Below, piece after piece: positions 1 to 64,000 of a DNA stretch of 64,000 bases (position 1 is the first letter of the stretch; the number at the start of each line of letters is the position of its first letter). Location: NCBI RefSeq assembly GCF_000024785.1, contig NC_013441.1, forward strand, positions 310,001 through 374,000, read 5' to 3'. Made by a program: the position numbers and the translations under genes. The DNA comes from Gordonia bronchialis DSM 43247 (GTDB lineage Bacteria; Actinomycetota; Actinomycetes; Mycobacteriales; Mycobacteriaceae). Below the pieces are notes generated by a model, which ran no database searches, was not told where the DNA came from, and saw only the letters and a program-made list of their open reading frames with translations.

Positions 1-387
1 GGAGCAGACCGGCTGCAGCGTCGTGACCTGCCCGCAGTCGCGGTGGGTGGCGACCACCGGTGCGCCGCCGGGTGCGGCCCACTTGTCGCCCCACTGCCGC
101 AACGCGGTGAGGACCAGCCACAGGTCGCGGCCCTTCTCGGTGAGTCGGTAGTCGTAGCGGACCGGCTTGTCCTGATAGGGCTCCTTGGTGAACACGCCGT
201 GCTCGACCAGCGTCTCGAGACGCTGGGTCAGGACGTTGCGGGCGATGCCGAGCCGCTCGGAGAATGCGTCGAACCGGGTCACCCCGATGAAGGCGTCGCG
301 GATGATCAGCAGCGTCCACCATTCCCCGACGATCTCGAGGCTCTGCGCGACCGAGCAGTTCATGTCGGAGAAGGACGCGCGGCGCAT
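1..387 (-). CDS. HxlR-family transcriptional regulator (C-terminus cut by window edge)
   Basis: The minus strand from an ATG at 387 reads into a winged-helix protein that runs off the window start. It begins MRRASFSDMNCSVAQ, with the early Cys typical of HxlR regulators, then an EWWTLLIIRDAF stretch, a recognition-helix region RLGIARNVLTQRLETLVEHG and a wing (YDYRLTEKG). HxlR proteins are small cytoplasmic DNA-binding regulators, often of redox or drug response. It is divergent from the exporter at 442 with only 54 bases between the starts, so it probably controls that exporter and itself. An ATG at 363 is an alternative start. At least 129 residues are visible. Confidence 0.88.
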   Translation of the reverse strand, partial: MRRASFSDMNCSVAQSLEIVGEWWTLLIIRDAFIGVTRFDAFSERLGIARNVLTQRLETLVEHGVFTKEPYQDKPVRYDYRLTEKGRDLWLVLTALRQWGDKWAAPGGAPVVATHRDCGQVTTLQPVCS

Positions 388-404
388 AGAACTCAGGCTA
401 GTGG

Positions 405-419
405 GTTGCGTGAAGCAAC
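405..419. promoter_or_regulatory. Inverted repeat between hxlR-like gene and exporter, candidate operator
   Basis: GTTGC-GTGAA-GCAAC is a 5-bp perfect inverted repeat with a 5-base spacer, in the 54-base gap between the two divergent start codons. HxlR regulators bind such short dyads. That this one is the operator is inference from position. Confidence 0.4.
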
Positions 420-441
420 TCAACCTGCTGTGATCAGTTGC

Positions 442-2037
442 ATGACGAAACTCATGGAGCGGCTCGACACGTCTGCGCCGCGGCGACCAGGCGTCGTCCT
501 CGTGGTGCTCTCGCTCGCAGCATTCATGGCCAGCCTCGACGTGTTCATCGTCAACGTCGCCTTCGATCAGATCGGGCGCGACTTTCACGGTGTGGGTCTG
601 CCCGAGCTGTCCTGGGTTCTCAACGCGTACACCATCGTCTACGCCGCACTACTGGTGCCGGCCGGACGGATCGCCGACCGCTACGGCCGCAAGGGGGCGT
701 TCCTGGCGGGCCTGGCACTCTTCACCGTCGCCAGCGCGGCTTGTGCTCTGGCGCAGGGCATCTGGTGGTTGGTGGCGTTCCGGGTGATACAAGCCGTCGG
801 GGCGGCGATCCTCACGCCGGCCAGCCTGGGACTCGTCGTGTCGACGATGCCGGTGGCCGTGCGCGCGCGGTCGGTGCGCATCTGGGCGGCCACCGGGGCG
901 CTGGCCGCCGCCCTCGGGCCTGCGGTCGGTGGCCTGCTCGTGGAGGCGTCGTGGCGGTGGGTCTTTCTCGTCAACGTGCCGGTCGGCATCGCGGCGCTGA
1001 TCGCCGGTGCCCTGGTCCTGACCACATCGGCAGATGAATCGGGCACGCCGCTACCCGATCTGCTCGGTGCCGGACTCCTGGCGGTGGCCATCGGCGCACT
1101 CACCCTTGGTCTCGTCGAAGGTCCCGATTGGGGGTGGTCCGACGGCCGGGTCGTCGGGGCGTGGATCCTCGCGGTGGTCGCCTTCGCCGGCTTCGTCGTC
1201 AGTTCCGGGCGGCACCGGGTCCCGGTGATCGACCCCGCGCTGCATCGCGTGCGATCCTTCGCCTTCGCCAACGTGACCGCGGTGCTGTTCGGTGTCCCCT
1301 TCGCCGGTGCGCTGCTCGCGAATATCCTCTGGCTCCAGCAGGTGTGGGGGTACTCCGCGATCAAGACCGGCTTCGCCGTCTCGGTCGGGCCGCTGATGGT
1401 TCCGATCTTCGCTGCGGTAGCCCATCGGCTCAGTGCGCGAATTCCGGTGGGCGCCATCGTCGCTGGCGGTTGTGCGCTCTTCGGCCTCGGCGGCGTGCTG
1501 ATCGCAGCATCGGTCGGTGCCGAGCCCGACTACGCCGCCGAGATCCTGCCCGGGTGGCTCATCGGTGGTGTGGGCGTCGGGCTGGCTCTGCCGTCGATCC
1601 TGTCGGCGGCGACTGCCGACCTGCCGGCTCATCAGTCTGCGACCGGCAGTGCGATTGTCAACATGAGTCGGCAGGTCGGCCTGGTCCTCGGTGTCAGTGT
1701 GCTCGTCGCCATCCTGGGTACGCCGGTCGGTTTCGAGAACGCGCACAGCGCTTTTCAGCACGCATGGTGGGTGCTGGGGGCAGTGGCCGCCGCGGCCGCG
1801 GTGGCCGCACTCGGGATGACGCCACCGTCACGGGAATCGGGTGTGGGGTACCCGCCCGCTACTGCGGCCGCGAGAACCGCTCCCGACGCCCCAGTCCGCG
1901 CAGCTGCATCCACTCCCGAAAACCTTTCGGGTCACGTTGCTGCACAAGGAAATACCACCCGAATCGGGCATACTCCTGGGGCAGCAGCCTCCGCAGACCG
2001 GGCTGACTCATCAGATATCCGCGGTTGCGGTAGGTGA
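442..2037 (+). CDS. DHA2-type (14-TM) MFS drug exporter with unusual C-terminal extension
   Basis: The ATG at 442 opens a 531-residue membrane protein of the EmrB/QacA type. Early residues carry the LDVFIVNVAF segment, then WVLNAYTIVYAALLVPAGRI and the loop motif ADRYGRKGA of major facilitator exporters. Many hydrophobic helices follow up to about residue 460. It should export drugs or metabolites across the inner membrane by proton antiport. The frame stays open far upstream of 442, but those residues are a shadow of the divergent HxlR gene. The last 60-70 residues are not membrane-like and are read antisense through the 3' end of the convergent glycosyltransferase gene, an overlap of 179 bases. 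The original stop may have been lost. Confidence 0.85.
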   Translation: MTKLMERLDTSAPRRPGVVLVVLSLAAFMASLDVFIVNVAFDQIGRDFHGVGLPELSWVLNAYTIVYAALLVPAGRIADRYGRKGAFLAGLALFTVASAACALAQGIWWLVAFRVIQAVGAAILTPASLGLVVSTMPVAVRARSVRIWAATGALAAALGPAVGGLLVEASWRWVFLVNVPVGIAALIAGALVLTTSADESGTPLPDLLGAGLLAVAIGALTLGLVEGPDWGWSDGRVVGAWILAVVAFAGFVVSSGRHRVPVIDPALHRVRSFAFANVTAVLFGVPFAGALLANILWLQQVWGYSAIKTGFAVSVGPLMVPIFAAVAHRLSARIPVGAIVAGGCALFGLGGVLIAASVGAEPDYAAEILPGWLIGGVGVGLALPSILSAATADLPAHQSATGSAIVNMSRQVGLVLGVSVLVAILGTPVGFENAHSAFQHAWWVLGAVAAAAAVAALGMTPPSRESGVGYPPATAAARTAPDAPVRAAASTPENLSGHVAAQGNTTRIGHTPGAAASADRADSSDIRGCGR

Positions 2038-2764
2038 AGAAACGCTTGGTCTCGTTGTCCGGGTACTGGGTGTGCATGCGGCCACCCAGGATCGGCCGGA
2101 ACTCGGCCGACCCGTCCGGATGCAGGTAGCCCGCACGCAGGCAGGTGCCGAACCGCACCCCCGAGCGCACCAGCCGTCGATGCACATCCACCTCGTCGCC
2201 GCGGAAGAACAGCCGCAGATCGGGCACACCGACCTGTTCGAGGCACGACGCGGAGAACAGGGCGCCGTTGAACAACGACGCGATACCCGGCAGCAGATCG
2301 TCGGTCTCCGAATCACTGAACAACTCCGAGCGCTTACGCCGCCACACCAGTCCCCGTCGCAGCGGGAACGCCAGGGTGTCGGGGTCGTCGATGTTGGCGA
2401 CCACCGGCGACACCTCGTCGAGGTCGTGGCGTCGAGCGCAGTCCAGCAGGGTGCCCAGCACCTCGGGACCGTCGGGGCGGCCGTCGTCGTCGGCGCACCA
2501 CACCCAGTCGGCGCCCAGTGTCAGCGCGTGCAGCATGCCGAGCGCGAATCCGCCGGCACCGCCGAGATTGCGTTGCGAGCCCAGGTACGTGGTCGGAACA
2601 GGTTGGGCGGCAACGAGTTCGGCGACCTCCGGCTCGTCGGCGTTGTCGACGACGATCAGGTGGTCGACGGGCCGGTGCTGCCCGCTGACCACCGTCAGCG
2701 ATTCCGCGAGGAGTTCGACGCGACGATGGGTGACCACCACCGCGATCACCCGATCGGCACTCAC
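1859..2764 (-). CDS. glfT1: Galactofuranosyltransferase GlfT1-like, starts arabinogalactan galactan chain
   Basis: This is a GT2-type glycosyltransferase of 301 residues; M. tuberculosis GlfT1 (Rv3782) has about 304. It starts at a GTG overlapping the ATPase stop by 3 bases. The N-terminal Rossmann-like part reads VIAVVVTHRR and LIVVDN, and the acid triplet CADDDGR (residues about 90-96) is the metal/UDP-sugar site. GlfT1 adds the first galactofuranose residues to the decaprenyl-PP-GlcNAc-rhamnose linker on the cytoplasmic side. Lying between the two ABC transporter genes, as in mycobacteria, it makes the lipid-linked galactan that the transporter exports. The 3' end is overlapped by the convergent exporter. 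Confidence 0.9.
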   Translation of the reverse strand: MSADRVIAVVVTHRRVELLAESLTVVSGQHRPVDHLIVVDNADEPEVAELVAAQPVPTTYLGSQRNLGGAGGFALGMLHALTLGADWVWCADDDGRPDGPEVLGTLLDCARRHDLDEVSPVVANIDDPDTLAFPLRRGLVWRRKRSELFSDSETDDLLPGIASLFNGALFSASCLEQVGVPDLRLFFRGDEVDVHRRLVRSGVRFGTCLRAGYLHPDGSAEFRPILGGRMHTQYPDNETKRFFTYRNRGYLMSQPGLRRLLPQEYARFGWYFLVQQRDPKGFREWMQLRGLGRRERFSRPQ

Positions 2765-3594
2765 GACTTGTCCAGATTGGCCAGCACCTTGCGTACGTGG
2801 GCGGCGGCGGCCGGCCCCTCGTAGGCGCCGACGACCTCTTCGATGCCGCCCTCCATCTTGACCTGCCCCTTGTCGATCCACATCGCCCGATCGCACAGCT
2901 GGGCGAGGAATTCGTTGGAGTGGCTGGCGAAGACGAGGATGCCCGAGCGTTCCACCAGTGCCTGCAGCCGGGCGCGGGCCTTGCGCATGAAGTCCGCGTC
3001 GACCGCGCCGATGCCCTCGTCGAGGATGAGGATCTCCGGGTCGATGGAGGTCACCACACCCAGCGCCACCCGCACCCGCATGCCGTGGGAGTAGGTGCGC
3101 AGCGGCATCTCCAGATGGTCGCCGAGTTCGGTGAATTCGGCGATGTCGTCGATCTTGCGCAGCATTTCCTTGCGGCTCATGCCCAGGAACATGCCGCGGA
3201 TGAGGATGTTCTCGTAGCCGGAGATCTCCGGGTCCATGCCGACGCCGAGGTCGAAGACCGGCGCCACCCGCCCCTGCACGCGGCACGCGCCGCGCGTGGG
3301 CTCATAGATGCCGGCCAGCAGGCGCAGCAGCGTCGATTTGCCGGCGCCGTTGTGGCCCACCAGGCCCACCCGGTCGCCGTGTTTGAGGTGCATGTTGATG
3401 TCGCGCAGCGCCTCCACCACGATGACGTTGGAGTCGGTGGCCCCGATGACGCCACCGGCCGCGCCGACCACGGCCTTCTTCAGGGACCGGGTTTTGGCGT
3501 CGAAGATGGGGAAGTCGACGCACGCGTCCCAGGTGTCGACGCGTACGCGGGTGTCAGGCGCCCCGCGCGTGGTGTCCTTCTTGGTGAAAGCCAT
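2761..3594 (-). CDS. wzt: Galactan ABC exporter ATPase (Wzt/RfbE-like)
   Basis: This 277-residue ABC ATPase carries Walker A GHNGAGKS (residues 80-87), the signature YSHGMRVRVA, Walker B ILILDEG and an H-loop ASHS. It lacks the extended carbohydrate-binding domain of some O-antigen Wzt proteins, like mycobacterial Rv3781. It should power flipping of lipid-linked galactan to the periplasmic face with the permease encoded 6 bases upstream. The ATG at 3594 follows the permease stop closely, and the stop overlaps the glfT1 GTG start, so the three genes appear translationally coupled. Confidence 0.93.
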   Translation of the reverse strand: MAFTKKDTTRGAPDTRVRVDTWDACVDFPIFDAKTRSLKKAVVGAAGGVIGATDSNVIVVEALRDINMHLKHGDRVGLVGHNGAGKSTLLRLLAGIYEPTRGACRVQGRVAPVFDLGVGMDPEISGYENILIRGMFLGMSRKEMLRKIDDIAEFTELGDHLEMPLRTYSHGMRVRVALGVVTSIDPEILILDEGIGAVDADFMRKARARLQALVERSGILVFASHSNEFLAQLCDRAMWIDKGQVKMEGGIEEVVGAYEGPAAAAHVRKVLANLDKS

Positions 3595-3600
3595 GTGTTC

Positions 3601-4467
3601 CTAAACCCAATACGCCACGCGGGCACGATAGTTGCGCATCACGAACATCGCCATCAGCCAGCCGACCGCGGTACATCCGAGCACGATGAGCCAGTGGTAG
3701 AGCTCGACGTGGTCGCCGAGCAGTTCACCGCGGGAGATCTCCAGATAGTGGAACATCGGGTTGATCTCGACGATCCGCAACCGCGACGACGATTCGCCGG
3801 CCTTGGTGCTGCTCAGGCTCTGCGCGGACCAGATGATCGGCGTCATGAAGAACACCAGCCGCACGACGGTGGTCAGCAACTGCCCGATGTCGCGGAACCG
3901 GGTCGAGAGAATGCCGAAGACGATCGACACCCACACCGCGTTGAGGACGAACAACAGCAGGGCCGGGATCACCAGGAGCTGCGAGAAGCCGAACGGCGGC
4001 GGGAAGACGATGAAGATGATGACGATGATCACCACGTTGTGCGCGAAGATGATCAGCTGCCGCCACACCACCCGGTACACGTGCACACTCACCGGTGCCG
4101 GGAGTTGCTTGATCAGCCCCTCGTTCTTGGCGAAGATCTCCGATCCCTCCAGGATCGAACTCTCGATGAACCCCCAGAAGATGAAGCCGAGCGCCACATA
4201 GGGCAGGAACTTGTGCAGGTCCTGATCGAAGAGTTCACCGTAGAGCAGGCCCATCGCGATCGCGGTGACGCCGGTCGCGATGGTGATCCACAACGGTCCG
4301 AGGACCGAACGCCGGTATCGCTGCTTGATGTCCTGCCAGCCGAGATGCAGCCACAGTTCGCGATTGTCGAGGCCGTCTCGCAGGTCCTTCACCGCGCGTT
4401 TGAGCGTGCGCGAATCCGAGCTCTGGGGACGCGCGGGGATCGCGTCGTCGTCGACTACCGCTGACAC
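3601..4467 (-). CDS. wzm: Galactan ABC exporter permease (Wzm/RfbD-like)
   Basis: This ABC-2 type permease has six predicted membrane helices, including VLGPLWITIATGVTAIAMGL near the N-terminus and VVIIVIIFIVFPPPFGF in the middle. A GTG at 4467 gives 288 residues, close to the roughly 280 of mycobacterial RfbD (Rv3783); a TTG at 4494 would add nine. A TACAGT hexamer lies 8 bases upstream of the GTG, fitting a leaderless promoter for the wzm-wzt-glfT1 operon. The protein forms the channel that moves polyprenyl-linked galactan across the inner membrane. The partner ATPase is the next gene. Confidence 0.9.
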   Translation of the reverse strand: MSAVVDDDAIPARPQSSDSRTLKRAVKDLRDGLDNRELWLHLGWQDIKQRYRRSVLGPLWITIATGVTAIAMGLLYGELFDQDLHKFLPYVALGFIFWGFIESSILEGSEIFAKNEGLIKQLPAPVSVHVYRVVWRQLIIFAHNVVIIVIIFIVFPPPFGFSQLLVIPALLLFVLNAVWVSIVFGILSTRFRDIGQLLTTVVRLVFFMTPIIWSAQSLSSTKAGESSSRLRIVEINPMFHYLEISRGELLGDHVELYHWLIVLGCTAVGWLMAMFVMRNYRARVAYWV

Positions 4468-4518
4468 GAGGACCCACTGTACTTGCGGTCCCAACTGCGC
4501 CCGGTGGGCGCACCCGGT

Positions 4519-5067
4519 CTACAGGTACTGACCGGTGCTGGGGCCGTGTGCGCCGCCGGCGGTCATCCCCGGGGGCAGGGCGCCCTGACGCATCTGTTCG
4601 AGCTGGGCGCGGGCCGCCATCTGCTGGGCGAACAGCGCGGTCTGGATGCCGTGGAAGAGACCTTCGAGCCATCCGACGAGCTGTGCCTGCGCGATCCGCA
4701 GTTCCGCGTCCGACGGGGTGCCCTCGTCGGTGAACGGCAGGGCGAGACGCTCGAGTTCCTCACGCAACTCGGGTGCGAGCCCGTCTTCGAGCTCACGGAT
4801 GGACGACTCGTGGATCTCCTTGAGGCGCACACGCGAGGCGTCGTCGAGAGGAGCCGCACGCACCTCCTCGAGGAGCTGTTTGATCATCGTGCCGATCCGC
4901 ATCACCTTGGCCGGCTGCTCGACCATCTCGGCGATGTTGCCGTGGCCTTCGGCGCCGTCGGGCGACTCGGCCGAGGGGTCACCACCGCCGCCGACGATGA
5001 TGACTTTGTCGCCGTCGTCGGACGTGGGACTGCCGCCGAACGGTCCTGGGGTCATTCCATCGCTCAT
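4519..5067 (-). CDS. bpa: Bacterial proteasome activator Bpa/PafE
   Basis: A protein of 182 residues matching the ATP-independent proteasome activator of Actinobacteria (Rv3780). The visible core includes a helical region with EMVEQPAKVMRIGTMIKQLL, then ELRIAQAQLVGWLEGLFHGI and a glutamine-rich helix. The extreme C-terminus is GQYL, the motif that docks into the pockets of the 20S alpha ring. Bpa forms a dodecameric ring that opens the gate and feeds unfolded proteins. The ATG at 5067 has GGAGG five bases upstream; longer frames to 5250 are shadow. It sits next to the galactan export genes, as in M. tuberculosis. Confidence 0.93.
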   Translation of the reverse strand: MSDGMTPGPFGGSPTSDDGDKVIIVGGGGDPSAESPDGAEGHGNIAEMVEQPAKVMRIGTMIKQLLEEVRAAPLDDASRVRLKEIHESSIRELEDGLAPELREELERLALPFTDEGTPSDAELRIAQAQLVGWLEGLFHGIQTALFAQQMAARAQLEQMRQGALPPGMTAGGAHGPSTGQYL

Positions 5068-5144
5068 CATGGCCTCCATTGTGCCGAAGGGATCCGACGA
5101 GAAGACGCGCAGGAGGCCTTGTGCGGGCCGTCTATCGTTGTGCC

Positions 5145-6341
5145 ATGTCCTTCGACGTCGCTTCTGTGCGTGGATTGTTTCCCTCGCTCGGCGACGGCTG
5201 GATCCACTTCGATCCGCAGGCCGGCATGCAGATCCCAGACTCGGTCGCAACCGCCGTGTCCAGGGGTTTCAGGCAGTTGGTGTCCACGCCGGGCGACTCC
5301 TATCCGGCTGCCCGGGACAGCGCCGAGGCCCTCGACGGCGCCCGCCGCGCGATCGCCGATCTGGTGGCCGCCGATGCCGCCGGGGTGGTGCTGGGTCCGT
5401 CGCGGTCGTCGTTGATCCACAGCCTCGCCGAGGCCGTCACCCCCAATACGTGGTTGCGCGGGCAGGTGGTGGTCAGCCGGCAGGACGACGAACCGAACAT
5501 CGTTCCGTGGCTGCGCGTCGTCGAGCGCTACGGCGCTCGTGTGCGGTGGGCCGAGGTCGACGTCGAGACCGGCGAGCTACCCGCGTGGCAGTACCCCGAG
5601 CTGATCACCGGTGACACCGAGATCGTTGCCGTCACGCTGGCGTCGGCGTCGACCGGCGCGATCACCGATGTCAGCGAGATCGCGCCGCTGACCCGGCAGG
5701 TGGGTGCCCTGCTGGTGGTGGATGCGACCAATGCGGCACCGTATCTGCCGCTGGACATCCACGAACTCGGCGCCGACGTGCTGGTGGTGTCCGCCGAACG
5801 CTGGGGCGGGCCGCGGATGGCGGCGATGGCGTTCCGCGAACCCCACACCATCGATCGGCTGCGGATGGTGTCGATGAACCCGCGCGCCGTCGGGCCCGAA
5901 CGTCTGGAACTCGAGCCGCATCAGGGTGCGTTGCTGGCGGGGCTGGTGGCCTCGGTGGAGCATCTGGCCGGACTCGATGCCGATGCCATCGGCAAGCGGC
6001 GCCGACGGCTCGTCACGGCGATGGACGGCGTTTACGACTACCTCCAACGGCTCAACTTCTACCTGACGACGACGCTGGAACAACTCGGTCAGGTGCATCT
6101 CGTGGGAACCGGCGAGAACCGCATCCCGGTGCTCAGTTTCACCGTCGACGGGGTGAGCGCCGACAAGGTGGTGCGCCGCCTCGCCGACAACGGCATCTGC
6201 GCGCTCGGCGACCTGCCGAATCGGGCGCTGAGCAGGATGGGCGCCGACGATTTCGGTGGCGCAGTGACCATCGGACTCGCCCCGTACTCGACGCCCTACG
6301 AGGTGGATCACCTCGTCAGGACGCTCGGCTCGCTCGGGTAG
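5145..6341 (+). CDS. SufS/cysteine desulfurase-like protein lacking the PLP lysine
   Basis: A fold-type I aminotransferase-like protein of 398 residues, the length I recall for Rv3778c. The start at 5145 has a TATCGT hexamer 6 bases upstream, suggesting a leaderless transcript. The cofactor Asp is present (LLVVDAT, D193), and family segments such as LASASTGAITDV are clear. The segment that normally holds the Schiff-base lysine (S-x-H/Y-K-x-x-G-P) reads SAERWGGP, so Arg219 stands at the lysine position. It may bind PLP non-covalently, do another reaction, or be a non-enzymatic relative. The neighbours are the proteasome activator (divergent) and a MarR gene. Confidence 0.82.
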   Translation: MSFDVASVRGLFPSLGDGWIHFDPQAGMQIPDSVATAVSRGFRQLVSTPGDSYPAARDSAEALDGARRAIADLVAADAAGVVLGPSRSSLIHSLAEAVTPNTWLRGQVVVSRQDDEPNIVPWLRVVERYGARVRWAEVDVETGELPAWQYPELITGDTEIVAVTLASASTGAITDVSEIAPLTRQVGALLVVDATNAAPYLPLDIHELGADVLVVSAERWGGPRMAAMAFREPHTIDRLRMVSMNPRAVGPERLELEPHQGALLAGLVASVEHLAGLDADAIGKRRRRLVTAMDGVYDYLQRLNFYLTTTLEQLGQVHLVGTGENRIPVLSFTVDGVSADKVVRRLADNGICALGDLPNRALSRMGADDFGGAVTIGLAPYSTPYEVDHLVRTLGSLG

Positions 6342-6428
6342 CACCGACCCGTGGCTCGGGCCGCGATGTCGGTCGTTTGTCGTCGGACGGACTCGCGCTT
6401 GGCGATCGTGGCCGCTAAGTTGACGACA

Positions 6429-6929
6429 ATGAATGTTGACACGGAGTGGCAGCGTCCGCTGACACCGCAGGAAGTCGAGACCTGGTGCGCCTTCGTGCAC
6501 GGCGGCTGGGCGCTCTACGCCCGGGTCACCGACGAGCTCACCGCCCGCGGCCTATCCGTGTCGGACATGCGGTTGCTCGAATCCCTCGAGCGCACCGACT
6601 ATCGGGGCATCTCCGAACTCGCCGACGACGTGCACATGCGCATCAGCACGGTGTCGCGGCAGATCGCGCGGCTCATCGACGACGGCGACGTCGAGAAGAT
6701 CAGGTCCGACGGTGACGGCCGCCACCGGCTGGTGCGGCTCACCGAGAAGGGTCGCGAGACGTTGCGTGAGCACGTGAAGGTCCGGGACACCGTCATTCGC
6801 CGGCATGTGGTGAACGTGCTGTCCGAGGAGGAGTTCGCCGCGCTCGGTATCGCGTTCCGCAAGATCGGTGAAGGGGTTATCGGGAATCTCGACGGCTGCG
6901 ATGGTGGCCTCTCAGGCGACGGTCAGTAG
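6429..6929 (+). CDS. MarR-family transcriptional regulator
   Basis: A winged-helix protein of 166 residues from an ATG at 6429. The recognition region reads ISELADDVHMRISTVSRQIA and the wing reads IRSDGDGRHRLVRLTEKG, both typical of MarR. These act as dimers and usually repress nearby exporters or oxidoreductases until a phenolic or other ligand binds. The 3' end overlaps the convergent quinone oxidoreductase gene by 18 bases, so the oxidoreductase is a possible target. The frame is open upstream to 6351, but those residues do not resemble the family. Confidence 0.88.
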   Translation: MNVDTEWQRPLTPQEVETWCAFVHGGWALYARVTDELTARGLSVSDMRLLESLERTDYRGISELADDVHMRISTVSRQIARLIDDGDVEKIRSDGDGRHRLVRLTEKGRETLREHVKVRDTVIRRHVVNVLSEEEFAALGIAFRKIGEGVIGNLDGCDGGLSGDGQ

Positions 6930-7880
6930 CACCTTCCCGATCGCATCGCCGCTGTCGAGGTGCGCGTGCGCGGCTTCGGCGTCGTCGAGTGAGAACGTGG
7001 TGTCGATGATCGGCACCACCTTCCCGGCGTCGATGAGCGGCCAGGTGATCCTCCGTGTCTGCGCGACGATGTCGGCTTTCCCGCCCGGGCCCGTCGTCGG
7101 ACGCGACCGCAGCGTGGTTCCGTGCACCGATGCGCGTTTGGCGAGCAGCAATCCGATGGGTAGCTCGGCCTTGGCGCCGCCCTGCATGCCGATGATGACC
7201 AGCCGGCCGCCGGTGCGCAGGCTATCGATGTTGGGGCGCAGATACTTCGCGCCGATGATGTCGAGGATGACGTCGGCGCCGCCGCTATTGGTGATCACCT
7301 CGGTGAAATCCTGCGTCGAGTAGTCGATGAGGATGTCGGCGCCCAGCGCAGCGCAGCGGGCGAGTTTGGCCTGGGTGCGCGCGGTCACCGCGACCTGCAC
7401 CTCGAGGGCATGCGCGACCTGGATGGCGTGGGTGCCGATGCCGCTCGATCCGCCGTGGATCAGCAGCAGCTCGCCCGGTCGCAGATCGGCGGTGCCGAAC
7501 AGGTTGGACACCACCGTGCAGGCGACTTCGGGCAGACCCGCGGCCGAGACGAGGTCGACGCCGAGGGGGACAGGCAGCAACTGCGTGGCCGGCACCGCGA
7601 CCTGCTCGGCATATCCGCCGCCGGCCAGCAGCGCGCACACCTCGTCGCCGACCGCCCAGCCGCTCACCTGCGGGCCCAGCGCCGAGATCCGCCCCGACAC
7701 CTCGAGGCCCATCGTGTCCGGGGCGCCCGGCGGAGGCGGATACATACCCTTGCGCTGCAACAGGTCTGCCCGGTTGACGCCGGCAGCCACGACGTCGACG
7801 ATCACCTCACCGACGCCTGCGACCGGGTCGTCGATGTTCTGCACGGACAGGTTCCCGGAATCCACGACGATTGCCTTCAC
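6912..7880 (-). CDS. NAD(P)H:quinone oxidoreductase, zinc-independent MDR family
   Basis: This 322-residue medium-chain dehydrogenase/reductase lacks the catalytic zinc ligands, as expected for quinone oxidoreductases. The GroES-like N-terminus includes GVNRADLLQRKGMYPPPPG, typical of the QOR/PIG3 group, and the nucleotide-binding fold shows LIHGGSSGIGTHAIQ. It should reduce quinones or enals with NADPH in the cytoplasm. The start is a GTG at 7880. Rv3777 is the likely mycobacterial counterpart by neighbourhood and length. It is convergent with the MarR gene and precedes tRNA-Ser. Confidence 0.9.
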   Translation of the reverse strand: MKAIVVDSGNLSVQNIDDPVAGVGEVIVDVVAAGVNRADLLQRKGMYPPPPGAPDTMGLEVSGRISALGPQVSGWAVGDEVCALLAGGGYAEQVAVPATQLLPVPLGVDLVSAAGLPEVACTVVSNLFGTADLRPGELLLIHGGSSGIGTHAIQVAHALEVQVAVTARTQAKLARCAALGADILIDYSTQDFTEVITNSGGADVILDIIGAKYLRPNIDSLRTGGRLVIIGMQGGAKAELPIGLLLAKRASVHGTTLRSRPTTGPGGKADIVAQTRRITWPLIDAGKVVPIIDTTFSLDDAEAAHAHLDSGDAIGKVLLTVA

Positions 7881-7965
7881 CTGTTCGATGGTTCCACAGC
7901 TCTGTCGGGTGGTGGCGGGGGTCGGGACCGTCGGTCCCGGTTCCTGTCGTAGGCTTGCAGGTCAG

Positions 7966-8051
7966 GGAAGCGTGGCAGAGCGGCCGAATGCACTCGCCTT
8001 GAAAGCGAGCGTGCCTAAACAGCACCGGGGGTTCAAATCCCTCCGCTTCCG
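7966..8051 (+). tRNA. tRNA-Ser (anticodon UGA)
   Basis: The acceptor stem GGAAGCG (7966-7972) pairs with CGCTTCC (8044-8050), followed by discriminator G. The anticodon loop CTTGAAA gives UGA for serine, with a long variable arm and a T-loop GGTTCAAATCC. CCA is not encoded. Foreign DNA begins just downstream, consistent with tRNA genes acting as recombination hot spots. Confidence 0.97.
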
Positions 8052-8106
8052 CAGCTGTCCCTCGGTGCCCGGCATCCGCGGCGGAGCGCGGCGCGCTCGC
8101 CTCACT

Positions 8107-8118
8107 GGGCCCGTCCCT
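8107..8118 (+). repeat. Left copy of 12-bp direct repeat flanking the foreign block
   Basis: GGGCCCGTCCCT occurs here and again at 12122-12133, close to the two inferred edges of the foreign block. It could be a recombination footprint, but chance in GC-rich DNA is not excluded. Confidence 0.45.
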
Positions 8119-8222
8119 TCGCGCAGACGGCGCCCGCTCGGGCGGAACCGTGGAGTCGGAACGGACACCTCCGCCGCCGCGGTCGGCATCCCGCCGTGCC
8201 GCCGCCGCGATCACCGCGCGGG

Positions 8223-8621
8223 TCACGTCGGGGAGAGGAGGGCGTCGCCGCGGGCGAGCACCTGCACCGCCTCGATCAGCTGCTCGGGGGTGGAGTTCTT
8301 CAGCAGGAACCCGCTCGCACCCGCGTCGAGGGCCTGGAACAGGTAGTCCTCGCGGTTGAACGTCGTGAGCACGAGCACCGAGGGGCGGCCCTCCCCGGCG
8401 TGCGCCGAGACGATGCGGCGGGTGGCCTCGAGTCCGTCCATGCCGGGCATCTGCACGTCCATGCACACGACGTCGGGTCGGAGGGTCTCGACGACGGCGA
8501 CCGCGGCGGCGCCATCGGCCGCCTCGCCGACGACCTCGATGCCGGGCTCGGAGTCGAGGATCGTGCGGAAGCCGGCGCGCACGAGCGCCTGGTCGTCGAC
8601 GATGAGCACGCGCACGCTCAC
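8223..8621 (-). pseudogene. NarL-type response regulator, receiver domain only (frameshifted and truncated)
   Basis: From a GTG at 8621, overlapping the kinase stop, the frame encodes a complete receiver domain: acidic pair VDD, phospho-acceptor Asp55 in VVCMDVQMPG, and the conserved Lys in FLLKNS. It ends at ALLSPT, where relatives continue with VTRR and a LuxR-type helix-turn-helix. A missing G in ACGTGACC would restore VTRAVIAAAARR, but no helix-turn-helix follows before tRNA-Ser. The output domain is therefore gone by truncation as well as frameshift. It was presumably the partner of the adjacent kinase and can no longer bind DNA itself. Confidence 0.8.
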
Positions 8622-9949
8622 GAGGCCTCCCCCGTCCGTCGGAGTGGCAGGCCGGCCCGGACGAGGAAGCCGCCGCGGCGTCGCGGCCCCACCTCGAGGG
8701 CGCCGCCGACGGCCGAGACGCGGTCCCGCATGCCGATGAGGCCCAACCCGCCCGAGCCGGGGACGCCGTTCGCCTCGGCGCGCGCCGCGGCGACGCCCGT
8801 GTCGGTCACCTCGACCTCGAGCGCGCCCGGCTCCCACCGCAGCCGGACCTCGGCGCTCGCGCCCGGGCCCGCGTGCTTCCGCATGTTCGTCAGCGCCTCC
8901 TGCACGAGCCGGTACGCCGTCACCTGCACCACGGGGCTCGCGTCGCGGGGCTCGCCGATGACCGTGAGCGAGGCCGGCACCCCGCTCGCGATCGAGTCCT
9001 CGACGAGGCCGGGCAGATCCTCGAGCCCGCGCGGCGCCGGATCGACGGCCAGTGCGCCCGCCGCGGCATCCTCGTCACCCGTGCCGTGCCGGAGTGTGCC
9101 GAGGAGCCCGTGCAGCTCGGCGACCGCCTCGCGGGCGCTCTCCTCGATGGCCGAGAGCGACGTCGCCGCCTGCTCCGGATCGCGCGCGAGCACCCGTCGC
9201 GCTGCGCCCGCCTGCACGCCGATGACGGAGACGTGGTGGGCGACGACGTCGTGCAGCTCACGTGCGATGCGGAGCCGTTCGAGCGCGACGGCCTGCTCGC
9301 GCGACCGCTCGCGCTCGGCGGCGAGCTCGTCCGTCCGCTGCCTGAGTGCCGCGGTCGACCGGGCCGACGCCGCGGCGGCGTCGCCGAAGTACCAGGCGCC
9401 GCCGAAGTACAGCAGGTTCGTGAGCACGTTGATCAGGGCGAATGCGACGTACGGCGACAGTGGTCCGTCGGTCTCGCGCGCCAGCGAAGGCGGCAGATCG
9501 GGCGCGTTCGAGGCGATCACGAGCCCCCAGAACAGCCACACGAACATGGCCGCCACGATCACCGCGCGCACCGCGGTGGCGCGACGGCGGCTGCGTCCCC
9601 ACGCGCCGACCGAGTAGATCGCGATGAAGAGGGTGATGTTGCTGAACAGCGCCTCCCCGATCTGGGCGATGCCCCCGGCGATGAACGCCGCGCTCAGCAC
9701 CACCGCGACGACCTCGGGCCAGCGCCGCCGGAAGGCGAGCGGCGCCGTCATCGCCAGTGACCACAGCACCGTCAGCCAGAACGGCGCATCCTCCCCGTAC
9801 CCGGTGGTGCGGTAGAGCGCCGAGCTCGCGAGGGTGCCGGCGAAGAGCACGACCGCGAGCACGGCGTCGTATCGGCGGTCGGCGGCCGTCGGCGCGGGGC
9901 GGACCCACTCGACGCCGTCGATCACGGGTGGGGGGGTTGCGGTCACCAC
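8618..9949 (-). CDS. Two-component sensor histidine kinase (HisKA_3, NarL/DesK-type)
   Basis: This 443-residue membrane kinase has several hydrophobic helices in residues about 27-185, then a dimerisation region with the phospho-acceptor motif ARELHDVVAHH (His233). A HATPase_c domain follows, including TNMRKHAG and a glycine-rich GSGGLGLIGMRDR lid. Such kinases sense membrane or envelope signals and phosphorylate a NarL-type regulator. The partner, overlapping by 4 bases, has lost its DNA-binding domain, so the kinase may be an orphan. The gene lies in the foreign block, downstream of the arsR-type operon by 60 bases. Confidence 0.92.
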   Translation of the reverse strand: MVTATPPPVIDGVEWVRPAPTAADRRYDAVLAVVLFAGTLASSALYRTTGYGEDAPFWLTVLWSLAMTAPLAFRRRWPEVVAVVLSAAFIAGGIAQIGEALFSNITLFIAIYSVGAWGRSRRRATAVRAVIVAAMFVWLFWGLVIASNAPDLPPSLARETDGPLSPYVAFALINVLTNLLYFGGAWYFGDAAAASARSTAALRQRTDELAAERERSREQAVALERLRIARELHDVVAHHVSVIGVQAGAARRVLARDPEQAATSLSAIEESAREAVAELHGLLGTLRHGTGDEDAAAGALAVDPAPRGLEDLPGLVEDSIASGVPASLTVIGEPRDASPVVQVTAYRLVQEALTNMRKHAGPGASAEVRLRWEPGALEVEVTDTGVAAARAEANGVPGSGGLGLIGMRDRVSAVGGALEVGPRRRGGFLVRAGLPLRRTGEAS

Positions 9950-10008
9950 TTCACGCTAACGGGATGCCCCGGGCGGGGGCATCCGTCGCGCGGCGGAGCC
10001 GCCACCGC

Positions 10009-10575
10009 TCACCGCAGGCGGTAGTGCAGCCCGACGTGCCCGCTCGGGTGGGTCACCGCGTGGTCGAGCGCGAGCCGGCGCACGCCGAGGTCGGGCGGCG
10101 TGAACGTGCGCCCGGCGCCGATGAGGACGGGCACGATCCGCAGCCGGAGCTCGTCGACCGCGCCGGCGCGGAGCAGCCCGTCGGCGAGGGTCAGGCTGCC
10201 CCACACGATCACGCCGCCGTCGAGGGAGTCGGAGAGGGCGCGTGCGGCCGCAACGCCGTCGCCGCGGTGGATCCGGGCCGGTGCGTCGTCGCCCCACGGG
10301 GCATCCGTCAGGGTATTGCTCACGACGTGCTTCGCGAGGCGGGCGATGGGCGTGGCCACGGGCTCGATCGCGGGATCGGCGGTCGGCCAGTACGCGGCGA
10401 ACATCTCGTACGTGATGCGGCCGAGGAGCATCGCCTCGACGCCCTCGAGCATCTCGAGCTGATCGGCGTCGGTGGCGTTGAAGTCCTCGATCGCCTCGAA
10501 GAACGAGATGCCGCCGTCGGCGTCGGTCGCGAAGCCGTCGACCGAGACGATCTGCTCGACGATGAGCCGGCCCAT
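10009..10575 (-). CDS. Dihydrofolate reductase-like/RibD C-terminal domain protein
   Basis: A protein of 188 residues of the RibD_C/DHFR-like family. It starts LIVEQIVSVDGFATD and contains MLLGRITYEMFAAYWP, KHVVSNTL and VIVWGSLTLADGLL, all typical of the small stand-alone proteins of this group. They have an NADPH-type fold, but few have known substrates. The ATG overlaps the stop of the AHSA1-like gene (TGATG), so it belongs to an arsR - AHSA1 - DHFR-like operon. Part of the foreign block. Confidence 0.88.
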   Translation of the reverse strand: MGRLIVEQIVSVDGFATDADGGISFFEAIEDFNATDADQLEMLEGVEAMLLGRITYEMFAAYWPTADPAIEPVATPIARLAKHVVSNTLTDAPWGDDAPARIHRGDGVAAARALSDSLDGGVIVWGSLTLADGLLRAGAVDELRLRIVPVLIGAGRTFTPPDLGVRRLALDHAVTHPSGHVGLHYRLR

Positions 10576-11036
10576 CAGCGTTCCGCCGCGTCGAGGTGCT
10601 CGCCGAGGAGGTCGAACGCCGAGTTCCAGCCGTCGTAGACGTCCTCGTCGCCGGGCGCCGCGTCGATGCCGACGAGGTGGAACAGCATCTCGGTGCGGTG
10701 GCCGTCGAGCTCGCGGAGGGTGACGGTGATGAGCGGTGCCTCGTCGTCGGCGTCGCCCGGCGATCCCCACGTGAAGACGAGCCGCTCGGGCGGCGTCACC
10801 TCCCGGTAGACGCCGGAGGTCGGGTACTCCCGGCCGTCGGGTCCGACCATCGTGTAGGCATAGCGTCCGCCGGCGCGAGCGTCGACGGAGACGGTGCCGG
10901 CCTTGATCCACACGTCGCGCGGATGCCACCACTCGGCGGCATCGGCCGTCTCGGTCCACGCGCGCCAGACCAGCTCGCGGGGCGCGTCGAAGATGCGGGT
11001 GATGGTGAACTGCGCGGTCGCGGTGCGCTCGGTCAT
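10575..11036 (-). CDS. SRPBCC/AHSA1-family protein
   Basis: A protein of 153 residues with the START-like AHSA1 fold. FTITRIFDAPRELVWRAWTE at the N-terminus, then EWWHPRDVW and the C-terminal helix GWNSAFDLLGEHLDA are characteristic. Members bind hydrophobic ligands or unfolded proteins. ArsR-type regulators are often encoded directly upstream, as here, with a 4-base ATGA overlap. The ATG at 11036 was chosen from this coupling; longer frames are shadow. Confidence 0.9.
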   Translation of the reverse strand: MTERTATAQFTITRIFDAPRELVWRAWTETADAAEWWHPRDVWIKAGTVSVDARAGGRYAYTMVGPDGREYPTSGVYREVTPPERLVFTWGSPGDADDEAPLITVTLRELDGHRTEMLFHLVGIDAAPGDEDVYDGWNSAFDLLGEHLDAAER

Positions 11037-11371
11037 GAGGATTCCCCTTTCAGTCGGCGGAGGTGCTCGTCGAGCAGGTCGAACCGCTCGTTCCACTCGC
11101 CGCGGTGGCGCTCCACCCACTCGGATGCATCGTCCAGCGGCTCGGTGCGCAGGGTGCAGGTGCGCCACTGCGCGTGGGCGGTGCGCTCGATCAGGCCGGC
11201 GCGTTCCAGCACGTTGAGGTGCTGCGAGATCGCGGGTCGGCTCATCGCGAACGGCTCGGCGAGCTCGCCGACGGTGGCCGGCCCGGCGGCGAGGCGCGAG
11301 AGCATCGCGCGCCGTGTCGGGTCGGCGAGGGCCTGGAAGACCAGGCTGAGCCCGTCAGTGGCACCACCCAT
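11033..11371 (-). CDS. ArsR-family transcriptional regulator
   Basis: A 112-residue winged-helix protein. FQALADPTRRAMLSRLA opens the DNA-binding domain, MSRPAISQHLNVLERAGLI is the recognition helix and WRTCTLRTEPL the wing. It lacks an obvious metal-binding CxC motif, as is usual for the subgroup paired with AHSA1 proteins. AAGGAG (11380-11385 on the minus strand) is a good ribosome site for the ATG at 11371. It heads the arsR - AHSA1 - DHFR-like operon and probably represses it. Confidence 0.92.
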   Translation of the reverse strand: MGGATDGLSLVFQALADPTRRAMLSRLAAGPATVGELAEPFAMSRPAISQHLNVLERAGLIERTAHAQWRTCTLRTEPLDDASEWVERHRGEWNERFDLLDEHLRRLKGESS

Positions 11372-11411
11372 GTAAGCAACTCCTTACGTAACAGTTCGCT
11401 TAACCTAAGCG
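11372..11411. promoter_or_regulatory. Two dyads upstream of arsR-like gene, candidate operators
   Basis: CGCTTA-ACC-TAAGCG (11397-11411) is a perfect 6-bp dyad and GTAAG-N6-CTTAC (11372-11387) a second one overlapping the ribosome site. ArsR regulators typically bind such dyads over their own promoter. Their use here is inference. Confidence 0.5.
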
Positions 11412-11480
11412 GATGATGCGGCCGCGTCAAGACCCGCATGCCGATTCGCCGGACCGCCCGCGGCGCTGCGCTCAGTGCTC

Positions 11481-12023
11481 ATGACCGCCACAGCCGCTCC
11501 GGCGAGCACGCCGGGCCCCGACGCATCCGCCCCCAACCTGCGCCTGCGCGAGCGACCCTTCGACTGGTTCTTCATCGTCGTCTTCTCGCTGTTCACCGTG
11601 ACCAGCATGATCAGCGACATGCTGCCGACGCTCGGCGTCGACTTCTCCGAGCCGTCGCCGAACTTCCTCGTCAACGCCAACTGGTGGTACGCGCACGACA
11701 CCGACCCGCTGTTCATGCACCCGCCCGTCTGGATGCGGATCGTCACCGGGCTCTCGGCGTTCGTCTACCCGGTCTTCTACGTGCTGCTCGTCATCTCGCT
11801 CGTCCGGGGCTGGAACTGGATCCAGCTGCCGAGCGTCATCTACGCGACGATGATCGCCTCCATCACGGGCGTCATCGTGTTCGGCGTCGAGTTCTTCGGC
11901 GAGCCCGAGTGGGTCACCCCGAACCCGGCGAAGTTCCTCGCGTTCAACCTGCCCTACGTCCTCATCCCGATCCTGCTGCTCATCCGCATGCGCGGGCCGA
12001 TGCCGTTCACACGGAGGTTCTGA
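11481..12023 (+). CDS. Four-TM membrane protein, EXPERA/emopamil-binding-like
   Basis: A 180-residue membrane protein from an ATG at 11481; a GTG at 11475 is possible. It has four hydrophobic segments, the first at WFFIVVFSLFTVTSMIS, the second around AFVYPVFYVLLVISLV. Acidic and aromatic residues between the helices (NANWWYAHDTDPLF) and the overall length recall the EXPERA domain of sterol isomerase/TMEM97-type proteins. The role in bacteria is unknown. It faces away from the arsR operon, and a strong terminator follows. Part of the foreign block. Confidence 0.65.
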   Translation: MTATAAPASTPGPDASAPNLRLRERPFDWFFIVVFSLFTVTSMISDMLPTLGVDFSEPSPNFLVNANWWYAHDTDPLFMHPPVWMRIVTGLSAFVYPVFYVLLVISLVRGWNWIQLPSVIYATMIASITGVIVFGVEFFGEPEWVTPNPAKFLAFNLPYVLIPILLLIRMRGPMPFTRRF

Positions 12024-12060
12024 ACCCGGCCCGACGCCACGATCCGACGCGTCGACGCGC

Positions 12061-12098
12061 CGAACGGCCTCCCGCTCCATCGAGCGGGAGGCCGTTCG
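12061..12098 (+). terminator. Strong hairpin after the EXPERA-like gene
   Basis: A perfect 16-bp stem (12061-12076 with 12083-12098) encloses a 6-base loop. No long T-run follows, as is common for actinobacterial terminators. Confidence 0.75.
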
Positions 12099-12121
12099 TG
12101 CGCAGGGCCCGCGGTGCTCGC

Positions 12122-12133
12122 GGGCCCGTCCCT
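12122..12133 (+). repeat. Right copy of 12-bp direct repeat flanking the foreign block
   Basis: GGGCCCGTCCCT, identical to 8107-8118, 28 bases before the point where the oxidase sequence begins. Confidence 0.45.
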
Positions 12134-12160
12134 CTCAGCGCCGGAAGTGCGAGCCCAACC

Positions 12161-12843
12161 GAGGAGGTGACAGTGAAACATATACGGGTGCATGGGATCT
12201 GACGGTCCGGAGAAGGTCATTGCGATGGTGGCGCGATCACCGGGAGCGAGATACAGGGTGTCCTTGCGGCCCCGCAACTCGGGTGGTGGCGTCCGGTCGT
12301 TGATGGTGAGCACCTGGAACTGGACGTCGTGCACGTGGAAGTTGTGCGGCCAGTTGTCCACGTTGCGGACGCCCCATACCTCGGTGGTGCCCTCGGTGAC
12401 GGCGCGAAGTCGATGCGCGACATGGCCATTCGCTCGTGGTTGATCATGTGCCACTGCAGATCGAAGTTGCGACGCGGGACGCTCGACGCCGGCGCGATCG
12501 GAGCGATCTCGGCGAGCCGAGCGGGTACCTCGGCTGAGGTGCCGAGCACCCTGCCGGTCCGCAGCGTGAGCACGTCCACTGTGTCCTTGAGACCGAATCG
12601 GCGGGCGAGCCGCGAGTCGATTCGGCCGCGGTGCGCCGCGTCGGCGGGGTAGGAGCGCAGGAGTACCTGCTCGTCGGGGCGCAGGTCGACGACGATCTCC
12701 GCCCGCTCGCCCGGACTCAGGAAGATCCTCTCGGTGACAACCGGTTTCGGCAGCAGACCGCCGTCGGTGCCGATCAGGCGGAATTCACGGTCGTCGGAGA
12801 AGCCGAGGTGGTGGTAGCTGCGCCCCGACGACCCGTTGAGCAT
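12161..12843 (-). pseudogene. Multicopper oxidase fragment, truncated at both ends and frameshifted
   Basis: The minus strand from 12843 reads LNGSSGRSYHHLGF, the middle of a CueO/SufI-like multicopper oxidase. A missing G near 12413 shifts the frame after MSRIDFA. In the next frame the copper ligands are intact: NWPHNFHVHDVQF, and near the end HPYMFHCHLL, the type 1/type 3 copper centre. The protein should go on a further 15 or so residues but is cut at 12161 by the foreign block. The N-terminal half is missing, joined instead to a Fic gene fragment. It cannot make a working oxidase. Confidence 0.85.
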
Positions 12844-13093
12844 CGTCGATGTGTCGGAACAGTTCGTCAGTGGTGGTGACGATGTTCTCGATCTCGGAAC
12901 TCGCTTGTGCTTCGAGGATCGGTATCGAATTGATCAGCACGGTTGGGTTGGGCATCGACACCGCGGCCTGATCGAGCTTGGCGAGGGCGGAATTAGCGCC
13001 GATGACGGCCCTCAGGACAGGTCGTGTTTCTAGGGTATCGGCGTCGGGTGGCGGGGGTAGCGCATTGTACGGCACGTCCGGCTCCCAGGTCAT
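12844..13093 (-). pseudogene. Fic-family protein, N-terminal fragment
   Basis: From an ATG at 13093 the frame begins MTWEPDVPYNALPPPP and contains LINSIPILEAQASSEIENIV, the hallmark N-terminal helix region of Fic/DOC AMP-transferases. Around residue 83 (DELFRHIDDA) the homology stops and the frame enters the oxidase fragment. The catalytic HPFxxGNGR region is absent. A deletion appears to have joined the fic 5' end to the oxidase. A nearby dyad lies upstream. Confidence 0.85.
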
Positions 13094-13120
13094 GGGGTGA
13101 CATTCCCACACAATCGCCAA

Positions 13121-13153
13121 ATATGTAAACTTCTTGGCGGAATTTTTACATAT
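13121..13153. promoter_or_regulatory. AT-rich inverted repeat upstream of the fic fragment
   Basis: ATATGTAAA (13121-13129) and TTTACATAT (13145-13153) form a perfect 9-bp dyad with a 15-base spacer. It stands out in GC-rich surroundings and lies 28 bases upstream of the fic ATG, so it may be the former operator or promoter of fic. Confidence 0.5.
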
Positions 13154-13249
13154 CTGGGTTGCTTGTGAAGTTTCTTTCACCTCGTCGACCGTCGGCCCCG
13201 GCCGCTCACCCCCAGAATCTCCCACCCCGGTCTGCGTTACCGTCACCCG

Positions 13250-14464
13250 GTGACGACGCGTGAAGGACTCGGCCCGCGACTGCTGTTCGCGCTCGCGCTG
13301 CTCTCGGCGACCGCCCCCATCGCCACAGACCTCTATCTCCCGTCGTTTCTCGAGGTCAAGGACGCGCTGCACACCGACGCGACGCAGGTGCAGCTGACGC
13401 TGACGGCGTTCCTCGTCGGCGTCGCGGTGGGGCAGGTGGTGTGGGGTCCGGTGTCCGACCGCTTCGGGCGACGCTCACCGCTGCTGGTCGGGTCGGTGGC
13501 CGCGGTCCTCGCTGGCATCGTCGTGGTGGCCGCACCGACCATCGAGGTCCTCATCGCCGCGCGGTTCGTGCAGGCGTTCGCGGCGGCGGCGGGGATGGTG
13601 ATCGCCCGGGCCATCATCGCCGACCTGCTGCGCGGATTCGCCGGGGCACGCTCGATGACCCTGATGATGACCATCCAGAGTCTCGCCCCGGTGATCGCGC
13701 CGATCATCGGCGGTGTGCTCGCCGGGCATGTCTCGTGGCGCGGGGTCCTCGGCGTGATCCTCGGTGCCACCGTGCTGCAGCTCGTCTTCGCGGTGACCTC
13801 GGTGCCCGACACCCTGCCAGTCGAACGCCGCACCCGGCGCGTCGGATTCGGTGATCTGCTGGGCAGATTCGGCCGCCCGGCCTTCCTCGCCTATGTGCTC
13901 ACACAGGCCTTCGCCTTCGGTGCGCTGATGGCCTACGTCTCCAGTTCGTCGTTCGTCTACCAGCGGGTGCTCGGGGCGTCGACGGTGATCTACGGGCTGG
14001 CGTTCGCGGTCAACGCGCTCGGAATGACCGCGGCCGGACTCGTGGCGGCCCGGCTCTCGCGCCGCCACGTCCATCCGGCGACGACGATCGGCGTCGCACT
14101 GCCGGTGCTGGTCGTCGCGTCCGCGGGGGTGCTCGTCGCCGCGGTGTCGTCGACGAAGATCCTGCTCGTCGTGCCGCTGTTCATCGCGACCACCTCCGTC
14201 GGCTTCGTGATGGGCAACTCGGCGGCGCTCGCCATGGAACACACCCGCGACGCCGCCGGTGCCGGCAGCGCGGTCCTCGGCGGTCTGATGTTCCTGATCG
14301 GTGGTGCCCTCTCGCCACTCGGCGGCCTGGCCGGCGACGACACCGCCGTACCGATGGGGATCGTCATGTGCTCCTCGGCCGTGCTCGCTCTGGCCTGCTT
14401 CGTCGTCGCGCGCCGCTCGGTGGCCCGGAATCCGGAGTCCGAGGCGGCTTTTCGACGTCCCTGA
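13250..14464 (+). CDS. Bcr/CflA-type MFS multidrug exporter
   Basis: This 404-residue, 12-helix exporter has the family start LSATAPIATDLYLPSFLEV, where the Asp in the first helix is typical of the Bcr/CflA group, and the loop motif SDRFGRRSP. It should export chloramphenicol- or bicyclomycin-like compounds by proton antiport. The GTG at 13250 is the start. It is 46 bases upstream of the YceI gene, on the same strand. Confidence 0.88.
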   Translation: MTTREGLGPRLLFALALLSATAPIATDLYLPSFLEVKDALHTDATQVQLTLTAFLVGVAVGQVVWGPVSDRFGRRSPLLVGSVAAVLAGIVVVAAPTIEVLIAARFVQAFAAAAGMVIARAIIADLLRGFAGARSMTLMMTIQSLAPVIAPIIGGVLAGHVSWRGVLGVILGATVLQLVFAVTSVPDTLPVERRTRRVGFGDLLGRFGRPAFLAYVLTQAFAFGALMAYVSSSSFVYQRVLGASTVIYGLAFAVNALGMTAAGLVAARLSRRHVHPATTIGVALPVLVVASAGVLVAAVSSTKILLVVPLFIATTSVGFVMGNSAALAMEHTRDAAGAGSAVLGGLMFLIGGALSPLGGLAGDDTAVPMGIVMCSSAVLALACFVVARRSVARNPESEAAFRRP

Positions 14465-14510
14465 GACAACCCGGGGCGCACCCATCCATCGCCGACTACC
14501 CTCGATCGTC

Positions 14511-15083
14511 GTGAGCGTCGAAACCTTCACCGCCGACGACGGTGAGCTGCTGATCCACACCGGGGTGACCGGTCCAGCCGCCCGCACCGGGCACCGGCTG
14601 ACGATCGCGGTGCGTGCCTGGACCGCGACGGTCACCGTCGACGACGGAACCCCCACCGCCGTGGCCGCGACAATCGTCGTCGACTCCCTCGACGTGACCG
14701 CCGGCACGGGCGGCCTGACACCGATGACCGGTCCCGAACGTGCGATGGCGCGGTCGAACGCGTTGAAATCGTTGAAGGCCAAGAAGTTTCCCGAGATCAC
14801 CTTCGCCGCGTCCGACGTCGCCGAGAGTGCCGGGGGCTACCGGCTGACCGGGATGCTGACCATCGCGGGAACCACACGCGAGCAGATCGTCGACATCGCG
14901 ACCGACGAATCCCACCTCACCTTCGACGTGGCGCTCACCCAGTCCGACTTCGGGGTCAAGCCGTATTCGCTGGCGATGGGCACGCTCAAGGTCGCCGACG
15001 AGGTGCGTCTCACGCTCGACGTCACCCGTACCCACCCGCGGCCACCGGCCGCGGGGCAAGCCACCGAACGGAGCCTCTCGTGA
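14511..15083 (+). CDS. YceI-family lipid-binding protein
   Basis: A 190-residue lipocalin-like protein without an evident signal peptide. Family landmarks are MARSNALKSLKAKKFPEITF in the centre and LTQSDFGVKPYSLAMGTLKV near the end. YceI proteins bind polyisoprenoid or other amphiphilic ligands. The GTG at 14511 has TACCCT 8 bases upstream, a likely leaderless promoter. The stop overlaps the start of the dienelactone hydrolase gene, so the two are probably co-translated. Confidence 0.88.
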   Translation: MSVETFTADDGELLIHTGVTGPAARTGHRLTIAVRAWTATVTVDDGTPTAVAATIVVDSLDVTAGTGGLTPMTGPERAMARSNALKSLKAKKFPEITFAASDVAESAGGYRLTGMLTIAGTTREQIVDIATDESHLTFDVALTQSDFGVKPYSLAMGTLKVADEVRLTLDVTRTHPRPPAAGQATERSLS

Positions 15084-15817
15084 CCTCGTCCGTGACTGTC
15101 GAACGCATCACCATCGACGCCGAACCCGACTCCTTCGACGCTCTCATCGCCCGCCCCGCCGAGCCGAGCGGCCCACGTCCCTCGGTTCTGCTCGTGCATG
15201 ATGCGACCGGCGACGAAGTCGACACCGAACGGAATCTGCGGATCGTCGCCGGCCAGGGATACCTCGCGTTGGCGCCGCTGCTGTTCACCACCGGCCCGAA
15301 CAAGCTGGGCTGCATCGTTTCCGCGATGCGATCACTCGCTGTGGGCCACGGGCCGGCCTTCGCGATTCTGGAGCGCGCCCGCGTGACCCTCGCCGACGAC
15401 GCGCAATCCACCGGCGATGTCGCCATTGTCGGTTTCTGCATGGGTGGCGGCTTCGCCCTACTCGAGGGTGATGCGCGCTATGTGGCCGCAGCCCCGTTCT
15501 ACGGCAGCCTCACCAGCTATCGCCGGGTCCGCGCCGATACCTGCCCGGTCGTCGCTTCATTCGGTCAGCGTGATCCGCTGCTTCCGTTCGGTGAGCGACG
15601 GCTACGTCGGGTTCTCGACAAGCACGGGATCACCTCCGACATCAAGACCTATCCCGGTGTCGGACACAGCTTTGCCAACCAGATCGACGCCGTGCCCGAC
15701 CGCGTGTTACGCATCGCCGGCATGCACTACGACGCGGACGTGTCCGCCGACGCCTGGGGCCGTGTATTCGCTTTCTTCGCAGCACGTTTCGCCGAGCACG
15801 ACGAACATAGGGCTTAA
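15080..15817 (+). CDS. Dienelactone hydrolase-family protein
   Basis: An alpha/beta hydrolase of 245 residues. The nucleophile is Cys120 in GFCMGGG, with Asp in FGQRDPLLP and His in GVGHSF completing the Cys-His-Asp triad of dienelactone hydrolases. These open lactone rings in aromatic degradation, but many actinobacterial members have other substrates. The GTG start overlaps the YceI stop by 4 bases. The 3' end overlaps the convergent small gene by 4 bases. Confidence 0.9.
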   Translation: MTSSVTVERITIDAEPDSFDALIARPAEPSGPRPSVLLVHDATGDEVDTERNLRIVAGQGYLALAPLLFTTGPNKLGCIVSAMRSLAVGHGPAFAILERARVTLADDAQSTGDVAIVGFCMGGGFALLEGDARYVAAAPFYGSLTSYRRVRADTCPVVASFGQRDPLLPFGERRLRRVLDKHGITSDIKTYPGVGHSFANQIDAVPDRVLRIAGMHYDADVSADAWGRVFAFFAARFAEHDEHRA

Positions 15818-16122
15818 TCGTCGAGAATCGTGATCAGGAACGGATCACGGTTGAGCGGACCGTTACGGGCGCTGAGCCGCAGCGTTTCGCCCGGCTGTAC
15901 GGTCACCGTCTCGGGTGCCTTCCCGAGTATCGCCGAGAAACCGCGATAACGAATACCCACCGCCACCTCATGCGACCCCGGCTCGACCGCGACCCGCGTC
16001 GGCTGCGACCATGCAAGGCGATGGACGGCCTCGTCGACGACGACCGCGGGAGTGGTTGCGACCAGCAGGAACCACGCGTTCACGAAGTTGGCGGTCACGG
16101 TGACCTCGAGGGCGCTGTCCAT
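15814..16122 (-). CDS. Small conserved protein of unknown function
   Basis: A protein of 102 residues that I do not recognise. It is predicted to be mostly beta-strand, starting MDSALEVTVTANFVNAWFLL, with regular alternation (RVAVEPGSHEVAVGIRYRG, ETVTVQPGETLRL). That pattern recalls PEGA-like or immunoglobulin-like beta-sandwich domains. No signal peptide is evident. It overlaps the hydrolase stop by 4 bases on the opposite strand. Confidence 0.7.
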   Translation of the reverse strand: MDSALEVTVTANFVNAWFLLVATTPAVVVDEAVHRLAWSQPTRVAVEPGSHEVAVGIRYRGFSAILGKAPETVTVQPGETLRLSARNGPLNRDPFLITILDD

Positions 16123-16204
16123 GCCGGAAGCTTAGTCGCGTAACCGGCGGGGTGGCGGCGAGCGGAGGAGGTTCTTCTCCGTCTCTCAGTTTCTCGCCTG
16201 AGCT

Positions 16205-17071
16205 TCACTGCTTCTGGCGCACGTCGCTGACGATCCCGCCGTTGGTGATCCGCCGGACGAACGAGTCGGGTTTGTCGGAGAGCTGGGATTTCTGCTGGGC
16301 GGCCGAGAGTCCGTGTGCCACAAAGCAGATGCCGTCGTCGAGGCGTCGGAAGGCGAGGGTGCGCTCGGCGGAGACCGAGGTGCGCGACGTGGATTCGGTG
16401 CTGACCGTCCACGCCCCGACGTCTTCGGTGTTCTTCAGCTCGGAGGACTTGATGTCGGAGCATTCGAGGGCGAAGAACTCGACGACGCTGATGGGTTCGA
16501 TCGTCACGCCGTCGTCGGTGAGATCGGCTGAGTCGCTGTCGATCTTGGTGTAGCTGCGCTGTTCGGCCCGGGGTACCAGTAGATAACGGTCGGGGTATTC
16601 CGACGAGTCGGATCGCACGGTCTTCCAGCCGCTCGGCACGTCGACGGTGATCGTCACGTTCTCGGCCAGCCGCAGGGTTTCACCGGTCGGTTCGTCGTCG
16701 GGCCAGAAGGCCACGAGCAGTGTCGCGGTGACACAGACGACCGTGATGATCGCGCAGATCACCCCGACGATCAGGGCCGTGGACCGACGCCGGGGCGGCG
16801 GCCCGTAGGGCGGCATCCCGGGTGGCTGTCCGAAGGGTGGTCCGGGCGGCGCGGCGCCGGGTGGTGGGCCTAACTGTGATGGTGGGCCTGCCTGCGGCGG
16901 ACGGCCGTAGGCGGCTGGCACCCCGACGGCGGGCACCCCGACGGCCGGCACACCGCCGGGTGGGGGTGAACCCCACGGCTGCGGCGGGGGGCCGGGCGTT
17001 CGATGTGCGACGGTGGGCTGCTCGGGACTGCCCTGCCACGGCCCGGGGACCGGTCGCCAGGAATCGGTCAT
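16205..17071 (-). CDS. Proline-rich single-pass membrane protein, unknown function
   Basis: A 288-residue protein from an ATG at 17071. The first 90 residues are rich in Pro and Gly, including a VPAVG repeat. One transmembrane helix follows (TALIVGVICAIITVVCVTAT), then an extracellular domain of about 170 residues with two Cys. This layout is common among Mycobacteriales envelope proteins, some linked to ESX or cell-wall functions. I do not recognise the extracellular domain. A GTG at 17080 is an alternative start. Confidence 0.75.
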   Translation of the reverse strand: MTDSWRPVPGPWQGSPEQPTVAHRTPGPPPQPWGSPPPGGVPAVGVPAVGVPAAYGRPPQAGPPSQLGPPPGAAPPGPPFGQPPGMPPYGPPPRRRSTALIVGVICAIITVVCVTATLLVAFWPDDEPTGETLRLAENVTITVDVPSGWKTVRSDSSEYPDRYLLVPRAEQRSYTKIDSDSADLTDDGVTIEPISVVEFFALECSDIKSSELKNTEDVGAWTVSTESTSRTSVSAERTLAFRRLDDGICFVAHGLSAAQQKSQLSDKPDSFVRRITNGGIVSDVRQKQ

Positions 17072-17134
17072 CTCGCCCACGCCCTCACATCACTCACGAA
17101 ATTCAGTGTGGCACGGCTCCCGGGGAGTCGACGA

Positions 17135-18649
17135 TCAGTTGTCCTCAGGCCGGGTGTCGACGCCGGGAGACACCCGGGTCGTCAGTGGGTTCACCTCGGT
17201 CCGGCCCGGCGCGTCCAGCCGTGCTCGGATGCGGGCGATCCACGGAATGTCCAGGCAGGCAAGCAGATTGGTGCGCCGAACGGCGAGCTGGCCGCGCACC
17301 GCGCCGGCGGGGGTCACGCGTGTGGTGGCCATCGGGGCGAGGACCCGCTGCGGCGCGAACCACGTCGTGTAGAACGTCAGCGACAACGCGGCCAGCGATC
17401 CCAGTACCAACAGACCGGCGTAGACGGGATACTCGGCCATCGGCACGGCCAGATAGCGGTAGGCCACAAGCAACGCCCCGAACAGCACGCCGCCACCGGC
17501 GACGAGGCGAATCCGGAACCACCCCCAGCCGCGTGCCGGGTCGCGCAGAGCCGAGTCGACGGTCAGGCAGAGCACGGCGCCGGCGACGAGGTCGGCGCCG
17601 TAGTGATAGCCGAAGCCGAGTGTCGCGGCCAACGTGCAGATCAACCAGAAGGAGCCGACAATGCGCAGCCACCGCGGCGCCGGTCCGCCGTCGACGTCAC
17701 GCCGGGTGTGCAGGAACACCGCCAGCGCCCAGGCGGTATGCATCGACGGCATGCAGTTGCGCGGCGGCCCGCCGTCGAAGAACATCGGCCCCGGGATGAG
17801 ATCGGTCGGCGGGAGCAGCGTCGGCCAGAAGTTGCCGAGCTGTGCACCGCCACCGTCGGGCCCGAAGGCGAACATCGGACCGACCACCGGGAACAGCACA
17901 TAGAACAGCGGGCCCACGAGGCCGAGCACCAGGAAGGTGCGAACCAGGAAGTGGTCGGGCCAGCGTCCGGACGTCACGACGCGACGCAACTGCCAGACCG
18001 CCACCACTGCGGCCGCCGCCGGTAACTCGATGTACACCCAGTGCAGTACCCACACCGCCTGCGGGCCGAGGACCTCGAGGAGTCGCCCGACATGCCACGA
18101 CGGTTGTCCCAGCGCGTGATCGGCCAGCATCACGTACTCGTCGAGCACCATTGGCTGGGTGTGGATGGTGACGCCGAGCCAGATGTCGCCGACCTTGGTC
18201 GCCAGGATCAGCAGCGCACCCAGCGCGGCGGCGTAGAGCGCGTTGCGACGTTCGACACCCGTCCAGCGCATACATGCCAGTACGACGATCCCGGTCAGCA
18301 CGATGATCGGCCCGTTGCCCACGGCGATCGTCCCGGTGAGCAGGAACCGCGGCGCGGCGTAGAGCGCATCGATCGTCAGCGCGGCCCCCAGCGCGAGGAA
18401 TCGCCGGCGCCACGGTAGCCCGACCATCGTGAGCAGCAGACCGGCCCACGGCAGGGTCATCGACTTCGGGGTGCCCGCATAGTCGTTCCACAGGCTCTCC
18501 AGCGGACCCAGCGTGGCCTGCGTCGATGCGTAGATCTGCAGCGCGATCAGCACCGCCACCACCGCGGCGATCGCGCCGATGACCCGAATCCGCGACGACG
18601 ACAGCACCGGCTGACCGTGTCGGCGGAGGTTCGGGTCTTCGACTAGCAC
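17135..18649 (-). CDS. PAP2-superfamily multi-pass membrane protein (AUR1-like)
   Basis: A polytopic membrane protein of about 504 residues if read from the GTG at 18649. The C-terminal half carries the PAP2 pair: NCMPSMHTAW and, about 50 residues later, GFGYHYGADLVAG, giving the two catalytic His and the Asp. The form PSMH resembles inositol-phosphorylceramide synthase-type PAP2 proteins rather than simple phosphatases. A role in phospholipid head-group transfer or polyprenyl-phosphate recycling is possible. The start is uncertain; the frame is open to 18814 but overlaps corA there. Confidence 0.78.
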   Translation of the reverse strand: MLVEDPNLRRHGQPVLSSSRIRVIGAIAAVVAVLIALQIYASTQATLGPLESLWNDYAGTPKSMTLPWAGLLLTMVGLPWRRRFLALGAALTIDALYAAPRFLLTGTIAVGNGPIIVLTGIVVLACMRWTGVERRNALYAAALGALLILATKVGDIWLGVTIHTQPMVLDEYVMLADHALGQPSWHVGRLLEVLGPQAVWVLHWVYIELPAAAAVVAVWQLRRVVTSGRWPDHFLVRTFLVLGLVGPLFYVLFPVVGPMFAFGPDGGGAQLGNFWPTLLPPTDLIPGPMFFDGGPPRNCMPSMHTAWALAVFLHTRRDVDGGPAPRWLRIVGSFWLICTLAATLGFGYHYGADLVAGAVLCLTVDSALRDPARGWGWFRIRLVAGGGVLFGALLVAYRYLAVPMAEYPVYAGLLVLGSLAALSLTFYTTWFAPQRVLAPMATTRVTPAGAVRGQLAVRRTNLLACLDIPWIARIRARLDAPGRTEVNPLTTRVSPGVDTRPEDN

Positions 18650-18782
18650 CGTCGTATCGTAAACGCCGCGTGAACCGGAGCCCTCGACCCGTTGAATGAA
18701 AGTGTCGACTGGGTGAACGACGTGGGGTGGCCTGTGGATGGCATCGGCCGGGCAGATCGTCGGCGATCCGACCGAACCCGGC

Positions 18783-19847
18783 TCACAACCAGTCCTTTCT
18801 GCGGAATGTTGCATACAGCGCGGTGACGGCGACCACGATCAGCACCGAACTGGTGACGAACCCCAGCGTGTGGGAGAAGCCGGGAAACGGCACGTTCTGC
18901 CCGTAGAAGCCGGTGATGGCGGTCGGCACTGCGATGATCGCTGCCCATCCGGTCAGCTTCTTCATCACCGTGTTGAGCCGGGCGTCGGCGAGCGAGAGGT
19001 TGGTCTCGAAGACGGTGGTGATCATGTCGCGTAGTGATTCGGTCCACTCGGCGGCGCGCAGGGCGTGGTCGTAGAGGTCGGAGAAGTGCGGATCGAGTTC
19101 GGGCGGGGCGTGGTTCTCGAACCGTCGTCGCTGGATGCCGGCGATCACCTCCCGCATCGGCAGCACGATCCGGCGCAGTGAGACCAGATCCTTGCGCAGC
19201 TCATAGGTCCGACGCTGCAGGGTACGTCCGGCCACCTTCTCGTCGAAGAGCAGTCCCTCGAGGTCCTCGATGTCGTCGTCGAGTCGCTGGACCGCGTCGA
19301 AGTGTCCGTCCACGACGACGTCGAGCAGTCCGTGCAGCAGTGCGCCGATGCCGTGCTTCTCGCCGCCGATGTCGTTCCAGCGGTGCACCACCTCGTCGAT
19401 GTCGAAGCCGGCGTTGCGTCGCACCGTGATCAGGGCGTTGGCCTTGACGAAGATCGAGATCCGGTGCAGATCGAACCGGTCGGACCGTTGCCGGACAGTC
19501 TCGCTCGACCGCCGCGGCGCGGGCGGGGGAGAGTCCGAATCATCTTGTGGTTCATCGTCATTCATGGTGATCGCGTAGACCATCATGAAAGTGTGCCCGG
19601 TGTAGGTGACGGTCTTGACGCGTTCGACGGCGGCCGTCGTGTCCTCCACCGCGAACGGGTCGAGATCGAGTTCGGCCGCCAGCTGGGCCAGCGTGTCGTG
19701 CGACGGGCATTCCAGGTCGGCCCAGATCAGCGTGTTCTTCTCATCGAGGCAGTCGGAGATCTTGGCGATGTCGAAGCCGTCCACCCGCTCCCCGTCGCGC
19801 CAGATCTGACCCCGGATGTGTTCGTCATTCGACTGCTCGTCGCCCAT
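18783..19847 (-). CDS. corA: CorA-family magnesium/cobalt transporter, GQN variant
   Basis: A 354-residue CorA-like protein: a soluble N-terminal funnel domain, a long helical region (TLQRRTYELRKDLVSLRRIV), and two C-terminal membrane helices. The loop signature, normally YGMN, reads YGQNVPFPG, so Met is replaced by Gln. CorA homopentamers take up Mg2+ or, in ZntB-like variants, move other divalent ions. The basic C-terminus RRKDWL is typical. The ATG at 19847 avoids a low-complexity upstream stretch. It is divergent from the acyltransferase. Confidence 0.9.
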   Translation of the reverse strand: MGDEQSNDEHIRGQIWRDGERVDGFDIAKISDCLDEKNTLIWADLECPSHDTLAQLAAELDLDPFAVEDTTAAVERVKTVTYTGHTFMMVYAITMNDDEPQDDSDSPPPAPRRSSETVRQRSDRFDLHRISIFVKANALITVRRNAGFDIDEVVHRWNDIGGEKHGIGALLHGLLDVVVDGHFDAVQRLDDDIEDLEGLLFDEKVAGRTLQRRTYELRKDLVSLRRIVLPMREVIAGIQRRRFENHAPPELDPHFSDLYDHALRAAEWTESLRDMITTVFETNLSLADARLNTVMKKLTGWAAIIAVPTAITGFYGQNVPFPGFSHTLGFVTSSVLIVVAVTALYATFRRKDWL

Positions 19848-19879
19848 GCGGCCAATCGTGCCATCGCCGCCCCGCCGAC

Positions 19880-19928
19880 AGCACCGCGTTTCGCGCCGAG
19901 AGCACCGCGTTTCGCGCCGGGAGCACCG
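19880..19928 (+). repeat. 21-bp tandem repeat, 2.3 copies
   Basis: Units beginning AGCACCGCGTTTCGCGCCG occur at 19880 and 19901 and start again at 19922, between the divergent corA and acyltransferase genes. They could be regulatory or mere slippage. Confidence 0.8.
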
Positions 19929-19947
19929 TGCGGCAGGATCGGAAGGC

Positions 19948-21078
19948 ATGGCCGCCGGGGAAGGATCGCGCAGGATCGCGCCACTCACCGGCATCCGGAC
20001 CATAGCCGCGCTGGCCGTCTGTCTCACCCACGCGGCGTTCTGGACCGGGAACTACACCGACGACGCCGTCGGACGCCTGTTCGCGCGCTTCGAGATCGGT
20101 GTCGCGATCTTCTTCGTGCTCTCCGGCTACCTGTTGTTCCGGCCGTGGGTGCGTGCCACCGAGGGCTCCCCGACGCCGGGTATCGGCCGCTACTTCTGGC
20201 ATCGGGCGCGTCGCATCCTGCCTGCCTACTGGATCACGGTGACCGCTGTGTATCTGCTGTACGCGATCGCCCCACCCGGCGGCGCGTCGACGACCGGCAC
20301 CGGCGCCGTGGGCTATCTGCGCAACATGACGCTGACCCAGGTGTACGGGCTCGGCCACCTGCACAGCGGTCTGACCCAGATGTGGAGCCTGGCCGCCGAA
20401 GTCGTCTTCTACCTGGTGCTGCCACTGATCGGGTGGGTGCTGGTGGTCCTCGTCTGCCGACGACGCCGACGCCCAGACCTGCTGATCGTCGGCCTCGTCA
20501 CGGTGATGCTGATCTCGCCGGTGTGGTCGGTGGTCGTGGCGGGCAGCGACGGTGTGGATCCCACCGCCCGGCTGTGGGCGCCGGCCTTCATCGGGTGGTT
20601 CGCCGGCGGCATGTTGCTGGCCGTCTGCGTCCCCTACCTGCGACGATGGCCCGCGATGTGGTCGCTGGGCGTCGCGCTCGTCGCCTTCGGGGCGTCGGTC
20701 GCCGACATCGCCGGTGAGCCGACGATCACCCCGACCACCGCGTCGGCGACGGTGGTGAAGCACCTGCTGTACCTGATCGTCGCAGTCGCACTGATCGGAC
20801 CGCTGACGATCCCCGGCGCCGACGACGTGTGGGCACGGTTGTGCGGCTCACGGCCGATGGTGTTCCTCGGCGAGATCTCCTATGAGTTCTTCCTGGTGCA
20901 CGTGGTGGTGCTCGAGGTGATGATGGTCGCACTCGGCTACCAGGTCTTCACCGGTTCGTGGGTCGTCGCCTTCCTGGTGACGACCGCGGTGAGCACGCCG
21001 ATCGCGTGGCTGCTGCATCGCGGGACGGCTTCGCTCTGGCGTGCGCGGACGCCGGGGCATGTCGCAGCGCGCGGGTAA
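19948..21078 (+). CDS. Acyltransferase 3-family membrane protein
   Basis: A 376-residue protein with about ten membrane helices of the OafA/NolL type. The N-terminus has PLTGIRTIAALAVCLTHAAF, where the His is the family's conserved one, then IGVAIFFVLSGYLLFRPW and RRILPAYW. It should transfer an acetyl or acyl group from the cytoplasm to an extracytoplasmic sugar or lipid. The ATG at 19948 has GGAAGG upstream. It ends 34 bases before the next gene, on the same strand. Confidence 0.88.
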   Translation: MAAGEGSRRIAPLTGIRTIAALAVCLTHAAFWTGNYTDDAVGRLFARFEIGVAIFFVLSGYLLFRPWVRATEGSPTPGIGRYFWHRARRILPAYWITVTAVYLLYAIAPPGGASTTGTGAVGYLRNMTLTQVYGLGHLHSGLTQMWSLAAEVVFYLVLPLIGWVLVVLVCRRRRRPDLLIVGLVTVMLISPVWSVVVAGSDGVDPTARLWAPAFIGWFAGGMLLAVCVPYLRRWPAMWSLGVALVAFGASVADIAGEPTITPTTASATVVKHLLYLIVAVALIGPLTIPGADDVWARLCGSRPMVFLGEISYEFFLVHVVVLEVMMVALGYQVFTGSWVVAFLVTTAVSTPIAWLLHRGTASLWRARTPGHVAARG

Positions 21079-21112
21079 CATCGAGGGCGACGTTGTCACA
21101 GGTGGGAGAGTC

Positions 21113-22345
21113 ATGGTCGAGAACCGGTACCCGGGTCGCCCGGCGCGTGCACGCACCACCAAGGAGATCCGCGAGTGGTGCGACGCCGCGCAGATGCCCG
21201 GTGAACGTCCCGACCTCTCCGACATCGCCGCCCTGCTCATCGCCTCGGGTTTCCTCACCCCCGGTGGGCGGGCGATCCTGGTCCGACGCATCTCCACCGG
21301 CCTGCCGGTGCCGACGCTGCCGGCCGGGTACGGCGACCTGCGTCGTCTGCAGCGTGGGATCACCCAGCTCGAGAACCAGCTCGCCAGCCCGGTCCTGCCC
21401 GGTGTGGTCGGCGCGGTGGTGCGCAATCGGCTCAACGGCCTGGTGCGACGCCGCGAGGATGCGCACAAGACCGTCGTCACCGCCAAGGGAGTGTTCGCCG
21501 GCGGCACCCGCGCCATCCGTCGAGAACGCCGCGAGAACGTCTACCTCGAAATCGAGGAACGCGAACGTCTCTTCTCCGGTTTGCTGTGCACGCCGTCGCC
21601 CAACGTCAACGCGTCGAGCTATATGCGCCGGGCCGGGTCGGCGGCCATCGACCGGATCGCCGGCATGGTGAGTCAGGTCGCCGCCAAGTCGGGTAACCCG
21701 CAGGCCGAGCAATGGGCCGGTCAGGTCCTCGGCGGCGGGCGCGAGCAGCCGCCGGCGACCGCACCGCGGATGGCCGGTTTCGTCGACGGATACGAGACCA
21801 TCCTCTACATCGCCGGCCATTACTACGACCGCATCGTGCGTAATCCGGCATGGCGTTCAGACCATTTCGAGGTGCAGCGCACCCAGGTGAACCTGCACGC
21901 CGAACTCGCCGAGATCGCCGCCGACGTCATCGCGCTGCGGGCGGTGCGCATCGACCTCGACCGCGCCAAACGCAACGGTGGCTTCGACAAATCCTTCGCC
22001 GAGCAGATCGACCGCCGGGAAACGGTGTTGCGGCCGGTGTGGACCGAGCTCATCGAGCGTGTCCAGGCACTCGCCGAAGTCGCGCACGTCGTCGAATCCG
22101 CGGCCGTCGAACTGCGCATCCTCGCCGAGTACAACAAGGCGCTCACCATCGACGACCGCATCGACGACCTCATCGCCCGATCCGGCGACCGCGAGATGTC
22201 GGTGGACAACTCCAAACGACTCACCGAACAGGTGCGCAGCGGCGAAGAGCAACTTCGGATCTATCGGGATGTGTTGCAGGGCAACATCGCTCGCATCTCA
22301 CCGGCGGCTACGCGGGAGCTTCCCGCGCGCTACGAACCGTCCTGA
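21113..22345 (+). CDS. Conserved helical protein of unknown function
   Basis: A 410-residue soluble protein that I do not recognise. GGTGGGAGAG precedes the ATG at 21113. It is highly charged and helical with likely coiled-coil parts (LRRLQRGITQLENQL; a C-terminal EQVRSGEEQLRIYRDVLQ), and it has a middle region with GYETILYIAGHYYDRIV. There is no membrane segment or signal peptide. It follows the acyltransferase closely and converges on the thioesterase with a 16-base overlap. No function can be assigned. Confidence 0.75.
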   Translation: MVENRYPGRPARARTTKEIREWCDAAQMPGERPDLSDIAALLIASGFLTPGGRAILVRRISTGLPVPTLPAGYGDLRRLQRGITQLENQLASPVLPGVVGAVVRNRLNGLVRRREDAHKTVVTAKGVFAGGTRAIRRERRENVYLEIEERERLFSGLLCTPSPNVNASSYMRRAGSAAIDRIAGMVSQVAAKSGNPQAEQWAGQVLGGGREQPPATAPRMAGFVDGYETILYIAGHYYDRIVRNPAWRSDHFEVQRTQVNLHAELAEIAADVIALRAVRIDLDRAKRNGGFDKSFAEQIDRRETVLRPVWTELIERVQALAEVAHVVESAAVELRILAEYNKALTIDDRIDDLIARSGDREMSVDNSKRLTEQVRSGEEQLRIYRDVLQGNIARISPAATRELPARYEPS

Positions 22346-22767
22346 CGGCCCCAGCTGCGCAGATAGACCTTCTCGGTTGCGGTGAGGCGGCGCAGTTTGT
22401 GGGCCTCGACGTCGACGACGGCCATCTGCGTACTCGCCACGCATGCCGGGCGGCTGCCGGGTTCGGCGTCGGCGCCGCGGATCTCGTAGCCGATGGTGAA
22501 ATCGACCGACCGAAAGCCCTTGATCCACATGGCGATCCGCAGCGGTGAATCCTCGTGACGCAGTTGGGACTGGTAGCGGATCTCCACGTGGACGATCATC
22601 GCGCTCTTGATCAGCGGGGCGTATTCCTCGCCGGCGCTGAGCAGCCACTGGATGCGCGCCTCTTCCATGAGGGTCACCACGCGGGCGTGGTTGATGTGCC
22701 CGAAGGCGTCCATGTCCGACCAGCGCACCTCGACCTGTGCCGTATAAGCGAATCCGTCGTCACCCAC
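22330..22767 (-). CDS. Acyl-CoA thioesterase, hot-dog (4HBT) fold
   Basis: A 145-residue hot-dog fold protein. VRWSDMDAFGHINHARVVTL holds the conserved Asp of 4-hydroxybenzoyl-CoA-thioesterase-like enzymes, followed by the long helix MEEARIQWL. It should hydrolyse an acyl-CoA in the cytoplasm; the substrate is not evident. The GTG at 22767 is the start. A palindrome lies between it and the divergent esterase gene. Confidence 0.9.
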   Translation of the reverse strand: MGDDGFAYTAQVEVRWSDMDAFGHINHARVVTLMEEARIQWLLSAGEEYAPLIKSAMIVHVEIRYQSQLRHEDSPLRIAMWIKGFRSVDFTIGYEIRGADAEPGSRPACVASTQMAVVDVEAHKLRRLTATEKVYLRSWGRQDGS

Positions 22768-22839
22768 CGCGGTGATCTCCTCGCAGACAATCGTCTCTGT
22801 GTGATCTCAAACTTCCCCGTCGAACTTCCCGTCGACGAT

Positions 22840-22851
22840 TACCCGCGGGTA
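22840..22851. promoter_or_regulatory. 12-bp perfect palindrome between thioesterase and esterase genes
   Basis: TACCCGCGGGTA is a perfect palindrome in the divergent intergenic region. TetR-family operators in Mycobacteriales often carry TACC...GGTA half-sites. The controlling protein is unknown. Confidence 0.4.
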
Positions 22852-22977
22852 GTCTGTCACCCTAGGAGTAGATCTGTCTGCTGGGGGGCATCGGAACCGC
22901 CGCCTTCCGGCTGACCCAGGTCGGCTGAACAGCACCGGCTGAAGGTGTGTCTCACGAACGGGGTAGGAGCTAACCGC

Positions 22978-23955
22978 ATGGCCAGGCGTTGGATCGCAGT
23001 CGTCGCCGTGCTCGTCGCCACCTTGGTGGCCGCGCCTGCGCTGGCGCATGCGGCACCACTGAGCGCCCGCATCTCCAAGACCGTCAAGCTCAGCCCGCTG
23101 CGCACCGACATCTGGGTGTACTCGCCCGCGATGAACGAACGGATCAAGCTCTCGGTGCTCACCCCCGCCGGCGCGTCGGGCCCACGCCCGACCGTCTACA
23201 TGCTCGACGGCGCCGGCGCCGAAGGTGACGTCAGCGACTGGATCACCAAGGGCCGCGCGGGTCGCTTCTTCGCCGGCAAGAACGTGAACGTCGTGCTGCC
23301 GACCGGCGGCAAGGGCAGCTTCTACACGGACTGGCAGAAACGGGACCCCACCCTCGGCAAACCGATGTGGGAGACGTTCCTCACCAAGGAACTGCCCACC
23401 CTGATCGATCGGCGCTTCGACGGCTCCGGCCGCAACGCCGTCATCGGCCTCTCAATGGGCGGTCAGGCGGCCTTCGCGCTCGCGATCCGTCATCCGTCCC
23501 TCTACTCCGGCCTCGCGTCGCTGTCGGGCTGCCCGCCGGTGTCCGGTCCGGCCAACGAGGCGTATGTGCGCACCACCGTCGGCCGTGACGGTGGCGACGC
23601 CACCAACATGTGGGGGCCGTTCGGTTCGGCCGGCTGGCGTGCCCACGACCCGAGCCTGCACCTCGACGCCCTGCGCGGTAAGAGCATCTTCATCTCGGCC
23701 GGGTCGGGCGCCGTCGGCCCGCTCGACCTGCAGCGCAAGGTGGATCCCGACGAGGGGCCGCGGGAGGCGGTGACGGCGTCGTCGTCGGCGCTGGAACTCG
23801 GCGCCTACCGCTGCTCCCTGGAGTTCGCGGTCACCATGCGCGCACACGGCGTTCACTACACCGACGGCTTCCGGCTCATCGGCACCCACACCTGGGCCTA
23901 CTGGGAGCAGGATCTGCCCGTCGCGTGGCAGACCGTGTCGCGCGGGCTGTACTGA
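22978..23955 (+). CDS. Secreted mycolyltransferase-like esterase (antigen 85 family)
   Basis: A 325-residue alpha/beta hydrolase with a signal peptide ending near AHA-AP (about residue 26). The nucleophile is Ser159 in GLSMGGQ, and the C-terminal His lies in IGTHTWAYW. The segment TVYMLDGAGAEGDVSDW and the DWQKRDP region match the antigen 85/FbpA family, which transfers mycolic acids onto trehalose or arabinogalactan outside the membrane. Other members are simple esterases. An ATG at 22978 was chosen because the signal peptide starts there. Confidence 0.9.
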   Translation: MARRWIAVVAVLVATLVAAPALAHAAPLSARISKTVKLSPLRTDIWVYSPAMNERIKLSVLTPAGASGPRPTVYMLDGAGAEGDVSDWITKGRAGRFFAGKNVNVVLPTGGKGSFYTDWQKRDPTLGKPMWETFLTKELPTLIDRRFDGSGRNAVIGLSMGGQAAFALAIRHPSLYSGLASLSGCPPVSGPANEAYVRTTVGRDGGDATNMWGPFGSAGWRAHDPSLHLDALRGKSIFISAGSGAVGPLDLQRKVDPDEGPREAVTASSSALELGAYRCSLEFAVTMRAHGVHYTDGFRLIGTHTWAYWEQDLPVAWQTVSRGLY

Positions 23956-23965
23956 CCCAGCTCGC

Positions 23966-25033
23966 CTACTGCGACTTGCCGGCCCAGTTCTCCGCGAACG
24001 CGAGGAACACGTCATTCTCGCCTGACTCGGTGATGGTGACGCGTACGCCGTCCCCGGCGAAGGGGCGGACCACCACACCGGCCTCGACGGCAGCGGTCGC
24101 GAACTCGACGGAGTCCGCTCCCAGCTCCAGCCACACGAAGTTGGCCTGCGAATCGGGCACCCGATAGCCGGCCGCCCGTAGCCGATCGGCGACGCGGGAC
24201 CGTTCGCCGACCACCGCATCGGTACGCGTGAGCAACTCGTCGCCGGCGGCGAGACTGGCCAGCGCGGCCTGCTGGGCGACGCTGTTCACCGAGAACGGGA
24301 CGTGCACCTTACCGAGCGCGGTGATGACCTCCGGCGCGCCGACCGCATACCCCACGCGCAGGCCGGCCAGCCCATACGCCTTCGAGAATGTGCGCAGCAC
24401 AACCAGATTGGGGAACTCCCGACGCAGTTCCAGGGCGTCGTAGTGCTGCGACGACGGCAGCCGCATGTACTCGAAGTACGCCTCGTCGAGCGCGACGATG
24501 ATGTCGGATGGCACGCTGCGCAGAAAGGTGCGCAACTCCTCGGCCTCGACGACGGTCCCCGTCGGGTTGTTGGGGTTGCACACGAAGATCAGACGCGTGC
24601 GGTCGGTCACGGCTGCGGCCATGGCCCGCAGGTCATAGGTGGCCTCGCCGGTGAGCGGGACCTGCACCGGCGTCGCTCCGGCCACCCGGGTCGCGAGGGG
24701 ATAGGTCTCAAAAGAGCGCCAGCCGAAGACGACCTCGTCGCCGGGCCCGCTGGTGATCAGGATCAGGTTCTGGCACAGGATCACCGACCCGCAACCCACC
24801 TGCACCTCGTCCTCGGTGACGCCGAGTTGCTTGGCGAGCGCGGCGGTGAGATCCACCATGCCGTTGTCGGGGTAGCGGTTGACCGACGCGGCCGCCGCGC
24901 CGATGGCGTCGAGCACGCTGGGCAACGGTCCCTGCGTCACCTCGTTGCTGGCGAGCTTCACCGCTCCCGGAAACGTCTTGCCCGGCACGTAAACGGGAAG
25001 GTCGTCGAGGTCGGGGCGGATGCGAAACGTCAC
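23966..25033 (-). CDS. pat: Aromatic/histidinol-phosphate aminotransferase (Pat/HisC2-like)
   Basis: A PLP-dependent aminotransferase of 355 residues. FVCNPNNPTGT, VALDEAY and the Schiff-base Lys218 in RTFSKAYGLAGLRVGY are all present. The N-terminus LDDLPVYVPGK is the feature that marks the phenylalanine/aromatic aminotransferase Pat (Rv3772) within the HisC group. It makes Phe or Tyr from their keto acids, so it would act after TyrA, encoded about 6 kb downstream. The GTG at 25033 is the likely start. Confidence 0.9.
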   Translation of the reverse strand: MTFRIRPDLDDLPVYVPGKTFPGAVKLASNEVTQGPLPSVLDAIGAAAASVNRYPDNGMVDLTAALAKQLGVTEDEVQVGCGSVILCQNLILITSGPGDEVVFGWRSFETYPLATRVAGATPVQVPLTGEATYDLRAMAAAVTDRTRLIFVCNPNNPTGTVVEAEELRTFLRSVPSDIIVALDEAYFEYMRLPSSQHYDALELRREFPNLVVLRTFSKAYGLAGLRVGYAVGAPEVITALGKVHVPFSVNSVAQQAALASLAAGDELLTRTDAVVGERSRVADRLRAAGYRVPDSQANFVWLELGADSVEFATAAVEAGVVVRPFAGDGVRVTITESGENDVFLAFAENWAGKSQ

Positions 25034-25163
25034 CTGTCCAGGGTAGGCGTCGGCGTGATCGCGGTACAAAGTGGTCGCCGCGCAGGGTACGGTCCTACCG
25101 GTTTGCTTCGCGGCCCGGCGAGTGTGTAATCTTCTGCTTCGGCAGTTCGAAAGGACTCCGCTG

Positions 25164-25252
25164 GGAGGCGTGCCAGAGCGGCCGAATGGGACTCACTGCT
25201 AATGAGTTGTCTCGCTTAAACGGGACCGGAGGTTCAAATCCTCTCGCCTCCG
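25164..25252 (+). tRNA. tRNA-Ser (anticodon GCU)
   Basis: GGAGGCG (25164-25170) pairs with CGCCTCC (25245-25251), followed by discriminator G. The anticodon loop CTGCTAA gives GCU for serine; a long variable arm is present. Confidence 0.97.
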
Positions 25253-25294
25253 CGGCACCGCAGTCTCCGACGGCGGGGTACAACTGAAGAGCAC

Positions 25295-25367
25295 GCGCCC
25301 GTAGCTCAACGGATAGAGCATCTGACTACGGATCAGAAGGTTTGGGGTTCGAATCCCTACGGGCGCA
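25295..25367 (+). tRNA. tRNA-Arg (anticodon ACG)
   Basis: GCGCCCG pairs with CGGGCGC, with discriminator A at 25367. The loop CTACGGA gives anticodon ACG, which would be edited to ICG by the TadA protein encoded at 32.2 kb. CCA is not encoded. Confidence 0.97.
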
Positions 25368-25371
25368 CAGA

Positions 25372-25411
25372 GAAACCCCCGTCACCAGCGCAAGCAGGTG
25401 GCGGGGGTTTC
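25372..25411 (+). terminator. Terminator hairpin after the tRNA pair
   Basis: GAAACCCCCG pairs with CGGGGGTTTC across a GTCACC/GGTGGC inner part, a few bases after tRNA-Arg. It probably ends transcription of the tRNAs. Confidence 0.75.
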
Positions 25412-25457
25412 GGCTATCCGGTGTCGCCCACCCCACCTGGTGAGACCTCGTTGCGCA

Positions 25458-26042
25458 TTACCCGCCGTGGCCGACTGCGTCCCACCTGTCGAAGGACAGA
25501 TCAGCTTCGGCAACAATCTCCGCGACCGCCTCGTACTGTCCCGTCACGTACGCGATGATGAACGCTGCCATCCCACCGCGGTGAAACAGATAGACGTCGT
25601 CGCGCAAGTCGGCGGACACCACCGGCCACTTGTTGGGGTCGTCGTCGACGCGATACCAGTAGCAGTAGGCGCCGCTGCTACTGCCGCCCCACGCCGTGAA
25701 CGGGATCCGGGGATCGCCGAGGACCACCGGCTGACGGACACCGTCCGGGTCGACCCACTGGGTCGCATCCCGCGTGAAGTGCTCCCGCCATTCTTCGAGC
25801 GTGTCGTGTGCGTCGGGGATGCAGTTGAAGAGGTCCTCGTGCTCGGTGGCGTCGGCGTCGGGGATCCAGACCGAGATATCGCCGCAGAAGAGCCCAGGCC
25901 CGTACGCGCTGACGATCTGGCGGTAGTCCTCGGGTGGGGTGAATCCGAGACGATCTGCCGTGCTCGCCCAGTCGACTGCGACGGTGACTCCGTCTGTGGG
26001 CGGCGGGATGAGGATGGCGAGGTTATCGAAGGTTGGAGTCAT
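25458..26042 (-). CDS. SMI1/KNR4 (SUKH)-family protein
   Basis: A protein of 194 residues with SUKH features. The N-terminal part has GFTPPEDYRQIVSAYGPGLFCGDISVW, here cited only as the PPEDY and YGPG landmarks, and the acidic segment around NCIPDAHDTLEEW; PFTAWGGSSSGAYCYW follows in the middle. SUKH proteins often act as immunity proteins against polymorphic or contact-dependent toxins. No toxin gene is adjacent, so this may be an orphan immunity gene or have a housekeeping role. The ATG at 26042 is the start. Confidence 0.75.
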   Translation of the reverse strand: MTPTFDNLAILIPPPTDGVTVAVDWASTADRLGFTPPEDYRQIVSAYGPGLFCGDISVWIPDADATEHEDLFNCIPDAHDTLEEWREHFTRDATQWVDPDGVRQPVVLGDPRIPFTAWGGSSSGAYCYWYRVDDDPNKWPVVSADLRDDVYLFHRGGMAAFIIAYVTGQYEAVAEIVAEADLSFDRWDAVGHGG

Positions 26043-26202
26043 CGGTGATGAGCGTAAGCCGCCGGGAACGTCCGGGAATTACGCCCGTGAATTTCGTTCG
26101 CGAACCTAACGCAGATCGGGCCGAATGCTGTTGTACTGACACAGGGGGTTCCCACGCACGCTGCTCGACCACGCATGTTCCCGACGAAAGGTATCCACGG
26201 TC

Positions 26203-26973
26203 ATGGTCCCAGCTCCGGTGGCAAAAGTTGCCGCAGAACTCTTCGGTACTTTCTGGCTCGTCTTCGGCGGTTGCGGATCGGCGATCTTCGCCGCCAAACA
26301 GGTCGCCGAACTCAAGGGCGAGGACGATGCGATGTTCGGCATCAACGTCGGCATCGGCTATCTCGGCGTCGCCCTGGCCTTCGGTCTGACGGTGGTGACG
26401 ATGGCCTACGCGGTCGGCCACATCTCCGGCGGTCACTTCAATCCGGCGGTGAGCCTCGGTGCTGCCATCGGTGGGCGTCTGCCCTGGAAGGATGTGCCCG
26501 GCTACTGGATCGCGCAGGTCGTGGGCGGTCTGATCGCCGGACTTGCCCTGTGGGCCATCGCCAGCGGCCAGCCCGACTTCGAGCGCACAGGCTCGATGGT
26601 GGCCAACGGCTATGGCGATCACTCGCCCAATCACTACACCCTCGCGGCGGTGCTCGTCGCGGAGATCCTGCTGACGGGGTTCTTCATCATCATCATCCTG
26701 GGTGCCACGGATTCCCGTGCGCCCGTCGGACTGGCGCCGTTGGCAATCGGGTTGTCGCTCACCCTGATTCACCTGATCTCCATCCCGATCAGCAACACGT
26801 CGGTCAACCCGGCCCGCTCGACCGGTGTGGCGTTCTTCAACGGCGACGGCGCGCCCGCACAGTTGTGGGCGTTTTGGGTGGCGCCGCTGGTGGGTGCGGC
26901 GATCGGTGCGCTGATCTACCGGGCGTTCCTCGCTGCGGAGGGAACCGCCGAAACCGAGTCCGAACTCGCCTGA
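26203..26973 (+). CDS. aqpZ: Aquaporin Z
   Basis: A six-helix MIP-family channel of 256 residues with both pore motifs: HFNPAVSL (Asn80-Ala82) and SVNPARST in the C-terminal half, the latter with the conserved pore Arg. The N-terminus [17 protein letters not shown] is typical of AqpZ. It should conduct water across the inner membrane. GAAAGG precedes the ATG. The long insert [15 protein letters not shown] after helix 1 is seen in other actinobacterial aquaporins. Confidence 0.94.
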
Positions 26974-27071
26974 CCGCTCGTGAAAGTGCGGGTAAACGGA
27001 CCCGGGTGCCACTTTGGACAAATGACCCACTAGGTCTTGCCGAACGCCGACCGTTATGTGAAGGTGACATC

Positions 27072-27091
27072 TAGTTCGCGTACGTGAACTA
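27072..27091. promoter_or_regulatory. 20-bp near-perfect palindrome downstream of aqpZ
   Basis: TAGTTCGCGT is followed by ACGTGAACTA, a palindrome with one mismatched pair. It lies in the 341-base gap before the antiporter and looks like an operator. See the hairpin and terminator that follow. Confidence 0.5.
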
Positions 27092-27208
27092 AGTGGTGGC
27101 CCTGTCAGGGGGTTGCCGCCCCCCGCGTGGGGTGGGGGCGGCAGCATGGCCCGATGGCCCGACAGCGACGTCGGGCGCCGCCCGACCCGAGATCGACTCG
27201 CCCAACTT

Positions 27209-27255
27209 GGCACGACGCCCGCGGTTACGGGGGTTCCCGCGGCGTCGTGCCTTTT
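27209..27255 (+). terminator. Strong terminator hairpin in the aqpZ-antiporter gap
   Basis: GGCACGACGCC (27209-27219) pairs with GGCGTCGTGCC (27241-27251), extended by GCGG/CCGC, and is followed by TTTT. A second G/C-rich hairpin (GCCGCCCCC...GGGGGCGGC) lies near 27117-27147. The rest of the 26974-27313 gap shows no convincing gene; the terminator suggests a short non-coding transcript ends here. Confidence 0.7.
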
Positions 27256-27313
27256 CCTCTCATCAACCGACGTACCCGGCGAAACCCGTGATGGGCTGCC
27301 AGAATCTGCCCTC

Positions 27314-29008
27314 ATGGAACTGCTCATCCTGGTTCTCGTCGGAGCGATCATCGTCACCGCCGTCGCCGATCGGCGGGGCATGCAACCGGCCCTCATCATC
27401 GTCGTGATCGCGCTCGGGGTGTCATTCATCCCAGGTCTGCCGCAGGTGGAGCTCGACTCGGAGGTCCTGCTCACCGTCGTCCTGCCACCGCTGCTCTACT
27501 CCGCGGCTCTCGGGTTCTCGTTCCCCAACTTCCTCCGCAACATCAAGCCGATCCTCGGATTGGGTGTCGCGATGGTCGTCATCACCGCATTCGCCGTCGG
27601 ATTGATCGCGTCGCTGCTGATCCCCGAGTTCACCTTCCTGCTCGCACTGTTGCTCGGCGCGATCGTCGCCCCGCCCGACGCGGTCACCGCGGTCGCGATC
27701 GGACGCAAACTCGGACTCCCCAAACGACTGATGGCCATCCTCACCGGCGAGAGCCTGGTCAACGACGCCGCAGCGCTGTCACTGTTCGCGATCGCCATCT
27801 CGCAGATCGCCAACACCCACGCCTTCATCGAGAACCCCCTGCTGCTCTTCGGCTACAACGCCGTCCTCGGGCCGATCGTCGGCCTCGTCCTCGGCCTGCT
27901 GACGCTGTGGATACGCGGCCACCTGCGCAACCCCGCGCTGGAAACCGTGCAGGGATTCGTGGTGCCGTTCGCCGCGTTCCTCGCCGCCGAACATCTCCAC
28001 GCGTCCGGCGTTCTCGCCGTCGTCATCGCCGGATTCGTCGTCGGCTCCGGCTCCGTGCACGCCGGCTATCAGACGCGGCTGCAGGAACGCTACGTGTGGA
28101 ACTCGGTGGACGTCCTGCTCGAGGCATTCGTCTTCGCCTACATCGGGTTACAGCTGCGGTTCATCATCGAAGACCTGCGGGAGGCACGAGAATCGCTGGT
28201 GCAGATCGGGATTGCGTCGATCCTGGTCCTCGCCGTGGTCCTCGCGATCCGTCCGGTCTGCGTCTTCGCGATGTTCGGGCGCGGAGTGGTGGGCCGACGC
28301 ATCGAGAACACGATGAGTCTGCAGATCCAGGCCAACCCTCGACGGGCCGCCGCCGCGCAGTCACGCACACCCCGACCGAAACGGTTGGCGGGACTCCGTG
28401 AACGCATCGACAACCGACCGCTCACCTGGCAGGAATCGGTGGTGGTGGCCTGGACGGGTATGCGCGGCGTGGTGACACTGGCCGCCGCGTCCGGCATACC
28501 GCCGACGCTGTCCACCGGGGAACCGTTCCCGGAACGATCCGCGATCCAGGCCATCGCGTTCGTGGTCGCCGTCGGCACCATACTCATCCAGGGTCCGACT
28601 CTGCCCTGGCTCATCAGCCGGCTGCATCTGCGCAACGAGGACGAGGAGCGATACGACGTCGAGCAGACCGAACGGGCCGAACGGATCGTGCAGATCGCCG
28701 CCCAGATCGTCATCGCCGATTTCGTCGCGAAACCGCCACCCGGCCTCGACGACGCCACCGTCGCGCACATCAAGGACACCGTCGCCCGCCAGTCACGCGA
28801 CGCCGACGAGATGCCCGACCCCGACGCGCACACCGCGCGCGCCGACGCCTTCGCCGCGCTCTACCGTGACGTCCTGTCGGCGCAACGTGAATCGCTCGTG
28901 GAGAACCGCGACGCCGGCGCGGTGGAAGACGAGGCGGTGCGCGCCATGCTCGAACGCCTCGACCTCCAGGAGGCCGGCCTGTCGGCACGGCTGGAGAGTC
29001 GTTTCTGA
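27314..29008 (+). CDS. Na+/H+ antiporter, CPA1 family
   Basis: A 564-residue protein: about twelve membrane helices, then a hydrophilic C-terminal part of some 150 residues. The ion-binding Asp region GAIVAPPDAVTAVAIG and the segment GESLVNDAAALSLF mark the CPA1 (NhaP/NHE) family. Proton-driven Na+ or K+ export across the inner membrane is expected. The ATG at 27314 follows a cluster of hairpins; the open frame upstream of it does not resemble the family. Confidence 0.92.
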   Translation: MELLILVLVGAIIVTAVADRRGMQPALIIVVIALGVSFIPGLPQVELDSEVLLTVVLPPLLYSAALGFSFPNFLRNIKPILGLGVAMVVITAFAVGLIASLLIPEFTFLLALLLGAIVAPPDAVTAVAIGRKLGLPKRLMAILTGESLVNDAAALSLFAIAISQIANTHAFIENPLLLFGYNAVLGPIVGLVLGLLTLWIRGHLRNPALETVQGFVVPFAAFLAAEHLHASGVLAVVIAGFVVGSGSVHAGYQTRLQERYVWNSVDVLLEAFVFAYIGLQLRFIIEDLREARESLVQIGIASILVLAVVLAIRPVCVFAMFGRGVVGRRIENTMSLQIQANPRRAAAAQSRTPRPKRLAGLRERIDNRPLTWQESVVVAWTGMRGVVTLAAASGIPPTLSTGEPFPERSAIQAIAFVVAVGTILIQGPTLPWLISRLHLRNEDEERYDVEQTERAERIVQIAAQIVIADFVAKPPPGLDDATVAHIKDTVARQSRDADEMPDPDAHTARADAFAALYRDVLSAQRESLVENRDAGAVEDEAVRAMLERLDLQEAGLSARLESRF

Positions 29009-29089
29009 CCCTCGGCCGACCGGCCCGCAACGCCCGACGCCGTAATGTCGTGGGCAAGACGTATTGGATCGGAGAGGGACCGCACACAC

Positions 29090-29884
29090 ATGGGACAGCC
29101 CGGCCAACCGCGGCCACCGGAACCGGCCGGCGGCGCGCGCCCCGGCGGTTCCCGGTCCGGGCCGGAAGAATACCGCGGCACCTTGCGTCAGCTCTATCCG
29201 CCGCTCGGCTTCGCACCCGACGGCACACCCCTGTTCTGGCCGGGTCAGCAGACACCCCACCCGGGCGCCCGGCGGCCCGACGACAGCGGCCGGCAGGCAC
29301 CCGACCAGGACCGAACCACCGCTTCGGCAGACGACGATTCGCCGCCCGCACCGCAATCCCGGCCACGACGCACCACCGACACGGTCCCGACGGTGCGCAG
29401 CATGGCGATCACCGCGGCCGCACTTGCCGCCGCGGTCATCCTCGTGGTCCTCGTCGCGATCGCGTTCATGCGTGCGGGCCCCGACCAGGATTCGACGACG
29501 GCCGCCGACCTGCCCACCTTCACCACTGAGACCTTCACCCGCATCCCGACCACCGGCCCGCGACTGACCCCCAGCCGACCGGACCGCAGTACCCCGCGCT
29601 CGCCGGCCGGTATCGATCCGGCCGGCAAACAGATCACCTATCAGGTCACCATCGAGGGCACCGCCACGATCCTCTACGTCGATGCCGCGGGTCTGCGTAC
29701 CGAGTTCGCGCCGCCGGCCACCTGGAAATACACCTTCACCGGCAGCTATAACCCGCTGCGGCTGATCGTCGTCGTCGGTTCCGGCAGTACCGCAACCTGC
29801 ACGATCACGGTCGACGGACAAGCGGTCGTCAATGACGAAGTCGGCCCGGCGTCGGCGAAGCGGAGTGCGTCATGCATTGCCTGA
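29090..29884 (+). CDS. Single-pass membrane protein with MmpS-like C-terminal domain
   Basis: A 264-residue protein: a proline-rich cytoplasmic N-terminus of about 100 residues, one helix (MAITAAALAAAVILVVLVA), a Thr/Pro linker, and a domain of about 80 residues at the C-terminus. That domain (TYQVTIEGTATILYVDAAG...; ATCTITVDGQAVV) resembles MmpS proteins, which assist MmpL lipid exporters. Two Cys may form a disulfide. No mmpL gene is near. The ATG at 29090 follows GGAGAGGGAC. Confidence 0.75.
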   Translation: MGQPGQPRPPEPAGGARPGGSRSGPEEYRGTLRQLYPPLGFAPDGTPLFWPGQQTPHPGARRPDDSGRQAPDQDRTTASADDDSPPAPQSRPRRTTDTVPTVRSMAITAAALAAAVILVVLVAIAFMRAGPDQDSTTAADLPTFTTETFTRIPTTGPRLTPSRPDRSTPRSPAGIDPAGKQITYQVTIEGTATILYVDAAGLRTEFAPPATWKYTFTGSYNPLRLIVVVGSGSTATCTITVDGQAVVNDEVGPASAKRSASCIA

Positions 29885-29965
29885 CCGGTGGTCCGTCGCA
29901 CATTTTTCCCGGTCTACCTGCAGATCAGTTGTGTGGAACGGGCGCGCGGTCGCTACCGTAGGTAC

Positions 29966-30577
29966 GTGAGTTCTCCGCAAGCAGCGCCGCAGAGCGCGAC
30001 ACCCTCGGGTGATTACCGGACGATGCTGACGTGGCGGGGCGAAGGAACCGACCGCCTCGAGCAGGTACGTCTCCACGTGAACGGCACGCGCATCAAGGCC
30101 TATGGCCGCATCATCGCCGCCGCCACCGACGACCACGAGGCATTCTCCGCGTCGTACGAGCTGGTCACCAACGACTCCGGCGTGACCAAACGACTCTCCA
30201 TCCACCTCGTCCGCGCCAGTGGTGAGACACAGTTCGCCATCAACCGCGACGAGGAGCAGCACTGGCTGGTCCACGCCCCCGGCGGCGAATCCATCCGCAG
30301 CGACTTCAACGGCGCCATGGACGTCGACCTCGCGTTGTCCCCGATGTTCAACGCCCTGCCGATCCGCCGCCTCGGGCTGGCCGCCGGCAGCGGCGAAGCC
30401 ACCGAGGTCCCCGTCGTGTACGTGTACCTGCCGCAGGGCGTCGTGGAACCCGGGACCCTCACCTACACCCCGAAGCCCGACGGCCTCGGCGTGGTTTCCC
30501 CGGTCGCGAACTCCACCCTCACCATCGACGACAACGGCTTCGTCGTCGACTACCCGGGACTGGCCACGCGCGTCTGA
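29966..30577 (+). CDS. Putative glycolipid-binding protein (DUF1089)
   Basis: A 203-residue protein of the DUF1089/PA1994-like family. The opening LTWRGEGTDRLEQVRL and the signature DVDLALSPMFNALPIRRLGL are diagnostic. The family has a lipocalin-like sheet structure related to LolA/LprG-type proteins and is proposed to bind glycolipids. There is no signal peptide, so it would be cytoplasmic. The GTG at 29966 has TACCGT six bases upstream, a candidate leaderless promoter. It converges on tyrA. Confidence 0.82.
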   Translation: MSSPQAAPQSATPSGDYRTMLTWRGEGTDRLEQVRLHVNGTRIKAYGRIIAAATDDHEAFSASYELVTNDSGVTKRLSIHLVRASGETQFAINRDEEQHWLVHAPGGESIRSDFNGAMDVDLALSPMFNALPIRRLGLAAGSGEATEVPVVYVYLPQGVVEPGTLTYTPKPDGLGVVSPVANSTLTIDDNGFVVDYPGLATRV

Positions 30578-30590
30578 GTCCCACCTGAAC

Positions 30591-31568
30591 TCAGCCCACC
30601 CAGACCCGCCCGGCGTGCGCTTGGCGCCGGAGTTCGCTCTGCCAGCCCTCGGCACCCACGGTGACCCCGGTGATCGGTTGCACGTCGCTCTCGGCCATCG
30701 CCTCGTAGGCGCGCCGCGCGCGGTGCCCGTCGTCGATGAGGATCTCGACATTCCCCTTGTCGCGCAGGTCATCCCGGGCCGCGATGAGTCGGTCGATGGT
30801 CTCGCTGAGTACGTTGAGCACCGCGATCCGGTTGGCCTCGACCATGGCCCGCTGTAGCGCCGGCGCGCTTCCGGCGACGCGGGTGCCGTCGCGGAAACTG
30901 CCGGCGGCGAGGCGTAGCGCCAGTCCGCTCTCGGCAGCGCCGACCGCAGCGGTGGCGGCCGCCGTCAGATGCGGGAGATGGGAGATCGCGGCGACCGCGC
31001 GGTCGTGCGCATCCGGTGCCGCGGGAACCACCGACGCGCCCGCCGCCCGGGCCATCGTGGCGACGGTCAGCCAATCGTCGGCCGGCGTGGTGTCCTCGGT
31101 GGTGACCATCCACATCGCGCCGCCGAACAGCGTGGGATCGGTGGCCGCCCACCCCGACCGGCTGGTGCCCGCCATCGGATGCCCACCGACGTAGCGTCCA
31201 CCGGGGTGCACCCGGCGCACGATCTCGGTGACCTCCTGTTTCACACTGATCACGTCGGTCAGCAGCACGGTCGGGGCCAGCTCGGCGACCCGTGCCACCA
31301 GCGGTTCGATCGTGGTCACCGGCGTCGCCAGCACCACCAGCGCGTCGACGTCGGCCGCCCGGCGCAGCGTCTCGTCGAGGTCCGACGACGCCGAATACCC
31401 GTCGCCGACCGCGTCCTGCGCGGTCTGGGTCGACCGGTTGTACCCGAAGGCGTCGTGCCCGGCGTCGTGCAGCACCCGCAGCAGCGATCCGCCGATCAGG
31501 CCGAGGCCGAGCACACACACCGGGGGAAGAGCGGAGGTCGGATCAGTCACCTCCACAGATTCCCACAT
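30591..31568 (-). CDS. tyrA: Prephenate dehydrogenase
   Basis: A 325-residue NAD-dependent dehydrogenase. The Rossmann motif CVLGLGLIGGSLL lies near the N-terminus, and TDVISVKQEV, YVGGHPMAGTSRSGW and DAHDRAVAAISHLPH follow, all typical of TyrA. It converts prephenate to 4-hydroxyphenylpyruvate in tyrosine synthesis. The C-terminal 50 residues may hold a small regulatory extension. A GTG at 31550 is an alternative start. It is divergent from the tadA pair, as Rv3754 is from Rv3753c/Rv3752c. Confidence 0.93.
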   Translation of the reverse strand: MWESVEVTDPTSALPPVCVLGLGLIGGSLLRVLHDAGHDAFGYNRSTQTAQDAVGDGYSASSDLDETLRRAADVDALVVLATPVTTIEPLVARVAELAPTVLLTDVISVKQEVTEIVRRVHPGGRYVGGHPMAGTSRSGWAATDPTLFGGAMWMVTTEDTTPADDWLTVATMARAAGASVVPAAPDAHDRAVAAISHLPHLTAAATAAVGAAESGLALRLAAGSFRDGTRVAGSAPALQRAMVEANRIAVLNVLSETIDRLIAARDDLRDKGNVEILIDDGHRARRAYEAMAESDVQPITGVTVGAEGWQSELRRQAHAGRVWVG

Positions 31569-31627
31569 CCGCCCGCGGCCGCCGCCGGGACTTGGGCGCT
31601 GTGCCGATTGCGGCTACCGTGACCTGC

Positions 31628-32167
31628 ATGGCTGGTGCCGGCGCGCAGAAGACAGGCTCGAACACGCAGGACGATGACGACATCGACGGTTTCGCCGTCG
31701 CAGTTGTCCGCGAAGACGGTGCGTGGAAGGTCACCGCGATGAAACCCGGTGCGCTGAGCGATCTTTCCGACGCCGAACGGCAACTCCGCGACCTGCGCTC
31801 GGCGGGCGCGGTGTTCGGCCTGCTCGACGTCGACGACGAGTTCTTCATCGTCATCCGCCCCGCACCGTCGGGTGCGCACCTGCTGCTGTCCGACGCGACC
31901 GCCGCCGTCGACTACGACATCGCCGCCGACGCCCTCGACGCACTGAACATCGACGTCCCCGACCTCGACCCCGACGAACTCGACGACATCGATCCCTGGG
32001 AGGAAGGCGACCTCGCCGTCCTGGCCGACCTGGGACTGCCCGACGCCGTGATGAGCATCATCGTCAACGACACCGACCTCTACGCCGACGAGCAGATCGG
32101 CATGATCGCCGCGCGCCTCGGCTTCGCCGACGAACTCTCCAAGGTGCTCGACTCCCTCGGCCACTGA
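31628..32167 (+). CDS. tRNA adenosine deaminase-associated protein
   Basis: A 179-residue acidic protein matching the family encoded next to tadA in Actinobacteria (Rv3753c-like). Landmarks are DGFAVAVVREDGAWKV, ADALDALNIDVPDLDPDEL and a C-terminal region ADEQIGMIAARLGFADELS. Its function is not established; a role in TadA activity or stability is inferred from conserved linkage. The start has TACCGT 7 bases upstream. tadA begins 4 bases after its stop. Confidence 0.88.
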   Translation: MAGAGAQKTGSNTQDDDDIDGFAVAVVREDGAWKVTAMKPGALSDLSDAERQLRDLRSAGAVFGLLDVDDEFFIVIRPAPSGAHLLLSDATAAVDYDIAADALDALNIDVPDLDPDELDDIDPWEEGDLAVLADLGLPDAVMSIIVNDTDLYADEQIGMIAARLGFADELSKVLDSLGH

Positions 32168-32171
32168 ACCC

Positions 32172-32627
32172 GTGCGTGCCGTCTGGGAGTCGATGATGGC
32201 GTCCGCACTGGACGCGGCAGCCGACGCCGGCGACGACGACGTTCCCATCGGAGCTGTGGTCTTCGACCCCGGCGGTATCGAACTCGCCCGCGCCGCCAAC
32301 CGCCGCGAAGCCGACGCCGACCCCACCGCGCACGCCGAGATCCTCGCCCTGCGCGCCGCCGCGGCCGCCTTCGGCGACGGCTGGCGACTACCCGGCTGCA
32401 CCATCGCCGTCACCGTCGAGCCATGCACGATGTGCGCGGGCGCCATCACCCTCGCCCGCATCGATACCCTCCTGTTCGGGGCATGGGAACCCAAAACCGG
32501 GGCCGTCGGCTCACTGTGGGACGTCGTGCGCGATCCGCGCCTCACCCACCGCCCGCAGGTCCGCGGCGGCATCTTCGAAGACCGCTGCCGCGAACTGATG
32601 ATCGACTTCTTCCAGCAACAGCGCTGA
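32172..32627 (+). CDS. tadA: tRNA-specific adenosine deaminase
   Basis: A 151-residue zinc deaminase. TAHAEILAL supplies the His ligand and catalytic Glu56, and VEPCTMCAGAI supplies the two Cys ligands; ARIDTLLFGAWEPKTGAVGS follows. TadA converts A34 to inosine in tRNA-Arg(ACG), the tRNA encoded at 25.3 kb in this window. The GTG at 32172 is the start, 4 bases after the upstream gene. Confidence 0.93.
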   Translation: MRAVWESMMASALDAAADAGDDDVPIGAVVFDPGGIELARAANRREADADPTAHAEILALRAAAAAFGDGWRLPGCTIAVTVEPCTMCAGAITLARIDTLLFGAWEPKTGAVGSLWDVVRDPRLTHRPQVRGGIFEDRCRELMIDFFQQQR

Positions 32628-32730
32628 CACTCAGGGTGCGAGTCCGGGAAATCTCGGTGATCGGACCCGATGTGTAATTTCGCCTGGCCTGGCAGGCTGG
32701 ACACCAACCGCCCGTCACGAGGAGACAATC

Positions 32731-33000
32731 ATGAACCAGCCCGCCGACAAGATCAGCGCCGCCGTCGACACTGCCGTCGAGAAGATCACCGAGTTCGCCG
32801 AGAGCGGCAAGGTGCAGGAGGCGCTGGGCACCGTGCGCGACAAGGTCAACGAGTTAGCCGAGAACGAGAAGGTCCAGGAGGCCATCAGCACCGCGAAGGA
32901 CAAGATCGGTGAGGTGGCGAGCAACGAGAAAGTCCAGGAGGTGATCACCGTCGCCAAGGAGAAGGTCGGCGAGGTCACCGACAAACTCGGCGGCAAGTAG
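32731..33000 (+). CDS. Small amphipathic repeat protein, unknown function
   Basis: An 89-residue helical protein built from three roughly 20-residue repeats: SGKVQEALGTVRDKVNELAE, then NEKVQEAISTAKDKIGEVAS, then NEKVQEVITVAKEKVGEVTD. The periodic Val/Ile and Lys/Glu suggest amphipathic helices that bind membrane surfaces or proteins, as in LEA-like or apolipoprotein-like stress proteins. GAGGAGA precedes the ATG. It sits just upstream of a CsbD gene of similar composition, so a common stress role is plausible. Confidence 0.8.
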   Translation: MNQPADKISAAVDTAVEKITEFAESGKVQEALGTVRDKVNELAENEKVQEAISTAKDKIGEVASNEKVQEVITVAKEKVGEVTDKLGGK

Positions 33001-33061
33001 CGTTCCGATCACGCTGACCTGCAAACCTGGGCAGTCCGCGGGGGCTGTGGCACGTTGGAGT

Positions 33062-33080
33062 CAGGGAGTTCGACTCCCTG
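33062..33080 (+). other. Perfect 8-bp stem-loop between the two small stress-type genes
   Basis: CAGGGAGT-TCG-ACTCCCTG. It resembles a tRNA T-arm at first sight, but no tRNA fits around it. It may act in attenuation or mRNA stability between the two genes. Confidence 0.45.
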
Positions 33081-33173
33081 TGGTGCGCCCGTCCAGCAGC
33101 GGCGTGGCGTCGCCCACAGTTCCATCCCGGCCTGGCAATACGGCCGCGCCGGACCTCACATGAGGAGGACCCC

Positions 33174-33383
33174 ATGGCAATTTCCGATGATGCCAAGAAC
33201 AAGGCCGAAGAACTCAAGGGACGAGGCAAGGAAGCCGCCGGCAGCCTGACCGACGACCAGGACCTCAAGAACGAGGGCAAGGCCGACAAGGGCGCGGCCC
33301 AGGGCAAGCAGAAGGTCGCCGACGCTGCCGAGAAGGTCAAGGACAAGGTCGACGACGTCAAGAACAAGCTGACCGGCAACTGA
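33174..33383 (+). CDS. CsbD-family stress protein
   Basis: A 69-residue Lys/Glu/Asp-rich protein with the CsbD landmarks KNKAEELKGRGKEAAGSLT and KADKGAAQGK near the middle. CsbD-like proteins are induced by general stress (SigB-type regulation) and are natively flexible; their activity is unknown. GAGGAGGACCCC precedes the ATG. tRNA-Ser(CGA) follows 66 bases downstream. Confidence 0.9.
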   Translation: MAISDDAKNKAEELKGRGKEAAGSLTDDQDLKNEGKADKGAAQGKQKVADAAEKVKDKVDDVKNKLTGN

Positions 33384-33449
33384 CTGGCATCCGGCCGCTC
33401 TGACCAGCCAATTTAAGGCTCACCGCGGGGCTGCGGTACAGTCTTCCGC

Positions 33450-33540
33450 GGTGGCGTGTCCGAGCGGCCGAAGGTGCAGCACTCGAAATGCTGTGTGCGG
33501 TAACCCCGTACCGAGGGTTCAAATCCCTCCGCCACCGCCA
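33450..33540 (+). tRNA. tRNA-Ser (anticodon CGA)
   Basis: GGTGGCG (33450-33456) pairs with CGCCACC (33530-33536), then discriminator G and an encoded CCA (33538-33540). The loop CTCGAAA gives CGA. Unlike the other tRNAs here, the CCA end is encoded. Confidence 0.97.
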
Positions 33541-33543
33541 GCA

Positions 33544-33578
33544 ACACCCTCCCATCTGTCCAGGTGGGAGGGTGTTTT
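33544..33578 (+). terminator. Terminator after tRNA-Ser(CGA)
   Basis: ACACCCTCCCA (33544-33554) pairs with TGGGAGGGTGT (33565-33575), followed by TTT. It ends the tRNA transcript. Confidence 0.85.
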
Positions 33579-33605
33579 GGTGTCCGGGTGTCTGCTGGCG
33601 GGGAG

Positions 33606-34670
33606 TCAGCGCAGTGGCCAGGTGATGTCCACCCGCGACAGCGCCTCGACGTGTCGGGCCGCCCGCCAGATCGGTGTCGTCGTTGGCTGGGTGGCATAGA
33701 GTCCGTGGGCCGCGGACACCACCCGCTCGTACTGCGACGGCCAGCTGATCGTCTCGGCGAGTGCGTCAAGTGTCGACCGACCCCGACCCAGTGCTCTGGT
33801 GATGTGTGCGGGGTCGGGCAGCAGATCCGATTTGTTGGAGTTGCACGACGCGCACGCGAGCACCAGGTTCGTCAGGCCGTCGAGACCCACCCGCGACCAC
33901 GGCAGCACATGATCCACCTGATGCGCGGTGAGATGCTTTGCGCAGTAGAAGCATTCGCGACCGAACGCCTCGGCCAGGGCAGAACCCGGTCGTTCCAGGG
34001 AGATTCGGTCGGCACCGAACAGATGGTGGGCGAGGTCGGGTCCGTCGTCGAGCAGCGTGGCGTTCATGCGTCGCACGTCGTCGACCCAGGCCAGCTGGAA
34101 CGCCGGTTTCACCAGCGGCGCCAGCCGGGCGAGTGTGAAACACACCCCGCCGAACAGTTCGATCCGGTTGCCGTGCGCGAGGATTCGGGATACCGAGTCG
34201 GTGCCGAGCCACGAGTCGTCATACAGGAACGGATGATGCTCGCCGCCCACCCGTTGCAGCAGATCGAGCGGATACCGAACCAGGTTGCGTTTCACCACCA
34301 GCAACTCCGCGGCGTAGGTCTCCGGTGCCCGGGCGGCGGCGGTCTCGATCGGCGTCTCCCGCAACGTCGAGGACGCGACCGCATCCCGAAGTCGCGACAC
34401 CGCAGCGAAAATGACCCCGCGACCATCGGTGGACTGCCGCAACACCTGACCGTCGAGGGGCCGCAGCTGGCGCCAGTACAGATCCATCACGCGGTGCGCG
34501 AGATCGTCGAGATCGATGGCGACCGCCGCGTCGGGGTCGTCGGGAACCGACTCGACAGCCAGATCGAGTAACGCCACCATCACCGCGAGCTTGTACGTTG
34601 CTGTCCGCCGGCCACCCTCGAGCACCGCGACCAGTTGCTGGCCGAGGGTGAGCGGATCCGATGGCGACAC
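33606..34670 (-). CDS. HNH endonuclease domain protein
   Basis: A protein of about 354 residues. The C-terminal third holds an HNH nuclease module: CFYCAKHL, then VDHVLPWSRVGLDGLTNLVL and ACASCNSNKSD, with two CxxC zinc knuckles around the catalytic His/Asn. The N-terminal 230 residues are helical and unrecognised. HNH proteins of this layout occur in restriction and other defence systems as well as housekeeping roles. No methylase or partner gene is adjacent. The GTG at 34670 is a likely start; a TTG at 34691 is possible. Confidence 0.85.
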   Translation of the reverse strand: MSPSDPLTLGQQLVAVLEGGRRTATYKLAVMVALLDLAVESVPDDPDAAVAIDLDDLAHRVMDLYWRQLRPLDGQVLRQSTDGRGVIFAAVSRLRDAVASSTLRETPIETAAARAPETYAAELLVVKRNLVRYPLDLLQRVGGEHHPFLYDDSWLGTDSVSRILAHGNRIELFGGVCFTLARLAPLVKPAFQLAWVDDVRRMNATLLDDGPDLAHHLFGADRISLERPGSALAEAFGRECFYCAKHLTAHQVDHVLPWSRVGLDGLTNLVLACASCNSNKSDLLPDPAHITRALGRGRSTLDALAETISWPSQYERVVSAAHGLYATQPTTTPIWRAARHVEALSRVDITWPLR

Positions 34671-34841
34671 AGGGGGAGTGTATGTCCGCAACGGTCGTCC
34701 TCAGTGGTGTCCGAGGGCAATGTGCCCTCGACGGACCGTGGGAACGACCCTTGTGGACATGACCTCGAGGACCTGTCATCCGAATAGTCGGAAAGCCGCG
34801 ACATCGGCGGTGCCGACCGCGACCGTGCCGCCGTAGCCCGC

Positions 34842-34847
34842 TAGCAT
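34842..34847 (+). promoter_or_regulatory. Candidate -10 box (TAGCAT) for a leaderless gene
   Basis: TAGCAT ends 7 bases before the GTG at 34855, the usual spacing for actinobacterial leaderless transcripts. Confidence 0.4.
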
Positions 34848-34854
34848 CGGCCCC

Positions 34855-35208
34855 GTGAAAACACGGGGAATCACACGGTCGGTCGTCGGGGTCATGATCG
34901 GCGCCGTAGCACTGGCGACATCAGCGATCGGGACAGCAGCATTGGGGACGGGGGAGGCGCACGCCACCACACCGGTGATCGGCAAGTCCTGCTCCTACGC
35001 CGAGAAGAGCAATCTGCGCTACACCGCGTCCGGGACGCCGACGGTTTGCGCCAATGTCGGCAACAGGTACGCCCGGGTGCGCAGCGGCCGCGTCGACCCG
35101 AAGGTGCGTGTTCCGGGCAGCCACTGCACCGGCGGCTACCCGGTCGCGCGGACTCCGCAGGGCAAGGCCGTTCTGTGCGCCGACGGCCGTTGGGTCTCTC
35201 AGGGCTGA
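34855..35208 (+). CDS. Small secreted protein, unknown function
   Basis: A 117-residue protein with a signal peptide (VMIGAVALATSAIGTAALG, cleavage near AHA-TT). The mature part has four Cys, probably two disulfides, and contains GKSCSYAEKSNLRYTASG and TPQGKAVLCADGRWVSQG. It resembles in layout the secreted protein at 52.7 kb: Cys-rich, short, ending in a 'gk..C....RW' segment. The function is unknown. It converges on the acid phosphatase gene with a 10-base overlap. Confidence 0.8.
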   Translation: MKTRGITRSVVGVMIGAVALATSAIGTAALGTGEAHATTPVIGKSCSYAEKSNLRYTASGTPTVCANVGNRYARVRSGRVDPKVRVPGSHCTGGYPVARTPQGKAVLCADGRWVSQG

Positions 35209-36335
35209 GCGGCCAGCGCGGCGGCGAGATCGATGCGCAGCCAACCACCGTCGGCTCCGGTCTGATCGAGCGGGTACCCCGCCGGGATCGCCGTCCGCGT
35301 GAGAATCGCCAGGCGTTGCGCGTCGGACAGACTGGGGAACCGCGACTTCAGCAGGGCTGCCGCCGACGCCGGGATGGCGTTGCGCTGTCCCGGCGCGATC
35401 CGGCCGAACCCGAAGGTCATCATCCCGCGGTGCTCGCTCACTGCTTCGCTTCGCGAGAGATAGGCCCGATCACCGGCGATGAATCGCGCCAGCGGCATGC
35501 CGACCGCCCGCTCGAGCTGACTGCGCAACTGGGCGCCGGCCTGGCCGATGAGACGCGCGAACCCGGGATCGGTCAGCCGGGCGGCGACCATGTCCATCGC
35601 CATCAGCCGACCGCTCATCACGTCCAGCGGGTAGTGCACGCCGAGGACCATGCGGCTGCGGCCGATCTCGCCGGCGCGGGCGATGAGTTGCGGTCCGAGT
35701 TCGGGCAGCCAGTAGGCCAGCAGTGCGCCCTTCCAGTATCCCTGCGCCGAGTGGCCCGACGGGTAGGAACCGTTGTTGCGCAACTGGTCGTACAGCCGTC
35801 CACCGGGCCGGTCGTAGCGTCGGATGCTGTTTGGCGCCACCACGAACGGGCGCGGGTTGTTGAAGTACTCCTTCTCCAGCAGGGTGGTGCCCAGCGGCAG
35901 GCTGACGCGTCCGGTCTCGCCCTTGAGCAGCGCGGCGACCTTGGGTAGCTGGCCGCCGGCCAGCAGTCGCCGGAAGGTGGCGCCGAGCCGGGCGCCCAAC
36001 GCCATCGACAACGATTCGAGCCGGTCGTCGTAATTGATGTCGATGGCATCTTCCCGTAGCGCGGGAGTCGCGGAGTTGTTGGTGCGCTGCACGATCCGCA
36101 GATTCTGGGCGATGATGTCGGGTCGGTGGGCGCGCAGGTCGGCGAATCCGTCGAGCAGCGGGATGTAGGTTCCGCCGGGCGGGATGTCGGAGGGATATGG
36201 CCCGACGAGTTCGGCGGTGCTGAACCGGCTCGGGGCGGCCACCGGCGCGGCCGTCGCGGTACCGCCGAGCGGTGCGACGACGGCGACGACCGCCAAGAGG
36301 GACACGATGAGCAGCCGGACACGCGAGATCACCAT
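35199..36335 (-). CDS. Secreted PAP2/class A-type acid phosphatase
   Basis: A 378-residue protein with a signal peptide (LLIVSLLAVVAVVAPLGG). The catalytic motifs of the PAP2 superfamily are present: GSYPSGHSAQGY and, further on, GRSRMVLGVHYPLDVMSG. Secreted relatives are non-specific acid phosphatases or vanadium haloperoxidase-like enzymes acting outside the membrane. The first motif (usually KxxxxxxRP) is represented by the RRYDRPGG region. The ATG at 36335 is the start. Confidence 0.88.
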   Translation of the reverse strand: MVISRVRLLIVSLLAVVAVVAPLGGTATAAPVAAPSRFSTAELVGPYPSDIPPGGTYIPLLDGFADLRAHRPDIIAQNLRIVQRTNNSATPALREDAIDINYDDRLESLSMALGARLGATFRRLLAGGQLPKVAALLKGETGRVSLPLGTTLLEKEYFNNPRPFVVAPNSIRRYDRPGGRLYDQLRNNGSYPSGHSAQGYWKGALLAYWLPELGPQLIARAGEIGRSRMVLGVHYPLDVMSGRLMAMDMVAARLTDPGFARLIGQAGAQLRSQLERAVGMPLARFIAGDRAYLSRSEAVSEHRGMMTFGFGRIAPGQRNAIPASAAALLKSRFPSLSDAQRLAILTRTAIPAGYPLDQTGADGGWLRIDLAAALAAQP

Positions 36336-36405
36336 GACCGATGATCCTTCCGCCCGGCGACCCCGGACACAAGTCCCACCCCCAAGAGTTCAACCAAGCC
36401 AACCG

Positions 36406-37134
36406 CTACGACGCCGCGGATATCCCGTCGGGGCCCTCGCGACGGGCGAGTCGTCCGAACAGTCCGCCGTCGCCGAAGTCGGGATCATCTTCGACGTCCT
36501 CGTCGAGCTCCTCGTCCAGCGCGTCGTAGTCGTCGAGATCGTCGTCCTCATCGAAGTCCTCATCGAGTGCGAGGAACCGCAGTGCCGCGTAGATCTGCCG
36601 ACTGGTCGCTTCCCAACGGCCGAGTTGCTCGCGGCTCAGTTCCACGTCCTCGGGGCCGTCCGATGTCGCGGAGTGCCGACGCCAGGACAGGCATTGCATC
36701 ATGCAGAAGTCGTGCAGTTCCAGGATCTTGCCGGCGTCGAATCCGCAGATCCGCGCCACCTCGGCGTCGCTGAGTGAATCGGCCTCGGGATCGAGCGCGA
36801 CGATCGTGGCCAGTTCGTCGGGCATCTCCCGCGGCTCGGTGGGCTCCTCGGCGGGTCCCTCGAGCAGCGCGATGATGCCGGGTGCCTCGTCGGTCAGGAA
36901 CACCCGCCAATTCGCCAGGGCCGATTCGAGATTGCGGGCGTGAAAGACCGCCGACTCGAGGACGAGTCGGGCATTGACATGGATGCCGCGGGTCTCCAGC
37001 GTGATGAAGGGGTGGGTGCCACGTTGCTCGGCGATGATCTGGTTGGTGTAGGCGAGGCTCGGATTCCGCCGGGCCAGCGGTGCGAACAGTTCGATCCGCG
37101 GCGCATCGCGATGCACATGCAGCCACGACGGCAC
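36406..37134 (-). CDS. CesT/YbjN-type chaperone-like domain protein with acidic tail
   Basis: A protein of 242 residues from a GTG at 37134. The N-terminal part (IELFAPLARRNPSLAYTNQI; later NLESALANWRVFL) matches the CesT/YbjN peptide-binding chaperone-like domain, also found in the larger protein at 43.9-45.2 kb. The C-terminus is extremely acidic (DEDFDEDDDLDDYDALDEEL). In-frame homology-like sequence continues upstream of 37134 to about 37230 with no ATG, GTG or TTG, so the N-terminus may be longer with an unusual start, or the 5' end may be damaged. Confidence 0.7.
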   Translation of the reverse strand: MPSWLHVHRDAPRIELFAPLARRNPSLAYTNQIIAEQRGTHPFITLETRGIHVNARLVLESAVFHARNLESALANWRVFLTDEAPGIIALLEGPAEEPTEPREMPDELATIVALDPEADSLSDAEVARICGFDAGKILELHDFCMMQCLSWRRHSATSDGPEDVELSREQLGRWEATSRQIYAALRFLALDEDFDEDDDLDDYDALDEELDEDVEDDPDFGDGGLFGRLARREGPDGISAAS

Positions 37135-37352
37135 CGGCTCGGTGGGGAGGCGGAGGTCGTTGTCGCCCGGGTCGAGATCGACCGGCTCCCCGGCGAGCTC
37201 TTCGATCGCGCCGACGGCGAGCGCGCGCAGGTGCTGCTGACAGCATTATCGTCGTCAGCACCGACAGGCCGGAACCGTTCTATCGATCGTCGATCGATGA
37301 GACGACTGGGAACCCCGGCCACCCGCCGCATACACGCGCTATCGTCACAGAC

Positions 37353-37736
37353 ATGATCGACCATCTCGGCCTCCAATGCGCCGACCCGGAGGCCGCGATC
37401 GCGTTCTACACCCGGGTGTTCACAGCGCTCGGTGTGCGTGAGGCGATGCGCGTCGTTCGTCCGGAGGGTGCGTTGCTCGCGGTCGGCGGATCGGACGGAT
37501 TCCCGAAGCTGTGGTTCGGTCCGCTGGTCGATCACGGCGTCCGCCCGGTGCATCTCGCGTTGACCGCGCCGAGCCGGGAAGCCGTCGACGACGTGCACCG
37601 TGCTGCCGTCGAAGCCGGCGCGGAGATCCTGCACGAACCTCGCGTGTGGCCCGAGTATCACCCAGGCTATTACGCTGTCTTTCTTCGTGATCCGGACGGC
37701 AACAACGTCGAAGCCGTCCATCACACCTTCGATTGA
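37353..37736 (+). CDS. Glyoxalase/VOC-family protein
   Basis: A 127-residue vicinal oxygen chelate protein. IDHLGLQCADPEAAIAFYTR opens it, and the C-terminal AVFLRDPDGNNVEAVHH holds the metal-binding Glu and the family's DPDGN turn; His3 area supplies another ligand. The substrate is unknown; relatives are isomerases, dioxygenases or resistance proteins. The start has TATCGT seven bases upstream, a candidate leaderless promoter. The next gene starts 10 bases after its stop. Confidence 0.9.
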   Translation: MIDHLGLQCADPEAAIAFYTRVFTALGVREAMRVVRPEGALLAVGGSDGFPKLWFGPLVDHGVRPVHLALTAPSREAVDDVHRAAVEAGAEILHEPRVWPEYHPGYYAVFLRDPDGNNVEAVHHTFD

Positions 37737-37746
37737 CGGGGTCTTC

Positions 37747-38358
37747 ATGAACGACGACGAGATCTTCGCCGCGATCGCCGACGAACGGCGGACCCTCGCC
37801 GACCAGGTGAGCACCCTCACCGACGAGCAGTGGGCCACGCCGTCGCTGTGCGTGGAGTGGACGTGTCGTGACGTGCTGGCGCACCTGGTGGTTCCGCTGG
37901 TGGTGTCGATCCCGGCGTTCGGGTGGGCGATGATCAAGGCGCGTGGCAACTTCGACCGGGCCAACCTGATCACCACCGCCGACGTCGCCAAACGCCACGA
38001 CGATCTCCCGAAGATATTGCGCGACAAGGCAAACAAGCGTTTCACCCCACCGGGGTACGGACCGGCGGCCCCCCTCACCGACATCGTGATACACGGGCTC
38101 GACATCCGACGTCCGCTCGGGTTGTCGGCCGGCTTCGCCCCGGACATCGCGCGCGTGGTCCTTGATTTCGTGACCGACAAGGGTGGCGCCCCGATCGTCA
38201 AGCGAGCGCGAGTGCGGTGGAGCGCCACCGATCTCGACTGGAGCCACGGGGACGGTCCCACCGTCGAGGGTCCGGCCGAGTCCCTGATGCTCGTCCTGTC
38301 CGGGCGTGATGCCGGGTTGCCGGAACTGCGCGGTGACGGCGTCGCGCACCTCGGCTGA
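37747..38358 (+). CDS. Maleylpyruvate isomerase/DinB-like family protein
   Basis: A 203-residue four-helix-bundle protein of the TIGR03083 type. The N-terminal helix (FAAIADERRTLADQVSTL) is followed by WATPSLCVEWTCRDVLAHLV, whose Cys-W-x-x-x-D-x-x-x-H pattern is characteristic. Some members are mycothiol-dependent isomerases; most are uncharacterised. It is probably co-transcribed with the VOC gene just upstream. Confidence 0.88.
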   Translation: MNDDEIFAAIADERRTLADQVSTLTDEQWATPSLCVEWTCRDVLAHLVVPLVVSIPAFGWAMIKARGNFDRANLITTADVAKRHDDLPKILRDKANKRFTPPGYGPAAPLTDIVIHGLDIRRPLGLSAGFAPDIARVVLDFVTDKGGAPIVKRARVRWSATDLDWSHGDGPTVEGPAESLMLVLSGRDAGLPELRGDGVAHLG

Positions 38359-38514
38359 GCGGATTCGATTCCGATTGCGTAGCGATACGACGCGTGAGTA
38401 GTCGCCTCGGCTGGAAGTGAGTGGCCGCCTTCGCATGCCCGCCGGGCTCGCTCGGAGGATCGTCGGGTCCGGGGAGCACCTATCGCTGTCCACACCGATG
38501 AGAAGGAGACAAGC

Positions 38515-38934
38515 ATGGCCACCACAAGATTCAGCATCCGACTCGGGCTGACCACGGCTGTAGCAGCCGCCGTCGTCGCCGGTGGACTGGTCGGCGCGGG
38601 GCCGTCGGCCGCCGTGGTCAAAGACCTTGCGGTGTCACCGGCGATGGGCGGCAAATACGGCACCGGATGCACCTACAAGGTCACGGTAACCGCTATCTGG
38701 GGCAATCCGACCGCCGTGATCTTCGAGGATTTCACCGAGAACCGTGTCCTGGGTACCTCCTCGATCGTCGACAGCAAGGCCAGCGCCTCGTGGAAGCCCC
38801 AGCGAACCGGCAAGCACCTCATCGTCGCCCGACTGGCGGCACCGGCCGACGGTGTCGTGGGCAACGTGGCGTCGACGGTGGTCACCGTGGCCGGCAAGGG
38901 CGTGGACCTGCAGAGCGTGTGCCCGGTGTTCTGA
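38515..38934 (+). CDS. Secreted immunoglobulin-like protein, unknown function
   Basis: A 139-residue protein with a signal peptide (TTAVAAAVVAGGLVGAGPS). The mature part looks like an all-beta sandwich of about 110 residues with two Cys, one near the start (TGCTYKVTVTAI) and one at the end (LQSVCPVF), which could form a disulfide. AGAAGGAGA is a good ribosome site. I recognise no named family. Confidence 0.8.
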   Translation: MATTRFSIRLGLTTAVAAAVVAGGLVGAGPSAAVVKDLAVSPAMGGKYGTGCTYKVTVTAIWGNPTAVIFEDFTENRVLGTSSIVDSKASASWKPQRTGKHLIVARLAAPADGVVGNVASTVVTVAGKGVDLQSVCPVF

Positions 38935-38958
38935 CCCGTCCGCTGATACCCGCGTGAA

Positions 38959-40044
38959 TCATTCGAAATCGACGGTGATCTCGTCCGAGTCCGGGGTGGC
39001 CTGGCAGGTCAGGATATAACCGTCGGCGGCGTCCTCGGGTTCCAGCGCGATACCGTCACCGCCGGCTACCGACCCCGACGTCAATCGCGCGACACACGAT
39101 CCGCAGTCGCCCTCGCGGCAGGAGTATGGGGCATCGACGCCGCCGGCCAGCATGGCGTCGAGGAGCCGCGTGGCCGTCGAGCACTCGACACGGTGAGTGA
39201 CGCCGTCGAGTTCCACCGTCACAGTGGCGGTTTCGGTCGACGAGGCGGTATCGGGCAACGCCTCCAGCGTGAACGGATCGCCGGTCAGCGATACATACCG
39301 CTCGACGTGGAGGTTGTGCCGGTCGATCCCGGTGTCGCGCACAGTGTTCTCGACCAGATCCATGAACGGTGCCGGGCCGCACACGAAGGCTTCGTCGGGC
39401 GCCGCGATGTCGCAGTGCTGCAGCAGGTCCTGCGCCGACGGTAGGCCGCGTTCGGTCTCGAGCCAGTGTTCGATGCGCAGCCGTCGCCCGTATCGCTCGG
39501 CGAGTGCGGCGAGCTGATCATCGAAGATGATCGACGTTCGGTCGCGATTCGCGTAGAACAGCGTCACCGTGCTGTCATGCTGTGCCAGAGCCGATTTCGC
39601 AATCGACATGATCGGCGTGATACCGCTGCCGGCGGCGAAGAGATGCAGGTCGCGGTTCCAGTCGTGCGGCGTGAACAGGCCCGACGGCGGCAGAAGGTGG
39701 ATTGTCATGCCCGCTTCGGCGTTGTCGCACAACCAGTTCGACCCGTATCCGGCGACGGTGCGCTTGACCGTGATCGCCGGCACGGCGTCGAGGCCGAGAG
39801 AGGTGGACAGCGAGTAACTGCGCGCCACCGAACCGGTGAGGTCACTCGGTATCCGCAGGGTGACGAACTGCCCGGGCAGGTAGTGCTCGTCACCCGGCCA
39901 CGACAACATGATCGTACGGGCGTCGGGGGTCTCGTCACGCACGCCGACGATGATGGCGTCGACGCCGAGTGTCCGGCGTCCCGTGTCTGCCGACGTCACG
40001 GTCACGATGTCGCCTTCCCGGACATCGGCAACGCGCGGTACCAC
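38959..40044 (-). CDS. Ferredoxin-NAD(P) reductase with C-terminal [2Fe-2S] domain (KshB-like)
   Basis: A 361-residue flavoprotein: an FAD domain with RSYSLST, an NAD(P) domain with AAGSGITPIMSI and FVCGPAPFM, and a plant-type ferredoxin domain with CREGDCGSC and a fourth Cys in LTCQ. That order matches reductases of Rieske oxygenases, including KshB (Rv3571) and phenylacetate/alkane relatives. The oxygenase partner is not in the window. The GTG at 40044 overlaps the upstream TetR gene. Confidence 0.9.
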   Translation of the reverse strand: MVPRVADVREGDIVTVTSADTGRRTLGVDAIIVGVRDETPDARTIMLSWPGDEHYLPGQFVTLRIPSDLTGSVARSYSLSTSLGLDAVPAITVKRTVAGYGSNWLCDNAEAGMTIHLLPPSGLFTPHDWNRDLHLFAAGSGITPIMSIAKSALAQHDSTVTLFYANRDRTSIIFDDQLAALAERYGRRLRIEHWLETERGLPSAQDLLQHCDIAAPDEAFVCGPAPFMDLVENTVRDTGIDRHNLHVERYVSLTGDPFTLEALPDTASSTETATVTVELDGVTHRVECSTATRLLDAMLAGGVDAPYSCREGDCGSCVARLTSGSVAGGDGIALEPEDAADGYILTCQATPDSDEITVDFE

Positions 40045-40420
40045 AACTGCCCCAACGCGGTTCCGAGTTCCGCGATCTCCTCACGCCGCGGGGTGCTGGA
40101 CGGCAGACCGACGTGGACGTAAGCCATCTGCTCAGTGGCGCAACCGAGGGTCTCGGCCAGCATGTGCTGGGTTTGAGCGCGGCGAGGAATACGTCGTCGA
40201 GCCCGGTGAAATGCCGGTAGAAGTTTCCCTGCGCCGTATTGGCCCGATGGGTTATGTCGGAGATCCGGGTTCGGGTGTATCCGTACTCGGTGAAGCACTC
40301 CTCGGCGGCGCGAATCAGCTTGTCGCGGGTTTGTTCTCCGCGTCGATTGGGACGTTTGGGTGCACCGGTGTCCTCGACGAGGCCGGCGGCACTGTAGACG
40401 GCGTCGATTCCGTCGGTCAT
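40002..40420 (-). pseudogene. TetR-family regulator, frameshifted and short
   Basis: From an ATG at 40420 the frame encodes a normal TetR DNA-binding domain (QTRDKLIRAAEECFTEYGYT; ISDITHRANTAQGNFYRHF). At about 40169-40174 the frame is lost in AAACCC; one more base gives a second frame with TQHMLAETLGCATEQMAYVH and a stop at 40002. Even repaired, the protein has about 140 residues rather than 190-200, so the ligand domain is truncated. It presumably controlled the downstream reductase, whose start it overlaps by 43 bases. Confidence 0.8.
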
Positions 40421-40446
40421 CGATACTCCTTCGGTTCGTCGGGCGA

Positions 40447-41352
40447 TCAGGCGGGGAGTGCGTGGCGGTGGACCAGTGGCGCCAGAGGATGGTCCGGCGA
40501 GACGTTGGCGGGCAGGTAGCCGAGCAGTTCGTCGACGTACGGGTCCGACGTCGCGGCACCGGCCGCGGAGTCACCCGCATACACGGTGCCGGTGTGACCG
40601 TCGACGGTGACCGTCTGCCCGGCAAGCGATTCCGTGAGGCCGACGCCGCATCCGACGACGCAGGGCAACCCGATCTCGCGGCACACCAGAGCGGCGTGTG
40701 AGGTGGTGCCACCCACCTCGGTGACCACGGCGACGGAATCGAACATGGCGGGTACGTCAGCGGGAGAGGTGGACAGACGCACCAGGATCACCTTCTCGCC
40801 GTTCGCGGCGGCCTCACAGGCGGCGTCGGTGTCGGTGTAGACCACGCCCACCGCGACGCCGGGGCTCGCCCCGGTTCCGCCGGCAAGCACCTCGGCGCCG
40901 CCGGTCACCGATGATTCGGTGGTCAGGGTGCGCGCATGGTCGGCGCTGATCCGAGTGAAGGCGTCAGCGGGTTCGATGAGTCCCTCCCGCACCAGGTCGA
41001 CGGCGATGCGAACGGCCGCCCGCGCCGAGCGCTTCCCGGCCCGGCACTGCAGCATGTAGAGCCTACCGCTCTCCACGGTGAACTCGATGTCGACGAGGTC
41101 GCGATGCTCGCGCTCCAGCAGGTTCGCCACGGCCTCGAGTTGAGGATAGAGATCTGGTGCGTGGGAACCGAATTCGCGGATGGACTCCGGCGTCCGTTCA
41201 CCCGACACCACGTCCTCGCCCTGGGCGCAGCCCAACCACTCGCCGAACAACACATGCTCGCCGGTGCTCGGATCCCGGCTGAACGCCACCCCCGTGCCCG
41301 ACGCGTCGTCGCGGTTGCCGAACACCATCGCCTGGATGGTGACGGCCGTCCC
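40447..41352 (-). pseudogene. ppdK: Pyruvate phosphate dikinase (short, PpdK-type), 5'-truncated
   Basis: The frame reads GTAVTIQAMVFGN and GTGVAFSRDPSTGEHVLFGEWL, then a phosphohistidine swivel domain with GGTTSHAALVCREIGLPC. That is the second half of the short PpdK found in Mycobacteriales (Rv1127c is about 490 residues). The ATP-grasp N-terminal part is missing: upstream of about 41360 the DNA belongs to the pRiA4b-like gene. An internal ATG at 41328 could still yield 293 residues, but without the full ATP-binding domain. Confidence 0.8.
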
Positions 41353-42650
41353 GCCGCCCGCACCGAGTCCGTGGCGGACAGGACGAGCAACGTGTCGAAG
41401 AGGTTGTCGCCGACGGCGTAGACCGTTTGGTAGGGGACCGGCGCCCCGGTGCGTTGTCGCCAGCCGAGTTCGGTGAGGAAGGTGGCGACCAGATCCATCG
41501 GGACCCGACGGTCGGGGGAGGTGATCGCGGAGAACAATAGCATCAGCCTGCCGTCGAGATCGAAGTTCTCCTCGCTGTCGGGCACCATGCGCTGCGCCAA
41601 GAATCCGGCGAGGGCCACCGGGTCGTCCATCACCGCGGTGGCCGCGCGGGTCCGGCGCAGGGCACCCTTGTACTTGCGGAGCAACCCGAGGGGTCGCAGC
41701 GACTCACGAAAGGTCAGCAGCGGCGCGCTCTCCACCTCAGGGTTCTCGGTGCCGATCCAGTCCCGCATCGTCGGCACCACTTCGCTCGCGGCCACGACGT
41801 CGTCCGGGGTGAGGTCGCCGGCGGACGTGAGGGGTAGACCGTCGTCGCCGGCGCGCTGCAGGAACCAGGTGAACGGTCGGACCGCCGCGGTCAGGTCCTC
41901 GGCGCTGACACGGGGTGGGCCGTCGGCGAGACGCCGAACACGCTGCGCGAGTTCGCCGGAAGTCCGCCGGCGCAGCAACCGGTGCAAAACACTGAGCAGA
42001 CGTGGATGCCGGCCAGTCGCGGCGAGGATGGTGAGTGGATCGGCGAGTGCCGCGTTGACCTCGTCGACGTCGAAATGTGCGGGATCGTCGAGCATTTCGG
42101 CCAGGCGTTCTGCGTCGGTGATGCCGCCGGAATTCTCGGGCGGTGCGGCACGTCCACCGTCGATGCACTGTGCACGCGGGGCGTCGGCGGGCAGCGGTTG
42201 GACCGCTTCGAGGATGAGGGTGTGGGCCCAGCAATCGTCGTAGTCGTGCACATAGCTCAGGGTGTCGCCGGGTTCGTGCATCGTCTCATCGATCTGCACG
42301 TCGTAGGTGGGTGCGCCGTCCTCGCCGCTGCTGACGACGTCGTGGGGGCACAGGAACACTTCACTCGCACGGTCAAAGGGGTTGCCACCCAGGGCAAAGC
42401 GGTGCAGATGCGAGTCTGTCCACCCGAAGGACGCCTGGATGATCTCGTGGATGGCGTCCAGGGTGAGGTCGGAGCGCAGCTGTAGCCGGCGCCAGATCGG
42501 CGGCTCGGCGCCGTCGAGGTCGATGCGGACGCGCAGGTGCATCGGCCTTGGAAGAGGCGGCTTGCGCAGCGCCGGACGCGGAGTCTGCAGCGCCGCCGCG
42601 ATTGCGTCGAACTTCCGGCGGATCTCGTCGTCGGATGGAGGAGTGTCCAC
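40923..42650 (-). CDS. pRiA4b ORF-3-like protein with out-of-frame tail from ppdK
   Basis: Residues 1 to about 425 form a plasmid pRiA4b ORF-3/IS1096 TnpR-like protein. The diagnostic region is LRVRIDLDGAEPPIWRRLQL, then ASFGWTDSHLHRFALGG and DETMHEPGDTLSYVHDY. The frame then enters the ppdK fragment out of frame (from about 41375) and continues for 150 meaningless residues to a stop at 40923. The function of the family is unknown. It is 17 bases downstream of the Hsp70-like gene, so they form an operon. The GTG at 42650 is the start. Confidence 0.8.
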   Translation of the reverse strand: MDTPPSDDEIRRKFDAIAAALQTPRPALRKPPLPRPMHLRVRIDLDGAEPPIWRRLQLRSDLTLDAIHEIIQASFGWTDSHLHRFALGGNPFDRASEVFLCPHDVVSSGEDGAPTYDVQIDETMHEPGDTLSYVHDYDDCWAHTLILEAVQPLPADAPRAQCIDGGRAAPPENSGGITDAERLAEMLDDPAHFDVDEVNAALADPLTILAATGRHPRLLSVLHRLLRRRTSGELAQRVRRLADGPPRVSAEDLTAAVRPFTWFLQRAGDDGLPLTSAGDLTPDDVVAASEVVPTMRDWIGTENPEVESAPLLTFRESLRPLGLLRKYKGALRRTRAATAVMDDPVALAGFLAQRMVPDSEENFDLDGRLMLLFSAITSPDRRVPMDLVATFLTELGWRQRTGAPVPYQTVYAVGDNLFDTLLVLSATDSVRAAGRPSPSRRWCSATATTRRARGWRSAGIRAPASMCCSASGWAAPRARTWCRVNGRRSPSANSVPTHQISILNSRPWRTCWSASIATSSTSSSPWRAVGSTCCSAGPGSARRGRPFASPSTWCGRDSSNPLTPSLGSAPTMRAP

Positions 42651-42667
42651 CGGGCGACCCTATCCAG

Positions 42668-43720
42668 CTACTGCGACAACACACCCGACCGCAGCGACAT
42701 CGCCGCGATGAGCGCCGCCCCTCGCGCGCACACGAGTTCGGGGTCGTCGGGCATGACCACGGGGCACCCGAATCGTGCTGCGACGGTGTCGGGCAGCAAC
42801 GGAAAGGTGGGGGCCGCGCCGATGAGCACCACATGGTCGGGGTCGGCGTGGCGGGCCATCGCCCGCACCGTCCCGGCCGCCTGTGGCCGGGCGAGGGCAT
42901 ACAGGTCGTCGAGGGTCAGCACGATGCCGTGATGTTCGAGGCCTCCGGCGGACGGGGTGTCGACGATCATCCGGGTGGCGGTGCCGCGCAACGTGGTTCG
43001 CACCTCGGCGCAATGGGCGCGTACCTGTGCGAGCAGCGCCGGATGATGCGGGACCGGATGACCCGCGCGCTGCGCTTTGGCCAGGACGCGATGCTGCAGC
43101 AGGTCGTCGAAGTGGTGTAATCCGAGACCGGGGAACCGGTGGGCCGTGGTGGTGGTGAGATGTCCCGAATGGGGCCGTCGCGCATACCCGATGACGGCAC
43201 TGTCCTCCCGGAGGTCACAGATGGTCACCTCGTGGGCATCGGCGAGGCCGGCGGTGTGGTCGATCCATTCGAGCGCGGCGTCGGTGTCGGGGACCAGCAG
43301 CAGCGCGCGATGACGGTCGATGCCGGTGTCGACGAGGCTGTAGTACATCAGGTGTACCTGCGGCACGGTCCAGTACGCGGGGTGCGCGATGAGGACACGG
43401 TCGACGTGCTGGCCGAGAGATCGTTCGATGGTCCGCACGATCTCGGTCAGCAGTGCTGCGGTGAGCTGATCGGCAAGCCGGTCGGGTCCGCCGGGCACCG
43501 ACATCGCGCGCGGGTCCCCGAGCCGGTCGACGAAGCGCCGGTACACCCCGTCAACACGGTGGTCAGCCAAGGCGGGGGAGGCCTGGGAGCGCCATCGCAG
43601 CGCCGCCGGGAAGGTGCGGAACGGCTCGACGCGGGGCGCGCTGCCGGTGTTCGGGTGGTCGCGACAGATCGTCGCGTGCACTCGATCGGATTGAAGATGA
43701 AGCCCGACGACGATGCTCAT
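42668..43720 (-). CDS. Hsp70/actin-like ATPase-domain protein
   Basis: A 350-residue protein resembling the ATPase half of DnaK with no peptide-binding domain. MSIVVGLHLQSDRVHATICRD matches the first phosphate loop region, LLTEIVRTIERSLGQHVDRVLIAHPAYW the connect region, and HVVLIGAAPTFPLLPDTV with ARGAALIAA the adenosine end. The second phosphate loop (TICDLREDSAVIGY) is degenerate. GGAGGTTGCC precedes the ATG at 43720. It lies between a CesT/YbjN-type chaperone gene and a pRiA4b-like gene on one strand. Confidence 0.78.
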   Translation of the reverse strand: MSIVVGLHLQSDRVHATICRDHPNTGSAPRVEPFRTFPAALRWRSQASPALADHRVDGVYRRFVDRLGDPRAMSVPGGPDRLADQLTAALLTEIVRTIERSLGQHVDRVLIAHPAYWTVPQVHLMYYSLVDTGIDRHRALLLVPDTDAALEWIDHTAGLADAHEVTICDLREDSAVIGYARRPHSGHLTTTTAHRFPGLGLHHFDDLLQHRVLAKAQRAGHPVPHHPALLAQVRAHCAEVRTTLRGTATRMIVDTPSAGGLEHHGIVLTLDDLYALARPQAAGTVRAMARHADPDHVVLIGAAPTFPLLPDTVAARFGCPVVMPDDPELVCARGAALIAAMSLRSGVLSQ

Positions 43721-43877
43721 GGCAACCTCCGCAGATGGTCTCGCGTAGGTCGGCCCCGGGAAGGGTCTACCGGAATCCAGAGTGCGCGCTCGATCTGTCG
43801 AGGCCCTGACGGGTGGATGAGTGTTTCCTGGCAAACGGCCGGACCCGGCGAGGAAGGTCCCAACTGCACTGCCACGC

Positions 43878-45155
43878 TCACTGGGGACGTGTCACCAACG
43901 AGATGGCGTTGTCGAGCAGGTCGGCGAATCTACGCAGATCGGCCGTCATCTCGGCGCACAGGTCAATCTCTTCGGCAGGTGCATGCTGTGCGAGGGCTTG
44001 ACGGTGTTTGCCGGCCCAGTCGAGCACCATCGTCTCGCAGAAGGTGCGATACCCGCGCAGACGGTCTGCTTTGCGATTCGCCAGGTGTGCGGCCCTTTCC
44101 GGCGAGAGCTCGCCGCGAGCAAAGATGTCCAGGAGCGTCTGCATCCCGACGGGCATGGTGCTGTGTGCGCACTCGTGGGCGCCCGGTCCCCCCGGGTTGA
44201 GCACCCTCACCACGGCCTCTCCGATCTCGTTGACGAAATACCGCCAACGGGCAAGTGCGGCTTCCATATTGTCGGGATGAAAGACAAGACAGTCGACGCT
44301 GAGCTGGGCGTACACGTGATCACTCGAGACGATGTAGGTGATTCCGCGGAAGAGATGCGAGTAGGTCTTGACCACGGTGGCCAGTGCGGACGAGTCGCTG
44401 AGTCGGTGGCAGACGGTGGCGGTGAACACGACCCGACGCTCGGCCTGCGGCACGAATACGCTTGTGGGCAGGGCGTCGGTCAGCGGTAGGTCGATCATCC
44501 CGTGGTCGGCCATCGTCAGTTCGCGCTGCGTCGTCGCAGACAGCCAGGAGAGCACCAGCTCCGCGAGGTGACAACAATCGGAGACGCGGATCGCGAGGGT
44601 CGTCGGATCCGGCTCCGCCTGGGGTCCCGCGGGAGGTATCGAGAGGTCGGGGACCGCTGACAGGTGGCGCCGCTGCTCCACGTCTGGCTGCGGCGGGATC
44701 TCGAACGGCGTGACCGAACCCCTCGGGTCACGCAGCGTGAGGAACGTGGGATGCGGAATGTTCCACAGGTCACGCAGCAGTTCGACGACCTGCGCCACCA
44801 CCAACCGGTGCCGTTTGCGTCCGGCGTCGATGACCCACTCGTGTTTGCGGGTCAGGTACCGCCAGCCCATCTCGCTGAACCGTCGGTGCCGATCCGTGAT
44901 CTCCTGTGCCAACTCGGCCGGCGTGCCGACGGTGCGGAGGGTGCGGACGAGATCGCTGGGGATGGAGCACCGGACCCCTCGGGACTTACTGGCCTCGAAC
45001 CGCACGAAAACACGAAAACCCTTGTCCGGGAGTGACGCCCCGAGTTCGAGGAAGTTGAACCCGCCGTAGGTCAGGTCGCCGAGTCGCATGGCGAGATCGT
45101 TGACGAACTCCCGCCACGACTCGTCGATGGCGTCGTCGAAGTTGTTGATGGTCAT
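43878..45155 (-). CDS. Two-domain CesT/YbjN-type chaperone-like protein
   Basis: A 425-residue soluble protein with two copies of a CesT/YbjN-like peptide-binding fold: one N-terminal (GFNFLELGASLPDKGFRVFV; WRYLTRKHEWVI) and one C-terminal (RRVVFTATVCHRLSDSSAL; NMEAALARWRYFVNEIGEAV). The latter resembles the protein at 36.4-37.1 kb. GGGAGGGCAC precedes the ATG at 45155. It heads a three-gene unit with the Hsp70-like and pRiA4b-like genes, though 157 bases separate it from the Hsp70-like start. A chaperone role for a specific client is inferred. Confidence 0.7.
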   Translation of the reverse strand: MTINNFDDAIDESWREFVNDLAMRLGDLTYGGFNFLELGASLPDKGFRVFVRFEASKSRGVRCSIPSDLVRTLRTVGTPAELAQEITDRHRRFSEMGWRYLTRKHEWVIDAGRKRHRLVVAQVVELLRDLWNIPHPTFLTLRDPRGSVTPFEIPPQPDVEQRRHLSAVPDLSIPPAGPQAEPDPTTLAIRVSDCCHLAELVLSWLSATTQRELTMADHGMIDLPLTDALPTSVFVPQAERRVVFTATVCHRLSDSSALATVVKTYSHLFRGITYIVSSDHVYAQLSVDCLVFHPDNMEAALARWRYFVNEIGEAVVRVLNPGGPGAHECAHSTMPVGMQTLLDIFARGELSPERAAHLANRKADRLRGYRTFCETMVLDWAGKHRQALAQHAPAEEIDLCAEMTADLRRFADLLDNAISLVTRPQ

Positions 45156-45197
45156 GTGCCCTCCCCGAAGGTTCATCGAAGGTGTGTTCGATGAGAA

Positions 45198-45959
45198 CTA
45201 CTGTAGGGATGGGGTCTGACAAGAAGGTCGATGCAGGGCTCCGACGACAGTGACGACCGCGATGATCACCCCGGCGACCAGTAGGCCCACGCCGAGGTGA
45301 ACGTTCATGAGCAGCACGCCCACCGCAGCACCCACCAGGATGGCCGCGATCGCTGCGAAGCGCCGCGCGGCGTCGCGCCCGAGGCCGGGCCCGGGCCCGA
45401 ACACGTCTGCCGCAAGGCCCGTGATGGTGGAGGTGACGACGACCGTGGACACGTCCTTGACCGCGACCACTCGCGCGGTGGCGGCCTGGACTCCCATTGC
45501 GGTGGCGGCCGATGTGGTGACCGTGATCATCCACCCCCTCGTCGGCGAATCACCGACGGTGAAGAGAATGGCGGCCGACGCGACCATCACTGCGGCCACA
45601 CACGCCAGCAACACGGTGGTGCGCGCCGACCAGCCTCGGGTGGCAGGGCGAAGGACCAGTCCCGCGACCCCCGCGCCGGCCATGAAACCGGCCAGCGCCA
45701 GCGCCGGCCCCAGAACCGGTAGCCCATCTCCGCCGGCCACACCCATACCCAGGATCACCACGTTGCCGGTCATGTTCCCGGTGAAGACCTTGTCGAGGCC
45801 CAGATAGCCGACGGCGTCGTTGATCCCGGTGGTGAAGGTGAGGGCGATCATCAACACCGCGTGTAGGCGCTCCGCCGGGGCGGCGTGAAACCGGCTCAGC
45901 ACCCGAACTCCGGTGCGTCGCCGTTCATCGGGCGAAGTCCGCTCGCCAGATGCGTGCAT
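45198..45959 (-). CDS. DUF1275 (YoaK-like) membrane protein
   Basis: A 253-residue protein with about six helices. The family marks are the start of helix 1, ALTFTTGINDAVGYLGLDKVF with its FTGNMTGNVV continuation, and MGVQAATARVVAVKDVSTVVVT in the second half. DUF1275 proteins are widespread inner-membrane proteins; no transport substrate is established. An ATG at 45959 gives an Arg-rich N-terminus before helix 1; a GTG further in is possible. It is 42 bases upstream of the chaperone-like gene on the same strand. Confidence 0.88.
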   Translation of the reverse strand: MHASGERTSPDERRRTGVRVLSRFHAAPAERLHAVLMIALTFTTGINDAVGYLGLDKVFTGNMTGNVVILGMGVAGGDGLPVLGPALALAGFMAGAGVAGLVLRPATRGWSARTTVLLACVAAVMVASAAILFTVGDSPTRGWMITVTTSAATAMGVQAATARVVAVKDVSTVVVTSTITGLAADVFGPGPGLGRDAARRFAAIAAILVGAAVGVLLMNVHLGVGLLVAGVIIAVVTVVGALHRPSCQTPSLQ

Positions 45960-46085
45960 GGACTCCCTTGACCACATCCACCACCTGGGATATGTCGAAA
46001 TCTGTTGCGGCACTGAGGTAGGCGTGTGCCTGGGCGGGTGCCATCCCATACCGGGCGCCCAGCACCGGCCAGCGAAGACGAACCC

Positions 46086-47708
46086 TCAGAACTGCGTCAC
46101 CGACAACCCGCCATCGTGATACTGCGAACGCAACCGCTTCTTGTCGAACTTGCCGACGCTGGTCTTGGGAACCTCGTTGATGACCGTCCAGTTCTCCGGT
46201 AGCTGCCAGTGGGCGACCTTGTCGGACAAGAACTCTCGCAGGGTTTCCGGGGTGGTGTCGGACCCTTCGCGCAGGACGACGGCCACCAGCGGGCGTTCAT
46301 CCCACTTGGCGTCGGGGATGCCGATGACGGCGGCTTCGATGACGTCGGGGTGGCCCATGACGGCGTTCTCGAGGTCCACCGAGGAAATCCACTCGCCGCC
46401 GGACTTGATGATGTCCTTGGTGCGGTCGGTGAGGGTGAGGTAGCCGTCGGGGGTGATGGACCCGACGTCGCCGGTGCGCAGCCAGCCGTCGTGGAACTTC
46501 TCCGGGGCGTCGACGCCGTAGTAGGCGCCGGTGATCCACGGCCCGCTGACCTCGAGTTCGCCGATGGATGTGCCGTCGTTGGGGACCACGTCACCGAGGT
46601 CGTCGACGAGGCGGGCCTGCACCGACGCCGGGAAGCGGCCCTGGGTGTAGCGGTAGCGCCAGCGTTCCTCACCCTCGGTGTCGGCCGGTGCGCGCGACAC
46701 CGATCCCAGGGGCGAGGTCTCGGTCATGCCCCAACCCTGCAGCACCTGGATGTCGTGGTCGTCTTGAAAAGCGTGCATCAGGGACGGCGGAACCGCGGAC
46801 CCGCCGATGAGGACGTCGTGCATGCACGAGATGTCCTGCGGATGGGCTTCGAGGTATTGGTGCAGGCCCTGCCAGATGGTGGGAACGGCGGCGGCGAAGG
46901 TCGGTTGCTCGGCGGAGATCAGTTCGGCGAGCGGTTCGGGCTGCAGGAACCGGTCGGGCATGATCAGCGAAGCGCCGATCATGAACGCCGCGTACGGAAG
47001 TCCCCACGACATGGCGTGGAACTGCGGGACCACGGCCAGCGCGCGGTCACCCTGCCGGAGTGCCGGGCCCTCGGTGGAGCAGATCTGCATGGAATGCAGA
47101 TAGATCGAACGATGGGAGTAGGCAACACCTTTCGGATCTCCGGTGGTGCCCGACGTGTAACACATCGCGGCGGCAGACCGTTCGTCGACCTCGGGCCAGT
47201 CGAAGGTGGTCGGCTGATCGGCGAGCAGCGTCTCATAGGCGTGCACGGTCACACCGTCGGGCGCCTCGACGCCGTCGGTGGAGTCGCCGTTGACGATCAC
47301 GTGCTTCACCGTCCTCAGCTGCGGAAGCTGCGGGTTGAGCAGCGGGAGCAGCGTGGGGTCGACGATGATGATCTGGTCCTCGCCGTGATTGGCGACAAAG
47401 ACCAGCTGCTCGGGGAACAACCGGATGTTGAGGGTGTGCAGCACCGCCCCCATCGCCGGCACCGCCAGGTAGGCCTCCATGTGTTCGGCGTTGTTCCACA
47501 TGAACGTGCCCACCCGCTGATCGCCGTCGATGCCCAGACCGCGCAACGCGTGCGCCAGTTGTGCGCTGCGACGCCCGACCTCGGCGTAGCTCCGACGTCT
47601 CGACCCGCCGCCGACCCAGGTCACGACCTCGGCGGTGCCGTGGAAGGTGCTGCCGTGGCGCAGGATCTGCGCGACGGACAGGGGAAGGTCTTGCATGGTG
47701 CTGAGCAT
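46086..47708 (-). CDS. fadD: Long-chain fatty-acid-CoA ligase (FadD-type)
   Basis: A 540-residue adenylate-forming enzyme. The phosphate loop [12 protein letters not shown], the [10 protein letters not shown] segment, the hinge GWLRTGDVG with [15 protein letters not shown], and the catalytic Lys in [13 protein letters not shown] are all present. It activates a medium- or long-chain fatty acid to its CoA ester via an acyl-AMP. Sequence style fits the medium-chain AlkK-like subgroup. The nearest neighbours, a DUF1275 gene and a divergent secreted protein, give no pathway clue. Confidence 0.93.
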
Positions 47709-47799
47709 GGGTACTCCTGGTCGCGTCGTTCGGTGCCGCGGGTTCGTTCAGTTCAGAGGATGTCACCGCCGAACCGGACATGGGGTCGATTCGGGCGAC

Positions 47800-47827
47800 T
47801 TCGACGACGCGGCGCAGGCCCTACAAT
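47800..47827 (+). promoter_or_regulatory. Candidate promoter (TTCGAC - 16 - TACAAT) for the secreted protein
   Basis: TACAAT at 47822-47827 is a good -10; TTCGAC at 47800-47805 is a fair -35. The gene start is 31 bases downstream, leaving room for its GAGGAG ribosome site. Confidence 0.45.
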
Positions 47828-47858
47828 CAGCGAGTCGAGTCACGAACGAGGAGTGTCG

Positions 47859-48329
47859 ATGAACCTGCGATATACGACCGTCGTGGTGGCCTCCGGAGTT
47901 GCTTTGGCTTCCGGTGTCGCGGCGGCCGACGCTGGGGCGGCTCCTCGAACGGTCAACGCCGCCGACTATGCGACGCCGGGCAGCCCAGGCTCCTACCGAT
48001 GGGCCTACGCGTCGTCGCCGCTGCGCGAGTGTGCCATCTACCCGGCGCAGGGTGGCCGGGGCGTGACCTGCTCGGTGGCGTTCCCGGCAGGCACCCCGGA
48101 GGTGAGCACCCTGCCGTTCTTCGGCCGGCCGAACGCCGTGCAGATCGTCGGCGGCCAGGTTCGCAACATCATCACCGAGGGCGGTCCGCCCGGCGCGCGG
48201 GTCCTGCCCGTCGGACACCAGATCGTCGTCGGATCGATCACCTGCACAGCGTTGGCGGGCCGCGGGATCGATTGCCAGTCGGGTAAGCGTGGATTTCGTT
48301 TTGAGCGTGGGGTTCTCACGAAACGCTGA
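47859..48329 (+). CDS. Small secreted protein, unknown function
   Basis: A 156-residue protein with a signal peptide (TTVVVASGVALASGVAAADA, cleaved near AGA-AP). The mature domain has four Cys: one in SSPLRECAIYP, one in GRGVTCSVAFP, one in VGSITCTAL and one in GRGIDCQSG. That fits a small disulfide-bonded beta domain. I recognise no named family. ACGAGGAGTGTCG provides the ribosome site. It ends at the base before the SulP stop on the other strand. Confidence 0.82.
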   Translation: MNLRYTTVVVASGVALASGVAAADAGAAPRTVNAADYATPGSPGSYRWAYASSPLRECAIYPAQGGRGVTCSVAFPAGTPEVSTLPFFGRPNAVQIVGGQVRNIITEGGPPGARVLPVGHQIVVGSITCTALAGRGIDCQSGKRGFRFERGVLTKR

Positions 48330-50076
48330 TCACGGTGCGGGGCTCGGATCGGTGGGCCCGATGTCCGTCCGCAGCTGTCCGGTGATCTCGTCGACCTTGG
48401 CGCCTATCGTCGGCGCGAAACGGGAGTCGTCGAAGCGTGGTTTGCCGTTGATGGTGAGCCCGTACTCGGCGAGCTGATCGCGCACCGGGTCCTTCATCTC
48501 GGCGAAAATCAGCGTGATGCCCTGGGCGAGAAGGTAATCGTCGAGTTCCACGAGTTCGTCGACGGCGGTCGCATCGATCTCGGTGATGGGTTCGGTGGCC
48601 AGGATGACGGTCGCGATGGCGCGGCCGGATCGTTGGGCGGCAACGACCTTGGAGCGCACGTAGTCGTCGAACATGCCGCCGTTGGCGAAGAACAGCGGCG
48701 CGTCGAAGCGGAGGATGAGGATGCCGTCGATGCGCTCGGCGTCGGGGTGGCGGGTCACGTCGTGATAGCCGCGCAGGCCGGGGACGCGCCCGAGTTCGGT
48801 GCGGTAGGGATGCCACGCCTGGTTGACGAAGGCGACGAACGCCAACCAAGCCCACGGCCACCAAAATGCCTTCGAGGACACCGAAATAGGCGTCGCCAAT
48901 CAGCGCCGCGATCGACAGTGCCCCCTCGATCCAGTTGGCCCGGAACAGCGCGACGACGCCGGCGACGTCGATGAGGGAGATCGCCGCCGAGATCACCACC
49001 GCCGCCAACGCGGCCGACGGTAGATACGCGGTGATCCCCGGCGCCACGAAGATGAACACCACGATCAGCCCGGCACCGATCAGCGGGGCGAGTTGTGTTC
49101 GCGCCCCAGCCTGTTCGGCGACCGGCGTGCGCGACGACGACGCCGAGATGGCGAAGCCGCTGAGGAAGCCGGTCGCGATGTTCGCGGTGCCGATCACGGC
49201 CATCTCCTGGCTGCCGTTGACGGTGACACCAGCGCGGGTGGCGAAGGTGCGTGACAGCACGCTGGTGTCGGCGAAGGCGATCAACGCGATACCGACTGCG
49301 GCGGGCGCCAGGGTGATGGCGTCGGCGACGGTGATGCCACCGAGCGCCGGCGTCGGGAATCCGCGGGGCATGGCACCGGCCACCGACAGTCGGTCGTCGA
49401 GATCCCAGGAGTAGACGACGAGGATCGCACCGACCACCGCCACCAGCACCCCGGGAATCGTCTTGCGCCACTGCTTGAGTCCGATGATCACCACCAGGCA
49501 GACGACGCCGATGGTGGTGGGTAGCCACTGCGCCTCGCCGTTCGCGATTCCTTTCACGAGGTTGATGGCCTCGTCGATGATGTTGTCGCCGGAGATGCTG
49601 AACCCGAACAGTTTTGGCAACTGGCCGAGGATGACGACCAGCGCGATGCCGTTGAGGTAGCCGATGCGGATCGGTTTGGACAGCAGGTCGGTGACGAACC
49701 CCAGCCGCAGCAGGCCGCCGATCACCAGCACCACACCGACCTCGATGGACAACAGGCCGGCCAGGGCGATGCGCTCCTCGTCGAAGGCGGCCAGCGGGAT
49801 GATCGCGGCGGCGATGATGGGGGCCAGCGACGAGTCGGGGCCGAGCACCAGGATGCGCGACGGCCCGACCAGCGCGTACACCAGCAGCGGCACGATGGTC
49901 GCGTACAGGCCGGTGACCGGCGGCAGGCCCGCCACCTCCGCATACCCCATGCCGGCGGGGATCAGCAGCGCGGTGAGCACGACGCCGGCCACGATGTCGC
50001 CACGCAGCCAGGACCGTTCGTAGTGTCGCAGCACCGCAAGGCCGGGCAGCAGACGGGTCGGCGAACCAGACGACAT
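48330..50076 (-). pseudogene. SulP-family anion transporter with STAS domain, one frameshift
   Basis: The first 410 or so residues from the ATG at 50076 are a normal SulP transporter with 10-12 helices (LLIPAGMGYAEVAGLPPVTG; IASASS-type SAISASSSRTPVAEQAG region). Near 48845, in the run GTGGGCTTGGTTGGCG, the frame shifts by one inserted (or two missing) bases. In the next frame the protein goes on into AFVNQAW and a cytoplasmic STAS domain (FFANGGMFDDYV; EITEIDATAVDELVELD). All parts are present, so this is either a recent mutation or a sequencing error. Sulfate or bicarbonate uptake is likely. Confidence 0.85.
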
Positions 50077-50220
50077 TGACCGATTATCGCCCCTGACGTC
50101 GCAGATCACGCTCGTTTGCCGGGGGTAACCACTCAGTCGAGCCGCGCGCCGGTCAATGCGCGGTGCGCGATGGCACGGCCGCCGGACCACCGGATCGGTG
50201 CGGTCCTCGGCTCGCCGACT

Positions 50221-51747
50221 CTATTGTTGGCGAGTCAGGATTCCGGTTCCCTCTCCGTGGCGGCGTCCGCGGTCGAAGTGGTAGTGGAGCTGGTCGCCCT
50301 GCAGTGTCAGTTCGAGCGGGACGACTTCAACGCAGCTGCCGTTCTTCGTGATTGTTTCGACGATGTGCAGGGTGCCGGAAATGAGTTTCGCCTCATGGAG
50401 ATAGCCGTTGCACTGGAGCTCGGGGTATTCGACGCTCCCGACGACGGTGCGACCGTCGTGGCGCAGAGACAACAGGACTGAGTATTTGCGCGAGCCGGTC
50501 TGGTTGATGGGACCTTTCCAGGTTCCGAGCATTCCCCGCACCTGATCGACGGGGATGGGGGAACCGTCGCCGATAGCGTCGGCGGGGATCTCGGCGACCT
50601 CAAACGACACGTCGTCGGCGGAGAGGACGGTGCGAATCGCGCCCTCGAGCTGCGTCCACAAGGCGGCGCCGCCATCTGTGACGATGCCGATGATCGAGGC
50701 GACGACTCCGCCGGCGACTGCGCCGATACAGCGGGCTGCGGCCGCCATGCCGGAGCCGCTGGCCTCCTCGTCCAGTGTTCCCGCGGAGATGAGACCTTGA
50801 ATGCACTTGGCGCTGTCGAGCCGCGACGCGATCTCGTCGGGAATGAAGATGTCGACTGCCAAAGCGGCCGTGCGCACTTGGGACATGACGGGATCGACCG
50901 TCATCCGTACCCGGGTGTCGGTGAGTTCGTCGGTGGTCAGGTTCAGTGTGCTGTCCGGTAGCAGCAGTGCATTGCTGTTCGACGTCTGACGCCAGACCGA
51001 GTCTGCTATCGCACTCGCAATACTCAGCGTCGTCGGATACTGCGCCTGCCATCGCGGCTGCGTCGATACCTGCCATGTGGGACCGGAATTCGCCTGCAGC
51101 GACAGCTTGACGTCTGATCCCTCCCGCGACAGGCACGGCCATGCCACGTCACCGGCGATGCTCGACACCCGCCCTCCGGCATCGGGATAGAGCCCATCCC
51201 GCTGGAAACATCCGGGTGCCGGCGAGGTGATCCCGAGCGCATTGGCCACGTACTCCGTGGCGTACTGACGGTATCTCTCGACGTCGAAGATCACCGGCCA
51301 GAAGCTGCTCAAATGATCGGTCTGAGCACTGAGGGTAGAGCCCTCCCCATACGGCAGAAGCTCCACCTTGCCGGCCGACTCGGTGATGACGAATGTGTTT
51401 GCGGTCCGCTGAATCTGCTTGAAATCAATGGTGATCGGACTGGCAGGTTGTTGCCCGGTCCCCAGGACGATGGTGACGCCGGGCGCCGCCGGAGCTGCGA
51501 AGCGCGCCCACTCTCCCGGGACGGCCGCGCTGGTGCGGTCAACCGAGACTGTGGTGCCAGACGGTGCCACCCCGGCGGCCGCGGTGATGGCGACGTCGTC
51601 CGACGAGTAGGAGAGCCCGGAGTCGGTGACCGACGCCGTGGGACCACCCTCGCTGCGACTGGCCGTCGGTTGCCCGTCGACCGTGCATCCCGACACCACC
51701 AGCATCGCAGTGGCCACGGTGGCCAGCGCGCAGACCCAACGTCTCAT
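50221..51747 (-). CDS. Large lipoprotein, unknown function
   Basis: A 508-residue protein with a lipobox: TVATAMLVVSGC, so it should be lipidated and anchored on the outer face of the membrane. The N-terminal 270 residues are beta-rich (WARFAAPAAPGVTIVLGTG). A glycine-rich hydrophobic segment, RCIGAVAGGVVASIIGIVTDGG, lies near residue 375. A C-terminal domain of about 115 residues resembles lipocalin-like modules (GTWKGPINQTGSRKYSVLLS; GTLHIVETITKNGSCVEVVP). I recognise no named family. AGAGGAACC provides the ribosome site for the ATG at 51747. Confidence 0.78.
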   Translation of the reverse strand: MRRWVCALATVATAMLVVSGCTVDGQPTASRSEGGPTASVTDSGLSYSSDDVAITAAAGVAPSGTTVSVDRTSAAVPGEWARFAAPAAPGVTIVLGTGQQPASPITIDFKQIQRTANTFVITESAGKVELLPYGEGSTLSAQTDHLSSFWPVIFDVERYRQYATEYVANALGITSPAPGCFQRDGLYPDAGGRVSSIAGDVAWPCLSREGSDVKLSLQANSGPTWQVSTQPRWQAQYPTTLSIASAIADSVWRQTSNSNALLLPDSTLNLTTDELTDTRVRMTVDPVMSQVRTAALAVDIFIPDEIASRLDSAKCIQGLISAGTLDEEASGSGMAAAARCIGAVAGGVVASIIGIVTDGGAALWTQLEGAIRTVLSADDVSFEVAEIPADAIGDGSPIPVDQVRGMLGTWKGPINQTGSRKYSVLLSLRHDGRTVVGSVEYPELQCNGYLHEAKLISGTLHIVETITKNGSCVEVVPLELTLQGDQLHYHFDRGRRHGEGTGILTRQQ

Positions 51748-51806
51748 GGAGGTTCCTCTCGAAGGTGGGTCAGGGAGAATTGTTCGGTGACAGCCTGATT
51801 GACGGT

Positions 51807-52466
51807 TCACTGCGACCGGAGCCGAGCAGCCACGTCGGCGATAGCATTCTCGAAGCGGTCTCGACCGCCGGCGGTGTTGAGCCCACGCATCGAGCAGTGC
51901 GGAATGTTGCCCGCAGGCACGTAGAGCCCGTCCCGAGTGATGTCCCCGCGTTGCCACCCGTCGCGGGCGGCCGCGCCGAGCAGAAGAACGATCTCCAGTC
52001 GCGGCAGCATGGCAACGATCTCACGTGTCCAGCGCACGCCGCGCACCCGCTCGGCGGGCGTCGAGCCACCGTTCTTCACACCGGCGACCGGGAACGGAAC
52101 GACGTTCCAGTGCACCACATCCGAGATCTGCACTCCGTGTCGCTGGTACGCCTCACGACAGTTACGTGCGGTGCGGTCGTCATTGTCGAGACTCAACAAT
52201 CCTGACCCCGAACCCGATTCGGCTTTGGTCGACGGATTGTCTAACAGCACCAACATTCTCGCGTCGATACCACCCGTGTCGGGATCGACGTACGGTACCT
52301 CGCCCTTCCCGAACCCCTCCGTGAGTGCGATCCGGTCGGCGAGATCGTTGATCGGCTGCACGTGGGGCGACCGAATCCGGCTCATCTTGTCGGCGACGAC
52401 GCGGGGATCGGCGTTGCGGCCGTTGATATTGCCCATGTTGGTGGCTAGCTGGATGGGATCAATCAT
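51807..52466 (-). CDS. Uracil-DNA glycosylase-superfamily-like protein
   Basis: A 219-residue protein resembling a group of actinobacterial UDG-like proteins. MLVLLDNPSTKAESGSGSG is the region of the water-activating motif, SLDNDDRTARNCREAY follows, then VVHWNVVPFPV; LLLGAAARDGW and a C-terminal NIPHCSMRGLN give the second motif, with Cys-Ser where others have His-Pro-Ser. It may act on uracil or another damaged base, or be inactive. GGAGGCCCCG provides the ribosome site for the ATG at 52466. Confidence 0.75.
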   Translation of the reverse strand: MIDPIQLATNMGNINGRNADPRVVADKMSRIRSPHVQPINDLADRIALTEGFGKGEVPYVDPDTGGIDARMLVLLDNPSTKAESGSGSGLLSLDNDDRTARNCREAYQRHGVQISDVVHWNVVPFPVAGVKNGGSTPAERVRGVRWTREIVAMLPRLEIVLLLGAAARDGWQRGDITRDGLYVPAGNIPHCSMRGLNTAGGRDRFENAIADVAARLRSQ

Positions 52467-52663
52467 CGGGGCCTCCATCAGGCGTGTTGGTGGACCGAAT
52501 GTATCCGACATCTCGGACACTGCGGGCCCGTCGTCTGATCGGACGACAGTCGAATCGACCCTGTGGTCCCGGCGCTGCCACATGAGTCTGTTCGCACGCC
52601 TCGGCGACCAACTCGCTCTCGACATCGGCGAGTTGGCTCAGTGGTCGGCTGCGGACCGACGAT

Positions 52664-52984
52664 TCACCATTGCCAGCGCAGACCCTGCGCGGTCTCCCGG
52701 CACGTTGCCTTGCCATCGGTTCCGGCGACGATCGCCTGCGCACCGAGCCTGCGGCACTGTTCACCTATCCGCACCTTGGGTGCCCGGTGAACCGCCTTGC
52801 TTTCCCACGCGCTGTTGAGCGCGGAGCAGAAGAGTTTGCCGTCGCGGGAGGTCTGCCCGAATTCGTGGACGTAGCACGGCCCGCCCTCCCGCTGCACTGA
52901 GGCCGGCGCGGCGTCGGCGACACCGGCCAAGCCGAAAGTCAGTGCCGCAGCGGCGATGACAGTTGCACCAGTGATCGACTTCAT
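52664..52984 (-). CDS. Small secreted protein, unknown function
   Basis: A protein of 106 residues with a signal peptide (TVIAAAALTFGLAGVADA, cleaved near ADA-AP). The mature part has four Cys, in GGPCYVHEF, KLFCSAL, EQCRRLG and ATCRETA, and ends LRWQW. Layout and Cys count recall the secreted protein at 34.9 kb. No family is recognised. A GTG at 52993 is an alternative start. Confidence 0.8.
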   Translation of the reverse strand: MKSITGATVIAAAALTFGLAGVADAAPASVQREGGPCYVHEFGQTSRDGKLFCSALNSAWESKAVHRAPKVRIGEQCRRLGAQAIVAGTDGKATCRETAQGLRWQW

Positions 52985-53119
52985 GAGGAACACCGTATCG
53001 GTGCATTCCGGTCATCGGAAGTGATCTCCGGGTGTTCGTCCGGTTGGGGGACCACCGGCCGATAGTCGTGCGGGCTCGTTGCGGTTACAGCTGACGGCGG
53101 AGGTCGGCCGCTGAGCGCG

Positions 53120-54380
53120 TCAGCTTTTCAGCGCCCGGCGAGCGAGCGCGATGGCGGTCGGACTGACGCGGAGTGGCTCGCTGAACCGGGTGGGTTCGGA
53201 CACATTGGTCAACACGACATACACCTCACCGCGCACCTGATAATCCCTCAGCGGTGCGTTGTCTCGACGCCAGTCGAGCGCGTTGAGGAGATCCGCGATC
53301 AGGGGCCGGGGCAACGTCCCGTCGTCGCAAGAGGCTGTGAGGAACAACGTCAGCAGGTCGCACTCGGACTCGAATATGCCCGTCTCCGTGTGCATTATCT
53401 TCTGCGCAAGGTAGTCGAGCAGCTTGTCAGGATCGTCGGCCAACGCGGTTCCGCGTTTGGTTCGCAGGAGCCGACCTTTGTACTTGCGCAACAGTCCCAA
53501 TTTCTGCAGGGATTCCCGGAACAGCAGCAAGGGGTAACAGTCGTTTTCCCTTGTGCGAGCGCCGATCCAGTCGTTCAACTCGGGCACCACCGCGCAGGCG
53601 GCGGGAACCACGGCGGGCTTGAGATAGCCGGCAGCGGTCAGCGGGAACCATCGTCGCCCGCCTCGGTCAGGAACCAGAGATATGGTCGCAGGCCGACAGC
53701 GAGTTCCCCGGGGGACACCGGGTCGGGATCGTCGAGCGCGGCGGTGACCGCGTCGATGTCGAAGTGGGCCGGGTCGTCGAGTACCCGGGCGAGGTCGGCG
53801 GCGTCGACGAGGTGCCCGCAGTCCTCCGGTGGTGCCGCACGCTCGGCGTCGACGCAGCGCACGGGCGGAGCGTCGTTGGTTAGCGGGGTGATTTCCTCGA
53901 GGCGCAGGGTGAGGCGGCAGTCGTCCCCGTAGTCGTATACGTAGTGCAGGGTGTCGCCGGGATCGTGCATCGTCTCGTCGAGGCGTACCGCCTCGGCCGG
54001 GCTGCCCTCGTCCTCGCCTTCGGCGACGTCGAACGGACACAGGAACAGTTCGCTGGTGAACTCGAACGGTCCGCCTCCGAGCGAGAACCGGTGCAGGTGA
54101 TAGTCGAGCACGCACACGACGCCTGGATGGCGCGGTGCACGACGTCGATGGTCAGGTCGGACCAGAACTCGAGGCGACACCAGATGGGTGGGGTTGCGTC
54201 GTCGAGGTCGATGTGGATGCGGAACAGTACCGGCTCGGGCAGGGGCTTCTTGCGCAGCTACGGGCGCGGAGGTGGTGGCTCGAACGCCCGGCTGAACGGT
54301 GATGGCTGGTTCGGGTCCAGGCCGCCGGTGATGAGCTCGAACCGTGGGCGGGCGGCGTCGTCGGAGGGGTTTCCGGTCAT
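53120..54380 (-). pseudogene. Second pRiA4b ORF-3-like gene, decayed copy
   Basis: A paralogue of the gene at 40.9-42.65 kb, broken in three places. An in-frame TAG at 54258-54260 follows EPPPPRP. A missing G near 54117 interrupts QASCAWLDYHLHRF. A missing T near 53648 interrupts DDGFPLTAAGYL. Between these points the family features are intact: DETMHDPGDTLHYVYDYG, KLGLLRKYKGRLLRTKRG and the C-terminal YVVLTNVSEPTRF. Two of the lesions are single-base losses in short homopolymers, which could be sequencing errors. The TAG is harder to explain that way. Confidence 0.85.
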
Positions 54381-54622
54381 GGGGACACGGTGGTCGGGGT
54401 ATGGCCAGGCGAGAGTCACCACGTGGAGCGTCGCGGATGACATCTTCGGCGATGAGCAGAGCCGAGGGTCGCGCGTCTGTCGATAGGTACGTGCTGGTGA
54501 CGATCTCACGCCGAACTTGTGCACAGGCGATGGAGTAGCCCTGCTGGAGGCACGTGTGAGGAGGTAACGTAGCGGCCATTCTGACGGTCGGCGTCATGCC
54601 GGATCTGGACTGGGGGCACGTC

Positions 54623-55003
54623 ATGGGTGACGACAGCATGGATGTTGGTGACCTGGGGTACAAGGCATTGACCTTGGATGTGCCGCTCCACTCTGGGGAC
54701 CGAGGTGGGGTCGTCCGCTTCTCGACGGTGGACTGGGAGGGGCGAGCTCGGGCTGCGGAAGATGCTGCCGCGAAGTTGGCAGGCGCTATCGAAACCCTGT
54801 CTGTTGTGCTCCCGAACAACTACTTCGGCGATTGTGTGGAAGGTCGGGAGATGTATGTGCGTGCGAAAGCGGCGGTCGATTCGTGGCGCGAGTCGTTGAA
54901 GGGACATCGCGCCGAGCTGGATGCACTCGCCACGCAATGCCGCACGGCAGCATCAGAACTCGATTCAGCCGATGTTGACGGCGCGCACGGAATCGAAACA
55001 TGA
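54623..55003 (+). CDS. ESX-like small helical protein, partner of DUF3558 lipoprotein
   Basis: A protein of about 126 residues, helical apart from the first 30. GGGGGCACGTC precedes the ATG at 54623; an ATG at 54596 would add nine residues. WEGRARAAEDAAAKLAGAIE and SWRESLKGHRAELDALATQ suggest a helical hairpin of the size and style of ESX/WXG-type or EspC-like proteins, with a possible pore-like spacer NNYFGDC. The stop overlaps the next ATG, so the two are co-translated. Base composition is less GC-rich than the surroundings. Confidence 0.7.
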   Translation: MGDDSMDVGDLGYKALTLDVPLHSGDRGGVVRFSTVDWEGRARAAEDAAAKLAGAIETLSVVLPNNYFGDCVEGREMYVRAKAAVDSWRESLKGHRAELDALATQCRTAASELDSADVDGAHGIET

Positions 55004-55665
55004 GGGTGAGCTATCCGGTGGACGGTGCAGTCGCAAAGTTGATGTTGGTAGTAGGTGCACTCGCCTCGACAACGGCCGTCACTGCTTGCAGTGTGTCAGG
55101 CACCGCCGTTGGAGTGAGATCGTCTGTCGTTCAGTCGCAAATGCCTGCACCGGATCCGATAAGGCAAGTCGACGATGGGGGTCGTCGGTTGCCATTCGCT
55201 ACGACGTTCCCGCATCGGTGGAGTAGGAACAATGACGGAACGACGTACGAACCCTGCACTGCGCTGTCCCCGGCAGCTCTTCAGTCACTCCATCTAGATC
55301 CGGCGACGGCGAAGGATGCCGCTGTGGCGGATGGACAAACAGCGCGAGGGTGTAGTTGGCGCTATCAAGGTCAAAGGTATTCTCGGGTTGCCCAACACGT
55401 TGGAAACATGAATGGTGGCGTCACCGGGATCTCCGACTACAAACTCCGAAACGACGACTTCACCTGGTTCCCCGACCTCAACATTGGTGGGCGCCGAGTC
55501 GGGCTCTTCTCCTTGGGTGGCGACGCGTGTGACACGATCGTTGAATCTGGTCGCGCCTTCGTTTTCACCGACGTGGCCCTCGGGCGACTCGATGATGACG
55601 TCACCGAGAACTGCAACCGTGCCATCGCGTTCACGCGTGCAACGATCGATCTGATGCCGCGCTAG
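55000..55665 (+). CDS. DUF3558-like lipoprotein
   Basis: A 221-residue protein with a signal sequence and lipobox (ASTTAVTAC), so likely lipidated. The mature part has the DUF3558 layout: YEPCTALSPAALQSLHLDP near the start, GCSWRYQGQRYSR in the middle and VTENCNRAIAFTRATID at the end, with paired Cys. DUF3558 lipoproteins are numerous in Nocardia and Gordonia, often beside ESX-like small proteins as here. The function is unknown; an immunity or surface-binding role is speculative. Confidence 0.85.
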   Translation: MRVSYPVDGAVAKLMLVVGALASTTAVTACSVSGTAVGVRSSVVQSQMPAPDPIRQVDDGGRRLPFATTFPHRWSRNNDGTTYEPCTALSPAALQSLHLDPATAKDAAVADGQTARGCSWRYQGQRYSRVAQHVGNMNGGVTGISDYKLRNDDFTWFPDLNIGGRRVGLFSLGGDACDTIVESGRAFVFTDVALGRLDDDVTENCNRAIAFTRATIDLMPR

Positions 55666-55688
55666 TCTCGCGCTGCGGGTCTCGTCGG

Positions 55689-56581
55689 TTAGTCTGCGGT
55701 TTCGTCGAACCGCCCCGACATCCGCTCGACTCCGCGAAACAAGGCCGAATGATCGAGCCCGGCATCACCGTTCGCCCGCGCCGACGCCATCAACGTCGCG
55801 ACGAGTGACCCGAGCGGCGTGACCACGCCGGCATCCCGCGCGGCAGCGGTGACGATACCGAGGTCTTTGTGGTGCAGGTCGATTCGGCCACCGGGTGCGA
55901 AGTCGCGGCCGAGCATGCGGTGCGCCTTGTGGTCCAGCACCGTCGAACCGGCCAGCCCGCCGCCAAGGACCTTGATCGCGGTTGCGGTGTCGACGTCGTG
56001 GGCTTCGAGGAAGACGATCGCCTCGGCGAGCGCCTGGATGTTGGCGGCGACGATCAGCTGATTGGCAGCTTTCACCGTCTGCCCGCTGCCGCTGGGCCCG
56101 ACGTGCACGACCGTCGAACCCACCGTCTCGAGGATCGGGAGTGCCCGGGTGAATGCCTCGTCGGAGCCGCCGACCATGATCGACAGCTTGCCCGTGACCG
56201 CGCCCTCCTCGCCGCCGGACACGGGGGCGTCGAGGAAAATCAGACCGGCCGCCTCCGCCAGCTCGGCCATGCGAATCGCGACATCGGGTGCGATGGTGGA
56301 GAAGTCGACGATCACCGTGCCAGGTGTGGCATGCGCGAAGACGCCGTCGTCGCCGGTGAGTACCTCTTCGATGTTGGGGGAGTCTGGCAGGTTCAGGGCT
56401 ACCAGCTCGGCGGAGGTGACGGCCTCGGCAACCGTCTCGGCGGCACGACCACCCGCCTCGACCAGGGCGGCGGCCTCGACGACGTGCGGTTGTACCCGAC
56501 GACGGTGTGCCCGGCACGCGCCAGGTTGATCGCCATGGGGCTGCCCATGACGCCAAGTCCGATGAATCCGATTGTGGCCAT
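55689..56581 (-). pseudogene. glxR: 2-hydroxy-3-oxopropionate reductase, one frameshift near the start
   Basis: From the ATG at 56581 the frame begins [20 protein letters not shown], the NAD-binding start of beta-hydroxyacid dehydrogenases. After GYNRT, near 56485, one base is missing and the rest lies in another frame: [12 protein letters not shown], then FLDAPVSGGEEGA, GPSGSGQTVKAANQL with the catalytic Lys, and a C-terminus to 55689. Overall it matches tartronate-semialdehyde reductase or 3-hydroxyisobutyrate dehydrogenase. The upstream hyi gene favours the former. This may be a sequencing error. Confidence 0.85.
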
Positions 56582-56610
56582 GGGTTACTCCTGTGTTGTC
56601 TCGTCGTTGG

Positions 56611-57414
56611 TCATGCCGGAAAGTCGGTTACCCAGTCGAAGGTGTCAGGCCGGGTCGGTACGTACTCCAGACTGATCCACCTGTCGTATCCGCGAACCCT
56701 CAGCGCCGACACATATCGTGCGATGTCGAGGCTGCCGGTGCCCGGTTCGCCGCGTCCGGGGGCGTCGGCGATCTGCACGTGCCCGATCCGGTCGGCATGC
56801 CTGTTGATTACGGCGTCGAGGTCGTCGCCGTTGACGGCGAGGTGGTAGAGGTCGGCGAGCATCTTCACATTGTCGACGCCGTGCTCTTGCGTGACGCGGT
56901 TGCAGACGGCGATCGCGTCGGCAGCGAGGGTTAGCGGATAGGCGGGAATGCCGCTGAGCGGTTCGATGAGGATATCGGCGCCGATCGTCGACGCCGCCGC
57001 AGCTGAAATGGCCAGGTTCTCGGTGGCGAGGTCGTCCTGTGAGTCCGGGTCGAGCCCGTAGAGGCGATTGCCGTACAGCGCGTTGAACCCGACGGTTCCG
57101 AGGCGTCGGCCGATGCCCATGGCCACCTCGACGCTGTCGCGGAACTCCGCGGACGTGTCCGGGTGGGAGAGCAGACCACGGTGGCCGGCGGTGAGGTCAC
57201 CGGCCGCGAGGTTGAGATGTGTGAGGCGCACTTCGGCGTCGTCGATTGCGGTGATGAAGCGCTCGACGTCGTGGTCGGAGGGGACCGCGGTGTCGAACGG
57301 CCACCAGAACTCGACGCCGCGGAAGCCGGCGTCGGCTGCGGCTCGGGGGCGGTCGAGGAGGGGGAGATCGGGGAAGAAGATGGAGCAGTTGACGGTGAGG
57401 CGGGCGCGGTCCAC
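56611..57414 (-). CDS. hyi: Hydroxypyruvate isomerase
   Basis: A 267-residue TIM-barrel (xylose isomerase-like) enzyme. FRGVEFWWPFD, LTHLNLAAGDLTAGHRG, DILIEPLSG with a metal-binding Glu, MLADLYHLAV and GHVQIADAPGRGEPGTG are the Hyi landmarks. It interconverts hydroxypyruvate and tartronate semialdehyde. glxR follows 29 bases downstream, making a two-step glyoxylate/hydroxypyruvate unit. Glyoxylate carboligase (gcl), often in the same operon, is not in the window. The GTG at 57414 is the start. Confidence 0.92.
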   Translation of the reverse strand: MDRARLTVNCSIFFPDLPLLDRPRAAADAGFRGVEFWWPFDTAVPSDHDVERFITAIDDAEVRLTHLNLAAGDLTAGHRGLLSHPDTSAEFRDSVEVAMGIGRRLGTVGFNALYGNRLYGLDPDSQDDLATENLAISAAAASTIGADILIEPLSGIPAYPLTLAADAIAVCNRVTQEHGVDNVKMLADLYHLAVNGDDLDAVINRHADRIGHVQIADAPGRGEPGTGSLDIARYVSALRVRGYDRWISLEYVPTRPDTFDWVTDFPA

Positions 57415-57424
57415 GACTCCTAAG

Positions 57425-57859
57425 CTACGACCACCCCGGGTCTCGTGGCGGTTCCAACGGAATCACATCGGCCAAGTCGTCGGCCGAGACGGCAACCGTC
57501 CTCAACTCAGGCCACCGGGCGAGTAGCAAGTCCTCGACACAGTCGGATGTCGCGTACTCCACGAGTGCGCGGGCGGCGGCGATCGGCGGGTGCAGGCGAC
57601 TGAATTGGTCGTGAATCCACGGGGGCGCAGCAAGAAAGTCCGACCACGGGTGGCGTTTGTCCGGGATCGTTGCCGTCAGCGTCTGAATCGCCGCGACCGT
57701 CGGATCATCGTGGGCCACTGACTGGGCCGGTTCGAGCTGGGCCAGGAGCCGACCGTGAAGTGCGGCGGCGTAATCGTGCCAGTAGTCACGCTCGTAGTGC
57801 CTGGCAGCGCGAGCAGCGGTGTAGGCGTACGCAAGTCGCTTCACGCCGAAGTCGGTCAT
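57425..57859 (-). CDS. Unknown protein B of tandem paralogue pair
   Basis: A 144-residue soluble protein that I do not recognise. YERDYWHDYAAALHGRLLAQ near the N-terminus and a C-terminal segment ARALVEYATSDCVEDLLLAR followed by VAVSADDLADVIPLEPPRD align in order with the gene just upstream, so the two are paralogues. The ATG at 57859 overlaps the upstream stop by 4 bases. It is the last gene of the AlbA_2 - NERD helicase operon and is 10 bases upstream of hyi. Confidence 0.72.
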   Translation of the reverse strand: MTDFGVKRLAYAYTAARAARHYERDYWHDYAAALHGRLLAQLEPAQSVAHDDPTVAAIQTLTATIPDKRHPWSDFLAAPPWIHDQFSRLHPPIAAARALVEYATSDCVEDLLLARWPELRTVAVSADDLADVIPLEPPRDPGWS

Positions 57860-58329
57860 CGGGTCGGCCATTCCCACGATGGCGGCTGGATCACAAAATC
57901 TCGTAGTTCCAGCTTGATCGTGTCGATAGCGACCCGTTCGATACCTGGATCGTGCGTGGTCAGGATCTCGACGATGTAGTCGGCGACGGCGTAGCTCAAC
58001 GATTCTCGCGCTACACGCAGAGTTTGGAGCGAATGCTGAAGAGCTTCGTCCACGGGGCCGGTCGCGCCAGCCGGGTGGCATGGGTCGTCGTAGCGGGGCA
58101 GACAGTTCAGTCCGTTGGTGAGCAGCCGCTCGGCGAAGTGCCGAAGCGAGTCCAGCTCGTCTGGGCGTTGTGACCGATCTCGAGGATCGATTCGCTCGAT
58201 CAGCGAGGACCGCAGCCGACGGTAGTAGTCAAGCCAGTACTGGCGGTCCACCGGAGGTTCGGTGCGGGTGTGAACGAGTGCACGGGCTGCGTCGTGCACC
58301 GTGAGACGCCGCGTGTTGATCGTCACCAT
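57856..58329 (-). CDS. Unknown protein A of tandem paralogue pair
   Basis: A 157-residue soluble protein. It shares with protein B the pattern RQYWLDYYRRLRSSLIERI near the N-terminus, then LSYAVADYIVEILTT and IKLELRDFVIQPPSWEW near the end. The extra first 15 residues (VTINTRRLTVHDAARALV) add a beta-strand. No catalytic motif, signal or membrane segment is seen. It starts 61 bases after the helicase stop on the same strand. Its place in the operon suggests it works with the helicase and AlbA_2 protein, perhaps as a paired complex with protein B. Confidence 0.72.
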   Translation of the reverse strand: MVTINTRRLTVHDAARALVHTRTEPPVDRQYWLDYYRRLRSSLIERIDPRDRSQRPDELDSLRHFAERLLTNGLNCLPRYDDPCHPAGATGPVDEALQHSLQTLRVARESLSYAVADYIVEILTTHDPGIERVAIDTIKLELRDFVIQPPSWEWPTR

Positions 58330-58390
58330 GCTGGGACTTTCCGACTTGGGACGAGGTGGACCGAACACTATGCCCGAGTACCGACAAGTC

Positions 58391-60043
58391 TCAGATCCCC
58401 AACCGGCGCGCCACATCTGGTCCGCCGACCTCCCGGACGAACTCCGGATCCCCGCACACCACAAGTTGATCGCGGGCGCGGGACAGTCCGACGTAGAGAC
58501 GTTCGCGGGATCGTTCACGTGGCTTCGACTCGTTCAAGGCCAGTACGACGACGCGCCGTTCGAGTCCCTTGAAGCCGAGCACGTGGCCGTAGAACACCTG
58601 CTCGGCATCCCAGAAGGTGTCCCAGTAGGCGGCTGTGCCCAGCGCTTGGCGGTCGACCTGTTCGGGATGGCGGCTGCCCGTCGTCAGCAGGGCGATGTCC
58701 TCGGGCCGCCACCCCTCGTCGAGGAGCGGGTCGATCTGGTCGTCGGCGGCGTCGAGAGCGTCGTCGGCGTTGCAGGCGACGAACTGCACGTCGGGCCCGT
58801 CACCGCCCCGAAGCTGCATACGTTGTCCGACAAGGGGACTGAACGTGGTCGCGATCTGGCGGGTGTTGCGCAGATTGTGGTCGAGGATGAGCGGCACCAG
58901 CGGGACCGGTGGCGACCCCTGCCGGTCGAACACCCGCTGGTATTCGTCGCTGAACAGGTAGATGCCACTGGTGCCCGGGTCACGCAGGCAGGCGAGGAGC
59001 GGTAGCCACCAGTCGTCGGCGAAGTCCTGCGCCTCGTCGATGACGATCGCGTCGAACCGGTGACCGGGCGGGAGTGCTTCGGCAAGCTCGACCATCTGGT
59101 GCGGCAACGTGTGCTCCCAGAACTCGGCGGCCTCCTGGGTGCGTACCGATTCGTCGGGGCCGGCCGAGGCACCCCAGGTGATGCCGAGGTCGTGGAACTC
59201 GCCGATGTAGGCGGGTTGCTCGCGGCGTGACCAGTGCGACGTGATGCGCGTGAAGTACGACGCGAGGCCGTGTGAGTAGCAGATGAGTGCGACGCGCTGC
59301 CCGGCGCGGGAGAGTCGTCTGGCCTGTTCGAGAGCGAGGAAGGTCTTGCCGCTGCCGGCGCCGCCGCGGATCTCCACCCGCGAGAGTTTGCTGATCGCAC
59401 TAAGGATGACGGCTTGCTGCTCGGTGATGATCTCGGCGGTGGCGTCATTCTCGAGGGCTCGCGCAACGACGTCACGCTGCGGCAGACCACGCCCACTCAG
59501 CGCGGTCTGCAGTTGGTCGATGCCGGTCGGATCGAGCATGGGCAGGCTATTGGTCTGCTGCAGAAGCACATTGCGGATCAACGGCATCAGCGCGTCGAGC
59601 TGGGTGCGGTCGATGATCTTCCAGCGCGGGCAATCGGGGAGCGCGAAGTCCGCGGGCACCGCCGAATGCGGCAGCACGACAAGGTGGTCCCACCGCAGCC
59701 GTCCCTGCGTCCAGGCCGGGTCGGACTCAACGTACTCCCGCAGCGCGTAACATGCGGCGCGTGCCTGCTCGACGGGGTCGATGCGCTTGGGTGGCTGACC
59801 GGCCCGTGCCTGCAGCCACGAGTCGCCGTCGTGCCACACCTCGCCGCCCTTAACCTCGAGGCAGGCGATGCCGGCGCCGTCGATGGCGACGACGAGATCG
59901 ACCTCGTGCTCCTTGTCGTGGTCGGTGACGCGTTGACCGGCGATGAGGAGGTCGTCGTCGAGGAGTTGGTCGCGTAGCCGAGCCCAGACCTGCTGCTCGG
60001 CGGGCGAGGCGAAGCGGGGTGGGTCGGGGATCAGGTGGGGCAC
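58391..60043 (-). CDS. NERD nuclease-domain/UvrD-like SF1 helicase
   Basis: A 550-residue fusion. Residues about 12-130 form a NERD nuclease-related domain with the PD-(D/E)xK-like core (EVDLVVAIDG, Asp49; CLEVKGG, Glu63-x-Lys65). Residues 200-550 form a superfamily 1 helicase: Walker A RGGAGSGKT (227-234), Walker B IVIDEAQDFADDWW, LRNTRQIA, and motif VI YVGLSRARDQLVV. The combination should bind and cut or unwind DNA. NERD-helicases are found both as housekeeping-like genes and in defence islands. The start lies 12 bases after the AlbA_2 gene. Confidence 0.9.
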   Translation of the reverse strand: MPHLIPDPPRFASPAEQQVWARLRDQLLDDDLLIAGQRVTDHDKEHEVDLVVAIDGAGIACLEVKGGEVWHDGDSWLQARAGQPPKRIDPVEQARAACYALREYVESDPAWTQGRLRWDHLVVLPHSAVPADFALPDCPRWKIIDRTQLDALMPLIRNVLLQQTNSLPMLDPTGIDQLQTALSGRGLPQRDVVARALENDATAEIITEQQAVILSAISKLSRVEIRGGAGSGKTFLALEQARRLSRAGQRVALICYSHGLASYFTRITSHWSRREQPAYIGEFHDLGITWGASAGPDESVRTQEAAEFWEHTLPHQMVELAEALPPGHRFDAIVIDEAQDFADDWWLPLLACLRDPGTSGIYLFSDEYQRVFDRQGSPPVPLVPLILDHNLRNTRQIATTFSPLVGQRMQLRGGDGPDVQFVACNADDALDAADDQIDPLLDEGWRPEDIALLTTGSRHPEQVDRQALGTAAYWDTFWDAEQVFYGHVLGFKGLERRVVVLALNESKPRERSRERLYVGLSRARDQLVVCGDPEFVREVGGPDVARRLGI

Positions 60044-60055
60044 GGTCAGCCACTC

Positions 60056-61714
60056 CTACTCTGGAGACATATACTTGGCAGCTCGTCGCTCACCCACGAG
60101 CCGCAAACGACCATCCTCGACGAGTCGTTTGAGTATGGCGCGCGCCTGATGTGGATCGGTCTGACACAGCTGCGCGGCTTGACTTCGTGTGATTGATCCA
60201 TAGGCATGGACATAATCCATGATCATGCGTTGCTGTTGGAGGGGATCTGCTCCCTTGACGCGCACGTAGGCGTTACGGTCCTGGGCAAGGTCGTAGAAGC
60301 GCGCGGTCAGGTGGTACTTGCGACTCCGACCGACCCCACGAGCTTCCAGGATTCCGTACTCGACGAGTCGACCGAGAATCGTCTTGGCCGTCGCTGGAAT
60401 GAGGTGTAACTCCTCGGCAACCTCGCTGCTGGTCGCGGATCCTGATGACTTCACTTCATGGACGACGCGCAACTCGTTCAGCCGTAGCGGGTTCTGGCTC
60501 TCGTTCTCCCAGGTGAGCAGAAACCGCACCAGGTCGAGGTCAGCGTTGCCCAGCGGGACCGTCACCACAACTGAATCGGTTGTGCTGTGCGAATAGTCGG
60601 GTACTGCGCGACCTGCTCTGAGTTGCTGCTCGAACATGTCGTTGACGCCCTTGCCTTTTCGTTCGACAAGCCCGGCGCGCTTGAATGCTGCGGCCAGAAC
60701 GGGACTTCGTGGACGAGACTGGTCGAGCAGGTTGGCGATTGTGACACCTGGTGGAAACCCTCCGGGGTTTGATACCACGAATTCACTCTCGGTGATCTGC
60801 ACGCGTGTGGGTCCTACCGCTGTGTAGTCGCGATGCACCAGAGTGTTTGCCACGGCCTCACGTCGTGTCAGTGACGGTATGAGTGGTACCTCGACACGGT
60901 GGATGCCTGCCATCAACTCCGTGACGGTGTTGCGGGTGTCGATGAGGGTGCGTAGCTGCTCTGCGGCGGCCAGCAGCGGTGCGACGATGGTGACGTTCGC
61001 GGATGGGCCGCTCTCTCGCAGATCTTGGAAGATGAACTCTGCATTGGGAACCCAGTGCTGCATCGCTGACTTCGTGCCGAACAGCAGCACTGCGCCGATG
61101 CTGACCGGATCGTGTATGGGAAGCAGCCCTAATGCGCTGATGATGTCGTGATCGGACAGTTCGCCGAGGTCGTCGCCCGCTGCTCGACACAGCTGACGAA
61201 ATCTCTCGAACTCGTTGGAGTCGAGATCATCGAACGTTGCGCCACGGGCCGTTGCCGCAGCGAAGTCTTGACCTCGGGTGACCATTCCCATGCTGACGAT
61301 CTCGTGGGCCGTCATCGGGGCGCACTCGGGCTCCCCTGTGGACTTGATGACACGCTTGGTGAAAACTCCGAGCTTGGTGCCCACAGGCCCGGGATTTGCG
61401 CGCGGGATGTCGATGCGAATGACTTCGTGGCCGGCCACGATCTCCGTGGAGACATCGACCGCGAGCGCGGGCTCGGTGCTCGCCTGTATGTAGGCGGCGA
61501 CCCGCTCGGGACTGGTCACAGTGCCGTGACGAGGCTTTGCGCCGACGACAGTACCGTCGTCGTCGACACCGATCAGGAGGACACCGCCGTCGCCGTTCGC
61601 CAGACACGCAACTGCCTTGGTCAGATCCTTGTCGCCGATGTCTGACCGTTTGAACTCGGTCGTGAAGGTCTCACCCCCCGCTATCAGCGCCGCCGTGTCC
61701 ATCGAGGTACTCAT
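60056..61714 (-). CDS. AlbA_2/Schlafen-type domain protein with C-terminal winged helices
   Basis: A 552-residue protein. The AlbA_2 (Schlafen-like) domain is near the N-terminus: FTTEFKRSDIGDKDLTKAVA, then LANGDGGVLLIGVDDDG. The centre has the companion ATPase-C-like HATPase_c_4 region (LTRREAVANTLVHRDYT; VSNPGGFPPGVT; KGKGVNDMF). Two winged-helix modules close the protein (SSEVAEELHLIPATAKTILG; TRSQAAQLCQTDPHQARAIL). Such proteins are predicted transcription regulators or nuclease-like effectors, and several sit in defence islands. It leads the operon and probably binds the palindromes upstream of it. Confidence 0.88.
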   Translation of the reverse strand: MSTSMDTAALIAGGETFTTEFKRSDIGDKDLTKAVACLANGDGGVLLIGVDDDGTVVGAKPRHGTVTSPERVAAYIQASTEPALAVDVSTEIVAGHEVIRIDIPRANPGPVGTKLGVFTKRVIKSTGEPECAPMTAHEIVSMGMVTRGQDFAAATARGATFDDLDSNEFERFRQLCRAAGDDLGELSDHDIISALGLLPIHDPVSIGAVLLFGTKSAMQHWVPNAEFIFQDLRESGPSANVTIVAPLLAAAEQLRTLIDTRNTVTELMAGIHRVEVPLIPSLTRREAVANTLVHRDYTAVGPTRVQITESEFVVSNPGGFPPGVTIANLLDQSRPRSPVLAAAFKRAGLVERKGKGVNDMFEQQLRAGRAVPDYSHSTTDSVVVTVPLGNADLDLVRFLLTWENESQNPLRLNELRVVHEVKSSGSATSSEVAEELHLIPATAKTILGRLVEYGILEARGVGRSRKYHLTARFYDLAQDRNAYVRVKGADPLQQQRMIMDYVHAYGSITRSQAAQLCQTDPHQARAILKRLVEDGRLRLVGERRAAKYMSPE

Positions 61715-61721
61715 GGTTCAA

Positions 61722-61776
61722 TTATGCATAACTATGAAGCACTCCCGCGGAGGCTGTCATGGAGTCATAACTTATG
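61722..61776. promoter_or_regulatory. AT-rich cluster of dyads upstream of the AlbA_2 operon
   Basis: TTATGCATAA (61722-61731), CATA-AC-TATG (61727-61736) and CATAA-C-TTATG (61766-61776) lie in an AT-rich stretch just upstream of the operon's first ATG. The repeated CATAAC(T)TATGAA pattern suggests two binding sites for one regulator, perhaps the AlbA_2 protein itself. Confidence 0.6.
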
Positions 61777-61803
61777 AAACTATTGGAAGCTTGAGCCGCC
61801 CTG

Positions 61804-62217
61804 CTATCGGTGGAGGCCAGTCAGCTGGTGGGTCTCCGTCTTGCCGTACTCGTCGATGAGGGTGATTCGCCTGAAGTCTCCCCGCTTCACGTCGAAGAGC
61901 CGCAACGAGATGGGTTGCACCTGAACCGGCCCTTCGGCGCAGTTGGGTACGCACGTTCTGCGATGCTCCACGCCGCTCCCTTCGGCCAGCCGGGGTGTCC
62001 AGCGGGACCAGCTGATGTTGGTGACGATGATCCCGAGGTCTGCGCAGAAGATCGAGTCGATGGTTCGCGGCTTGATCAGTGGCTTGCCGGTGCAGTCACG
62101 GATCACGGTTGGTGCGGGGGCGGCCTGCGCGGTACCCGTGACCGGCACGATGGTGGCCGCGGCCAGCGCGAAGGCGATAAGCCAGAACCGAACGGAGTGC
62201 CGCGCGTGTGAGTGCAT
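61804..62217 (-). CDS. Small secreted protein, unknown function
   Basis: A 137-residue protein with a signal peptide (WLIAFALAAATIVPVTGTA, cleaved near AQA-AP). The mature part has four Cys (RDCTGKPL, IFCADLG, RTCVPNCAEG) and a beta-rich C-terminus with FDVKRGDFRRITLIDEYG. It lies between the AlbA_2 operon and the divergent SIR2 gene, on the operon strand but upstream of the dyads. No family is recognised. Whether it belongs to the cluster is unclear. Confidence 0.78.
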   Translation of the reverse strand: MHSHARHSVRFWLIAFALAAATIVPVTGTAQAAPAPTVIRDCTGKPLIKPRTIDSIFCADLGIIVTNISWSRWTPRLAEGSGVEHRRTCVPNCAEGPVQVQPISLRLFDVKRGDFRRITLIDEYGKTETHQLTGLHR

Positions 62218-62312
62218 GAATCGAGTATCGCGCCGGTCACCGACAGATCGGCGCGGTTCGACCAACGCCGGGAGACCGCGGGCGTTGAGAACTCCCCGCC
62301 TAGAGTGACGAC

Positions 62313-63737
62313 ATGGCAGACACCGCTCGCGCGCCCGGGCATCTCTTCGTGGTGCACGGACGACTCGAGTCGGTGCGCTACGACGCCGTGATCGTCCCGA
62401 CCGATCGCCACTTCGACGTTTCGTCGCAGTGGGACCGGCTGCTGTCGGGACAAGTACCGTCGCGACCGCGCGGGTGGTCCCGAGGATTCGGACGCAGCGA
62501 CGGTACCGAGGGGGTCTGGTTCATCAGCGTGTACGACGAGACCGCTGTCACCGGTGCTGAATTGGCTGAGCGTCTTGACGCATTGGTACGCGACATCGTC
62601 GGCGAGATTGGCGCCGATGTAGGACGTCTGGTTGTTGCGATGCCGGTGCTCGGCATCCGAGGAGGTGCGCAAGGTGCCCGGCGTGGTGCGGTCGTTCGCG
62701 ATCTGGTCGACGCGCTAACCACGATCAGCCACCGGCGTGGCGTCGACATCGCGCAGGTGACGCCAGATCGCGCCGTTCACGGGGCGATCCAACACTTTCG
62801 GAAGGCTGGTACCTCCTCACTGTGGGAACTCACCGCGGAGGAGCTCCAACTTGCCGGGGAACTCGGAAGCTTCGCTCAGCAAGGACATCTCGCGCTGTTC
62901 CTCGGAGCCGGGGTCAGCATGTCGGCTGGACTCCCGAGTTGGGGCAGTCTGCTCACCGAGCTCGCAAACAAGGCACAGATCGCCGCAGCCGATTTCGAGA
63001 GTCTCAACGGGTCGCCGCTCGATCAGGCGGAGTTGGTGTCCCTGCATCTGCAGGACCGGCTCGGCTCCGAAGTTGCTGCGTTGGAGCGCGAAGCGACGCA
63101 GGTGTCGCTGGCGCATGCTCTGCTGGCCGGCCTGAACTGCATGCAGGTGGTCACTACCAACTACGACGAGCTATACGAGGCGGCCGTCGACGCGACGGGT
63201 CACAAACGTCCCGCACTCCTCCCCCGGGAACACGCCGAACCCGGGCGGCCGTGGCTGCTGAAGATGCACGGGGACGTCGGCGACGAGAACGACATCGTGC
63301 TCACGCGACGCAGCTTCGTCCGATACGACGCGAACTCACGCCCGGCGGGATCGCTACTGCAGTCGCTCATGATGACGAAGCATCTGCTGGTCGTTGGGAC
63401 GTCGATGTCAGACGACAACGTTGTCCGGCTGGCCATAGAGGTGGACGACTTCCTCAGGAGCGACGCCACTTTTGGCACCTTCATCGACGTGTCACAACCC
63501 TCGGCCAGAGCCGAGCTCTGGCGAAAGCGCTTCCGCTGGCTCAACTGTGCCGGCGATGAGACCGCCGATCGCGTCCGGCGCATGGAGATTGTCCTCGACG
63601 CCATCGGCATGTACGCCGCTCAAGACGCGTCCTGGCTGCTCGATCCGAGATTCGCCGGCCTGCTGACCCCCGGTCGATCGGGAGGTGATCGACGAGGCCA
63701 GGGCACTGACTCGGCGAGTGCAGCGAGCATCCACTGA
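62313..63737 (+). CDS. Macro-like + SIR2 domain protein, frame broken near C-terminus
   Basis: A protein of 474 residues in this frame. Residues 1-165 look like a macro-type domain (YDAVIVPTDRHFDVSSQW; MPVLGIRGGAQGARRG). Residues 190 to about 400 are a SIR2 domain: LALFLGAGVSMSAGLPSW, TTNYDELYE (281-), LLKMHGDVGD with catalytic His319, and HLLVVGTSMSDDNVV. SIR2 proteins of this class degrade NAD+ in anti-phage defence. TAGAGT six bases upstream suggests a leaderless start. At the C5 run near 63667 the frame is lost and ends in junk; dropping one C lets the protein continue to the window end. Confidence 0.85.
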   Translation: MADTARAPGHLFVVHGRLESVRYDAVIVPTDRHFDVSSQWDRLLSGQVPSRPRGWSRGFGRSDGTEGVWFISVYDETAVTGAELAERLDALVRDIVGEIGADVGRLVVAMPVLGIRGGAQGARRGAVVRDLVDALTTISHRRGVDIAQVTPDRAVHGAIQHFRKAGTSSLWELTAEELQLAGELGSFAQQGHLALFLGAGVSMSAGLPSWGSLLTELANKAQIAAADFESLNGSPLDQAELVSLHLQDRLGSEVAALEREATQVSLAHALLAGLNCMQVVTTNYDELYEAAVDATGHKRPALLPREHAEPGRPWLLKMHGDVGDENDIVLTRRSFVRYDANSRPAGSLLQSLMMTKHLLVVGTSMSDDNVVRLAIEVDDFLRSDATFGTFIDVSQPSARAELWRKRFRWLNCAGDETADRVRRMEIVLDAIGMYAAQDASWLLDPRFAGLLTPGRSGGDRRGQGTDSASAASIH

Positions 63738-64000
63738 TTTGCTCTGGCCACTGCGGGGGCGACTGGAGGAGTTGGGGGCCGAACCTCTCTCCAATCTGAA
63801 GGAATGGTCCGATCTGCTCGACGAGCTTCCGCACCTTCGACGGGCATCGATGGATCAGCGGCGTGCACCGTACAAGTACGTCGTGCTGCTGTGGGCCGTC
63901 ACTCGAGCGCGGCGCGGTGCCGACCGGCTCGTTGCCTACAGCGAAGTCCGAGAAGAGCTCGGAGAGCTGTTGTCTCCGTTTAGAATCGCCCGATCATCGC
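63685..64000 (+). CDS. Probable continuation of the SIR2 protein (partial)
   Basis: The frame one base off from the SIR2 gene is open from 63673 to the window end: VIDEARALTRRVQRASTDLL, then LEELGAEPLSNLKEWSDLLD and VVLLWAVTRARRG. If one C of the run at 63666-63671 is removed, the SIR2 frame reads straight into it. A separate gene starting at the GTG at 63685 is less likely, because the ribosome site would touch the start codon. The helical domain is unrecognised. Confidence 0.65.
   Translation, partial: MIDEARALTRRVQRASTDLLWPLRGRLEELGAEPLSNLKEWSDLLDELPHLRRASMDQRRAPYKYVVLLWAVTRARRGADRLVAYSEVREELGELLSPFRIARSS

Follow-up and report, generated by a model that had tools for sequence, protein, structure and literature searches.

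In the temperature restriction locus of Photorhabdus, TrlG is encoded in the trlR-trlF-trlG operon; it is reported to have come to light via temperature-tolerant mutants (PMC7554251). It has the AlbA_2 and HATPase_c_4 domains in common, in a similar layout, with a protein of the window, i.e. the whole stretch of 64,000 nucleotides of Gordonia bronchialis DSM 43247 that was analysed; the likeness meant here is one of domain content. By sequence the only solved relative of the window protein is 3lmm, an uncharacterised protein with a solved structure (E 1.3e-21, residues 28-385). The gene of the window protein is followed by genes for a helicase and for two small proteins, A and B. The helicase resembles the NERD-helicase PDLC03813 of PADLOC: NERD and SF1 parts are present in both and the match reaches 119.7 bits, the best stretch being residues 13-265. 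PDLC03813 differs in being associated with a reverse transcriptase: PADLOC found none among the proteins scanned around the helicase, six of the window (from B rightwards) and 11 of the adjoining island.

What we saw in other genomes resembles the ARG-centric ADP-ribose conflict systems with TY-Chap chaperones (PMC9503650): there, genes for ADP-ribosylglycohydrolase, Nudix and TY-Chap proteins occur in the vicinity of helicase orthologues, and TY-Chap genes in that of A and B relatives. The window differs in that neither an ADP-ribosylglycohydrolase nor a TY-Chap gene adjoins the locus. The sole ADP-ribosylglycohydrolase match in the genome is found ∼60 kb away (C1:429806-430735), the nearest TY-Chap-like matches are at window positions 44226-45155 and 36598-37230, and the Nudix protein of locus L154 used as a query had no match in the window. 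Section 3.8 of that source offers no named protein that could be matched to A or B. DISARM and ARMADA (PMC12458937) have their counterparts among the island neighbours of a SIR2 gene next to the locus; their core subunits do not include any of the four genes. A literature search of titles and abstracts yielded no description of the combination of AlbA_2, NERD-helicase, A and B.

All four genes lie on the minus strand. The first (61714-60056) encodes a protein of 552 aa with a Schlafen-like AlbA_2 domain, HATPase_c_4 and a winged helix, identified by domain search and alignment with 10 orthologues. It is followed after 12 bp by the gene for the NERD nuclease and SF1 helicase protein (60043-58391, 550 aa) and after a further 61 bp by A (58329-57856, 157 aa, no known domain), which overlaps B (57859-57425, 144 aa) by the 4 bases ATGA. 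The tight packing described in the original prediction was thus verified for all reading frames and spacings, and the four genes are now read as probably forming one transcript. The AT-rich dyads which it had placed upstream of the operon were located at 61765-61777 and 61722-61731. A SIR2 gene had been described as lying divergently next door: the orientation was right (62313-63737, plus strand), but a 137-aa ORF on the minus strand (62217-61804), signal-peptide-like by eye, intervenes. The SIR2_2-domain protein has ThsA as its best PADLOC match and an N-terminal region of ∼185 aa without a Pfam match.

The SIR2 gene is the first gene of a DISARM/ARMADA-like island of ∼30 kb that extends to the right beyond the window. 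It is followed, outside the window, by DrmA, DrmB, Vsr, a RapA/DrmD-like helicase, a methyltransferase, a YprA-like helicase and UvrD/GajB-like helicases. DrmA (NF038325, 1034 bits against a cut-off of 950) and DrmB (NF038324, 465 bits against 240) are separate from the four genes. The gene order would fit ARMADA type II (BrxHII/RapA-like helicase, PglX-like methyltransferase, YprA-like helicase, RelE-GajB fusion), but DrmD is the best-scoring match of the first helicase, and a search with Pfam at 1e-3 gave no RelE domain. The defence setting that had been proposed for the locus is real, with defence-like gene content inside the window and a large defence island bordering it.

The idea that AlbA_2, helicase, A and B constitute one conserved system found no support. 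None of 40 fetched helicase loci carried AlbA_2, A or B (40 of the 81 other genomes in which the helicase had a match, with G012, G133 and G182 retrieved afterwards), and a helicase was absent from all 11 of the AlbA_2 loci that were closest among 34 other genomes with a match. Among 80 further AlbA_2 loci a single one, in a metagenome bin (L154), had a helicase, 5.3 kb off and with other genes in between. No second genome with the four-gene order was encountered among the loci and genomes examined. Because no linkage between orthologues of AlbA_2 and of the helicase was seen at these loci, the association on which the proposed grouping depended is largely missing; what stands is the occurrence, in one genus, of A/B relatives at 4-7 kb from a helicase gene or the remains of one. 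We consider it probable that defence-type genes, each mobile in its own right, have been stacked here at the left edge of a large island of DISARM/ARMADA-like character. The distances of 12 bp and 61 bp and the ATGA overlap would themselves suit a functional operon, which speaks against such a stack.

The AlbA_2 protein scores 59 bits for PF04326 (cut-off 25.3) and 47.3 bits for PF13749, HATPase_c_4 (cut-off 26). Its start codon is situated 7 bp after the palindrome TTATGCATAA (61722-61731), which covers the probable −10 region and has an upstream partner, TCATAAGTTATGA (61765-61777); from this arrangement we infer a leaderless transcript. Palindromes of the TTATGCATAA type were present in 10 of 11 AlbA_2 promoters, with 14 sites and none elsewhere in 176 kb, and in the genome itself the only match with fewer than three mismatches is the AlbA_2 promoter. 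The palindrome was defined after inspection of the first promoters. The strict motif was found in 12 of 73 held-out AlbA_2 loci (0.006 expected per locus), and at a matrix score of 14 the palindrome occurred in 18 of 26 closer held-out loci compared to 49 of 3850 background windows. At this score it was absent from eight of the 26 closer and all 47 distant held-out loci, an observation that speaks against an autoregulated AlbA_2.

The conserved promoter was also seen at AlbA_2 loci without helicase, A and B. The TTATGCATAA-type palindrome is probably an autoregulatory operator, predicted here from its conservation. In gene calls made with a codon-score caller, the five closest AlbA_2 loci had no neighbouring gene in common. 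Of eight AlbA_2 neighbours that were scanned, one, at L152 (Dietzia aerolata), resembles HsdR of type I restriction, another, at L151, is Upx-like, and the other six do not belong to defence families.

The helicase protein matches NERD (PF08378, 38.2 bits, cut-off 22.1) and the SF1 signature PF13538 (28.6 bits, cut-off 27.4). D49, E63, K65, the Walker A motif GGAGSGKT and DEAQ are invariant across 11 aligned sequences, and we read D49, E63 and K65 as a putative nuclease triad. With matches in 82 of 301 family genomes (E ≤ 1e-10) the helicase is an accessory and not a core gene. In several genomes (G010, G012, G080, G133, G143, G147, G155 and G298, some of them draft assemblies) its orthologue is interrupted or fragmented. 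In 2 of 40 loci (L042, L064) the helicase lies in or near DISARM genes.

Linkage tests that assumed uniform placement and counted related genomes as independent found ADP-ribosylglycohydrolase genes at most 6 kb from a helicase in 7 of 30 cases (0.09 expected) and TY-Chap genes in 5 of 50 (0.14 expected). TY-Chap genes also occurred in 2 of 12 control loci. Since the excess extends to 100 kb, with 15 of 30 glycohydrolase matches (1.2 expected) and 22 of 50 TY-Chap matches (2.0 expected), the linkage may partly be due to a common variable region. Enrichment of defence genes around the helicase was weak: 93 PADLOC families matched at least one of the 142 neighbours and none was found in more than three, and a comparison set of 77 neighbours of the isomerase pair discussed below had five families with at most two members each. 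The majority of genes beside the helicase fall outside the known defence families, which counts against a stack of defence-type modules.

For A and B no domain match was obtained with Pfam. They had been proposed to be paralogues, and a global alignment bears this out at a large distance (∼27% identity, z 7.6, score reached by 0 of 1000 shuffles). Both are members of a rare, all-helical family. In the protein set each of the two has two clusters, the first at 99% and the second at 81-83% identity. The ATG of B is at 57859; a further ATG upstream at 57871 would give 148 aa, and the relative P0004 begins at the second Met. Remote relatives of A and B lie near TY-Chap chaperone genes at L244-L247, in two genera. 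In three genomes of one genus (g18) the distance between such relatives and a helicase gene, or what is left of it, is 4-7 kb, so that helicase and A/B may be loosely linked. These g18 distances also run counter to a stack of independent modules.

If the locus is such a stack, AlbA_2 would be a self-contained, autoregulated gene, of which the conserved operator and the domains are observed. Through its winged helix the protein would most likely attach to the paired TTATGCATAA-type palindromes at the AlbA_2 promoter and keep expression down until stress or infection is signalled to the AlbA_2/ATPase part. The NERD-SF1 helicase would be a separate DNA-processing enzyme that probably unwinds and cuts foreign or damaged DNA; it is found repeatedly beside ADP-ribose genes and sometimes DISARM. 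For A and B the proximity of their relatives to the TY-Chap peptide-binding chaperones in two genera makes a role as adaptor or substrate proteins of such conflict systems most likely. Helicase and A/B would then have been brought under the AlbA_2 promoter in this strain. Spacing alone is no ground for naming a four-gene system here. The conserved operator provides a testable lead, namely that AlbA_2/ATPase/winged-helix proteins may regulate themselves. A second is the link between a mostly stand-alone NERD-helicase and genes that process ADP-ribose, and a third is the new family of small proteins associated with TY-Chap chaperones. Separate modules fused under one regulator, if true, would be a concrete case of composite-operon assembly in defence islands.

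A lineage-specific variant of the ADP-ribose conflict systems, made up of SIR2, helicase, A and B, would also fit the linkage of the helicase to genes for ADP-ribosylglycohydrolase, Nudix and TY-Chap proteins, as well as the closeness of A/B relatives to TY-Chap. Here SIR2 would make or consume an NAD-derived signal, the helicase-nuclease attack DNA and A/B handle modified or misfolded proteins, with AlbA_2 as a captured regulator. SIR2 relatives (32%) do lie beside helicase and ADP-ribosylglycohydrolase at L045 and L050. We nevertheless find this reading rather doubtful: the SIR2 gene is divergent with an ORF in between, the genome's sole glycohydrolase match is remote and the TY-Chap-like genes of the window are 13-21 kb distant. 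It is unlikely that helicase and A/B beside SIR2 represent an unrecognised sirtuin-containing branch of these systems, in which the small all-helical family would replace or feed TY-Chap and the AlbA_2 autorepressor, set over the branch in this strain, would act as an infection-released switch.

A pile-up of mobile genes without a selected group function or anti-phage role would account for the separate distribution of every part and for the broken helicase orthologues expected of dispensable genes. It is quite improbable given the intact catalytic-type helicase residues, the open 81-83% identical relatives of both A and B and the defence-island context. Searches of plasmid DNA returned no match, and searches of phage DNA one, covering 11% of the query.

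That an AlbA_2 sensor, a helicase effector and A/B accessory subunits form a single four-subunit defence system we hold to be very improbable. The co-directional spacing with its overlap and the position at the island border are consistent with it, and the matching clusters of A and B, counted separately per protein, would suit a pair kept together. The order recurs in no second genome among the loci and genomes examined, and AlbA_2 keeps its promoter at loci that lack helicase, A and B.

It is barely conceivable that A and B belong to a downstream metabolic operon of isomerase and reductase unrelated to defence, as only 10 bp separate the end of B from the isomerase-like gene (57414-56611, minus strand), but the isomerase is present in 13 of 58 other genomes of the genus, and no match to A or B turned up at the 12 of these loci that were fetched. 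Membership of A and B in that operon was rejected on these 12 loci, which largely refute it. The gene at 57414-56611, which we take to be a hydroxypyruvate isomerase, forms with the next gene a pair that is conserved in relatives without A and B.

Checked in the sequence, the four minus-strand open reading frames of this 5.29 Mb genome match the original prediction in order, strand and spacing: AlbA_2 (60056-61714), the NERD-SF1 helicase (58391-60043), A (57856-58329) and B (57425-57859). In domain searches the AlbA_2 protein also bore HATPase_c_4 and a winged helix (residues ~412-470), with a second, weak helix-turn-helix signal at residues ~495-544. Across 11 aligned orthologues the helicase keeps D49, E63, K65, GGAGSGKT and DEAQ; these catalytic-type residues are intact, and we read the first three as a putative nuclease triad. 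A and B had no match in Pfam, PADLOC or NCBIfam and are paralogues of each other (~27% identity).

The proposal that these genes form one undescribed defence system found no counterpart elsewhere: in the loci examined AlbA_2, the helicase and A/B are distributed separately. The helicase was matched at E <= 1e-10 in 82 of the 301 family genomes, the window's own included, and tblastn found neither AlbA_2 nor A nor B in any of the 40 helicase loci fetched, most of them flanked by 6-8 kb to either side, or by less at contig ends (the stretch from G171 ends just before a remote A/B relative, 7.4 kb off the helicase). When neighbour genes were clustered, no family besides the helicase recurred in more than 6 of 41 helicase loci. 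AlbA_2 was matched in 35/301 family genomes, and its 11 best other loci (44-78% identical, one of them, in G084, a partial match only) lack the helicase nearby. In Gordonia hankookensis the AlbA_2 and helicase remnants lie ~290 kb apart. One of 80 named AlbA_2 loci, from a Propionibacterium metagenome bin, has a helicase's C-terminal portion 5.3 kb from AlbA_2; the genes in between include a Nudix-like and an ADP-ribosylglycohydrolase-like one. A is present in 1 of 59 genus genomes, that of the window. In Dietzia aerolata (L152:5983-11042) the AlbA_2 gene and an HsdR-like type I restriction gene share a single base.

The dyads pointed out ahead of the operon are TCATAAGTTATGA (61765-61777) and TTATGCATAA (61722-61731), and AlbA_2 orthologue promoters in other surroundings share the motif. 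Scanning both strands for TATGCATAA with at most one mismatch gave 14 sites at 10 of 11 AlbA_2 promoters and zero elsewhere in 176 kb. Each of the ten has one site 2-20 bp upstream of the called start, and four loci have a second 50-52 bp farther upstream. As the palindrome was picked after the first promoter set was seen, the held-out test matters: among 73 further loci (the 80 without six used before and one whose match is truncated), 12 carried the motif, compared with 0.006 expected per locus. A scoring matrix built from the 11 promoters reached the threshold of at least 14 in 18 of the 26 held-out loci counted as closer (those ranked first, plus L211) versus 49 of 3850 background windows, and in none of the 47 more distant loci. 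In the window's genome the AlbA_2 promoter is the sole palindrome match at fewer than three mismatches. The simplest reading of this conserved putative operator is autoregulation, with AlbA_2 presumed to bind through its winged helix. The start codon lies 7 bp past the palindrome, which suggests a leaderless transcript. AlbA_2 would then repress its own promoter, which would also drive the helicase and A/B, until infection or stress lifted the repression.

The helicase is linked to ADP-ribose and DISARM genes. A protein from the fetched locus L059, which we take on its sequence to be ADP-ribosylglycohydrolase-like, was searched against 41 helicase-bearing genomes. Seven of its 30 matches lay within 6 kb of the helicase (0.09 expected under uniform placement), falling in three genera and so not seven independent events, and ten lay within 20 kb (0.26 expected). 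For a TY-Chap protein, 5 of 50 analysed matches were within 6 kb (0.14 expected), five of 55 rows being left out as fragments on contigs other than the helicase's. Within 100 kb the counts rose to 15/30 (1.2 expected) and 22/50 (2.0 expected); given this wider excess, a shared variable region may account for part of the linkage. Control loci had TY-Chap genes in 2/12 cases and the glycohydrolase in 0/12. Two loci combine SIR2 relatives (32% identity) with helicase and glycohydrolase. At L042 a PD-(D/E)XK nuclease protein and a UvrD/RecB-like helicase-nuclease precede the helicase, and Vsr, a UvrD-like helicase, DrmA and DrmB follow it; at L064 a UvrD-like helicase and DrmA lie near it. Known defence genes are a minority of the neighbours, and the neighbourhoods fit an accessory DNA-processing enzyme reused across several settings, a helicase-nuclease that would process foreign DNA.

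In two genera (L042:1139-8928, L043:1274-8845) the NERD-helicase stands in an apparent operon with the UvrD/RecB-like helicase-nuclease (64% identical between them) and a second gene of ~930-960 aa, the PD-(D/E)XK nuclease in L042; this is possibly a separate three-gene system. Two uncultivated viral contigs (L224, L225) carry a NERD-helicase, 30-31% identical, beside Vsr-like and near DrmA-like genes. Two Gordonia loci (L033, L038) have in common a ~950-1130-aa gene near the NERD-helicase, probably of an SNF2-type family with two members among helicase neighbours.

Word-based searches for A/B returned four clusters only, and a profile search of the 301 family genomes found more relatives. The improved profile matched 6/301 genomes in 3/31 genera and, among 394 class genomes, the window's own only; intact relatives are 154-161 aa long. 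One genus contributes three genomes in which the relative overlaps a TY-Chap gene by 7 bp in our gene calls. All three also have the helicase or its remnant at a distance of 4.3-7.4 kb and share the convergent layout; we treat them as a single lineage event. In G170 the relative is followed ~0.6 kb on by a TY-Chap gene, and a helicase lies ~63 kb away; in G114 a broken relative lies ~2.8 kb from a TY-Chap gene. TY-Chap identity comes from Pfam for the L244 and L247 proteins, and for the others from similarity to these two. The modelled L244 relative is all-helical but for short strands (pLDDT 80.6), and its fold comparison gave no usable match. TY-Chaps are proposed peptide-binding chaperones in host systems countering viral ADP-ribosylation, with restriction-endonuclease-fold and helicase genes mentioned as linked (PMC9503650). 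A and B probably act as adaptors in such chaperone-based conflict systems. Two TY-Chap-like stretches also occur in the window (44226-45155 and 36598-37230, minus strand), 13-21 kb from the helicase.

The locus sits at a defence-island border. A ~30 kb island (genome C1:371500-404000, fetched as L236 and L237) starts at the window's SIR2 gene (62313-63737, plus strand). To the right of the window it continues with a 191-aa protein whose resemblance to a phosphorothioate-DNA restriction enzyme falls short of the cut-off; Vsr and a UvrD-like helicase; DrmA and DrmB, both exceeding curated cut-offs; a RapA/DrmD-like helicase scoring under its own; a methyltransferase of 1573 aa; a YprA/DruE-like helicase of 2087 aa, scanned over its first 1289 residues; two further UvrD-like helicases; and an Orf5/SspE-like gene, presumably DUF262-type. 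Judged by these similarities, the island is one run of DISARM and ARMADA-like parts, and ARMADA type II has been described with a similar gene order (PMC12458937). Joint action of SIR2, the helicase and A/B is possible.

On the left, B adjoins an isomerase-reductase pair, 10 bp separating its end from a gene we assume to be hydroxypyruvate isomerase-like. The isomerase occurs in 13 of 58 other genus genomes, and A and B were absent beside it in 12/12 fetched loci. The reductase-like gene (55692-56581, minus strand) is apparently split over two frames, its N-terminal ~40 aa in one and the remainder in another.
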